This document shows positions 1 to 40,783 of a DNA stretch of 40,783 nucleotides, one piece after another. Positions within the stretch are counted from its first letter, which is position 1, and each line of letters begins with the position of its first letter. The stretch comes from Hellea sp. GTDB lineage: Bacteria > Pseudomonadota > Alphaproteobacteria > Caulobacterales > Maricaulaceae. Below the pieces are notes generated by a model. That model was not told the DNA's origin and did not search any database. It saw nothing but the letters and a program-made list of their open reading frames with translations. The DNA lies in the NCBI GenBank assembly GCA_020629195.1, contig JAHDDT010000004.1:1-40783 (forward strand), given 5' to 3'. The position numbers and the translations under genes are program-made.

Positions 1-567
1 TTTGATGTGCATTGAGTTATCACGCCCGTCCTTTGACAAGAATAGCTTTAACGTCCCATCCTTCTCCTCGGGCGTTATATTCATGGTTTCATATCTCGGC
101 GTTTGGTTTTCGACATTCGGCAATAGCCAGATTTGCAGAAAAGCCATTTCTTCGGTCTCGGACGGATTATATTCAGAATGCAAAACGCCTGAGCCAGCAC
201 TCATATATTGAATACCTCCTGCTTTGACGGTCGAACCATTACCGAGCGTATCTTTGTGAGAGAGTGCGCCGTCAAGAACATAGGAGAAAATTTCCGCGTT
301 TTGATGTGGATGCATTGGAAACCCTTTGCCCGCCGCAACGCAGTCATCATTTATGACCCGCAAACTTTCAAATTGCAGATGCTCTGGGTCAAAATAATTG
401 GCAAAGCTAAAACTATGAGCAGATTTCAGCCAACCATGGTCGGCCATACCTCGGTTCTCTGCTGCACGTAGGTAAAAACCTGAAGCTGGAGTGGTAGCTG
501 AGGCTTTTATATTTGTAGGAGCTATAGAAGCCGCTGTGGATCCTGTTATCATCTGGCGTCGGGTCAT
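1..567 (-). CDS. Pirin family protein with Tat-like leader (3' end outside window)
   Basis: This leftward frame is open for 189 codons and runs off the left edge, so the C-terminal part is missing. The start ATG (565-567) follows a GGAG ribosome site. The pirin N-terminal cupin is clear: the iron ligands are visible as HPH (His86, His88) and the LHSE motif (His130, Glu132). Pirins are non-haem iron proteins; many bacterial members have quercetin 2,3-dioxygenase activity or act as redox-linked regulators. Residues 2-24 (TRRQMITGS... then an alanine/serine/threonine-rich stretch) look like a short twin-arginine signal, unusual because pirins are normally cytoplasmic. It is divergent from the DUF547 gene across about 190 bases. 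The family call is firm; export and substrate are inference. Confidence 0.88.
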   Translation of the reverse strand, partial: MTRRQMITGSTAASIAPTNIKASATTPASGFYLRAAENRGMADHGWLKSAHSFSFANYFDPEHLQFESLRVINDDCVAAGKGFPMHPHQNAEIFSYVLDGALSHKDTLGNGSTVKAGGIQYMSAGSGVLHSEYNPSETEEMAFLQIWLLPNVENQTPRYETMNITPEEKDGTLKLFLSKDGRDNSMHIK

Positions 568-730
568 AATTTTCTCCAAAGCTTAAAGTGCTATAAAATT
601 ACATTTTTGCTCATGTGGGTCGAAACTACTAATTTGCAAGAGCTAGCCAAGAACGGCGCAGTCACATCAATAATAACGCAATAGCACAGAGTTGTGAGTG
701 AATGTGTGAAGCTTTTTGGCTTTTGCTGCG

Positions 731-750
731 TTAAGTTAGTCTCAACTTAA
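731..750. repeat. Perfect inverted repeat just upstream of the DUF547 start
   Basis: TTAAGTT, a 6-base spacer (AGTCTC) and AACTTAA form a perfect 7-bp inverted repeat ending 10 bases before the ATG at 761 and directly abutting the AAGGA ribosome site. It could be a repressor operator for the four-gene operon that follows, or an mRNA hairpin influencing ribosome access. The AT-rich stem makes the DNA-operator reading more likely. No protein partner can be named. Confidence 0.45.
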
Positions 751-760
751 GGAAACTCAT

Positions 761-1810
761 ATGTTACGTACAGCATTATATCTTTCAATTAGCTTTGCCG
801 TTTTAGACTCAACGGCATTGGCCCAAGGGTCAACTTGCTTATCCAAGAAAAGTCTTGGCACTGAGAAAACAGATCAATCAACATCGCTTAGGCCAATGAC
901 TGTCTCCGCGCCATCGGTGACAGTTTCACAAGTTCCAACACCGCGTCCTTCAACATCTATGGCTGTCATCCCGTCTCCCGCCATAAATGTTGAGCCCGGT
1001 GTTGAAACCCCTTACCTAGATACGAGGACAGAGACATCATCGCCATCAGTTCCTATTTTCAAGATGGCAGAAGCCCCCGCAAAGGTGGATAAAACAGAAA
1101 AGAGTGAACCTATGACATCTTCGCTGCACGCTCCTTGGAATGATATTTTGCAATCTTATGTTAGCGCGCCTGATGAAATGGGCCTCACGCATTTCGACTA
1201 TGCGCGTTTGAAATCCTCATCAGAGGATAAACTCAAACTAGACCGTTACATAAAGAGCCTAGAGGCAAAAGATCCAAGCGCTCTTTCTGAAAATGAAGCC
1301 ATCGCATTCTGGGCTAACCTTTACAATGCTGTTACAATTCAAGTTGTGACAGATAATTATCCAGTTAAATCTATTCGTAAATTGGGATCGTTTAATTCGG
1401 GCCCATGGAAGAAAAATTTAGTGACGGTTAACGGAGCTGAGATGTCACTTGATGATATTGAACACGGAACATTACGTAAAAAATATCCTTCTCCCTATAT
1501 TCATTACATGGTGAATTGCGCATCGGTAGGATGCCCCAACTTACTGAATGAAGCTTGGGAAGCTGATAGCTTAAGGGTTAAGCGAAAGGCAGCCGCAGCA
1601 GATTATATTAACTCTCCGCGTGGCGCTGTAGCGTCTGGTGACAAATTAACTGTTTCGTCGATTTATGATTGGTTTGAGGAGGATTTCGGCGGAAGCAAAG
1701 AGGGCGTTATTGAGCACATCAGAAAATATGCGACAGGTGACCTAGCTGATGCGATTAAAGGCGGGGCTAAAATTAAAAAATATGACTATGACTGGTCACT
1801 CAACAATTAA
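761..1810 (+). CDS. Exported DUF547 domain protein
   Basis: A 349-residue protein with an N-terminal secretion signal ending near the ALAQG stretch (about residue 22). A low-complexity Ser/Thr/Pro-rich linker follows to about residue 120, then a DUF547 domain from about residue 125 to the end. Family hallmarks are visible: FWANLYNAV, the SLDDIEHGTLR segment, and the MVNCASVGCPNL motif with two cysteines. The molecular function of DUF547 is not established. An AAGGA site 7 bases before the ATG supports the start. It is the first gene of an apparent operon with VTT, FAD-oxidoreductase and histidine-kinase genes (gaps of 20, 24 and 31 bases). The protein is probably periplasmic. Confidence 0.88.
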   Translation: MLRTALYLSISFAVLDSTALAQGSTCLSKKSLGTEKTDQSTSLRPMTVSAPSVTVSQVPTPRPSTSMAVIPSPAINVEPGVETPYLDTRTETSSPSVPIFKMAEAPAKVDKTEKSEPMTSSLHAPWNDILQSYVSAPDEMGLTHFDYARLKSSSEDKLKLDRYIKSLEAKDPSALSENEAIAFWANLYNAVTIQVVTDNYPVKSIRKLGSFNSGPWKKNLVTVNGAEMSLDDIEHGTLRKKYPSPYIHYMVNCASVGCPNLLNEAWEADSLRVKRKAAAADYINSPRGAVASGDKLTVSSIYDWFEEDFGGSKEGVIEHIRKYATGDLADAIKGGAKIKKYDYDWSLNN

Positions 1811-1830
1811 AAAATATAAAAGAGAATATT

Positions 1831-2577
1831 ATGTCTAATGCAACAGATATGGAAGACGTGGTGAATGCGCCAAAAAGTACGCTCAAACGTTTTGCGCCAA
1901 TTATTGTTATCGTCTTGGCTTTGGCGGCATTCTTTGCGCTTGGCGGTCCAAAATATGTCAGTCTTGAAAGCCTAAAGTCTAATCGCGCCGCGCTAGCAGT
2001 ATTTGTTGAAAATAATTTCCTGACGGCCATAGTAGGGTTCATTGCGCTTTATGCAGTACTAACCGCAATTTCTTTTCCAGGCGCAAGTTTCCTGTCTATT
2101 TTCGGCGGTTTTCTGTTTGGAACAGTTGTAGGTGGTAGCGCCATTACAGTCGGGGCCACGATTGGAGCTGTGGGCATATTCTTAGCTGCTCGATATGCTT
2201 TGGGAGATAGTCTGACGAAAAAAGCAGGGCCTTATATGCAAAAATTTGAAGCTGGGCTTAAAGAGAATGAGCTCTCATATCTCTTCATTCTTAGACTTAT
2301 TCCAGCATTTCCATTTTTTATCGTGAATGTTGTGCCTGCCTTATTTGATGTGAAGCTTAGAAATTATGCGATCACAACATTTTTCGGTATTATTCCAGGG
2401 TGTTTTGTTTATGCCAGTGTCGGCGCAGGTGCAGGGGCTATCTTGGATCAAGGCGGCGAATTACGGCTTGGCGGATTAATGACTCAGCCCAAAGTGCTAT
2501 TGCCCGTTTTAGGGCTAATAACTTTGGCGCTACTTCCTATAATTTATAAGAAATTTTTTAAAAAAACGGCTGTCTAG
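1831..2577 (+). CDS. TVP38/TMEM64 (VTT domain) membrane protein
   Basis: A 248-residue polytopic membrane protein. The N-terminal helix lies near residues 20-40. The VTT/DedA-like core contains FPGASFLSIFGGFLFG and the glycine-rich region up to AARYALG, followed by the re-entrant/LRLIPAFPFFIVN segment and a C-terminal helix near residues 220-240. VTT-domain proteins are scramblase- or transporter-like proteins of the inner membrane; some DedA relatives flip undecaprenyl phosphate or phosphatidylethanolamine. No substrate can be assigned here. It lies between the DUF547 gene and the FAD oxidoreductase, an arrangement that suggests a shared membrane-redox role. Confidence 0.88.
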   Translation: MSNATDMEDVVNAPKSTLKRFAPIIVIVLALAAFFALGGPKYVSLESLKSNRAALAVFVENNFLTAIVGFIALYAVLTAISFPGASFLSIFGGFLFGTVVGGSAITVGATIGAVGIFLAARYALGDSLTKKAGPYMQKFEAGLKENELSYLFILRLIPAFPFFIVNVVPALFDVKLRNYAITTFFGIIPGCFVYASVGAGAGAILDQGGELRLGGLMTQPKVLLPVLGLITLALLPIIYKKFFKKTAV

Positions 2578-2601
2578 AGCCGATCCTAAGAGAGAAACTC
2601 C

Positions 2602-4041
2602 ATGTCTAAAAAACAATATGATGTCGATATTTGCATTATCGGCGCAGGCTCTGCAGGGCTGTCTGTAGCCTCAGGGGCCGCGCAATTAGGTCGCTCGGTT
2701 GTCCTTTTCGAAGCCGATGAAATGGGCGGTGATTGCTTAAATTATGGTTGCGTTCCTTCCAAGGCTTTAATCGCGGCTGGGAAACATGCTCATGCTTTTT
2801 CAAGCGGTGAAATTTTTGGCGTCAAAGTTGAAAAGCCAACTGTAAATTTTGAAACTGTGAAATCTCATATTCAAGGCGTGATCGATCATATTGCGCCTGT
2901 CGATAGCCAAGAACGTTTCGAAGGTCTGGGTTGTACAGTCATACGTGAACGTGCGCGTTTTAAAGATGCCAATACAGTTGAGTCAGATACGACGGAAATT
3001 AAAGCCAAGCGCTTTGTTATTGCTGTAGGCTCACGCGCTTCGGCGCCGCCTATTCCAGGATTAGCCGATACGCCTTATCTGACGAATGAAACAATTTTTT
3101 CTGTTGAGACACAGCCCAAGAAACTTCTCGTCATTGGAGCGGGGCCGATTGGTCTTGAACTTGGACAAGCCTTTAAGCGTTTAGGGTCAGATGTGGAAAT
3201 CGTTGATATTGCCGCCCCCCTCGGACGTTCGGAACCTGAACACGCAAAGGTTTTGGTAAAGTCCCTAGAAGCTGAAGGCGTCGTCTTTCACGCTCCTGCC
3301 AAGACAAAGCTTATTAGAAAGACGAAGACGGGTGTGGCTATTGATTTTGAAGATGGCACTACTCTTACAGGGTCGCATTTGCTAGTCGCTGCGGGCCGCG
3401 CGCCCAATGTTGATGGGTTGGAGCTTGAGAATGCGGGCATTAAATATGACCGACGCGGCATAGATGTCTCTGAAAGCCTTCGCACCTCAAATAAACGCGT
3501 TTACGCAGCGGGTGATGTGGCGAAGGGTATGGGAGGGCTAACCCATGCTGCGGGGTATCATGCGGGTCAGCTTATACGCAATTTTTATTTCTCACCGCCA
3601 TTTATGGGCGATATGTTGGGCAAAGCAAATACAACACGTATGCCCGCCGCCATTTATTCAGAACCAGAGCTTGCAAGTATTGGCATGACGGAAGCTGAAG
3701 CTCTTGATGCTGGACATAATGTACGATGCGTATCTTGGGACTTCGAAGAAAATGACCGGGCTATTGCGGAACGCTCTAACCATGGCGGCGTCAAAATTGT
3801 AGCTACCAAGAAAGGCAAAATTCTTGGCGCGTCAGTTGTCGGAGAAAGTGCAGGTGAAATCATTCATATGATCTCTGTAGCAATGACAAATAAAGTTAAG
3901 ATATCGGGATTAGCTCAAATAATTTCGCCTTATCCAACTCGCTCTGAGGCAGTAAAACGTGCGGCTTCAAGCTGGTACACAGATGCACTCTTCAGCTCCC
4001 GAACGCGAAAAATCGCAGGATTTTTGACAAAATTCCAATAG
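2602..4041 (+). CDS. FAD-dependent pyridine nucleotide-disulfide oxidoreductase (MerA/Lpd-like)
   Basis: A 479-residue class I flavoprotein disulfide reductase. The order is an FAD Rossmann motif (IIGAGSAGLSVA), the redox disulfide Cys45-Cys50 (GGDCLNYGCVPSK), an NAD(P)-binding GAGPIGLELG motif near residue 177, a second FAD motif (VYAAGDVA), and the dimerisation domain. The C-terminal motif that normally carries the HxHPTxxE catalytic base reads SPYPTRSE, so Tyr444 replaces the histidine that serves lipoamide dehydrogenase. There is no N-terminal heavy-metal domain and no C-terminal cysteine pair, so true mercuric reductase is unlikely even though automated annotation often says so. Electron acceptor unknown. 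It is third in the DUF547-VTT-oxidoreductase-kinase operon. Confidence 0.88.
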   Translation: MSKKQYDVDICIIGAGSAGLSVASGAAQLGRSVVLFEADEMGGDCLNYGCVPSKALIAAGKHAHAFSSGEIFGVKVEKPTVNFETVKSHIQGVIDHIAPVDSQERFEGLGCTVIRERARFKDANTVESDTTEIKAKRFVIAVGSRASAPPIPGLADTPYLTNETIFSVETQPKKLLVIGAGPIGLELGQAFKRLGSDVEIVDIAAPLGRSEPEHAKVLVKSLEAEGVVFHAPAKTKLIRKTKTGVAIDFEDGTTLTGSHLLVAAGRAPNVDGLELENAGIKYDRRGIDVSESLRTSNKRVYAAGDVAKGMGGLTHAAGYHAGQLIRNFYFSPPFMGDMLGKANTTRMPAAIYSEPELASIGMTEAEALDAGHNVRCVSWDFEENDRAIAERSNHGGVKIVATKKGKILGASVVGESAGEIIHMISVAMTNKVKISGLAQIISPYPTRSEAVKRAASSWYTDALFSSRTRKIAGFLTKFQ

Positions 4042-4072
4042 CTATTGGCGGTGTGAGACGGTAATTTAGCTT

Positions 4073-5482
4073 ATGATTGAGGGTTTCATCTCGCGGCGAC
4101 TTTCTGGCAAGTTATTGCTTATGACAATTGGCTTCGTCATGTTAGCGGAGCTTGTAATTTTCGTGCCGTCTGCGGCCACTTTTCGTCAGGATTGGCTTAA
4201 TGACCGGGCCCAACAAGCTGGATTGCTAGCGCAAGCGCTTACTGGAGTACCTGATTATGAAGCTAGCGAAATTCTGACAGACCAGTTTATGCAGGATACT
4301 GACGTTATCATGATGTCAGCTAAGCGCGACGGTATGAGTGAATTTATGCTGGGCAGTCCGCCTGACGGTGCCAAGCTTGAAATGATAGATTTACGCGAGA
4401 CGAGGCGCCTCCCACGTTATAGAGATGCCTTCCGTACCTTTTTCGGAAATGCTGATGGATGTTTAAGAGTTTTGGCGGCGTCGCCAGTAACAGGACAAGA
4501 TGCACTTGAATTATTGATTCCGAAAAGCAAACTTAAATGGGCCATGCGAGATTACGCGAAGCGTATTGCTGTGCTCTCTCTGGCGATTGCTGTGATTACG
4601 GGATTGCTAATTTACCTCGCTATGCTGTTTATGATTATTAGGCCCATTGAGAAATTGGCGGCAGGCCTTGCTGATTTTCGAGAGGACCCAGAAAAAAGAC
4701 GCAGTAATTTGCCGCCATCAAGCCGCAAGGATGAGATTGGGCAGTTGCAACGTGAGTTTTACGATATGAAACAAGGGGTCCGCGCAAGCTTCAAACAGCG
4801 CGAACGCCTCGCGACTTTGGGTATGGCAGTCGCGAAAATAAATCATGACCTGCGAAACGTCTTGGCATCGGCCTCACTTGTCTCTGACAGATTAGCGAGT
4901 GATCCTGAAGAGCGCATTTCAAAAATGGGAGCCCGTCTCACGCGGTCAATTGACCGGGGTATAAAGCTTACAAGTGAAGTGCTAAATTTCAGCCTAAGCG
5001 GGCAGGATGAAGCTGAACTGGAAGTCGTTCGTATTTCATTGCTTGTTGGAGAAGCCGCAGGGGATACTTTGGGAAGCTTTGGAACCGGAGCGCGGCGTAT
5101 TAGTTTTACAAATAAAATCCCGAGCGAGCTGATCGTAACAGCGGATAAAGATCACACTTACCGCATTTTTCATAACCTCTTCAGAAATGCGGCCCAAGCA
5201 ATGGCGAAGATGCCAGAGGATAATGTGACTCGAAATCTCTCAGTTGAAGCCATCCCTGCGGGAGACCATATCTCAATTTTGGTCAAAGACACGGGCCCTG
5301 GCCTTCCTGATAAGGCTAAAGATAATTTGTTTAAAGCCTTCGCATCGGCCTCAGGCCGAGGGAGCACTGGTTTGGGCCTGACCATCTCACAAGACTTAGC
5401 CCGAGAGCAGGGCGGCGATATTGTTTTGGAAAGCACATCAAAAGATGGCACTGTCTTTGCTGTGAGTTTGCAAAAAGCTTAA
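4073..5482 (+). CDS. HAMP-domain sensor histidine kinase, orphan
   Basis: A 469-residue membrane sensor kinase. TM helices lie at about 14-32 and 165-189, flanking a periplasmic sensor region of roughly 130 residues. A HAMP linker follows (about 189-245), then a HisKA-type box with phospho-acceptor His258 (INHDLRNVLASAS), an N box (HNLFRNAAQAM), a G1 box (DTGPGLP) and a G2 box (GSTGLGLTIS). No response regulator is encoded beside it, so its partner must be elsewhere. It is the last gene of the redox/membrane operon and ends 4 bases before the convergent folD stop. The signal sensed is unknown; a link to envelope or redox state is inference from context. The ribosome site is weak. Confidence 0.9.
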   Translation: MIEGFISRRLSGKLLLMTIGFVMLAELVIFVPSAATFRQDWLNDRAQQAGLLAQALTGVPDYEASEILTDQFMQDTDVIMMSAKRDGMSEFMLGSPPDGAKLEMIDLRETRRLPRYRDAFRTFFGNADGCLRVLAASPVTGQDALELLIPKSKLKWAMRDYAKRIAVLSLAIAVITGLLIYLAMLFMIIRPIEKLAAGLADFREDPEKRRSNLPPSSRKDEIGQLQREFYDMKQGVRASFKQRERLATLGMAVAKINHDLRNVLASASLVSDRLASDPEERISKMGARLTRSIDRGIKLTSEVLNFSLSGQDEAELEVVRISLLVGEAAGDTLGSFGTGARRISFTNKIPSELIVTADKDHTYRIFHNLFRNAAQAMAKMPEDNVTRNLSVEAIPAGDHISILVKDTGPGLPDKAKDNLFKAFASASGRGSTGLGLTISQDLAREQGGDIVLESTSKDGTVFAVSLQKA

Positions 5483-5486
5483 GCGT

Positions 5487-6374
5487 TTAAAAATCCAGAA
5501 CAGATGGTGCAGTCCAACCGCGGCGAGAGCAGGCGGCTATCACAGTATTTCGTAACAAACATGCAATTGTCATGGGGCCTACTCCGCCTGGGACGGGGGT
5601 AATAGATCCTGCAACAGCTTTGGACGGTAGGTAATTCACATCACCAACTAGCCGTGTTTTTCCGGGCCTCTTTTTGCTTGGCACGCGGTTGATTCCCACA
5701 TCAATAACGCAGGCTCCTGCTTTAATCCAATCAGCTTGGACCATTTGTGGACGGCCAACTGCTGCGACAAGGATATCTGCGCTTCTGCAAACGCCTTCAA
5801 GATTTTGCGTACGGGAGTGGGCGATTGTGACAGTGCAGTTTTGCTCCAAGAATAAGAGGGCCGCAGGTTTGCCGACCAAAATAGATCGTCCTAAGATTAC
5901 ACAATTTTTGCCGGACAGGTCACCTAGCGCATCTTTGGCGAGCATAACGCAACCCGTCGGGGTGCAGGGGCGCAGCCCTGGCTTTCCCAAAGACAACCGT
6001 CCCGCTGAGGCTTCGGTCAATCCGTCAACATCTTTGTCGGGATGAATTTCTTCAATGACGCGGTCTGAATTCAGGCCTTTGGGAAGCGGAAGTTGAACTA
6101 ATATGCCGTCCACTTCATCATCAGCATTAAGCTGTCGAACCAAAGCGACAACATCGGTTTCGGTCGCGTCAGCTGGCAATTTATGTTCTAATGAGCGCAT
6201 ACCGCATTCAACAGTGAACTTAGCTTTGCTGGCGACATAGACCTGACTGGCAGGGTCATCACCTACGAGTACAACAGCTAGAGTAGGTTGATGGGGCAAG
6301 ACGCTAACGGCCTTGGTCACACGTTCGCGCAATCCTTCGGCATAAGCCCGTCCGTCAATTTTTGTAGCTGTCAT
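5487..6374 (-). CDS. folD: Bifunctional methylenetetrahydrofolate dehydrogenase/cyclohydrolase FolD
   Basis: A 295-residue cytoplasmic enzyme that interconverts 5,10-methylene-THF and 10-formyl-THF in one-carbon metabolism. Visible signatures are the catalytic Tyr46-xxx-Lys50 (VYVASK), [10 protein letters not shown], the DVDGL loop, the NADP-site motif [11 protein letters not shown] and the C-terminal PGGVGPMT. The ATG at 6374 is preferred over an in-frame TTG 12 bases upstream because GGAGA sits 5 bases before the ATG and the TTG would lie within that ribosome site. Length is normal. It is convergent with the histidine kinase and stands alone. Confidence 0.97.
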
Positions 6375-6577
6375 TTTTGTCTCCAAGTTTGCCGCAGGAT
6401 TTTTATGAAAACTTCGTTAGTCCAATGAAGTCGCCATGTTTCTGACATATTTATCGCCATTTCTATGCGTGATTTGCAACACATTGTTAAGCGCGTTGAA
6501 CTATAAAAATTGCTGATAATGTCTTGCTTCGGCAAAAGGCTTGGGGGCCGACATAAATCAGACGGGGAGTTTCGCTG

Positions 6578-8344
6578 ATGTTTTGCCAATATGGGATAAT
6601 CCCAATTAAAAAAAGCCTATTACGGTTCACAGCAGTTTCATTGACCGCCATTGCATTGGTGGCATGTGGGGGTGGTGAAAGTTCACCTCCTGCAACGGTT
6701 ACGCCGCCAGCTGTTATTATTCCACCACCACCTCCTCCTCCTTCTGGTCAAGAGAGTTTGACGCTGGATAGCGCTCAGAAAGCGGCCAGTTTTCTTTCTA
6801 AGACAAGTTTTGGCGGAACATCGGAACGGATTGAGTCGATACAAGGCATGTTGCCATCAAAGCTTTTACAGGCGGAGTTCGCAAAAACGCCCAGCTATAT
6901 TCTCCCGGCTTTGCGAACGAGTTTTGAGGCTGGAGAAGACGTTGATAATCGCGCTCATGCGAGTGCTTTTTGGAACGCTATGATCGAAGCGGATGATCAA
7001 CTGCGTCAACGTATGGTTTTTGCTTTATCCCAAATTGTTGTCATTTCAGATAATCCTATGGGAAACAAGCCGCTGACAAACGCGCAATATATTGACACGC
7101 TTACTCAACACGCTTTTGGCAATTATCGTGATCTTTTGAAAGACGTTACATATACGCCCGCTATGGCGCGATATCTAACTTATTTGCGCAACCGTAAAGG
7201 AGATGAACGTACGGGGCGAATGCCTGATGAAAACTATGCGCGCGAGTTCTTACAGCTTTTTACAACGGGTTTAGTTGAGCTCAATATGGATGGTACTCAA
7301 AAGCTCTCCAATGGCAAAGCGATTGAGATATTCGATAATGAAGATATTGTTGGATTAGCAAAAGTCTTTACGGGGCTCAGCTATAAAGGTTCTGGATTTT
7401 GGGATGCTGATGAAGACGGTGAGTACTCACGACTTGAGATGTATCAGGACAAGCACAGTCCCTTGGAAAAGTCCTTCATGGGTAAGACAATCGCGGCCAG
7501 TACTGCGGGCGATGACGCAATAAACCAAGCCATAGACTATATATTTGATCACCCGAATTTAGCGCCATTTATTTCGCGTCAACTTATTCAGCGTTTTACG
7601 GCCAGTCATCCAGACCCTGCATATGTCACGCGGGTCGCAAACGCTTTTGAGTCTGGTCGTTATACGTCCGTTGATGAAATACAATTTGGCACAGGAAAAC
7701 GAGGCGACTTACAGGCTACGCTTGCGGCCATATTGTTAGATGAAGGTCTTTATGGGGGGCGTACTTTATCCTCTGAGGAAGGAAAAGTGCGCGAGCCCGT
7801 TTTGCGGTTTGTGCATTGGGCAAGAGCTTTTGATGTCGGTAACGTGATGTCAGAGAATGAATGGCATCTTCTATATAATGCGGGAAAAAATACGCGGTTG
7901 GGACAACAACCTTTTCAGTCGCCTTCGGTATTTAATTTTTATCGTCCAGGTTTCATAGCTCCTGGTACAGCGTCGGGCGCAGCAGGATTAACGGCCCCTG
8001 AATTACAGACCGTCAATGATGGCGCAGCTATAGGCTATGCCAACTTTATGCTCAATTATGTCTTTAATACCTCGCCAACGCGTAATGATGCTGTGGACAG
8101 TTTTGTACCTGATTATAGCGATGAAGTGGCTTTGGCTGAGACACCAGAGGAGTTAGCCGAGCATTTAAATACTTTGTTACTTGGCGGGAGGATGAGCGCA
8201 GTCACAAAGACACGATTGGTGGATGTTTTAAATGAAATACCTATCCGAACAGACCCGACGGAAGCGGCTGAGGACAGAACAACCCGGGCGGCTCTAGCTG
8301 TTTATATGGCGGTGACGTCACCAGCTTTTGCATTGGAATTATAG
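6578..8344 (+). CDS. DUF1800 family lipoprotein
   Basis: A 588-residue protein with a lipoprotein signal peptide (lipobox ALVAC, Cys near residue 30) and a proline tract (seven consecutive prolines near residue 55). A full DUF1800 domain follows: FLSKTSFGGT near residue 72, ENYAREFLQLFTTGL, the FTGLSYKG region and the SPSVFNFYRPGF motif. DUF1800 has no settled function; it is recurrently encoded next to DUF1501, as here (9-base gap). A GGGGAG ribosome site precedes the ATG. It is probably anchored in the outer membrane or at the cell surface. The family assignment is firm, the role unknown. Confidence 0.9.
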   Translation: MFCQYGIIPIKKSLLRFTAVSLTAIALVACGGGESSPPATVTPPAVIIPPPPPPPSGQESLTLDSAQKAASFLSKTSFGGTSERIESIQGMLPSKLLQAEFAKTPSYILPALRTSFEAGEDVDNRAHASAFWNAMIEADDQLRQRMVFALSQIVVISDNPMGNKPLTNAQYIDTLTQHAFGNYRDLLKDVTYTPAMARYLTYLRNRKGDERTGRMPDENYAREFLQLFTTGLVELNMDGTQKLSNGKAIEIFDNEDIVGLAKVFTGLSYKGSGFWDADEDGEYSRLEMYQDKHSPLEKSFMGKTIAASTAGDDAINQAIDYIFDHPNLAPFISRQLIQRFTASHPDPAYVTRVANAFESGRYTSVDEIQFGTGKRGDLQATLAAILLDEGLYGGRTLSSEEGKVREPVLRFVHWARAFDVGNVMSENEWHLLYNAGKNTRLGQQPFQSPSVFNFYRPGFIAPGTASGAAGLTAPELQTVNDGAAIGYANFMLNYVFNTSPTRNDAVDSFVPDYSDEVALAETPEELAEHLNTLLLGGRMSAVTKTRLVDVLNEIPIRTDPTEAAEDRTTRAALAVYMAVTSPAFALEL

Positions 8345-8353
8345 GAGAGAGAT

Positions 8354-9787
8354 ATGGCTAATATTAACCGAAGACGATTTCTTCAATCTTCCTCCGCTAT
8401 GGGTTTTGCCGCTGGCACAGGTCTTTTGGCTGCTATGGGAAGTTCACGCGCTTTTGCGGCGGACACTAGCGGCTATAAAGCTTTGGTCTGTGTCTTTTTT
8501 AAAGGGGGTATGGATAGTTTAGATTTGATCCTACCTAAAGATGCCGCTTCACATGATGCTTTGGCGGCTCTCCGCCCAGGGCTTTTTGGGGCTTATGGCG
8601 TTGGCAGCGGAGCCTCTTCACGTGACCGTGAGAATATTTTAAAGATTAATCCATCAAACAGTTCTGATTTTGGAGGGCGAGAATTTGGCTTTGCGCCTGA
8701 GATGTCTGGCTTGCAGAGCTTATTTGAGGCAGGAGATGCGGCCATTTTGGGTAATGTTGGGCCTTTGATAGAGCCGACCACCCGTGCAAGCATGGATAAC
8801 TTCTCAGCTCAAATTCCAGATAGGCTATTTTCCCATAATGATCAGCAATCGACCTGGATGAGCTTTGGTACCGAGGGCGCGCAAAGTGGTTGGGGTGGAC
8901 GGTTTATAGAGGCAGCCTTAAAAGAGGACGCGATTTCGAATTCAACGTTTGCAGCTATCTCTACGTCGGGCAATGATGTCTTTTTGTCAGGAGATAATGT
9001 CCGCCAATTCTCTGCACCAAGTAATCCTCAGTCTGCTGATATTTTAAGACAAAAATGGCGCCTAGGTTCGGGTTATAACTCTGATGCGGCGAGAGCTATT
9101 CTCCGAGATCACTTGGCAAGTTCGGGCATAGAGTCGACAAATTTATTTGGTCAGGATCTTATTGGCGTGAATAGCCGTGCCATACAAAATGTCGAAACTT
9201 ATAAAGCGGCGATTGAAGGCGGCACGGCCGTTGCGACGGTATTCCCTGAAAGTAAACTGGGAGGTCAGTTAAAGACCGTTGCCAATACGATCGCGGTACG
9301 GAATGCTTTGAATGTCAGGCGGCAAATATTCTTCGTTTCGATTGGAGGCTTTGATACTCATGATAGTCAAAAAAACTCCATGCCAGGATTGCAGACTGAA
9401 ATCTCAACCTCAATTACAGCGTTTCAAGCTGCAATTGTTGAATTAGGTTTATCTGATAGCGTAACACTTTTTACAGGTTCTGATTTTGGTCGAACGGCTA
9501 TTGATAACGGTGACGGTACAGACCATGGTTGGGGAGCACATCACTTTATTGTTGGCGGCGCGGTGCAAGGCAAACGTATTTATGGAGCGTTACCAGAATA
9601 TGATTTAAGCTCTCAGGCCTATACTAAAAGTCGAGGACGCCTCATTCCATCTGTCTCTGTAGATCAATATGCGGCCACATTAGGAGGTTGGTTTGGCCTT
9701 GATCAGGGTGAGATCAATGAGGCGCTACCCAATTTGTCTAATTTTACGCAAAAAGATCTTGGCTTTTTTTCAGCGAATAATAGTTAG
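8354..9787 (+). CDS. DUF1501 family Tat-exported protein
   Basis: A 477-residue protein starting with a textbook twin-arginine signal (NRRRFLQSSSAMGF, cleavage near SRAFA). The DUF1501 domain follows, with the FFKGGMDSLDLILP segment, FVSIGGFDTHDSQ and the GSDFGRTAIDNGDGTDHGWG region. DUF1501 belongs structurally to the alkaline-phosphatase/sulfatase-like superfamily; GGFDTH and the DHGWGAHH region carry candidate metal ligands. The ribosome site AGGAGAG is 5 bases before the ATG. Immediately after DUF1800, it is almost certainly co-transcribed with it. Tat export suggests a folded, possibly metal-loaded partner of the DUF1800 lipoprotein. Substrate unknown. Confidence 0.9.
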   Translation: MANINRRRFLQSSSAMGFAAGTGLLAAMGSSRAFAADTSGYKALVCVFFKGGMDSLDLILPKDAASHDALAALRPGLFGAYGVGSGASSRDRENILKINPSNSSDFGGREFGFAPEMSGLQSLFEAGDAAILGNVGPLIEPTTRASMDNFSAQIPDRLFSHNDQQSTWMSFGTEGAQSGWGGRFIEAALKEDAISNSTFAAISTSGNDVFLSGDNVRQFSAPSNPQSADILRQKWRLGSGYNSDAARAILRDHLASSGIESTNLFGQDLIGVNSRAIQNVETYKAAIEGGTAVATVFPESKLGGQLKTVANTIAVRNALNVRRQIFFVSIGGFDTHDSQKNSMPGLQTEISTSITAFQAAIVELGLSDSVTLFTGSDFGRTAIDNGDGTDHGWGAHHFIVGGAVQGKRIYGALPEYDLSSQAYTKSRGRLIPSVSVDQYAATLGGWFGLDQGEINEALPNLSNFTQKDLGFFSANNS

Positions 9788-9874
9788 TCAGTTTAGATAT
9801 AAAGAGGGAAGGAAAAGGCTTTCCCTTACACTAACAATTCGCTTTAATCTCCACAATACGGTTGGGAGATGATT

Positions 9875-11485
9875 ATGTTAAGAACAAAAAAGGAAACTCT
9901 TTTAACGGCGGGGTTAGTAATTCTAACCTTGGCCGCATGTGGGACAGAAAAAGTCTTAAATGATGCAGTTCATGATTCTGAAGTTAAACGAGCTACAACA
10001 GATAAATTAGCAGAAACCGTTTTCGCGCCAACTTTACCTAATGCAGGAACGTCTTCCGAAAAATTAGTGCGCCAAGCCTTGGACCGTATTAATGCGATTG
10101 ATCGCAACGGTCCTAAATTGCAATCGGTTCTCTCTCTGAACCCTGAGGCCTTAAATATTGCAAAGGCTCTGGATGATGAGCGTGCAGAAGGTAATCTTCG
10201 CGGGCCGCTTCACGGCATTCCTGTGCTGCTCAAAGATAATATTGAGACCAAAGATGACTTGCCAACGACGGCAGGTAGTTGGGCGTTGATTGATAATAAG
10301 AACGGACGCGATGCACCTCTGGCCGCTAAATTACGTGAAAATGGCGCGGTTATATTAGGTAAAGCCAACTTATCTCAATGGGCAAATTTTCGATCTGAGG
10401 ACTCGGTAAGCGGTTGGTCTGCTGTGCGTGGGCAAGTGCGTAATCCGCATAGTCTTAATCGTTCTCCTTGCGGGTCAAGCTCAGGCAGCGGCGCAGCTGT
10501 GGCGGCAGGAATTGTGGCGGCAGCTATCGGCACGGAAACAAATGGCTCAATCATTTGCCCAGCTTCAATGAACGGCATTGTCGGGTTTAAGCCGACGGTT
10601 GGCGTTATTTCACAAGAGCTCATTGTTCCGATTTCTTCTACACAAGATACAGCGGGGCCTATGACTTTGACAGTGACTGGCGCAGCCATGATGATGGACG
10701 CTCTTACAGAAAACGATGGTAGTTATATGTCGGCACTAACGGCTTTAGAGCCAGCTGAGACACGCATTGGTATTTTAAATTTTGCCATAGGGTCTAATGC
10801 GGGTGTTCAAGCCAATTTTAAAACAGCCCGCGATGTTCTGGAAGCAAAAGGCTTTACATTAGTTGAAATAGACGCGTGGGAGCCGGGTGAGGGGTTTGGA
10901 AAAGCGTCCTATGATGTTCTGAAATATGAATTTAAAGCGACGCTTAATGAATATCTTGCCTCAACCACGGACGCTGTGAAAGCACGCAGCCTTGCTGATC
11001 TTATAGAGTTTAATAAAAATGACCCTCGTGAAATGGCTGTTTTCACACAATCAATTTTTGAGGACTCCGAAGCTTTGGGTGATTTGGATAGTGAAGAGTA
11101 TAAGACGGGACTGGCTATGGTATTGAAAGCCACGCGTCAGGACGGCATTGATAAAATGATGTCAGAGAACAATGTTGATTTTCTTATGGCTCCGAGTACA
11201 GCCCCGACCTTCCTCATCGATCATATGTATGGTGACAGTTACCCTGGGGGGACGGGCGCGGGATGGGTGGCAGCCATCGCAGGTTATCCGCATATTACCG
11301 TTCCGATGGGGACATATAAGGGCCTTCCAACTGGAGTTTCTTTTATGAGTACAGCTGGTACGGATAAGCAAGTCGTCGCTATGGGCTATGCCTATGAGCA
11401 AGCTAGCGGAGAATTGCGCGTGAAACCTAATTTCCGTAGCTCATTAGAACAGTCTGAAGATGGAAAAATGTTCGGAGCCGATTAG
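9875..11485 (+). CDS. Amidase-signature family lipoprotein
   Basis: A 536-residue amidase with a lipoprotein signal (lipobox TLAAC, Cys22). The Ser-cisSer-Lys triad is visible: Lys120 (GIPVLLKDNI), cis-Ser201 (CGSSSGSG) and nucleophile Ser225 (GTETNGSIICPAS), with the 24-residue spacing seen in FAAH and malonamidase. The ATG at 9875 is preferred over the ATG at 9869 because GGGAG directly abuts the first and sits 6 bases before the second. Being a lipoprotein without GatB/GatC nearby argues against a tRNA amidotransferase subunit; an exported amide or peptide-amide hydrolase is more likely. It lies between DUF1501 and the type II secretion genes, about 80 bases from each. Confidence 0.92.
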   Translation: MLRTKKETLLTAGLVILTLAACGTEKVLNDAVHDSEVKRATTDKLAETVFAPTLPNAGTSSEKLVRQALDRINAIDRNGPKLQSVLSLNPEALNIAKALDDERAEGNLRGPLHGIPVLLKDNIETKDDLPTTAGSWALIDNKNGRDAPLAAKLRENGAVILGKANLSQWANFRSEDSVSGWSAVRGQVRNPHSLNRSPCGSSSGSGAAVAAGIVAAAIGTETNGSIICPASMNGIVGFKPTVGVISQELIVPISSTQDTAGPMTLTVTGAAMMMDALTENDGSYMSALTALEPAETRIGILNFAIGSNAGVQANFKTARDVLEAKGFTLVEIDAWEPGEGFGKASYDVLKYEFKATLNEYLASTTDAVKARSLADLIEFNKNDPREMAVFTQSIFEDSEALGDLDSEEYKTGLAMVLKATRQDGIDKMMSENNVDFLMAPSTAPTFLIDHMYGDSYPGGTGAGWVAAIAGYPHITVPMGTYKGLPTGVSFMSTAGTDKQVVAMGYAYEQASGELRVKPNFRSSLEQSEDGKMFGAD

Positions 11486-11564
11486 CGCATCTTAAGTAAG
11501 ATTCACTTTGCAGAAGCTGTAACTCATATATAGCTTAATTTGTTAGAGGGCTTAAGGACAAAAA

Positions 11565-12431
11565 ATGGCGGCAGTCGCAATAGATAAAAGATTAAATTGG
11601 GTGTTGCGCAGTGTAGCAGCTTTACTTTGCCTTGCGCTCATATTTCTTTTTGTCAAAACTGTCATTGCTTTTACAAATCCTGAAAGCGTTTGGAAACAGC
11701 CCGCCATGGTGCCAATCAAAACTCAAGCGACAAGCGTTGGCGCAGGCCAGACCTTTAGTTTCACGACAGACCCTTTTAACCGAAAGGCTCAAATTGAGTC
11801 CGAAATCATTACCGAAACGGGGGAAGATGCCCCCGAGACGACATTGAACTTGACGCTTACAGGTCGCACAGCCGGATCTAATGGAACGGCTATTTTACGA
11901 ACACCAGACAATAAAGAGGGAAATTACCGTTTGGGTGATGAAATCGTTTCTGGCGTAACACTCCAAGCCGTGAATAAAGACTTCATTGTTTTGGATGTGG
12001 ACGGAGAAATTCAGCGTCTTACCTTTGAGAAAGGCGAAGAGACAGGACTTTTAGTAACGACCGTAGAGCAAGAAAAAAGTAATTCACAAATTATGATAAC
12101 GCGCTCGGATAATTCGCTCATGACAACTGGGGCTAAGTCTGTTGTGACATCGGGGAATGTTACCAGCTTGTTCCAAAATGTTTCTTTGCGCCGGGTCATG
12201 AAAAACGGACGGCTCTTAGGATATTCCGTTAAAGCTAATCGCCCTGGCGTTGATTTGTCGCCCTACGGCTTTTCCAAAGGTGATGTGGTGACAGCAATCG
12301 GCGGAACAGATATTACGCGCGGCCGTCCTGACTTTCTCGCGCTGTTTGAGGAAGCGGCTCAAGGGGGAAGCACAGAGGTGACTGTTCTTAGGAATGGTCA
12401 AACCAAAACAATCAAGCTAGGAACACCTTGA
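11565..12431 (+). CDS. gspC: Type II secretion system protein GspC
   Basis: A 288-residue inner-membrane component that links the inner-membrane platform to the secretin. One TM helix lies at about residues 14-34. A periplasmic homology region includes TTLNLTLTGRTAGSNGTAIL, and a C-terminal PDZ domain from about residue 200 includes GFSKGDVVTAIGG and the final VLRNGQTKTIKL strand. AAGGA lies 6 bases before the ATG. Its stop codon overlaps the gspD start by one base (TGATG), indicating translational coupling. The cytoplasmic and pseudopilin components (E, F, G-M) are not in this window. Confidence 0.92.
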   Translation: MAAVAIDKRLNWVLRSVAALLCLALIFLFVKTVIAFTNPESVWKQPAMVPIKTQATSVGAGQTFSFTTDPFNRKAQIESEIITETGEDAPETTLNLTLTGRTAGSNGTAILRTPDNKEGNYRLGDEIVSGVTLQAVNKDFIVLDVDGEIQRLTFEKGEETGLLVTTVEQEKSNSQIMITRSDNSLMTTGAKSVVTSGNVTSLFQNVSLRRVMKNGRLLGYSVKANRPGVDLSPYGFSKGDVVTAIGGTDITRGRPDFLALFEEAAQGGSTEVTVLRNGQTKTIKLGTP

Positions 12432-14344
12432 TGAATATCAAGCACTCATGTTTTACTGCCAGATTTATATTGGCTGCCGCGATGGGGGGTCTTTCGGCTC
12501 CGTCTTATGCGGCGGGTGATCACCTTATTACCATGCAACAAGCGGATATTCGCGCCTTTATCAATGATGTGTCTATGGTGACTGGAAAAACTTTCATTGT
12601 TGACCCGCGTGTCCAGGGAAAAGTCACAATCTCTTCTGAGCAATCTTTGTCCAAAGGCGAAGTCTTTGAGGTTTTCAAAGATGTTATGCGCGTCCATGGT
12701 TACACCTTGGTGCGTACAGCTACAGGCGAGTATCGTATAACGCTCATACAGGGGGCGGCTCAAGACGCCCCGTTTACAGACGGCAATGGCTTTAACGGAC
12801 GTTTTGCAACGACTGTTATCAAGCTTAACAATACTGACTCAGCTGAGGCGGCGCGGCTAATAAAGCCCGTGATGCACAGCCAAGGTCAATTAACGGCCAA
12901 TCCTGGTGGTAATGTTTTAGTTATTACAGATTTCCCTGAAAACTTGCGTAAAGCCCGCGAGATCGTAAAGGCGATGGATGTTAGCGACTCTGTGATTGAG
13001 ACGATACGTTTGGCTAACATTTCTGCGATTGATGCCGAAGAGGCGCTCAAAGCTTTAGGCGGACCAAAGCCTGCTTATCGCGTTGTCGCTATTCCTGGTT
13101 CAAATAGTATTATCCTTGAGGGAACCTATGCGGCTGTAAATAAAATGCGACCTATTTTGAATTCTATGGACGTAGGAGGCTCTTCCCCGCGCGGCGCAGT
13201 CAGTGTTGTTCCGCTGCGTTTTGCGGATGGCGAGTCTATCATTGAGCTTTTGAATACTTTGTTGCCTGCCTATGAACGTGAAGGTCAAGCTGTGCCGACA
13301 GTGGCTTATGAGCCTGGCAGCAACACGCTTGTCATCAGCGCATCTGGTGAAACACAGCTTGCACTTGAGCAAATCATTCGCCGTTTAGATGTTCGCCGTC
13401 CTCAGGTCTTGGTCGAAGCCATTATTGTAGAAATCTCAGATACAACAGCCAAAGAGTTGGGTGTGGAATTTGCTATTGCAGGTTTGAATGGGAAAAATGT
13501 TCCGCTGCTCTCCTCAAATTTTTCACGAGCTGCCCCGAATATTCTAGGTGTTGCCGCCATCGCAGCTGGCGCTCAAGATGGTTTCACAGTTGAAGAACAA
13601 GCGAATCTAGTGAGCTCGCTTGTCGGTCTTGACGGCGGCATTGGCGGAATTAGTGGCGTCAGTAATGACACCCTTTATTCTGTTGTCGTTAATGCGCTTG
13701 AAACAGATGAAGACTCAAATATTCTTTCAACGCCATTTGTGACAACGCTTGATAATGTCCCTGCAACATTTCTTGTGGGCCAAGAAATCCCAATTACGAC
13801 AGGCGAAAGCTTGGGTCTTGGTACAACAAATGTGAATCCGTTCAGAACATTTGAACGCAAAGAAGTTGGTATTAAGCTAGAAGTCCTACCGCAAATTTCT
13901 GAGGGCGACGTGATCCGTTTAGAAATTAAGCAAGAGGTTTCATCAATTGCGGGGGCCATCACATCTTTATCCTCTGATTTTGTGACTAATAAGCGCGAAA
14001 TTGAAACAACTGTCTTGGCTAATGATGGCGAAATCATCGTACTTGGAGGTTTGCTTCAAGATGACGAGCAAATTGATCTCGCAAAGGTTCCTATTTTAGG
14101 TGATATCCCAGTGATTGGTCGTGCCTTTCAATCCAAGGGTAAGTCTCGCAAGAAAACAAATTTAATGGTTTTTTTGCGTCCAAAGATTATTCGTACTGCC
14201 TCGGATGCCCGTCCGCTGACTCAAGATCTGCTCAACAGGGCCCGCTTTGAGGACATGCAGCAATCCGGGCGTCCAAGTTCTAAGATCGACGATTATGTTC
14301 CAAATCTTAATGCGCCTGTAAGCCGGACATATAACGGGCAATAG
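12431..14344 (+). CDS. gspD: Type II secretion secretin GspD
   Basis: A 637-residue outer-membrane secretin that forms the export channel. A signal peptide ends near PSYAAGD. The N0 domain (TMQQADIRAFINDVSMVTGK) and N1-N3 repeats follow (DVMRVHGYTL; RLIKPVMHSQGQL; SIIELLNTLLP), then the secretin core with VLVEAIIVEIS, VPATFLVGQEIP, GIKLEVLPQI and the terminal VPILGDIPVIGRAF signature. The C-terminal tail is about 50 residues, consistent with a short S domain. The ATG at 12431 overlaps the gspC stop; a TTG one codon earlier is possible but less likely. Confidence 0.96.
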   Translation: MNIKHSCFTARFILAAAMGGLSAPSYAAGDHLITMQQADIRAFINDVSMVTGKTFIVDPRVQGKVTISSEQSLSKGEVFEVFKDVMRVHGYTLVRTATGEYRITLIQGAAQDAPFTDGNGFNGRFATTVIKLNNTDSAEAARLIKPVMHSQGQLTANPGGNVLVITDFPENLRKAREIVKAMDVSDSVIETIRLANISAIDAEEALKALGGPKPAYRVVAIPGSNSIILEGTYAAVNKMRPILNSMDVGGSSPRGAVSVVPLRFADGESIIELLNTLLPAYEREGQAVPTVAYEPGSNTLVISASGETQLALEQIIRRLDVRRPQVLVEAIIVEISDTTAKELGVEFAIAGLNGKNVPLLSSNFSRAAPNILGVAAIAAGAQDGFTVEEQANLVSSLVGLDGGIGGISGVSNDTLYSVVVNALETDEDSNILSTPFVTTLDNVPATFLVGQEIPITTGESLGLGTTNVNPFRTFERKEVGIKLEVLPQISEGDVIRLEIKQEVSSIAGAITSLSSDFVTNKREIETTVLANDGEIIVLGGLLQDDEQIDLAKVPILGDIPVIGRAFQSKGKSRKKTNLMVFLRPKIIRTASDARPLTQDLLNRARFEDMQQSGRPSSKIDDYVPNLNAPVSRTYNGQ

Positions 14345-14348
14345 TCTC

Positions 14349-15056
14349 ATGCGGAAACGCTTTATAGCTTTGGGGATTATCAGCGCCGTCGCGGCGACCC
14401 TCATAAATTTGCCGCTAAAATGGGTGGCTCCACATTTTATGCCTGACGGCTTGGGACAGACAGTAGATTATACAGGTACGATCTGGAATGGTCAGGTCAG
14501 AGGCCTTGATTATGTGGGTTCAGCGAATTTTGAAATCAGCATTAAAGAATTGTTTTCAGCTGGCCTACCTCTCAAGTTTAAGAGCGAATCTCCCGTGATG
14601 ATGGTCTCGGGACATGCTTCTCAAAATCAATTGAAGGACATACGATTTACTGGGACATTAGCAAAACTTCCTACACGTGATGGCCGCCTAAAAGAGCTTG
14701 CGGGGCAAGTGAATATTTTGCTTGCTGAAATGCAAATAGCTGAGGGTCACTGCACATCCGCACAAGGACAGATCACAACAGATTTCTTGATGCTGAATCG
14801 GGCGCGATGGCAATGGCAGGGCCCTGAACTTACCGGGCCTGTAAGGTGTGAGAACGGCGAGCTAGTCGTCACTCTAACGGGCAAAGACAATAACCAAGAT
14901 ATTCGCGCAGATTTACGGCTGTTCAAGGATGGGCGATATGCCGCGAATTTCACGGTTCAAACCTCACAGCCCGAAGCAGGAGTGGTTTTGCCCTTATACG
15001 GTTTCGAATTAGTGGGCCGTGATTATAAGCTGACAGAGCAAGGACAATGGCGTTAA
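14349..15056 (+). CDS. gspN: Type II secretion system protein GspN
   Basis: A 235-residue protein with an N-terminal membrane anchor (residues about 5-22) and a periplasmic beta-rich body. The segments VDYTGTIWNGQVRGLDY and GLPLKFKSES are typical of GspN. GspN is an accessory subunit present in only some type II systems. It begins 4 bases after the gspD stop, so C, D and N form one operon. Two cysteines (GHCTS and VRCEN) may form a disulfide, as in several GspN proteins. The ribosome site lies within the end of gspD and is weak. Confidence 0.85.
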   Translation: MRKRFIALGIISAVAATLINLPLKWVAPHFMPDGLGQTVDYTGTIWNGQVRGLDYVGSANFEISIKELFSAGLPLKFKSESPVMMVSGHASQNQLKDIRFTGTLAKLPTRDGRLKELAGQVNILLAEMQIAEGHCTSAQGQITTDFLMLNRARWQWQGPELTGPVRCENGELVVTLTGKDNNQDIRADLRLFKDGRYAANFTVQTSQPEAGVVLPLYGFELVGRDYKLTEQGQWR

Positions 15057-15065
15057 ACTGTGTGC

Positions 15066-15491
15066 ATGCGTCTATACTTTCTAAGCCTAGTTTTATTTTT
15101 GTCAGCTTGCGAGACGCTGTCTCCCAATATTGAAAAACCCAACGAAAATATAATGGCTGGAAAAACTCTAGCTCCGGGTGAATGCGGACTTTATGTTTGG
15201 ACGGCGGATGCGGCCAAAACTTTTACGCTTTTCGCGTCTCCGTCTGAAATCAGCTATTTTGAAAAATCTGTAGAAATCCTGCTGACCGAAACTAACAATG
15301 CTAATCCTCAATCCACCATTCGCAACTTTACAGATGAAACGGGTAAAATCTTTAACCTCACATTATTGTCGCCAGAGAATATAGAAGGCGGGATACGTTA
15401 TAAAGCGGGTCGGCTTACCAGTTTGTCTTCTGACGGGTGGGAAAAAGTTGTGCCTATTGTCGGATTTTATGCGTGTCAGCCATTGCTCTGA
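15066..15491 (+). CDS. Small lipoprotein of unknown function, gsp operon tail
   Basis: A 141-residue product with a lipoprotein signal (MRLYFLSLVLFLSAC; Cys15 followed by Glu). The mature part contains two cysteines (PGECGLYVW and FYACQPLL), which could pair. The ATG at 15066 is chosen over a GTG two codons earlier because it gives a cleaner signal peptide; neither has a clear ribosome site. It starts 9 bases after gspN and is presumably co-transcribed, so a pilotin-like or accessory role in secretion is conceivable, though no family is recognised. Its last 16 bases overlap the end of the convergent prepilin peptidase gene. Confidence 0.7.
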   Translation: MRLYFLSLVLFLSACETLSPNIEKPNENIMAGKTLAPGECGLYVWTADAAKTFTLFASPSEISYFEKSVEILLTETNNANPQSTIRNFTDETGKIFNLTLLSPENIEGGIRYKAGRLTSLSSDGWEKVVPIVGFYACQPLL

Positions 15492-15946
15492 ACGTAAATA
15501 TTTGCCGTCCAAACCATAAGAATAGCTAAGGCTAAAAAAGGGCCAAAGGGGATGCGGCTATTTTTGATGTAGTCTCTCATAGTGGGTAATAAGGTTACTG
15601 CGAGTCCCAAACCACTCGCAATAAGCACGATGAAAGGTAAACCCATCCATCCGCACCATGCGCCTCCTGCGGCCAAAAGTTTTGCATCGCCCCGCCCAAG
15701 TCCGTCTTTTCCGCGCAGCGTTTTGAACCCTTTTTCTATAATCACAAAAACAGAATATCCCAAAATGAGGCCTATCCCGCGAGCCATAAGATCACTTGAA
15801 AGGTAACCTTCGAGCAGTCCTAGGCCCATGAGAGGGAATGTGTAGATATTGGGCAGGCGGTAGCTTCTAATGTCTGTCCAAGATAAGAGCGTTAGCCCCA
15901 TCAAAAGAAGAGCGCCGAACAAAACTGTGATAGGGCTGATTAGCAT
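15476..15946 (-). CDS. A24 prepilin peptidase, short form
   Basis: A 156-residue polytopic aspartyl protease that cleaves type IV prepilins or type II pseudopilins at the cytoplasmic face. The two catalytic aspartates are visible: SWTDIRSYRLPN near residue 25 and the GRGDAKLL motif near residue 87. Four or five TM helices are apparent. It lacks the N-terminal cysteine-rich methyltransferase domain of full-length PilD/GspO, so it resembles CpaA/TadV-size enzymes. Its position beside gspCDN suggests it may process the pseudopilins; a role with Flp/Tad pili cannot be excluded. It is convergent with, and overlaps, the small lipoprotein gene. Confidence 0.87.
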   Translation of the reverse strand: MLISPITVLFGALLLMGLTLLSWTDIRSYRLPNIYTFPLMGLGLLEGYLSSDLMARGIGLILGYSVFVIIEKGFKTLRGKDGLGRGDAKLLAAGGAWCGWMGLPFIVLIASGLGLAVTLLPTMRDYIKNSRIPFGPFLALAILMVWTANIYVQSNG

Positions 15947-16031
15947 AATTTTCTTTGCCCTTTCCGCTTTAACTTCTCAAGTCTTCCCCTCATAAAGCCT
16001 TAAAGCAAACATTACATCAAAGGAGACGGCG

Positions 16032-17396
16032 ATGGAAACCTCAACGACATCTGACCAGCGCGATCCTGATATTGATGAGAATAAAATTGCTAAAGCTCTG
16101 CTCGATGAAGAGACAGGCGCTTTAGATTTTCTTATCGGAGATATGCACCCCGCAGACTTCTCTGATCAGTTTGAAGAACTCACAACGGAACAGCGCGAAA
16201 ACCTAATCGACCGTGCTCCAGAACTGATTACGGGTGACGTCCTTACCGAGCTTGAGGATGATGTTGTTGAAGATATTCTTCCGCTTATCTCGTCTGATCA
16301 ATTAGCCGATGCCATTACAGATCTGGATAATGACGAGGCGACTCAGATTATCGAAGAGATGGAGGATACGCAGCGCGAGGAGGTTATGGAGGCCCTTGCA
16401 CCTGCTGATCGGGCGTCACTAAAAGCTGCTCTTGAATTTGATGATGAGACGATTGGCCGTCTCATGCAGCGCGAATTTGTAGCGGCTCCACCTTTTTGGA
16501 CGGTTGGCGATACCATTGATCATATGCGCTCTACATCTGCAGATTTACCTGAAGTATTTTATAATATTTATATTGTCGATACGGCTTTCAAACCTATCGG
16601 TTATATTCCCATATCCAATGTCATGCGCCAAATGCGCGATGTGCCTCTTGAAGATATAATGGATGGTAATCTGGTCACTATTGAGCAATCCATGGATCAA
16701 GAGGACGCCGCCTATTTATTCGAGAAGTATAATTTGATTTCCGCGCCCGTTATCGATGCCTCTGGGCGCCTAACAGGCATGATGACTGTTGATGATATTA
16801 TCGAAATTATCCAAGACGAGAACAAAGAAGACATGCTGGCTTTGGCGGGGGTTAAAGAATCTGGCCTTACGGATACAGCGCTTGATATTGTTCGTGCGCG
16901 CGCGCCATGGCTTTTCATTAATTTAATGACGGCTATTTTGGCGTCTATTGTTATTGCCCAATTTGATTACGCGATTGCGGAGATTGTAGCTCTGGCTGTG
17001 CTAATGCCGATAGTCGCCTCTATGGGGGGGAATGCGGGTACACAGGCTCTGACGGTGGCTGTGCGTGACTTGACAGAAAAAGATCTAAATCAACGTACCT
17101 CATGGCGCTCCGTTCGCAGGGAAGGATATGCAGCGGCGCTGATAGGCGTAATCTTTGCCATAGCCTTGGCGTTGATCGCTTATATCTGGTTTCGAGATGC
17201 GCAATTGGCATTCGTCGCCTTTGTGGCCATGATCATAAACCACATTTTTGCTGGTCTTGCGGGTATATTGGTGCCGCTGGGCCTTAAGAGGTTTGGCGCT
17301 GACCCCGCTGTCGCCTCTTCCGTTTTTGTGACAACCGTGACGGATATAGTCGGGTTTTTTGCCTTTCTCGGATTTGCGGTTCTTATCTTGCTCTAA
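16032..17396 (+). CDS. mgtE: Magnesium transporter MgtE
   Basis: A 454-residue Mg2+ channel. The cytoplasmic N domain (about residues 15-125, MgtE_N helical repeats such as LTTEQRENLIDRAPE) is followed by two CBS domains (about 130-255). A connecting helix and five TM helices follow from about residue 290, with the MGGNAGTQALTV hallmark. The TVTDIVGFF segment in the last helix carries the conserved aspartate of the ion path. AAAGGAG lies 7 bases before the ATG. The 5' leader (85 bases to the divergent gene) is too short for an M-box riboswitch. The DUF885 gene follows after 25 bases. Confidence 0.96.
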   Translation: METSTTSDQRDPDIDENKIAKALLDEETGALDFLIGDMHPADFSDQFEELTTEQRENLIDRAPELITGDVLTELEDDVVEDILPLISSDQLADAITDLDNDEATQIIEEMEDTQREEVMEALAPADRASLKAALEFDDETIGRLMQREFVAAPPFWTVGDTIDHMRSTSADLPEVFYNIYIVDTAFKPIGYIPISNVMRQMRDVPLEDIMDGNLVTIEQSMDQEDAAYLFEKYNLISAPVIDASGRLTGMMTVDDIIEIIQDENKEDMLALAGVKESGLTDTALDIVRARAPWLFINLMTAILASIVIAQFDYAIAEIVALAVLMPIVASMGGNAGTQALTVAVRDLTEKDLNQRTSWRSVRREGYAAALIGVIFAIALALIAYIWFRDAQLAFVAFVAMIINHIFAGLAGILVPLGLKRFGADPAVASSVFVTTVTDIVGFFAFLGFAVLILL

Positions 17397-17421
17397 AGCC
17401 CATGAAGGCTAAGATGTACTC

Positions 17422-18732
17422 ATGAAAAAAATTGTTTTTATCTCTGCGCTTTTCCTTGTAGCAGCTTGTAGTCCAACTGAAGTGAAGGCGCCCGCTGAAA
17501 CTGTAGAGACTGAAGCGTATCAATATTCATTAAATCAAGCTGGGGAAGATTTTGTAAAATTGGCTTTGCGTATGGGCGAAGTCGATAGTGATTATGTGGA
17601 CGCTTATAGCGGACCTAAAGAATGGCGAGAGGCTATTAAGGGAACACAAGTCGACACGGATAATCTTGCCAAAGATATTGAGGGGCTTCGCAAAAAAATC
17701 GGGATGTTAGATGTTTCTTCGTCTGAAAATGTGCGCCGTAAAAATCTAATGAAGCTGCTCCGTGCCATGGCGGTGCGTTTGGATGTGGTAACAGGTAAGC
17801 CTGTCTCTTTTGATAAAGAAGTTTCAGATATTTATGACGTGAAGCCGCCGCGTTATAATTTGTCTGAATATGATGCTGTACTGGCCGAACTGGACGCTCT
17901 CGTGCCTGGTGAGGGAAGCGTCGCTGAGCAGGTGAATAATTTTCGTAATAAATTTGCAATTCCCAAAGATAAATTAAAGCCCGTATTTGACCGGGCTATT
18001 GCTGAATGTCGCGCTAGAACATCTGTTTATTTTGATCTTCCCGATCGCGAAAAATTTACTATGGAATTCGTGACGGATAAAAGCTGGTCAGGGTATAATT
18101 ATTACCAAGGTAATTATGAAAGCCTTATACAAATCAATACTGACTTTCCTATCACCATTGATCGTGCAGTTGATTTAGGGTGTCATGAGGGATATCCAGG
18201 TCATCATGTTTGGAACCTGTTTATTGAACGTGAACTTGTCGGGAAACGGGGGTGGATTGAGTATAGCGTGAATCCACTTTTTGGCCCCTTTGGTCCTCTT
18301 GCAGAAGGCTCTGGTAATTTTGGGATAGAACTTGCTTTTCCAGGGGACGAAAAAATGGCTTTTGAGAAACAGGTTTTATTCCCTATGGCAGGTCTTGATA
18401 CATCAGAAGCAGAGCTGTTTGAACGTGTTTTGGCTTTGGAAAGCAAGTTATCACATGCCACAAATGATATCGCGCGCCGCTACTTGGACGGAGAACTCAC
18501 CAAAGATGAGGCCGTGCCTCTTATCCAAAAATATTATCTGCAAAGCCGTGAAAAGTCTGAACAACGCTTGCGTTTTATTGAAAAGTATCGCGGCTATGTG
18601 ATCAATTATAATATCGGGCAAGATATCGTGCGCAGCTACGTGCAAGACATTGGTGATACGCCTGAGGCGCAATGGACAGCTTTTCGCGACATGCTTACAA
18701 TCCCACTTACTCCGGGCGATATGCAGGAGTAA
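17422..18732 (+). CDS. DUF885 lipoprotein, putative zinc metallopeptidase
   Basis: A 436-residue protein with a lipoprotein signal (FLVAAC, Cys16). DUF885 proteins carry an HExxxxHH-like motif, here CHEGYPGHHVWN near residue 255, and a downstream glutamate region (LAEGSGNFGIELAF) typical of gluzincin-like active sites. They are considered probable zinc peptidases, but substrates are mostly unknown. It is somewhat shorter than the usual 550-600 residues of the family. It starts 25 bases after mgtE and is probably co-transcribed. It is likely to act in the periplasm or at the outer membrane. Confidence 0.85.
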   Translation: MKKIVFISALFLVAACSPTEVKAPAETVETEAYQYSLNQAGEDFVKLALRMGEVDSDYVDAYSGPKEWREAIKGTQVDTDNLAKDIEGLRKKIGMLDVSSSENVRRKNLMKLLRAMAVRLDVVTGKPVSFDKEVSDIYDVKPPRYNLSEYDAVLAELDALVPGEGSVAEQVNNFRNKFAIPKDKLKPVFDRAIAECRARTSVYFDLPDREKFTMEFVTDKSWSGYNYYQGNYESLIQINTDFPITIDRAVDLGCHEGYPGHHVWNLFIERELVGKRGWIEYSVNPLFGPFGPLAEGSGNFGIELAFPGDEKMAFEKQVLFPMAGLDTSEAELFERVLALESKLSHATNDIARRYLDGELTKDEAVPLIQKYYLQSREKSEQRLRFIEKYRGYVINYNIGQDIVRSYVQDIGDTPEAQWTAFRDMLTIPLTPGDMQE

Positions 18733-18751
18733 TAGTCCAAAATTAAGACCC

Positions 18752-18775
18752 TACTAACCCTGCAATTGGTTAGTA
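18752..18775. promoter_or_regulatory. Inverted repeat upstream of the sigma-54 promoter; candidate activator site
   Basis: TACTAACC, 8 bases (CTGCAATT), then GGTTAGTA form a perfect 8-bp inverted repeat. It lies about 68-91 bases upstream of the predicted sigma-54 start, a normal place for an enhancer-binding protein such as TacA. There is no T-run after it, so a terminator for the DUF885 gene is less likely. The binding protein is inference. Confidence 0.4.
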
Positions 18776-18816
18776 AGGCTTATCCCCATCCGTAAAGATA
18801 TCGCGCTATTCCCTTC

Positions 18817-18832
18817 TGGCGCGAGTTTTGCA
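18817..18832 (+). promoter_or_regulatory. Sigma-54 (-24/-12) promoter for spmX
   Basis: TGGCGCGAGTTTTGCA matches the sigma-54 consensus TGGCACG-R-N3-TTGCW at all fixed positions but one (G for A), with exact GG-to-GC spacing. The predicted start is near 18843, 34 bases before the spmX ATG. In Caulobacter spmX is transcribed by sigma-54 with the activator TacA, so position and identity agree. Confidence 0.75.
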
Positions 18833-18876
18833 CAAATCCATTCCGAAGAACTAACTTTGTAATGGATTGGGACAAA

Positions 18877-20196
18877 ATGGGTCGTCAATTTAATATTTCT
18901 GACATGGGGCTTAAGCTTATCAAGGCTTATGAAGGCTTTCGCCCTGTAGATCGCACACTTGTCTCAGGGCAGCGTGTGGTCGGTTATGGTCACCGCTTGA
19001 TGGATGATAAAGCCGTGATGCTTTCTAAGCCAGAAGCTGAAAAGATTTTAAAAGACGATCTTGCGCCTTTTATTGATATGATTAATGAAAATGTGCATGC
19101 GCCATTGTCTCAGAGTCAGTTTGATGCTTTGGTTTCATTTGCTTATAATATAGGGCCAAAAGCCTTTTTAGAATCCGATACATTAAGAGCTTTAAATAAT
19201 GGCCGTCCTCTAGATGCCGCCAACGGTTTCGATATCTGGCGAAAGTCTGAAATTGAGGGAAAAACTTATGTCGTCGATGCGCTTATGCGCCGCCGTACAG
19301 CTGAGAAAGCGTTGTTCTTGCGGCCTGAAGGCCGCGCATTAAGTGCTCCAACTGTGGATTTGCCTCCCGTAGAAGATGAGACCATTGCGCTTCTCACAAC
19401 AGAAGATGCATTGCCCGTCTTCACAGCCGATGATGCCGCAGGGGTAGTGATAAATGCTCCATACTCAGCAACATCCGCACAAAACCGTCGCCGTGAAGAC
19501 GGCCTGTCGGGGACTATGAGCCTAAGCGAAATTACGGGTGATGCCGAAGTGATAGAAAATGGCCTTTATGAAGAGGATTCACCGTTCATTCCTGACACCT
19601 ATAAAGTTATGGATGATGACAATGAGCCTGAGCAGACTCGCCCATCTCTAATTGCGGCAGAAGATGAAAAACTGAAAGACAGATTAGACGCTTTGATTGA
19701 GGACGTAAAATCTGATCAAAAAGCAGCTGACACAGCAGATTGGCCAGAAAGCTTTATTGATATAGATACCCAAAGCGCGAATAAAGGCGCAAATATCATC
19801 CCGTTTTCAATCGAAAAACAAGATGATATTGTCATTACGCCTGATTTGTTGGTTGACGCCGAGGTGGAGCAGGGGGCTAATGATAGGATCATTATTGAAG
19901 ATCACGCAGCGGATGATGCAATCTTGCAGTCTCGTACAGAAGACAGTGCAAGCCGCTATATTGATTTAAATGCACGTCCCGAAGACAACGTGCCCGTTTC
20001 GACCATACCTTATATGATTATGATGTTTTTGGGTTCAGTTCTTTTTGGGGGCGGCATTGCTTCATGGCTTAAAAACAAAGGTTTGATGTTCGGAGAGTTT
20101 GGCCCGATGCTGATTATGTGCAGTATTTTTATCGGTGCGATGATGTTGGCAGGCGCCTTGTATTATGCTGCGCGTCAAAGCTTTAAGCGTTCATAA
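18877..20196 (+). CDS. spmX: SpmX-like polarity protein: degenerate muramidase domain plus two C-terminal TM helices
   Basis: A 439-residue protein in three parts: a GH24 phage-lysozyme-type domain (about 1-155), a long acidic, low-complexity middle region (about 160-370), and two TM helices at about 376-397 and 407-430. This is the architecture of Caulobacter SpmX, which localises and activates the kinase DivJ at the stalked pole. Of the lysozyme Glu-Asp-Thr triad, Glu19 (AYEGFR) remains. The aligned Asp and Thr positions are Leu28 and Val34 (RTLVSGQRVVGYGH), in line with the reported detoxification of this domain in SpmX. The ATG at 18877 (GGGA 4 bases upstream) is preferred over 18862 and fits SpmX length. 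A sigma-54 promoter precedes it. Confidence 0.87.
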   Translation: MGRQFNISDMGLKLIKAYEGFRPVDRTLVSGQRVVGYGHRLMDDKAVMLSKPEAEKILKDDLAPFIDMINENVHAPLSQSQFDALVSFAYNIGPKAFLESDTLRALNNGRPLDAANGFDIWRKSEIEGKTYVVDALMRRRTAEKALFLRPEGRALSAPTVDLPPVEDETIALLTTEDALPVFTADDAAGVVINAPYSATSAQNRRREDGLSGTMSLSEITGDAEVIENGLYEEDSPFIPDTYKVMDDDNEPEQTRPSLIAAEDEKLKDRLDALIEDVKSDQKAADTADWPESFIDIDTQSANKGANIIPFSIEKQDDIVITPDLLVDAEVEQGANDRIIIEDHAADDAILQSRTEDSASRYIDLNARPEDNVPVSTIPYMIMMFLGSVLFGGGIASWLKNKGLMFGEFGPMLIMCSIFIGAMMLAGALYYAARQSFKRS

Positions 20197-20282
20197 ACCT
20201 TATGTTTCAAGAAAATATTCAACCTATTATTCTAACAGTATTAAGAAAATTTCTGTGCGGCGTCACAATATAAGGTAATAAA

Positions 20283-21221
20283 ATGACATCTATGCTTAAA
20301 GATTGGACTGAGAGCCACTCTGCTCGTTTTCAAAAAGAAATCATGCCTTTCGAACATGGTTTACAGGATACGGGTTTGTTTTCAGATGAGGCTTTGATTG
20401 ATCTTTTGAATAAGCATCCCAAGAGCTTACTTGATGTTTGTACGATGGGTAACTCTGAATGCGGACTTTTTCCTAACAGAATGAAAACGGGCGATTTTCG
20501 TGGTGTTGATGGAAAGGTTCTACTCGAAGCCGCGAAAGCTGGTAAAATCTGGATTAATGTTCGTCGTGGTATGAATGTTCATCCTGAGTATAAAGCTGTA
20601 CTCGACCAGATGTATGGGGGTATTGCAGAGGAAACAGGTAATAAGGCTTATAATGCGAATGGCGGCATCTTAATTTCCTCACCGATCGCAAAAGTGCCAT
20701 ACCATTTTGACAAGACAGAAACCATTCTTTGGCATGTGCGCGGAAAAAAACGCATGTATCTGTACCCGCTGACGGAAAAGTTTATTCCAGATCGGGCTTA
20801 TGAAGCTACGATGCTGAGCGACCTTGAAGATGACCTCCCATATATATCTGATTTTGATAAAGAGGCGACAATTATTGATTTAACTGAAGGGCAAGCTTTG
20901 TCGTGGCCGCTAAATATGCCACATCGCGTAGATAACCAAACATTTTGCGTGTCTGTTACAACAGAGTACTCGACCAAAAAATCGGGTATGAAAAACGCAG
21001 CTATGATTGCCAATGCAACTTTGCGTCATCGATTTGGGATTGAGTCTAGTTATTCCAAGGCTGGCCCTGTTAATCGTCAGCTTAAGTCAGTATTTGGACG
21101 TGTGATCCGCAAAGCTGGCTTGGCGGTAACAAATGATAAAATTGATATGGTGACCTTCAAGGTTGACCCAGATGCGCCGGGATACGTCGTTAACGTCGAT
21201 CCCTATCAAAGAGATTTTTGA
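20283..21221 (+). CDS. Cupin/JmjC-like putative Fe(II)/2-oxoglutarate oxygenase, paralogue 1
   Basis: A 312-residue soluble protein with no signal peptide. The core holds an HxD pair (His141, Asp143 in VPYHFDKTETILWHVRGKKR) and a distal histidine (His214 in WPLNMPHRVDN), the geometry of the cupin_8/JmjC oxygenase facial triad. The basic GKKR after the HxD strand might take part in cosubstrate binding. Substrate and activity are unknown. A second gene 110 bases downstream encodes an equal-length paralogue, roughly 60-65% identical by eye. AAGG lies 7 bases before the ATG. It follows spmX by 86 bases. Confidence 0.75.
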   Translation: MTSMLKDWTESHSARFQKEIMPFEHGLQDTGLFSDEALIDLLNKHPKSLLDVCTMGNSECGLFPNRMKTGDFRGVDGKVLLEAAKAGKIWINVRRGMNVHPEYKAVLDQMYGGIAEETGNKAYNANGGILISSPIAKVPYHFDKTETILWHVRGKKRMYLYPLTEKFIPDRAYEATMLSDLEDDLPYISDFDKEATIIDLTEGQALSWPLNMPHRVDNQTFCVSVTTEYSTKKSGMKNAAMIANATLRHRFGIESSYSKAGPVNRQLKSVFGRVIRKAGLAVTNDKIDMVTFKVDPDAPGYVVNVDPYQRDF

Positions 21222-21331
21222 GCCTAAGTTTGATTTAAATGGAATTTCTGTTTTAAAAACTATATATCAATATTTTTGAATTATTCTTCATACCAGACAA
21301 GCGCTTTTAATACGCAGATATGGTGGTAGAA

Positions 21332-22270
21332 ATGGATAATTTAGTCCGAGATTGGTCTCAAAAGCACACAGAACGTTTTGAGAAGGAGATCGTCACATTC
21401 AAGCATGGTTTAAATGAGACGGGCCTTTTCACGGATGAAGCCTTAATCGAACTATTGGAAAAACACCCTCATGAAATGATAGATGTGTGTACGATGGGAG
21501 ATCCTGAACATCCAATTTATCCAAACCGGTTCAGAACTGGAGATTTTCGTAATGTTCCAGGTGAAGTCATTCTTGAAGCTGCCAAAGCTGGGAAAGTATG
21601 GATTAATCTTAGGAAGGGTATGAATTTACATTCGGAGTATAAAGAGGTTCTTGACCAAATGTATGGTGACCTTGGCTCACAAATTTCCAGAAAACCTTAT
21701 AATGCAAATGGTGGCATTTTGATCTCGTCCCCAATTGCCCAGGTGCCTTATCACTTTGATAAAACTCATATCATACTTTGGCACGTTAGAGGTAAAAAAC
21801 GAATTTATATTTACCCAGAAAATGAAACATTTATTCCTGATAGAGCTTATGAAGCCAAGATGTTGAAATATTTGGATGATGATTTGCCTTATAAGGCGGA
21901 ATTTGAACGCGAGGCGCAGTGTTTCGACCTCGAAGACGGGCAGGCGATTACTTGGCCGCTAAACTCCCCGCACCGTGTTGATAATAGAGAATTTTGTGTC
22001 TCCGTGACGACAGAGTATTCAACGCATCAAAGTAAAGTTAAAAATGCTTGTATGGTCGCCAATGCAACATTGAGGCATAATTTTGGAATTGAGTCGAGCT
22101 ATAGGCAATCAGGCCCTGTGCAACGACAGCTTAAATCTATTTTCGGATATGGGCTCAAAAAAGCAGGGCTGGTTCCCACTGATGATACTCAAGATCTAGT
22201 AACATTCAAAATTGACGCCAATGTTCAAAATTACATCCTCGATACAGAACCTTATCAACGTAATTTTTAG
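21332..22270 (+). CDS. Cupin/JmjC-like putative Fe(II)/2-oxoglutarate oxygenase, paralogue 2
   Basis: A 312-residue paralogue of the preceding gene. HxD (His141, Asp143) and the distal histidine (WPLNSPHRVDN) fall at the same residue numbers when translation begins at the ATG at 21332. That is why this start is preferred over the ATG at 21320, and GGTGGTAG precedes it. The most conserved blocks are YNANGGILISSPIA, the PYHFDK strand, the ILWHVRGKKR strand, IPDRAYEA and FCVSVTTEYST. The middle helix (residues 58-68 and 113-121) and the C-terminal tail differ most, which fits divergence of substrate or partner after duplication. Function unknown. Confidence 0.75.
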   Translation: MDNLVRDWSQKHTERFEKEIVTFKHGLNETGLFTDEALIELLEKHPHEMIDVCTMGDPEHPIYPNRFRTGDFRNVPGEVILEAAKAGKVWINLRKGMNLHSEYKEVLDQMYGDLGSQISRKPYNANGGILISSPIAQVPYHFDKTHIILWHVRGKKRIYIYPENETFIPDRAYEAKMLKYLDDDLPYKAEFEREAQCFDLEDGQAITWPLNSPHRVDNREFCVSVTTEYSTHQSKVKNACMVANATLRHNFGIESSYRQSGPVQRQLKSIFGYGLKKAGLVPTDDTQDLVTFKIDANVQNYILDTEPYQRNF

Positions 22271-22314
22271 GCTTAGACCTAGTCTAAACGGATTTCAAAC
22301 CCGTATGCAGGGTT

Positions 22315-22749
22315 ATGACCTTGCATCTGCAAAAGCTATCTGTTGGCTCTGAATCTATTGCCACACTTCATGACTGGCAAAAAATGGTCGTGCGCCGCCG
22401 TAAGAAACGGGGGCTGTCGCCTTACCACGAACATGTCACGCGGATGTTCCCCAAACAGGCTGAGGCCTTGCTAGAGGGTGGGTCTATTTATTGGGTGATT
22501 AAGGGCCTTATACAATGCCGCAATGAGATCGTCGCGCTTGACCAAGTCCAAACACAAGATGGTCGAAAAGCTTGCTCCATTCTCATGTTACCGCAACTTA
22601 TTCCGGTTGTGCCTACGCCTAAGCGTCCTTTCCAAGGATGGCGTTATTTAAAAGCCGAAGATGCGCCTGCGGATTTGGGGAAGGTCGGTGGAGCCAATGA
22701 TTTACCGCCAGAGCTTCGCGCGAAACTTGCTAATCTCGGCGCTTGGTAG
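22315..22749 (+). CDS. DUF1489 family protein
   Basis: A 144-residue cytoplasmic protein of the alphaproteobacterial DUF1489 family. Typical segments are LHLQKLSVGSESIATLHDW near the start, YWVIKGLIQCRNEIV in the middle and PFQGWRYL near the end. No function is known. It starts 45 bases after the second oxygenase-like gene, on the same strand. It is convergent with the TonB-dependent receptor gene, with a hairpin terminator between them. Confidence 0.85.
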   Translation: MTLHLQKLSVGSESIATLHDWQKMVVRRRKKRGLSPYHEHVTRMFPKQAEALLEGGSIYWVIKGLIQCRNEIVALDQVQTQDGRKACSILMLPQLIPVVPTPKRPFQGWRYLKAEDAPADLGKVGGANDLPPELRAKLANLGAW

Positions 22750-22758
22750 TCCACTCAT

Positions 22759-22784
22759 AAAAAAAACCTCGGTCGAAACCGAGG
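22759..22784 (-). terminator. Rho-independent terminator of the TonB-dependent receptor gene
   Basis: CCTCGGT, loop CGAA, ACCGAGG form a 7-bp stem (22767-22784). Read leftward it is followed by eight Ts. It serves the leftward receptor gene, and the hairpin may also act rightward for DUF1489, where only CTTTCT follows. Confidence 0.85.
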
Positions 22785-22810
22785 CTTTCTGATTTAATCT
22801 ATAAGATCGC

Positions 22811-25651
22811 TTAGAATGTATAGCGAGCTTTGACGTAATATTGGCCACCTGCGAAACCGATAGGTGAGGCTTCAGGATAAAGTTGGCCAGAGCCGCCTTG
22901 TCCTGGGTTCTCATCTGGATAGTTATCGAAGAGGTTGTTAGCGCCAATCATCAGTTCAACGCCTTCCATAACTTCAGCACCGATTTCAGCATCGATAAGG
23001 ATTTCAGAACCGACGTCAAAACCGTTACCGCTATCAAACCATGAACCATAGTAATTAGCGCGGACCATGCCGTTCCACATACCTTGTGAGTGTAGAAGCG
23101 TGGCAGAACCTTTGACATTTGGAAGAAGGTCCTCAAGAGCACGAACGCGTGTATCTGAAATTGGTCCCTGACGAGTAACTTCAGTATCTGTCCAGTTAGC
23201 CGCTACGATGAAGGTTGAGTCACCTCCTGCCATTTCGAACTTATAATCACCGCGAACATCGATACCTTGTGTTTTTGTATCAAAGCTGTTTGAGAAGAAA
23301 CGGAACTGAGCCAAATCGTCTAGACCTAAGAAGTCTTGGCGGTTGATTGTACCATTTGCATCAAGTTCTGCAATCGCTCCGCTGATTGAATTTGCTGTGG
23401 CACCAGCGAATTGTAGGGCGTCAAGGAAGTCAACGTTAGCACCAAGAGCCACGCGATCGTCAACTTTGATATTAAAGTAATCGACAGTCCAGTTAAAGCC
23501 GCCTGTATCAAAAGCTACGCCAAGTGAAATATTGCGTGCATCTTCGGCTTGAAGAGTTGGACGCTCACCTGTTGAAGCAATGAAGTCTGCAGCTAATTGA
23601 CCCGCCGCAGTGTTCAAAGGAAGTGTACCTTGGTCAACAAGGACACCATTGACGTTTTGCGTTGTCACATTTGTGATATTCGCTTGGCCACCTGTAGGAG
23701 CGTGGAAGCCTGTTGAATATGTGCCGCGAACACGAACATTGTCATTGATTTTATAGAGGGCTGCAAGCTTGTAGTTCAGAGTATCTCCAAAGCTGGAATA
23801 ATCTTCGTAACGTAGAGCCGCCTGTAATGTCAGGGCATCAGTTACATCGCCTTCAAGATCAATATATCCCGCATAAGAGTCTTGCGAGTTAGATGAACTG
23901 TTCGGGAAACCACCAAAACCATTTGAGCTTGATGAGAAGCCCTGTCCAATTGGGAAGGCAGGTGTCGAAATAGCCAGTGGTCCAAGTGCAAAGGAGTTGT
24001 TATCGCCAGCAAAGAGGTCAAATGTTTCTTTGCGATACTCAGCACCAAAACCGATATTCAGATCAGACGCCCAACCATCCATCGCTATTCCATAGCCAAA
24101 GTCAGCATTTACAATCGTTTCTTTTTGTTTTTGTCCGCCTGGGATGAAGTCACGAACGACTTCTCTGTTGCCGGAGCCCGCAATTGGTCCAAGAGATGCG
24201 TTTACAGTATTTGTGATAAAGAACTGAACTTCTGATGAGCCATGTGTCACAGAAAGGTCATATGAAAGACCATTTCCGAAATCGAGGTCCCCACGAATAC
24301 CAGCACTTAAGCCAATATCTTCAAGGTCACCACCAAAACGTGGCACAAATCCACCAGGAATGGCCTCAATAAATGAGAAGCAATTGTCATCTGCAGCAAC
24401 TGTTGCAAGCACTCCGGCATTTGGAATAAGTCCGTCAGTTCCTGTTAAAGGAATACCTTGAGGGCAAACATTCGGGTCGAGTCCTGCAACGTTACCAACG
24501 CGTACGGAAGCACCTGTTTCAGCATCTGTTAAATCTACGCCTGAAAGACCGCGGGTGAAGGCACCAGGGTTCATTGGATCAGGCGTGTAAGTGATTTGCT
24601 GATAGAGGTCATCCGAAGTGTCTTCAGTGCCCATATCGTCTGTCAATTCAACTTCGAAACCATTGAGGTTGTTAACACGTGGCCCGCGATATACACCGCC
24701 GCGATTTGTAGGGTTACGATAGAAGAACCCGCCTGTTGTGGTTCGCTCAGCATATGTACCGAAAGCGTAGAGCTCTGCACTTTCATTCAGCTCAATACCT
24801 GTATTGATGGCAAGTTTAAGATCATTCTCTACATCAGGCTGACCCCAATATTGAGCAAATTCATCTGTGTAAGAGTTGATCGTAAGGTTGTCAGCGGCCG
24901 CTGTGTTTCCGGCTGCGATTAGGGCAGCAACATCTGTACGCTGTGCGGCACGAACTGTTCCGTCTGTATCGCCATATTCACCTGAGATGTTTACAAAACC
25001 GGCATCGCCAAGCGGAAGGCCGACATTACCTGCGATAGAGTAGTTATCGCCGTCGCCATCATATGTAGAGCCATATTTAACTTCAAACGACCCGCCTTCT
25101 GAAGCGTCCTTTAGATCAAATCCGATAACACCAGCAATCGCGTCAGAACCGTATTGCGAAGAAGCGCCATCACGTAGGACTTGAACTTGCTTAAGTGCAA
25201 TGGAAGGTAGAGATGAAACATCCACGCCTTGCGCGCCATCAGCAATACCGCCGCCAAGGAATGAAATAACGGCGCCGCGATGACGACGCTTTCCGTTTAC
25301 AAGAACAAGTGTGTTGTCAGGTGACAGGCCACGTAGATTAGCCGGACGAACAATAGATGCCGCATCAGAGATAGGCTGTGTATTTACATTATATGACGGA
25401 AGCGCTGTGCGTAGCAGGTCTTGTACATCATTGGCAGCGTTTTGCGTAAACTCAACACCTGAAATAACGTCAACGGGTGCTGGCGTATCAGCAGCTGATC
25501 TAGCTTGGCGGCGCGTACCAATTGAAATGATTTCGTCTTCGGCATTGAAACCGTCAGATGTTTGGGCGTGGGCTGGAGCAGCCATTGCGCCAGCGAGTAT
25601 AGCGGCGGAAGCCGATACTGTGAGCGCGGATTTAAGTGAAAAACGTTGCAT
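22811..25651 (-). CDS. TonB-dependent outer-membrane receptor
   Basis: A 946-residue receptor for energised uptake across the outer membrane. The signal peptide ends at AHAQ (residue 30), a TonB-box-like segment follows (DEIISIGTRR), and the plug domain (about 55-175) includes LRGLSPDNTLVLVNGKRRH and VQVLRDGASSQYGSDAIAG. A 22-strand barrel ends in a terminal phenylalanine (YYVKARYTF). AGAGGA lies 7 bases before the ATG. The substrate cannot be read from sequence. The divergent intergenic region holds several inverted repeats that may control it. The long extracellular loops are Asn/Gly/Asp-rich, as in many marine alphaproteobacterial receptors. Confidence 0.95.
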   Translation of the reverse strand: MQRFSLKSALTVSASAAILAGAMAAPAHAQTSDGFNAEDEIISIGTRRQARSAADTPAPVDVISGVEFTQNAANDVQDLLRTALPSYNVNTQPISDAASIVRPANLRGLSPDNTLVLVNGKRRHRGAVISFLGGGIADGAQGVDVSSLPSIALKQVQVLRDGASSQYGSDAIAGVIGFDLKDASEGGSFEVKYGSTYDGDGDNYSIAGNVGLPLGDAGFVNISGEYGDTDGTVRAAQRTDVAALIAAGNTAAADNLTINSYTDEFAQYWGQPDVENDLKLAINTGIELNESAELYAFGTYAERTTTGGFFYRNPTNRGGVYRGPRVNNLNGFEVELTDDMGTEDTSDDLYQQITYTPDPMNPGAFTRGLSGVDLTDAETGASVRVGNVAGLDPNVCPQGIPLTGTDGLIPNAGVLATVAADDNCFSFIEAIPGGFVPRFGGDLEDIGLSAGIRGDLDFGNGLSYDLSVTHGSSEVQFFITNTVNASLGPIAGSGNREVVRDFIPGGQKQKETIVNADFGYGIAMDGWASDLNIGFGAEYRKETFDLFAGDNNSFALGPLAISTPAFPIGQGFSSSSNGFGGFPNSSSNSQDSYAGYIDLEGDVTDALTLQAALRYEDYSSFGDTLNYKLAALYKINDNVRVRGTYSTGFHAPTGGQANITNVTTQNVNGVLVDQGTLPLNTAAGQLAADFIASTGERPTLQAEDARNISLGVAFDTGGFNWTVDYFNIKVDDRVALGANVDFLDALQFAGATANSISGAIAELDANGTINRQDFLGLDDLAQFRFFSNSFDTKTQGIDVRGDYKFEMAGGDSTFIVAANWTDTEVTRQGPISDTRVRALEDLLPNVKGSATLLHSQGMWNGMVRANYYGSWFDSGNGFDVGSEILIDAEIGAEVMEGVELMIGANNLFDNYPDENPGQGGSGQLYPEASPIGFAGGQYYVKARYTF

Positions 25652-25681
25652 GAATTATCCTCTGAATGATTTGCAAACTGG

Positions 25682-25696
25682 AGATCGTATTGATCT
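25682..25696. promoter_or_regulatory. Inverted repeat AGATC-N5-GATCT upstream of the receptor gene
   Basis: A perfect 5-bp inverted repeat with a 5-base spacer, about 31-45 bases upstream of the receptor ATG. It could be chance or a regulator half-site pair. It is listed because two stronger palindromes lie in the same intergenic region. Confidence 0.25.
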
Positions 25697-25714
25697 ATTG
25701 CATTCCCTATTGTT

Positions 25715-25732
25715 TTGTTCGAAACCGAACAA
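25715..25732. promoter_or_regulatory. Inverted repeat TTGTTCG-N4-CGAACAA, candidate operator
   Basis: A perfect 7-bp inverted repeat with a 4-base spacer (AAAC), 64-81 bases upstream of the receptor start. Size and position suit a dimeric repressor or activator controlling the receptor gene. The regulator is unknown. Confidence 0.5.
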
Positions 25733-25769
25733 GTTATTTGAGATACAATTTATATTTTGTTTTTCCTGT

Positions 25770-25785
25770 GTGTCATATATGACAC
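25770..25785. promoter_or_regulatory. Perfect 16-bp palindrome GTGTCATATATGACAC, candidate operator
   Basis: A perfect 16-bp palindrome in the receptor/GNAT divergent region, 119 bases from the receptor ATG and 71 bases from the acetyltransferase start. The TGTCA-N4-TGACA core resembles sites of CRP/FNR-type or GntR-type dimers, but the regulator cannot be named from sequence alone. Confidence 0.55.
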
Positions 25786-25855
25786 TACTTCACGCAAGGA
25801 GCTTATAGTTAAGGCAAGTTATGCTAATTTTGTGGTTTATTTGTGAGTTTACAGG

Positions 25856-26395
25856 ATGTTTTACCCTGTGTTAGAGTTAAATACCGCGAAATATTCTGAT
25901 ATTCCTAATATCAGAAATCTAATGAATTTAGCTATCTTAGAGCTTCAAAAAGGTTTTCTGACAGACGCGCAAATTCAAGCGTCTTTTGGGGCCATGGGAC
26001 TTGATACACAGCTGATTCAGGATAGGACTTATTTTTGCGTGATGGACGGCCCAGAGCTTGTAGGGTGCGGAGGGTGGTCGCGTCGCGCGACGCTTTATGG
26101 GGGTAATCACAGCGCGGGTAGGGATGCCAAAATCCTAAATCCTGAAACAGACCGCGCTCGAATCCGCGCAATGTACACGCATCCTAAGCATATAAAACGG
26201 GGCATAGGGAAAATGATAATTGAGGCCTCAGAATTAGCGGCAAAAGCAGAGGGGTTCAATAGTTTGGAAATGGCCGCGACAATGGCTGGTGTGCCGTTTT
26301 ACAAAAAATGCGGTTATCACATCGAAAGCGAATGGGAAGATACGAATGGAGATGTTCCTGTTCCACTATGTACGATGGTCAAGCATATGCGCTAG
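25856..26395 (+). CDS. GNAT family N-acetyltransferase
   Basis: A 179-residue cytoplasmic acetyltransferase. The acetyl-CoA-binding region is seen as AMYTHPKHIKRGIGKMIIEA (motif A, an R/Q-x-x-G-x-G/A variant), followed by LEMAATMAGVPFYKKCGYHI (motif B). The substrate amine is unknown. The start is uncertain: the ATG at 25856 has AGG immediately adjacent, too close for good initiation, and a GTG at 25868 is an alternative. It diverges from the TonB-dependent receptor gene and converges with panC, leaving 48 bases between. Confidence 0.85.
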   Translation: MFYPVLELNTAKYSDIPNIRNLMNLAILELQKGFLTDAQIQASFGAMGLDTQLIQDRTYFCVMDGPELVGCGGWSRRATLYGGNHSAGRDAKILNPETDRARIRAMYTHPKHIKRGIGKMIIEASELAAKAEGFNSLEMAATMAGVPFYKKCGYHIESEWEDTNGDVPVPLCTMVKHMR

Positions 26396-26443
26396 TGTTG
26401 GATATCTGCCTCTGACCCATAGCTGCATTAGTCGGCATAAGCC

Positions 26444-27313
26444 TTATTTGGGTTTAGCCTTAACCGGAAAGTTATCGATCAAACGGACGCCTCGACAATG
26501 GGCTGCAACCAAAAGTCTGGCGGGGCCATTTAGAATGCCGCCTTCTAAAACCGTCAGAGAGTTAGGGCTTCTGACTTCCACATAATCAACAGAGCTAAAG
26601 CCGGCTGCCAAAAGCGCTTTCTTTGATCGATCCATAGCCAAATTCACATTTTCACCTTTTGACATTTGTAACGCGCAAGAGCGCATAATTTCATTGAGCC
26701 GCCTCGCGATTTTAAGGCCTTCTTCATCAAAATATTTATTTCGGGACGACAGCGCCAAGCCGTGTTCATCTCTCGCGATTTTTGCACCTATAATTTTAAT
26801 GGGCATGTCTAGGTCTTCAACAAGCCGCCTAATTGTTGCGAGCTGTTGATAGTCTTTTTCGCCAAAAATGGCGTAATCGGGCGCGACACGGTTAAGTAAT
26901 TTTGTCACGACCAAGGCCACGCCATCAAAAAAGGTTGGGCGATGATCTGTCTCAAGTCCTTCTGCGACGCCGCCAACCTTTATTTTTGTGGCGTGGTGCA
27001 CATCATACATTGAGGATGGTTTTGGAATATAAACCACATCTGCCCCTTCGGCTTTGAGTAGGGCCACATCATGTTTTTCGGTGCGGGGATAGGCGTCGAA
27101 GTCTTCACCCGGCGCAAACTGAGTAGGGTTTACATAGATCGACGCAATGACGCGATCGGCTTTTTTTTTCGCCAAGCGAATAAGGCTCATATGACCATCA
27201 TGCAGAGCGCCCATAGTCGGGACAAATGCAGTTGTTTCCCCAAGGCCTCTATATTCCCAAACCTGACCTCTTATACCGCGCTCAGAGCGAATAATTTTGA
27301 TAGTCTTAGCCAT
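26444..27313 (-). CDS. panC: Pantothenate synthetase PanC
   Basis: A 289-residue enzyme that condenses pantoate and beta-alanine with ATP, the last step of pantothenate synthesis. The HIGH-type nucleotide motif is visible (PTMGALHDGH, residues 32-41), with YVNPTQF, FGEKDYQQL and the ALSSRN motif corresponding to KMSKS. AAGG lies 8 bases before the ATG. It starts 10 bases after the D,D-carboxypeptidase stop and is probably co-transcribed with it. panB is not nearby. Confidence 0.96.
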   Translation of the reverse strand: MAKTIKIIRSERGIRGQVWEYRGLGETTAFVPTMGALHDGHMSLIRLAKKKADRVIASIYVNPTQFAPGEDFDAYPRTEKHDVALLKAEGADVVYIPKPSSMYDVHHATKIKVGGVAEGLETDHRPTFFDGVALVVTKLLNRVAPDYAIFGEKDYQQLATIRRLVEDLDMPIKIIGAKIARDEHGLALSSRNKYFDEEGLKIARRLNEIMRSCALQMSKGENVNLAMDRSKKALLAAGFSSVDYVEVRSPNSLTVLEGGILNGPARLLVAAHCRGVRLIDNFPVKAKPK

Positions 27314-27323
27314 GCATCGCCTT

Positions 27324-28544
27324 TTAATTAGAGGTGATAATCAAGCATCCCGATGTCAATTTCGCAAGCGATTTACAGACCTCTTGTGCGTCTTTTATAG
27401 ACAGGCCTTCAAAGCGGGCCCGGTAAAGGGTTTGCCCATTGCGCGTGAGTGGCCTTACCTTAGCTTCGGCTTTTGATAAGGCGTGTAAGCTGCCAATCGT
27501 GCTAATCTGTTCATCAGCTTCTGATTTTTTCAGAAAGGCCCCGACCTGCACGCCCCAGCTTTTATCTGTCTCTATCTCGGATAGGAGCAGGGATTTGTCA
27601 TTACTGATGGTGATAGGTTTTTGATTGCGCCCCCGTAATCTCACGGCCTCTGTGACGCGCGGGGTGCTAGCGATTTGCGGAGCTTTGCGAGTCGGTACGG
27701 CCTCTCGCTTAACTGTAACCGGAGGAAGAGATTTAACCGGTTTGACACCCATGATATCAAAACCGCGTTCAATAAGGTCCTGCATATGTGAATTACGGGA
27801 CGCTCCGCTAGCCCCGCCCAAAACGACCGCTATCAGGCGCCGCCCCTCGCGTTGTGCCGATACAATAAGGTTATATCCGCTATCATTTGTGTAACCTGTC
27901 TTGAAACCGTCAACACCTTCTAACCAATGTAATAATTTGTTTGTGTTTTTATATGTTCGCCCTCCATAGCGAAAGCGTTCTTGACCAAAGTAATTATAAT
28001 AACGGCGGTGATGTAAAAGAATATTAGAGGCGAGTTTCGCCATGTCTCGCGCCGATGTTTTTTGTTCGGGATGGGGTAAGCCGTTGGCCGTTTTAAACGT
28101 CGTCTTGGTCATGCCTAAGTCCCGGGCTTTGGCCGTCATATGGTGGGCAAAGTTACTCTCTGAGCCTGCGAGCCTTTCAGCGAGTACAACAGCGGCATCA
28201 TTCGCACTTCTGACAGCCACGGCTTGGATCAGTGTCTCGACGGTAATCGTTTGCCCCGTCCGTAGTCCGAGTTTTGATGGCGGTGTTCGCGCGGCATTAG
28301 CTGAAACTCGAATGGGCTCGTCCAATTTCAATGTGCCCGCATTGAGGGCATCAAATGTAAGATATAATGTCATGACTTTTGTCAGAGAAGCTGGATATCT
28401 TAGCTCATCTATCTGCCGCGCGTGAATGATTTCCAGCGTATCTGCATCGACAACAATAGAGGCGTATCGCCGGGGTTGATCTTCGGCAAAAGCGGGTAGG
28501 CTTAGCGATATCAGCAGCAAAAAAGATATGAGCACGCGCAACAT
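27324..28544 (-). CDS. D-alanyl-D-alanine carboxypeptidase (PBP5/6-like) with SPOR domain
   Basis: A 406-residue penicillin-binding protein of the S11 family that trims the terminal D-Ala from peptidoglycan pentapeptides. A signal peptide is cleaved after AFA (residue 20). The catalytic motifs are Ser53-x-x-Lys56 (SLTK), Ser113-Ala-Asn115 and Lys215-Thr-Gly217. A SPOR domain occupies about residues 330-404 (WGVQVGAFLKKSEADEQI). It replaces the usual membrane-anchoring tail and should direct the enzyme to denuded septal glycan. The SPOR fusion is common in alphaproteobacteria. It is the first gene of a two-gene unit with panC. Confidence 0.95.
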   Translation of the reverse strand: MLRVLISFLLLISLSLPAFAEDQPRRYASIVVDADTLEIIHARQIDELRYPASLTKVMTLYLTFDALNAGTLKLDEPIRVSANAARTPPSKLGLRTGQTITVETLIQAVAVRSANDAAVVLAERLAGSESNFAHHMTAKARDLGMTKTTFKTANGLPHPEQKTSARDMAKLASNILLHHRRYYNYFGQERFRYGGRTYKNTNKLLHWLEGVDGFKTGYTNDSGYNLIVSAQREGRRLIAVVLGGASGASRNSHMQDLIERGFDIMGVKPVKSLPPVTVKREAVPTRKAPQIASTPRVTEAVRLRGRNQKPITISNDKSLLLSEIETDKSWGVQVGAFLKKSEADEQISTIGSLHALSKAEAKVRPLTRNGQTLYRARFEGLSIKDAQEVCKSLAKLTSGCLIITSN

Positions 28545-28569
28545 AAATGGAGAATAAAGCCTTGAATAT

Positions 28570-28593
28570 TTAATCAGGGTTAACGGGTCTTAA
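28570..28593. repeat. Three TTAA boxes at exact 10-bp spacing
   Basis: TTAA occurs at 28570, 28580 and 28590, that is TTAA-N6-TTAA-N6-TTAA, 26-49 bases upstream of the D,D-carboxypeptidase ATG. CtrA of related bacteria recognises TTAA-N7-TTAA, so the spacing is one base short. It may be a variant binding array for a TTAA-recognising regulator, or AT-rich coincidence. Confidence 0.3.
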
Positions 28594-28650
28594 TATGTGC
28601 TGTGATTTGTGCTTATGCGCAATCTAATAAACTGGCTCTTTACAGCTAGA

Positions 28651-29238
28651 CTAATATAGTTTTTGTGCGCCCCAGAGATTATAGCGCTGTGTCCACCCTT
28701 TAATGCCATTTGCCGATCTTACTTTGCACCAGTCGGCCTCATTACACTCTTCTAGCTCTAACAGAGCATTACGCTCTACAAGAGCGGTGACGCGTGCAGA
28801 ATTTTTAGCTTTCGCATGGAGGTCCGTTTGTTCCAAGACTAGGACGCGACGAATGCCTGAAAGAGCAGGTTTGTGGATCCAGCTTTCATCGCCCGTGACA
28901 TCACGTACTTTTCGCCACATCTCAGTCTCTGCGACAACGATGAGCGGGAGGCCTTTTCGTCGATATTGCCACGCAATAGGGTGTTTTCGAGAGGGACCTA
29001 TACGCCCATTCACTTTACCAACTTTTAAGCTGACATATCGTGGGACCGGAAAGCCGCTAGGCGTTTTCGCCCCTGAGACGCGGTAAATATTATTCAATGT
29101 CGGGGCTTGGGATGGAATATCTTCGACGACCCGTTTAATAGGTCGCTCAGTCTCAGCGCTTAAGATATCCTGTGCAAAGCTTGGGCTTGTAAAGGCAAAG
29201 CTAATCGTGAGCCCTAATATGAGTGAAAAGCGATTCAT
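28651..29238 (-). CDS. Exported SH3-domain protein
   Basis: A 195-residue protein with a signal peptide ending at SFAQD (about residue 23). It has two bacterial SH3-like (SH3_4) repeats: one around YVSLKVGKVNGRIGPSRKHPIAWQY to WIHKPAL, and one around LHAKAKNSARVTALVERNALL to the GWTQRYNLWG end. Such repeats usually bind peptidoglycan or proteins in the periplasm. It is divergent from the 2-hydroxyacid dehydrogenase gene, a pairing seen widely in alphaproteobacteria. No clear ribosome site was seen before the ATG. Confidence 0.87.
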   Translation of the reverse strand: MNRFSLILGLTISFAFTSPSFAQDILSAETERPIKRVVEDIPSQAPTLNNIYRVSGAKTPSGFPVPRYVSLKVGKVNGRIGPSRKHPIAWQYRRKGLPLIVVAETEMWRKVRDVTGDESWIHKPALSGIRRVLVLEQTDLHAKAKNSARVTALVERNALLELEECNEADWCKVRSANGIKGWTQRYNLWGAQKLY

Positions 29239-29339
29239 GGGCTGTTAATGCGCAAATAGCCTAAACCAAAGGTAAATTTTGTGCCTATTGACTGCGTTTA
29301 GACTTGAGAATTCACAGCAAAAGTCGTCTAGTAGTGTCT

Positions 29340-30329
29340 ATGAGTTTTCCTAAACATTCCCGTCCGCGCGTTACCGTCACGCGCCGCCTTCCAAAAGCTG
29401 TAGAGGACCGTATGTCGGATTTATTCGATACGACCCTCAGGGCGGAGGATGTCGCAATGAGCCAAGCTGATCTCAAAGCTGCAATTGCGGATTGTGATGT
29501 TCTGGTCCCTACTGTCACCGATGATATCAATTCGGATGTAATTTCTGCCGCTTCGGATAAACTTAAGTTAATCGCAAATTTCGGGGCAGGAACCGACCAC
29601 ATAGATGTAGCCGCCGCACATCAGCGCGGTATTATGGTTACGAATACGCCAGGTGTTTTGACGGAAGATACGGCTGATCTAACAATGGCCTTGATACTCG
29701 CCGTTCCGCGAAGATTGGTCGAAGGTGATCGCCGCACGCGAGACGGCAACTTTAAGGGATGGTCACCAACCTTTATGCTAGGTCATCGTGTACGCGGAAA
29801 AAAACTGGGTATTATAGGTATGGGGCGTATCGGACAAGCCGTGGCCAGACGTGCACATGCCTTTGGTCTTGATGTTCATTATCATAATCGCCGTCGCTTA
29901 CCAGGCGGGATAGAGGATACTTTGGATGCCACTTATTGGCCTGAACTTGACCCCATGCTCACGGCTATCGATATTTTAGCCATCACCTGCCCCAGCACGC
30001 CAGAGACATATCATATGATTAACGCGGAGCGCCTCGCATTATTGTCTCCTGAGAGCTATATTGTTAATACTTCACGCGGCGAGGTGATTGACGAGGCCGC
30101 CCTCGCAAAAGCGTTATCCAAAGGTGACTTGGGCGGAGCAGGGCTTGATGTGTATGAGCTTGAACCGAAGGTGCATCCTGATCTCATGGATTTACCTAAT
30201 GTTATCCTCGCGCCGCATATTGGCTCAGCAACGCATGAAAGTCGCCGCGAAATGGGCGAGAAGGTGATGATAAATATTCGGGCGTTAATGGATGGGCATG
30301 CTTTTCCAGATCGCGTCTTACCGCTTTAA
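29340..30329 (+). CDS. D-glycerate/2-hydroxyacid dehydrogenase (GyaR-like)
   Basis: A 329-residue NAD(P)-dependent dehydrogenase of the D-isomer family that reduces glyoxylate or hydroxypyruvate. The Rossmann motif is GMGRIGQAVARRA. The catalytic Arg-Glu-His set is in NTSRGEVIDE, the VYELEP segment and APHIGSATHE. The ATG at 29340 is preferred over a TTG at 29304 because homologues begin near the PRVTVTRRLP segment; neither has a good ribosome site. It is divergent from the SH3 protein gene and 40 bases upstream of the metallo-beta-lactamase-fold gene. Confidence 0.92.
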   Translation: MSFPKHSRPRVTVTRRLPKAVEDRMSDLFDTTLRAEDVAMSQADLKAAIADCDVLVPTVTDDINSDVISAASDKLKLIANFGAGTDHIDVAAAHQRGIMVTNTPGVLTEDTADLTMALILAVPRRLVEGDRRTRDGNFKGWSPTFMLGHRVRGKKLGIIGMGRIGQAVARRAHAFGLDVHYHNRRRLPGGIEDTLDATYWPELDPMLTAIDILAITCPSTPETYHMINAERLALLSPESYIVNTSRGEVIDEAALAKALSKGDLGGAGLDVYELEPKVHPDLMDLPNVILAPHIGSATHESRREMGEKVMINIRALMDGHAFPDRVLPL

Positions 30330-30369
30330 ATTTAATGGGGCTTCTTCGAGCCCTTCATGGGAGAAGATA

Positions 30370-31302
30370 ATGTTGAAAAAAATGATTTTAAGTGCCGCCG
30401 TGATTGGCCTTGCAGCTTGCGGCGCAGAAACTACAGCGGCGCCTCAGGACACTAAAACATCTACCAATGAAGTTACTGCATCTAAACAGGATATTACGAC
30501 CCAAGAGCTGGGTAATGGATTTTACATGCTTTTGGGTCCGGGCGGTAATATCGGCGTTTCTGTCGGCGAGGATGGTGTCTTTGTCATAGATGATAAGTTC
30601 TCACGCTTTGCAGATCAAATTATCGGACAGATTCGCGGGATAACGGATGCGCCTATTCGCTATGTTATCAATACACATTATCACGGCGATCACAGCGGCG
30701 CGAATGCTGAAATGAAAGAGACAGGGGCTGTCGTCGTTGCCCATGATAATGTGCGCAAGCGCATGGGCATGAGTTTTGAAAACAAGGCTTTCGGACGTAC
30801 TGTAAACGCTGTTGATGAAGCGCTCTGGCCTGACTTAACATATTCAGAAAATGCGACCTTCCACTTTAATGGTCAAACTGTTGAAGCTATTCACACTCCA
30901 AGCGCTCACACAGATGGCGACTCCATTCTTTATTTTAAAGAAGCCAATATTTTGCATATGGGGGATAACTTTTTTCTGGGTCTTTTCCCATATATTGATG
31001 TTGATGGAGGCGGGAGTCTTGCGGGTATGATTGCTTCTCATGAAAGAGCTTTAGAGCTTGTTAATGATGAAACTAAAATTATTCCCGGTCACGGACCATT
31101 AGCGGTAAAAGATGACCTTATTAAGACGCATCAGATGTTGAAAATAATTGAGACCCGTGTCAGTAACGAAATTAAGAGGGGCGCTTCTCTCGATGACATT
31201 TTGAAAAAGGATATATTGGCGGATTATGCCGAGTTTTCATCCTTTATAGATAAGGACAATATGGTCAAAATTGCACACCGCTCTATCCTAAAAACGCAAT
31301 AA
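30370..31302 (+). CDS. Metallo-beta-lactamase-fold lipoprotein hydrolase
   Basis: A 310-residue protein with a lipoprotein signal (GLAAC, Cys17). The MBL metal motif HxHxDH is intact (NTHYHGDHSG: His103, His105, Asp107, His108). Further ligands are likely in PSAHTDGDS (His), LHMGDNFF (Asp) and IIPGHGPL (His). The fold covers many hydrolases, and this one has no signature that singles out a beta-lactamase. The ATG at 30370 (GGGAGAAG upstream) is chosen over an upstream in-frame start that would overlap the dehydrogenase gene. It is probably anchored at the outer membrane facing the periplasm. Confidence 0.9.
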   Translation: MLKKMILSAAVIGLAACGAETTAAPQDTKTSTNEVTASKQDITTQELGNGFYMLLGPGGNIGVSVGEDGVFVIDDKFSRFADQIIGQIRGITDAPIRYVINTHYHGDHSGANAEMKETGAVVVAHDNVRKRMGMSFENKAFGRTVNAVDEALWPDLTYSENATFHFNGQTVEAIHTPSAHTDGDSILYFKEANILHMGDNFFLGLFPYIDVDGGGSLAGMIASHERALELVNDETKIIPGHGPLAVKDDLIKTHQMLKIIETRVSNEIKRGASLDDILKKDILADYAEFSSFIDKDNMVKIAHRSILKTQ

Positions 31303-31385
31303 AATAGAGTCTGGTTTGCGCCTGAGCGAGCGTAAAGATGCGGACACCCTCCCCCAATTGGGTATCGTAGCTTTACAATCGATGG

Positions 31386-31420
31386 CCCTCCTTCGGCGCA
31401 AGCTGAGGGAGGGTTATTTC
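31386..31420 (+). terminator. Strong GNRA-capped hairpin, terminator- or REP-like
   Basis: A 12-bp stem (31386-31397 with 31402-31413, two G-U pairs) closed by a GCAA tetraloop and followed by TTATTTCGTTT. It lies 84 bases after the MBL gene. It could terminate that gene, although the T-run is broken. The preceding bases 31344-31362 contain another C-rich run and the palindrome CCCAATTGGG, giving the whole block a REP-like look. Confidence 0.55.
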
Positions 31421-31484
31421 GTTTAACAAAGCGCCATGATCCTAGATTAAGTGCTGATTCGACTCTGGCCGCCACCCATGCATA

Positions 31485-32318
31485 ATGACGTTAATGCTAA
31501 GTTGGAAACCAAACATATGTTCCAAGAATGTGATAATGCTGATGAGCGCATGTCTGCTCTCGGTAACAGGATTTGGTATGAGCACAGATGATTTAACCCT
31601 CGGGGAAAAGGGAACCGTAAGATCTATTTCCGATGGCGATACACTCTATTTGGATGACGGTCTTAAAGTGCGTTTGTCAGCCATACAGGCACCCAAATTA
31701 CCCCTTGGACGCGTAGGATTTAAAGCTTGGCCATTGGGCGATGAGAGCAAAGCAGCTTTGGCGTCTTTGGTGAAAGACAAAACTCTTCAGCTTTATTATG
31801 GTGGAGAGAAAAGAGATCGCTACGGGCGAGCTCTGGCGCAAACCTTTACTCTAAATGCTAAGGGTGAACGGGATATCTGGCTTCAAGAGGAGATGGTGAG
31901 ATTGGGGATGGCCCGCGTCTATACTTGGCCCGACACCTTTCAAGATGCGGAAAAACTATATGCGGCAGAGATTGCTGCGCGGGATGCTAAGCGCGGTATT
32001 TGGGGGCATGATTATTATCGTATTAGATCTCCTGAACCTAATGCTTTGGCCCAAGATATTGATAGCTATCAAGTTATTCAGGGTATTATTACATCTACCG
32101 CGGATGTGCGTGGACAAATTTATCTTAACTTTGGCGCGGATTACAAAACAGACTTTACGATTGCCATCGCTAAACGGGATCGGAAGCGGTTTAAGGCTGC
32201 GGGTATTGATCCGCTTTCTTTGGAAGGCGCGACTGTGAGGGTGAGGGGCTGGGTTGAACTCTCAAACGGTCCAATGGTATGGCTAGATCACCCAGAACGT
32301 TTAGAGGTCTTGAATTAG
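31485..32318 (+). CDS. Thermonuclease-fold (SNase-like) exported protein with altered active site
   Basis: A 277-residue protein with an N-terminal hydrophobic export segment (about residues 16-31), then an SNase/OB-fold domain (about 42-175) and a C-terminal extension of some 90 residues. The DGDT calcium motif (Asp50, Asp52), Arg63 and Arg115 (DRYGRALA) are present. The segment that in staphylococcal nuclease supplies Asp40 and catalytic Glu43 reads IQAPKLPLGR, giving Gln68 and Lys71. Phosphodiester cleavage by the usual mechanism is therefore doubtful. The start is uncertain (ATGs at 31485, 31494, 31536); the longest form gives a positively charged signal n-region. Its 3' end overlaps a convergent lipoprotein gene by 18 bases. 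Confidence 0.82.
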   Translation: MTLMLSWKPNICSKNVIMLMSACLLSVTGFGMSTDDLTLGEKGTVRSISDGDTLYLDDGLKVRLSAIQAPKLPLGRVGFKAWPLGDESKAALASLVKDKTLQLYYGGEKRDRYGRALAQTFTLNAKGERDIWLQEEMVRLGMARVYTWPDTFQDAEKLYAAEIAARDAKRGIWGHDYYRIRSPEPNALAQDIDSYQVIQGIITSTADVRGQIYLNFGADYKTDFTIAIAKRDRKRFKAAGIDPLSLEGATVRVRGWVELSNGPMVWLDHPERLEVLN

Positions 32319-32696
32319 GGGTTTGCAACCCACGCCCTGAACAGAAACTTTCTCACCTGTTTCTCGGTTTACGACATAGCAATCATTGCCCATCATTATA
32401 AGATCTACATGACTAGGACGTTCTAAAGTTCGGCCATCAATGATACGTCCATCACGTTTGTTCACAGAAGCAGGTTCAATCGTCACTGAGGATTTTTTCA
32501 TAAAGCTGTCTGGCGCTAATGTCACATTGGAGCCCACAGCTTTCGACACCGCTAAGGTCAGGGCGTCCTTTGCGCCTTCATCCATCTGGGTTAAAAGCGC
32601 AGGGCTCGCCTCAGGGCTAGGCGTTGTCTTACAGGCGGCCAAAAACACTGCACTTAAAAGCGAAAACCATACCATATGTTTTGTTGAAAATATCAT
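32301..32696 (-). CDS. Small lipoprotein of unknown function
   Basis: A 131-residue product with a lipoprotein signal (FLAACKTTP, Cys22). The mature part is mostly polar with a short conserved-looking end (GNDCYVVNRETGEKVSVQGVGCKPL) holding two cysteines that could form a disulfide. No family is recognised. Its ATG overlaps the S41 peptidase stop by one base (TAATG), indicating translational coupling and a shared periplasmic setting. Its 3' end overlaps the convergent nuclease-fold gene by 18 bases. Confidence 0.75.
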   Translation of the reverse strand: MIFSTKHMVWFSLLSAVFLAACKTTPSPEASPALLTQMDEGAKDALTLAVSKAVGSNVTLAPDSFMKKSSVTIEPASVNKRDGRIIDGRTLERPSHVDLIMMGNDCYVVNRETGEKVSVQGVGCKPLIQDL

Positions 32697-34336
32697 TATT
32701 GGCCTGTCGGCGTATAAAGAATACGGCTGTTTTCGAGGGCAAAGCGGTTACGAATGCGCTCTTCGTTTAGCAGTGACGCGGCTGGGTCACTCTCAAATCT
32801 AATTTGAGATTTAGCTTGTGTGACCGCTGTTGAGCTTGCGGGGCAAGTTCCATTCGCGCGGTAAGACAGGGCTGTAGCCAGCATGTTTTCAGTCTCATCG
32901 CCGAGCTGGCTTGAAAAATCGTCGGTGGCAACGCACCCTGTAATTTTCTCGCCTACAGCTGAGCTTGCATTATTAGGCGCAAATCCGTCTGCATAATCGC
33001 CAAAGTTTTTGTTATTTACGCCGCGAAATTGAATCGTAAAATAAGTCTCGCCGCAATTATCCGTTCCGTAAAAACCATAAGGCTTTCCGCACGTTTTACT
33101 GCCAATTAGTATAACTTCTACATCAATACCTCTTAGGCCGTTAATAACGGCTTCACTCGCACTGCAAGTATTATCTGTCGAGAGAATGAATATGCGGGGC
33201 AAATCAACGGTGTCTAAATCGCGGCCTTCTGGAAAGGCGTCATTAAACCCAAGACTTTCTTTGTAGAAAGGTGTTGGCGTGATTGTTCGTCCTGTTACAG
33301 GATTTATTGTGGGGTGCTTGTCATTAAACTGGAGTGTCTCAAAGTTAGCATTAGCTGTGCGCGTATCTCCAGCAGTCATATAAGCAATCTGACTCGCGAT
33401 CGCGAGGAAGCCGCCGCCATTATAACGAAGGTCTAGTACAAGGTCGTTGATACCTGCATTCTTCATATTCGTATAGGCGTTTGCAATTTGTTGCTCTGCT
33501 GTTGAGACGCCAAATGTTGTAAAGAGAATATACCCCACTTTGCCGGTGGGTGTATCAATAATCTTAGTGGTGTTAACGGGTTGTTCGGCAACGACATCCG
33601 ATGTCAGAGTCACAGTGCGCGTGGCTTGTGAGCCAACATCACGTACTAAGAATGTGTGGCTTTCCCCTGCAGCGGATGGAAATAATCCAGCATTTAAGAC
33701 AGCTGTATTGTTACCATTTATTGCGTCTTCGCCGTCTATTTCAAGAATTTCTGTACCGCGCAAGAGGCTGTTATTGGCGGCAGCAGGCGAACCTGGCTGT
33801 ACCAAAGCAACTCTAATATCGCGGGGCGGGGAAGATTCTATTAAGACGAAATCTGCACCATATCCTGCTGATGCGCCCGTTGCGACGCGCTGTTCATACT
33901 CATCCGTTGGAATGTTGAAGTGAAACTGGTCTCTATTTGTGCCTGATGCTGTTGTCGCCGATGTTCTTAGTTTATCAAAATAAGCTATGCGGTCATCACT
34001 ATTCGCGGGATTTATATCTGGAACTTCATTATACCAAAGATAGGTTTCGTCAGTCCACGATCTAAGCCAGAATTTTTCACGTGTCGTTGAACCTGCCACA
34101 TCTGGATAAGGGTCTCCGTTAATATCGCGAGTGGTACGAGGGGTGGCGCATTGATTTTTAAAACTAGAGGCCGGCGCGTACGTGCCAGCTGTCCATGTAG
34201 GTTCGCTTGAACCGGCTGGTGTTGTGGGCGTTACGCCAATGGGGGCACTGCTACTACTTCCGCCGCAAGCGGTCAGTAGTGTGGCAGACATTGTGAGCGC
34301 TGCTGTTGCGAGTAAGCGGGATGTTAATCGGGTCAT
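32696..34336 (-). CDS. S41 family peptidase lipoprotein with PDZ domain
   Basis: A 546-residue lipoprotein (LLTACGGSSSS, Cys24) of the C-terminal processing peptidase family. A helical cap region (about 80-145) precedes a PDZ domain (about 155-245, including VALVQPGSPAAANNSLLRG). The S41 core (about 255-480) has VGYILFTTFG and DLVLDLRYNGGGF. The probable catalytic dyad is Ser392 (NTCSASEAV) with Lys418 (KTCGKPYGF). Several cysteines near the active site suggest disulfides, consistent with a periplasmic location. AAGGA lies 6 bases before the ATG. It is coupled to the downstream small lipoprotein gene. Confidence 0.93.
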   Translation of the reverse strand: MTRLTSRLLATAALTMSATLLTACGGSSSSAPIGVTPTTPAGSSEPTWTAGTYAPASSFKNQCATPRTTRDINGDPYPDVAGSTTREKFWLRSWTDETYLWYNEVPDINPANSDDRIAYFDKLRTSATTASGTNRDQFHFNIPTDEYEQRVATGASAGYGADFVLIESSPPRDIRVALVQPGSPAAANNSLLRGTEILEIDGEDAINGNNTAVLNAGLFPSAAGESHTFLVRDVGSQATRTVTLTSDVVAEQPVNTTKIIDTPTGKVGYILFTTFGVSTAEQQIANAYTNMKNAGINDLVLDLRYNGGGFLAIASQIAYMTAGDTRTANANFETLQFNDKHPTINPVTGRTITPTPFYKESLGFNDAFPEGRDLDTVDLPRIFILSTDNTCSASEAVINGLRGIDVEVILIGSKTCGKPYGFYGTDNCGETYFTIQFRGVNNKNFGDYADGFAPNNASSAVGEKITGCVATDDFSSQLGDETENMLATALSYRANGTCPASSTAVTQAKSQIRFESDPAASLLNEERIRNRFALENSRILYTPTGQ

Positions 34337-34410
34337 GCGAGGTCCTTATTAATTTCCATTCAAATATAGCTTAACTTGGTGCTTCCCTAGCGTAAACGCT
34401 TCATAACATT

Positions 34411-34441
34411 AAAAAAGCATCCTGTGATGAACAGGATGCTT
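34411..34441 (-). terminator. Rho-independent terminator downstream of carD/cdnL
   Basis: AAGCATCCTGT (34415-34425), loop GATGA, ACAGGATGCTT (34431-34441): an 11-bp perfect stem. Read leftward it ends in a run of six Ts. It lies 25 bases past the carD stop. Confidence 0.92.
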
Positions 34442-34465
34442 CAACTTTTGGTGATGAGAAATACG

Positions 34466-35080
34466 TTAAGCTGCAGCGGTTTCTTCGCTATTATCGTTTT
34501 CTTCTGCCTCTTTTGCAGCTTTAGCGGCTTGGCGCGTCCGCGCTTTTGTCAAAGTTTCAAGAACTTCTTCAAGAGCTGCACCACGGTCAATTTTTTTGAT
34601 CGCCGCCACTTCGCGCACCATGCGATCAGTTGCACGCTCATATAATTGGCGCTCTGAATAGCTTTGTTCGGGTTGTGCATCTGTACGGTGAAGGTCTCTA
34701 ACAACTTCTGAGACAAGTATCAGGTCGCCAGAGTTGATTTTGGCTTCATATTCCTGCGCGCGTCGGCTCCACATCGTACGCTTTATGCGCGCACGGCCCT
34801 TGAGTGTTGTGAATGAATCTTTGAGGATAAGCTCATTGGAAAGAGCCCGCATGCCTGACGTGGCGGCCTTATCTGTTGGGACGCGCAATGTCATTTTATC
34901 TTGCTCGAAGTGAACGACATAAGTTTCAATATCAAAACCTGCAATAACGTCTTGCTCTATGCCTGTGACTTTACCCACACCATGGGCTGGATAAACGATA
35001 TGCTGTCCTGCTTTAAAAAGTTTCTTTTTGGATGCCGTTTTTTTCGCTGTCTTTTTGGCAGCTGATTTCTTTGTCGCCAT
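34466..35080 (-). CDS. cdnL: CarD/CdnL family RNA polymerase-binding regulator
   Basis: A 204-residue regulator that stabilises open promoter complexes, notably at rRNA and biosynthesis promoters. A lysine/alanine-rich N-terminal extension (residues 1-20) is followed by the RNAP-interacting Tudor-like domain (about 21-80: FKAGQHIVYPAHGVGKVTGIE, MTLRVPTDKA). A helical DNA-binding domain follows (about 85-180) with TMWSRRAQEYEAKINSGD. The protein ends in three alanines. In Caulobacter CdnL a terminal Ala-Ala is reported to make the protein a ClpXP substrate. A strong terminator follows the gene. It lies downstream of fdxA, a conserved alphaproteobacterial neighbourhood. Confidence 0.95.
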   Translation of the reverse strand: MATKKSAAKKTAKKTASKKKLFKAGQHIVYPAHGVGKVTGIEQDVIAGFDIETYVVHFEQDKMTLRVPTDKAATSGMRALSNELILKDSFTTLKGRARIKRTMWSRRAQEYEAKINSGDLILVSEVVRDLHRTDAQPEQSYSERQLYERATDRMVREVAAIKKIDRGAALEEVLETLTKARTRQAAKAAKEAEENDNSEETAAA

Positions 35081-35137
35081 GTCTGGAAATATCCTTTGAT
35101 CTTTGATCCCACAAACAGGATGCCTTTAGAATAACAA

Positions 35138-35166
35138 AACGACGCGGCTTTTGAGGTCGCATCGTT
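35138..35166 (-). terminator. Hairpin between fdxA and carD
   Basis: Read leftward, AACGATGCGAC pairs with GCCGCGTCGTT (11 bp with two G-U pairs on RNA) around a 7-base loop, followed by TTGTTATTC. It can be the fdxA terminator or a hairpin in the carD 5' leader, depending on where carD transcription begins; an AT-rich promoter-like stretch lies just upstream (about 35172-35195). Confidence 0.55.
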
Positions 35167-35248
35167 CTTAATTACGTATAATATATCACAAAAAACGATA
35201 GATTGCGAGTCTGCGGGAATTTTATTTCAGTTGTCCTTCAATTAAGGC

Positions 35249-35593
35249 TTATTCATCGCCTGTACCTGGTTTTTCACTGAAATATTTTTCAAATTTACCT
35301 GTCTCGGACTCGAACTTCTCGCGGTCTTCTGGTGGGTCTTTTTTAATTGTGATGACGGGCCAAAGTTCTGCATATTTTGAATTAATCGCGAGCCATTTTC
35401 CGTCTGGGTCGTCTTCTGTGTCGGGAACAATAGCGTCAACAGGACATTCCGGCTCACAAACGCCGCAATCAATGCATTCGTCAGGATGAATCACGAGCAT
35501 ATTTTCCCCCTCATAAAAGCAGTCCACCGGACAGACTTCTACGCAATCCATAAATTTACATTTTACGCATTCGTCTTTGACGATGTAAGTCAT
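35249..35593 (-). CDS. fdxA: 7Fe ferredoxin FdxA
   Basis: A 114-residue ferredoxin with one [3Fe-4S] and one [4Fe-4S] cluster. The N-terminal cysteines are C9, C12, C17 and C21 with an additional C25 ([18 protein letters not shown]), and the second set is C40, C43, C46 and C50 ([13 protein letters not shown]). The acidic C-terminal tail is typical of the family. The ATG at 35593 has AAGGA 8 bases upstream and begins with MTYIV, as in homologues, so a longer reading frame upstream is rejected. It is an electron carrier in the cytoplasm, 50 bases downstream of the S4 protein gene. Confidence 0.96.
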
Positions 35594-35643
35594 TTGGGCA
35601 TTCCTTATTTCAGATGGCGATGTGGCAATACAGGCGCAAATTG

Positions 35644-35964
35644 TCAAGCGGCGGAATGGTCACGATAAAGCGATTGGGCCTCTGGTGCAGGGCCGCGCCG
35701 CGTGCCCGCGCTGAGCATTTCAATCTGCATGAGAACCTTTCCGCGCATAAATGTCACCTCTTGGCCAGGCCTTATTTGTATGCCGGGTTTGCGAATGCGT
35801 TCTGTCTGGCCATTTCGCGTGAGCCTAATTTTACCGCCTAATATCATTTTAGTCGCGAGACTTCGTGTTTTAAATATTCGTGTGCGGTAGAGCCAGACAT
35901 CCAACCGACAGCCCTCATCGTGGGTCTCATTTAGAGTATTAACCGCGTGTTGGCGTCGTCCCAA
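35644..35964 (-). CDS. S4-domain RNA-binding protein (Hsp15-like)
   Basis: A 106-residue protein with one S4 domain (about residues 19-75: [23 protein letters not shown], then GKIRLTRNG). Hsp15 proteins bind the 50S subunit carrying stalled nascent chains; the alphaproteobacterial relatives are less studied. The only in-frame start is a TTG at 35964, one base after the helicase stop, with a weak AAGAAAG upstream, so translation probably relies on coupling to the helicase. The protein ends in Ala-Ala. Confidence 0.87.
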
Positions 35965-35965
35965 G

Positions 35966-38878
35966 TTAATCTTTCTTATTATCTTTTAACGCTGCAAGTG
36001 CAGCAAATGGAGAGTTTTCAGCTTTGCGTGCTGGTCTGACTTTGGGCGTATAATTTTGCTCTGAGGGTTTGCGTTTGCCTTTGAACTTGCCTTTGGTGCC
36101 TCCGCCTTGGCGTGCATTTTTATTACGGGGTTTAAATTGAGGCTTCTTGCGAGGCATATACCAAAACTCAGTATTGAGAACTTCAGCCGTTGTGCCGTCC
36201 TCTTGTTCTGCGCGGTGATGATAAATATTAAGTTCTTTATCGCGTTTGCTTTGTTTTGGAGGAGATTTTTTCTCAGGGGCAGCAGCTTGTTTGTTCTCAT
36301 TTGCTTCTGTTATCTGCGCCGTTTCAGCCGCCGAGTTTTCGGTAATAACACTATCCGCGCTTGTTGAGATTGGCTTGGTTTTATCGTTATCGGCAACCGC
36401 AACGTCTATTATCTCTTTATCTGTTTTTTGCTCAGGCGCAGGCGGTAAATCCTCGATTTCAATGGTTTCCGACTGAAACCCTAAGGCTTTTAATACGCCC
36501 TGCATATCCTCATAACCGCACCCCATAATAGCAAGCATTTCCTGCATAATTTGAAATTTCTTCCCGCGGCCCAAAGCTTCATTCTGTTTCTGGGCTTGGC
36601 GAATTTGGTTGCCAAGACGATTGAGAATGTCAAAACGGGCAATGCGCGGTCCCACAGCTTTATAACCTGCCAGTGTCAAGGCTTGCTCAGAGAAGTTCTC
36701 GCTTGCCAAATCACCTTCATTAGGAATCGAGGTCACGCCTGCAAAAGGAATGAAAGGTTTACGATCACCACCCGCGCCATAAGCCGACAATATGCTCAAC
36801 ATGCGTGCGGCTTTGGGCTTTATAAGGTCACGAATATATATGTTATATTGCCCAAATTGAACATTGGCTTCACGTAATTGAGCGCGTGCCTTTTGATCCA
36901 GATCGCGGAGTGTCTTCCAATGGTCTTTACGTTCAACCGTTCCAAAGTTCTCATAGAGCGTGTAAGCAAAGCCTTTGGCTTCAGGTAAGCTTGTTTCGCG
37001 CGCTTGAATCTCTTGGAGTTCAAGCAAAGGCTTAAAATAATTGGCGGCTTCTGCACGTAAGTGATCGCGCATACGAGAAATCGCTAAATTTTTGAGCGTT
37101 TCATTTCCAAGTTCACCTCCGACAAGTTCGGCGTCGGGGTTCATTGGGGTGCCGCCGGCGCCGACTTTACCAACAATTTTACCTCCCCATAAAATTTCGC
37201 CGCGATCAGAAAGAGTGAAAATGCTATGGACACCGCCGCAAAGGCTCGTAAGACGGCGGTCAACTTCTGGTGCGACCGCTTTTTCAGCGGCGGATTGGAG
37301 AGCTTTGGCTTCGAGCTCTGAATGACTTTCAGAAGGCGTAAATTTCAGGCCTTCTAAATGTCCGATAATTTGGTCGTCCACCAGAACGTCACCATTGTCT
37401 TTTACAGTTGCATTCATATAGATCTCTGATCCTATGCCTTTTAAGAGCCTGTTTGTTCTGCGATCGACAAACCTAGCCATGAGCGCTTCGTGTAGCGCAT
37501 CCGATAGCCTGTCTTCAACCTCGCGTGCACGATTTACCCAATTATTTTCATGGCTCATCCAAGTGGCTTTATTGGCACAATAAGTCCATGTACGAATATT
37601 CGCGAGGCGTGATGACAGAATATCAACATCGCCTAATGTTTCATCCAAGCGCGTGATATGCTTTTCCATAAAACTATCAGGAATTTTTCCGCCATTGGCG
37701 TAAAGCAATCTGTAAACGTCTTGCAAAAGGCGCACATGGGCATCAATTGTCAAGTTTCTAAAGTCTGGAATTTGGCAGACATCCCAAAGCTGCTTGACTT
37801 GTGCAGGTACTTTTATCCCGTTCGATACCTCGTCTATAGCGACCATACGCTCTAGCGCGGCTTCATCATCTGCGCCTCTTATGCGGCGTAATCGCTTATG
37901 CGGCTTTGGGGCATGAAGACTTTCCGAAAGCGACTCAAGAGATTTAAAGTCTAAAACCGTATTGCGCCACTCGGCGGAATGCAGCGGCTCAAAATCGTGG
38001 TCTTCAATACGCTTGACCAAATCTTCATCCATGGGCAAGCAGTCTGCTGTCGTGCCGAAAGTCCCGTTATTACGAAAGCGTCCCGCTCGCCCTGCAATTT
38101 GTCCCGCTTCCATAGGGGTGAGGTATCGTCTGCGCCGTCCGTCATATTTGGAAAGACTCGCAAAGGCGACATGATCTGTATCTAGATTTAAGCCCATGCC
38201 CACCGCATCTGTTGCCACAAGGAAATCCACATCACCATTCTGAAACATCTCAGCTTGGGAATTACGGGTGCGCGGGGACAGTCCGCCCATCACAACCGCC
38301 GCGCCGCCGCGATAACGCCTGATAAGTTCAGCAATGGCATAAACCTCAGCCGTTGAAAAAGCGACCACGACAGAGCGTTTCGGCAAGCGTGTTAATTTTG
38401 TGGCTCCGGCAAAGGATAATTCAGAGAAACGTTCGCGATATTCAAAACGAATTTTAGGGAGGAGAGCTTTCAGAACGGGACGCGCTGTTTCCGCGCCGAG
38501 TAATAATGTTTCTTCTGTTCCGCGCGCATATAAGACGCGGTCGGTAAATATATGCCCGCGCTCGTGATTAGCCATAAGCTGCACTTCATCCACGGCCAAA
38601 AATGCAAAACGCTTTTCGACGGGCATGGCTTCGACGGTGCAAACATAATAGCGGGCATGAGGCGGTATGATTTTTTCTTCGCCCGTTATTAGAGCGCATT
38701 GCGCTGCGCCTTTTTTGGCAACAATACGGTCGTAAATCTCCCGGGCCAAAAGCCGTAGCGGCAATCCGATAACGCCCGACTGACGGCCCAGCATACGTTC
38801 AACCGCATAATGCGTCTTACCCGTATTGGTCGGGCCTAGGATCGCTGTTAATGTTGAAGGGTTTAAGGGGGAGGCCAT
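35966..38878 (-). CDS. SUV3-like DExH-box RNA helicase
   Basis: A 970-residue helicase of the Ski2/SUV3 group, widespread in alphaproteobacteria and ancestral to mitochondrial SUV3. Walker A is GPTNTGKT (15-22), Walker B is DEVQ (97-100), and motif VI is GQIAGRAGRF; a long C-terminal part follows. The last 120 residues or so are basic and low in complexity (KKPQFKPRNKNARQGGGTKG), a likely RNA-binding tail preceded by an acidic, alanine-rich linker (about 800-870). A role in RNA turnover is inferred from the family. It begins 24 bases after the DUF3108 gene, probably in one leftward operon ending with the S4 gene and fdxA. Confidence 0.93.
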   Translation of the reverse strand: MASPLNPSTLTAILGPTNTGKTHYAVERMLGRQSGVIGLPLRLLAREIYDRIVAKKGAAQCALITGEEKIIPPHARYYVCTVEAMPVEKRFAFLAVDEVQLMANHERGHIFTDRVLYARGTEETLLLGAETARPVLKALLPKIRFEYRERFSELSFAGATKLTRLPKRSVVVAFSTAEVYAIAELIRRYRGGAAVVMGGLSPRTRNSQAEMFQNGDVDFLVATDAVGMGLNLDTDHVAFASLSKYDGRRRRYLTPMEAGQIAGRAGRFRNNGTFGTTADCLPMDEDLVKRIEDHDFEPLHSAEWRNTVLDFKSLESLSESLHAPKPHKRLRRIRGADDEAALERMVAIDEVSNGIKVPAQVKQLWDVCQIPDFRNLTIDAHVRLLQDVYRLLYANGGKIPDSFMEKHITRLDETLGDVDILSSRLANIRTWTYCANKATWMSHENNWVNRAREVEDRLSDALHEALMARFVDRRTNRLLKGIGSEIYMNATVKDNGDVLVDDQIIGHLEGLKFTPSESHSELEAKALQSAAEKAVAPEVDRRLTSLCGGVHSIFTLSDRGEILWGGKIVGKVGAGGTPMNPDAELVGGELGNETLKNLAISRMRDHLRAEAANYFKPLLELQEIQARETSLPEAKGFAYTLYENFGTVERKDHWKTLRDLDQKARAQLREANVQFGQYNIYIRDLIKPKAARMLSILSAYGAGGDRKPFIPFAGVTSIPNEGDLASENFSEQALTLAGYKAVGPRIARFDILNRLGNQIRQAQKQNEALGRGKKFQIMQEMLAIMGCGYEDMQGVLKALGFQSETIEIEDLPPAPEQKTDKEIIDVAVADNDKTKPISTSADSVITENSAAETAQITEANENKQAAAPEKKSPPKQSKRDKELNIYHHRAEQEDGTTAEVLNTEFWYMPRKKPQFKPRNKNARQGGGTKGKFKGKRKPSEQNYTPKVRPARKAENSPFAALAALKDNKKD

Positions 38879-38901
38879 ACCCCCTTATCCGTGATTCCAA
38901 T

Positions 38902-39798
38902 TTAGTCCGCAATAACTTCGGCCACGCCGCCAGGCTTTTTAATGACCATTTCATCTAGCTTTATGACAGCCTTTATGGAGCTAATCTTATAGGTGAAGCG
39001 CACGGGCACATATAGGCCCAATTCAGGGAAGGCTTTCATATGCATCACAATCGGTGTTCCGCCTTCCTCAGCATCTGGCAAGTCTTCTGGATCAAATCCT
39101 GAGATAGGTTCATAATAGATGTGGCATTTAATCGTATCGACCTTGTCGCCTTCAAATTTAGCGCGATCTGCACCTTGGTTTTCCATCCGCAAATTATAAT
39201 GCTGTTTAGAATCAAAGACGCGTACGCCTCCAGAGCAGACAGGGCCGTCAATTTTTTGGCCGCGCATCATCATATTCAAAACAGCTGAAATTGTATCATC
39301 AGCGTTGTAACGTTCGGCTGGACTGGCCGCTGGAATGCCTTGGCTACCAATAGGCGGCTCAATGGCCACATGGATATAGCCGCGATTATTATTGTAATTC
39401 ATCTCAACGCGGCGGTTTTTTTTGTCCATATTTTGTTGGATATGAAAATCAGGCGTTAGGCCAGAGCGCGTGTAAGTCCCCGCGGTGACGGCCCAGATCT
39501 CCAGCTTTTTTAGGAGAGCGCCTAAGCCAGAAGTTTTGAGGTCAGAATATACGGCATAATCTCGCTCACCATACCAACCCGTATAATTTGCCGTGATCAT
39601 TTTAAACCCAAAGACATAGCCTTTGAGCTTAAAGTCAAATTCAGTAGCATCAGGACCCGCCGCGGGAACGGTGTAAGTCTTAGCCATAATGTTACCGTCA
39701 TTAAGCGCGGCCATATTCCGACTTTGATCGATAAAGGCGGCGCTGGCGGCTCCTGACATAGCGAGGCCGAGTGCGGCTGTGGTAAAAATGCGTTTCAT
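38902..39798 (-). CDS. DUF3108 family periplasmic protein
   Basis: A 298-residue protein with a signal peptide ending at SAASAAF (about residue 21). The rest is beta-rich and fits DUF3108: YVFGFKMITANYTGWYGERDYAVYSDLKTSGLGALL, then a long C-terminal strand region. The function of the family is unknown. The ATG at 39798 is chosen over a TTG two codons upstream because AGGA lies 8 bases before it. It is the first gene of the helicase operon and diverges from rpmB, an order conserved in many alphaproteobacteria. Confidence 0.85.
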   Translation of the reverse strand: MKRIFTTAALGLAMSGAASAAFIDQSRNMAALNDGNIMAKTYTVPAAGPDATEFDFKLKGYVFGFKMITANYTGWYGERDYAVYSDLKTSGLGALLKKLEIWAVTAGTYTRSGLTPDFHIQQNMDKKNRRVEMNYNNNRGYIHVAIEPPIGSQGIPAASPAERYNADDTISAVLNMMMRGQKIDGPVCSGGVRVFDSKQHYNLRMENQGADRAKFEGDKVDTIKCHIYYEPISGFDPEDLPDAEEGGTPIVMHMKAFPELGLYVPVRFTYKISSIKAVIKLDEMVIKKPGGVAEVIAD

Positions 39799-39937
39799 GT
39801 CCAAATCCTGTTCGGGCGTTTGTTAGCCTCCTTACCAAGACATAACTAGCGTTAAGCTGAATAAAACCCACGATTCACATGAAAAATTGGTTATATTCAT
39901 ATCCTGAGCTTAAGCATCAGTAACGCTGGAAAAAGGG

Positions 39938-39966
39938 TTGACGCGCGGCGATTCTCCCTCTAATTC
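39938..39966 (+). promoter_or_regulatory. Sigma-70 promoter of rpmB
   Basis: TTGACG (39938-39943), a 17-base spacer and TAATTC (39961-39966). The predicted start is near 39973, giving a leader of about 55 bases before the rpmB ATG. Confidence 0.8.
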
Positions 39967-39986
39967 GCCCCAACTGTCCTGAGCCC

Positions 39987-40005
39987 GCCCATGTGTGGGC
40001 CTTTT
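39987..40005 (+). promoter_or_regulatory. Hairpin followed by T-run in the rpmB leader
   Basis: GCCCA-TGTG-TGGGC forms a 5-bp stem followed by CTTTT, inside the predicted rpmB leader. It looks like a weak terminator or attenuator. It might serve r-protein feedback or simply give leader structure. Confidence 0.35.
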
Positions 40006-40027
40006 ATATTTAAACTAGGTGCGAAAA

Positions 40028-40330
40028 ATGTCACGTCGCTGCGATCTTCTCGATACAGGCCCAATGTCAGGCCACAATGTATCCCACGCCAAAAACAGAA
40101 CGAACCGTCGTTTTAACGTCAATCTGTGTAATGTAACGCTTCCGTCCGACACACTCGGCCAAAAGTTCAGAATGCGCATTTCAGCGGCAACCCTTCGCAC
40201 AGTCGATTTCAAAGGCGGACTTGACGGCTTCTTAATGGGCACAAAGAACCATAAGCTTACAGACAAAGCCAAGAAGATCAAAAAGCAGATCGTGAAAGCG
40301 AAAGCTGATTTGGAAGCTGCTAACGCTTAA
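40028..40330 (+). CDS. rpmB: 50S ribosomal protein L28
   Basis: A 100-residue large-subunit protein. The start MSRRCDLLDTGPMSGHNVSH and the NRTNRRFNVNL segment are diagnostic of alphaproteobacterial L28. The alphaproteobacterial C-terminal extension (GTKNHKLTDKAKKIKKQI) is present. The ATG at 40028 is preferred over a GTG three codons upstream. It has its own sigma-70 promoter and terminator, so it is probably monocistronic. Confidence 0.98.
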   Translation: MSRRCDLLDTGPMSGHNVSHAKNRTNRRFNVNLCNVTLPSDTLGQKFRMRISAATLRTVDFKGGLDGFLMGTKNHKLTDKAKKIKKQIVKAKADLEAANA

Positions 40331-40350
40331 AACTAGACATATTTTTGAAG

Positions 40351-40388
40351 AACCGCTCTGCGTTTGTAAACGCAAGGGCGGTTTTTTT
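40351..40388 (+). terminator. Rho-independent terminator of rpmB
   Basis: AACCGC (40351-40356) pairs with GCGGTT (40378-40383), and inside it GCGTTT pairs with AAACGC, separated by a small internal loop. Seven Ts follow (40382-40388). It sits 21 bases past the rpmB stop. Confidence 0.92.
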
Positions 40389-40524
40389 ATGCGGCGTTTT
40401 TATTGGTAAGGCACAGAATTTATTCAATTTCGCGAATTCCCGCATCTATCTTCAACGCTTTAGGTCATCCTGCGCACCTTTCAATGCTTTTGATGGAAAC
40501 AAAATCGCTGCGATGTTTATTAGG

Positions 40525-40593
40525 CTACAGCATCTTTTCTTTCCCCGATGCGACAAACTTCACGCCTGGGCCTCGTCCCAGGCTTTTTTTTTT
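40525..40593 (+). ncRNA. Probable small RNA with pyrimidine-rich loop
   Basis: A second strong terminator (GCCTGGG-CCTCGT-CCCAGGC, 40564-40583, then ten Ts) lies 175 bases after the rpmB terminator with no coding frame between, implying a separate rightward transcript. Just before it, GCATC (40530-40534) pairs with GATGC (40547-40551) around a 12-base loop TTTTCTTTCCCC, which could pair with purine-rich ribosome sites. A possible promoter is TTGATG with TGTTTA 18 bases on. The 5' end is a guess; it could start further upstream. No known sRNA family is recognised. Confidence 0.5.
40564..40593 (+). terminator. Rho-independent terminator of the probable small RNA
   Basis: A 7-bp GC-rich stem (GCCTGGG with CCCAGGC) with loop CCTCGT, followed directly by ten Ts. 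Confidence 0.92.
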
Positions 40594-40637
40594 AAATGTT
40601 TGCATCTTTAGGCCTTTAGTCGCCTAATCTTCTCGAA

Positions 40638-40653
40638 TTAACCCTTTGCTAAC
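40638..40653 (+). promoter_or_regulatory. CtrA-like box
   Basis: TTAA, seven bases (CCCTTTG), then CTAAC. One mismatch from the CtrA consensus TTAA-N7-TTAAC known from Caulobacter. It lies about 100 bases before the gene start at the right edge, where CtrA sites are often found. Confidence 0.4.
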
Positions 40654-40748
40654 CATGTTTCGCCCAAGCTTTGTCTAAGCGTTATGGGGATAACGTGAGA
40701 TATTGTCCTGGTGGCGCTGTCGTTAAATGCAACAGTACAAGGACATTT

Positions 40749-40783
40749 ATGCGCTGCACATATGGTAATCATGCTTTCAGGCC
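40749..40783 (+). CDS. Start of an unidentified gene cut by the window edge
   Basis: An ATG at 40749 preceded by AAGGA 6 bases upstream opens a frame that runs to the right edge (M R C T Y G N H A F R). An in-frame GTG at 40695 with GGGGA upstream is an alternative start. There is too little sequence to identify a family. A CtrA-like box lies upstream. Confidence 0.35.
   Translation, partial: MRCTYGNHAFR

Follow-up and report, generated by a model that had tools for sequence, protein, structure and literature searches.

A sigma-54 promoter core preceding spmX in a Hellea genome and its conservation in Caulobacterales

The mapped start of Caulobacter spmX is preceded, at -26, by an RpoN motif (PMC4287350), and the gene is a target of TacA, the C-terminus of which ends in Ala-Gly (PMC7010744). 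The ShkA-ShpA-TacA relay of this organism is sigma-54-activating (PMC5590869). Its genome encodes four enhancer-binding proteins, NtrC, NtrX, FlbD and TacA, and the GAFTGA sequence is present only in FlbD and TacA (PMC10274813). In H. neptunium, SpmX is required for the localisation of DivJ (PMC7200025). The DNA described here is a stretch of 40,783 nucleotides (the window) from a marine Hellea sp. MAG of 2.18 Mb that is 76.5% complete. The class of promoter found in front of its cell-polarity gene spmX is already known from Caulobacter; what is new is the depth of the conservation, a promoter that outlasts protein similarity, its retention after loss of the flagellum and an exception in one family (f5).

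The promoter core and the spmX gene

The sigma-54 -24/-12 promoter core, TGGCGCGAGTTTTGCA, is located on the forward strand at 18817-18832 and shows one mismatch to TGGCACRNNNNTTGCW (A to G at position 5). The first-pass annotation had counted the same fifteen fitting positions out of sixteen and had described the -24/-12 spacing as exact; the invariant GG (18818-18819) and GC (18830-18831) are indeed canonically spaced. Counting the canonical sigma-54 spacing from the -24 G at 18819 places the predicted transcription start (+1) at 18843 on the forward strand, the position that the annotation had also arrived at. The core is 60 nt from the probable spmX start codon (ATG 18877), and the 5' UTR is predicted to be about 34 nt if both positions are correct. 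Matches with no more than one mismatch number two on the two strands of the 40.8-kb window, with 0.93 expected; the second, at 5446, falls within a histidine-kinase gene. The sequence match alone is therefore unremarkable at the scale of the window and the cross-genome conservation is decisive. Within the 144 bp preceding spmX, the shuffle P value for such a match is 0.0004.

The spmX gene (18877-20196, forward strand, 439 codons) encodes an N-terminal lysozyme-like (GH24) domain, an acidic variable linker and two C-terminal hydrophobic segments, seen in the alignment as a membrane anchor. The start codon was revised by comparison. The first in-frame ATG (18862-18864, forward strand) was rejected: in H. 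balneolensis it is shifted out of frame by an insertion of one nucleotide, and the alignment of relatives begins with the methionine at 18877, which is probably the true start. The N-terminal domain matches the phage-lysozyme family of Pfam (1.2e-27), and the best PDB match of the protein is 6h9d (2.1e-36). On the NCBIfam model NF051871, the protein scores 145 bits against a cut-off of 700. SpmX of the Hyphomonas type (216) and the Brevundimonas type (235) likewise falls below the cut-off, which we therefore regard as too narrow here; the model is calibrated near Caulobacter, and its score was treated as an accessory feature rather than as defining SpmX. In SpmX of Maricaulis/Oceanicaulis-like genomes, the lysozyme consensus is largely gone, with EGF/EGY beside the catalytic Glu position changed to EPF or EAF.

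By gene order, spmX lies in the orthologous position. The magnesium-transporter gene mgtE (16032-17396, forward strand), recognised by a profile match, is a conserved upstream neighbour, separated from spmX by zero or about one gene in nearly all loci that hold mgtE and in all five family groups; the window has the same mgtE-(0 or 1 gene)-spmX order. The gene in between (17422-18732, forward strand) is a 436-aa lipoprotein-like ORF that occurs at this place only in a few Hellea loci. It contains a HEGYPGHH motif, but assignment to DUF885 on this basis is unsupported, with no match in Pfam.

Between this ORF and spmX there is a hairpin with a 12-pair stem (18748-18779; fold z = -3.1), possibly the terminator of the upstream gene. 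No T run follows it on the forward strand, and the terminator scan flags the reverse strand. The palindrome at 18753-18774 was considered as a binding site for TacA and discarded, the RNA hairpin being the better explanation. No shared element that would serve as a TacA-binding site (UAS) was found in the in-group alignment or the pairwise footprints of the spmX upstream regions; in many relatives, the end of mgtE sits just before the promoter. A motif search located a CtrA-box-like sequence, TTAAGACCCTACTAAC, at 18743-18758 on the forward strand, with one mismatch to TTAA-N7-TTAAC. Boxes of this kind occur in 9 of 107 spmX upstream regions, compared with 2.5 in mononucleotide shuffles; three more Hellea loci have a comparable one at about the same distance, and one Algimonas locus has a perfect box. 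The recurrence in Hellea and the Algimonas box would fit a model in which a sigma-70/CtrA promoter, or transcription running through from the upstream gene, accounts for most spmX expression and the sigma-54 site is secondary. We judge this very unlikely: the box shares bases with the hairpin and most relatives lack it, a scan of 18733-18876 found no sigma-70-like promoter, and for read-through the upstream gene exists only in those few Hellea loci and the hairpin stands between it and spmX. Direct control of spmX by CtrA is only a lead.

Conservation of the site and the f5 exception

The first-pass annotation had proposed an alignment of spmX upstream regions. The regions compared include Hellea, Litorimonas, Algimonas, Robiginitomaculum, Euryhalocaulis, Henriciella, Hyphomonas and Aquidulcibacter, together with Caulobacter-type and other f3/f4 genomes and Maricaulis/Oceanicaulis-like genomes. 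We take family f3 to be Caulobacteraceae and f5 to be Parvularculaceae, and several of the genus names are presumptive in the same way. The site was found in four family-level groups, of the Maricaulaceae, Hyphomonadaceae, Caulobacteraceae and Aquidulcibacter types. Of the 112 distinct upstream regions from these groups, 106 carry a relaxed -24/-12 pattern in the corresponding position, compared with 1.4 (maximum 5) in dinucleotide shuffles, the loci being related and hence not independent trials. The median position is 63 nt before the spmX start. With the strict pattern the numbers are 82/103 and 0.5. GG and TGC are built into the relaxed pattern; among the other positions, T stands at position 13 in every one of the 106 sites and C at position 4 in 98 of them. 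Five of the six regions that miss the pattern carry a near or slightly displaced site.

The 16-mer in front of spmX in H. balneolensis is identical to that of the window. Caulobacter-type loci with SpmX above the curated cut-off carry TGGCGCCGACCTTGCG, in agreement with the published RpoN motif of Caulobacter spmX (PMC4287350). In the Maricaulis/Oceanicaulis-like genomes, the sigma-54 site is kept although SpmX itself shows only weak similarity. A match this good would be expected about once in the window, which is what the idea of TGGCGCGAGTTTTGCA as a functionless chance sequence has in its favour; set against the local P value, the position and the conserved loci (106/112 compared with 1.4), that idea is hardly credible, and we regard it as in effect ruled out by the cross-genome comparison. 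Judged by sequence and conservation, 18817-18832 is a genuine sigma-54 switch preceding spmX, and the promoter class proposed in the annotation is supported by its presence across the four groups, which make up most of the order Caulobacterales.

Family f5 behaves differently. No sigma-54 site was found in the nine f5 spmX-like loci examined, which are the SpmX-like best match of each genome; mgtE synteny could be checked, and is present, in two. The f5 genomes possess tacA. In a tree of the lysozyme domain, f5 SpmX clusters with f5 paralogues, so that gain of the site after the f5 split and loss within f5 are both possible. The annotation had called the control route "ancient and kept". Within the four groups this is upheld, and the alignments support the TacA-to-SpmX wiring of Caulobacter as old and strongly kept there; for the age of the whole order it is not, as the site is missing from f5, where the syntenic gene and tacA are both present, and antiquity of the wiring beyond the four groups is tentative.

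RpoN, TacA and other trans factors

The genome was also searched for rpoN and tacA, a check that the annotation had called for, and both genes are present. The rpoN match (1.8e-57) includes the RpoN box, with the ORF reaching ARRTVAKY at the contig end. Five real enhancer-binding proteins are encoded: TacA (L002), a LuxO-like protein (L003), NtrX (L004), a PspF-like protein (L005) and NtrC (L006, partly masked). A GAFTGA-type loop is found in TacA (GSFTGA) and in the LuxO-like protein (GAFTGA). By Pfam, L002 consists of a receiver, a sigma-54 AAA domain and a Fis-type HTH, and it falls in a clade with 100/99 support together with Caulobacter-type TacA, which makes it the TacA orthologue. The Caulobacter-type protein was named by elimination: FlbD passes its cut-off, which leaves one further protein with the loop, and this one terminates in Ala-Gly. 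The Ala-Gly ClpXP signal, an accessory feature, is seen in Caulobacter-, Brevundimonas- and Maricaulis-like members, and the TacA of the window genome ends in TAKSA. TacA is present in 196 of 200 genomes, and in two more it is interrupted, by a frameshift or by a contig break. A complete genome of the UKL13-1 type (f4) is without TacA, its close relatives have it, and its spmX site takes a weaker form, with CTGC instead of TTGC.

H. balneolensis, 99% complete, has neither FliF nor FlbD above cut-off. Its NtrX, NtrC, PspF-like and RtcR-like proteins are without the canonical GAFTGA loop (RtcR reads GAYAGA). This leaves TacA as its only activator with a canonical loop and as the likely activator of spmX, by extension also in the window. 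The nearly complete genome of Litorimonas cladophorae likewise shows no FliF or FlbD above cut-off and has kept TacA. In the MAG, the LuxO-like protein is a second candidate activator; its gene adjoins that of a hybrid kinase (L269) with receiver and HPt domains, and a LuxO-like protein is also encoded in Litorimonas.

It is improbable, in our estimate, that the sigma-54 promoter is real and served by a different enhancer-binding protein, such as this LuxO-like regulator. Its intact loop, its place next to a kinase-REC-HPt gene and the failure to find a TacA-binding site at spmX would fit such an arrangement. However, among the proteins listed for H. balneolensis, where the 16-bp site is identical, there is no LuxO-like one. 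Nearly all genomes of the order have TacA, and nearly all loci of the four groups have the site; LuxO-like and FlbD proteins are patchy by comparison.

The ShkA structure 6qrj is matched by several hybrid kinases, by one of them (L265) along its whole length; the matches are generic and establish no ShkA orthologue, L265 included, and the same holds for ShpA. A 542-aa multi-pass kinase (L267) has DivJ as its best NCBIfam match over nearly the full length, with 281 bits against a cut-off of 1000, and is a candidate DivJ-like kinase. A CckA-like kinase is also encoded in the genome. Of the TacA-SpmX-DivJ route put forward in the annotation, the promoter class, rpoN and tacA are therefore in place, and the DivJ step, represented by this candidate, is tentative.

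In the MAG there are 64 matches to the pattern YGGCNYN5TTGCW (24 in the reversed control), and in H. balneolensis there are 82 (36 in the control). Of the sites common to both, several, on eight contigs of the MAG, directly precede genes, mostly of exported or envelope proteins, one of them BcsB-like, and a DUF1465 gene; these are a candidate TacA/RpoN regulon. Some shared matches fall within genes and are not promoters.

A proposed route to SpmX and its comparison with Caulobacter

Taken together, the data make it highly probable that the promoter at 18817-18832 serves to transcribe spmX under TacA. RpoN-RNA polymerase would sit on the promoter in the closed state, and phosphorylated TacA, a protein of the NtrC family, would open it via ATP hydrolysis. 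Transcription would begin at about 18843, and SpmX would be produced only while TacA is active, presumably in time with the cell cycle. SpmX would then localise DivJ to the pole and activate it there. Three observations weigh against the assignment to TacA: the search for a binding site at spmX came back empty, the MAG, at 76.5% completeness, encodes a second activator with the loop, and the UKL13-1-type genome has the weaker site and no TacA.

A wider scenario is offered tentatively, as a possibility that we hold at somewhat less than even. With the flagellum and FlbD lost, Hellea-type bacteria may have kept sigma-54 as a near-dedicated developmental factor of TacA for spmX and exported envelope proteins; spmX would either have gained sigma-54 control after f5 split off or f5 would have lost the site, and the change of a phage-type lysozyme into a polarity factor may have included its capture by TacA. 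In Maricaulis/Oceanicaulis-like genomes, the 16-bp switch is more recognisable than the SpmX protein itself, an order-wide regulatory fossil. Lineages that keep the switch without FliF or FlbD, and f5 with spmX and tacA and without the switch, are natural experiments, through which it becomes testable when and why SpmX came under TacA control.

The RpoN/TacA-dependent spmX promoter of Caulobacter crescentus and that of Hellea both contain the -24/-12 core, published as GGCNC-N4-CTTGC for the former and reading GGCGC-N4-TTTGC in the latter. In Hellea, T replaces C before TTGC and A replaces G after it. The loci have mgtE as the upstream neighbour in common, and both genomes contain rpoN and tacA; Hellea differs in the extra gene between mgtE and spmX and in the CtrA-box-like sequence and hairpin upstream, and flagellar FliF and FlbD were not found in it. 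Compared with SpmX of Caulobacter, Asticcacaulis and Hyphomonas, the protein of the window is alike in the GH24 domain, the two C-terminal hydrophobic segments and the synteny, and differs by its score under the NCBIfam SpmX cut-off. With respect to the ShkA-ShpA-TacA phosphorelay, TacA of Hellea ends in Ser-Ala in place of the Ala-Gly degradation signal of the Caulobacter protein; the receiver, AAA and Fis domains and the GSFTGA loop are shared.
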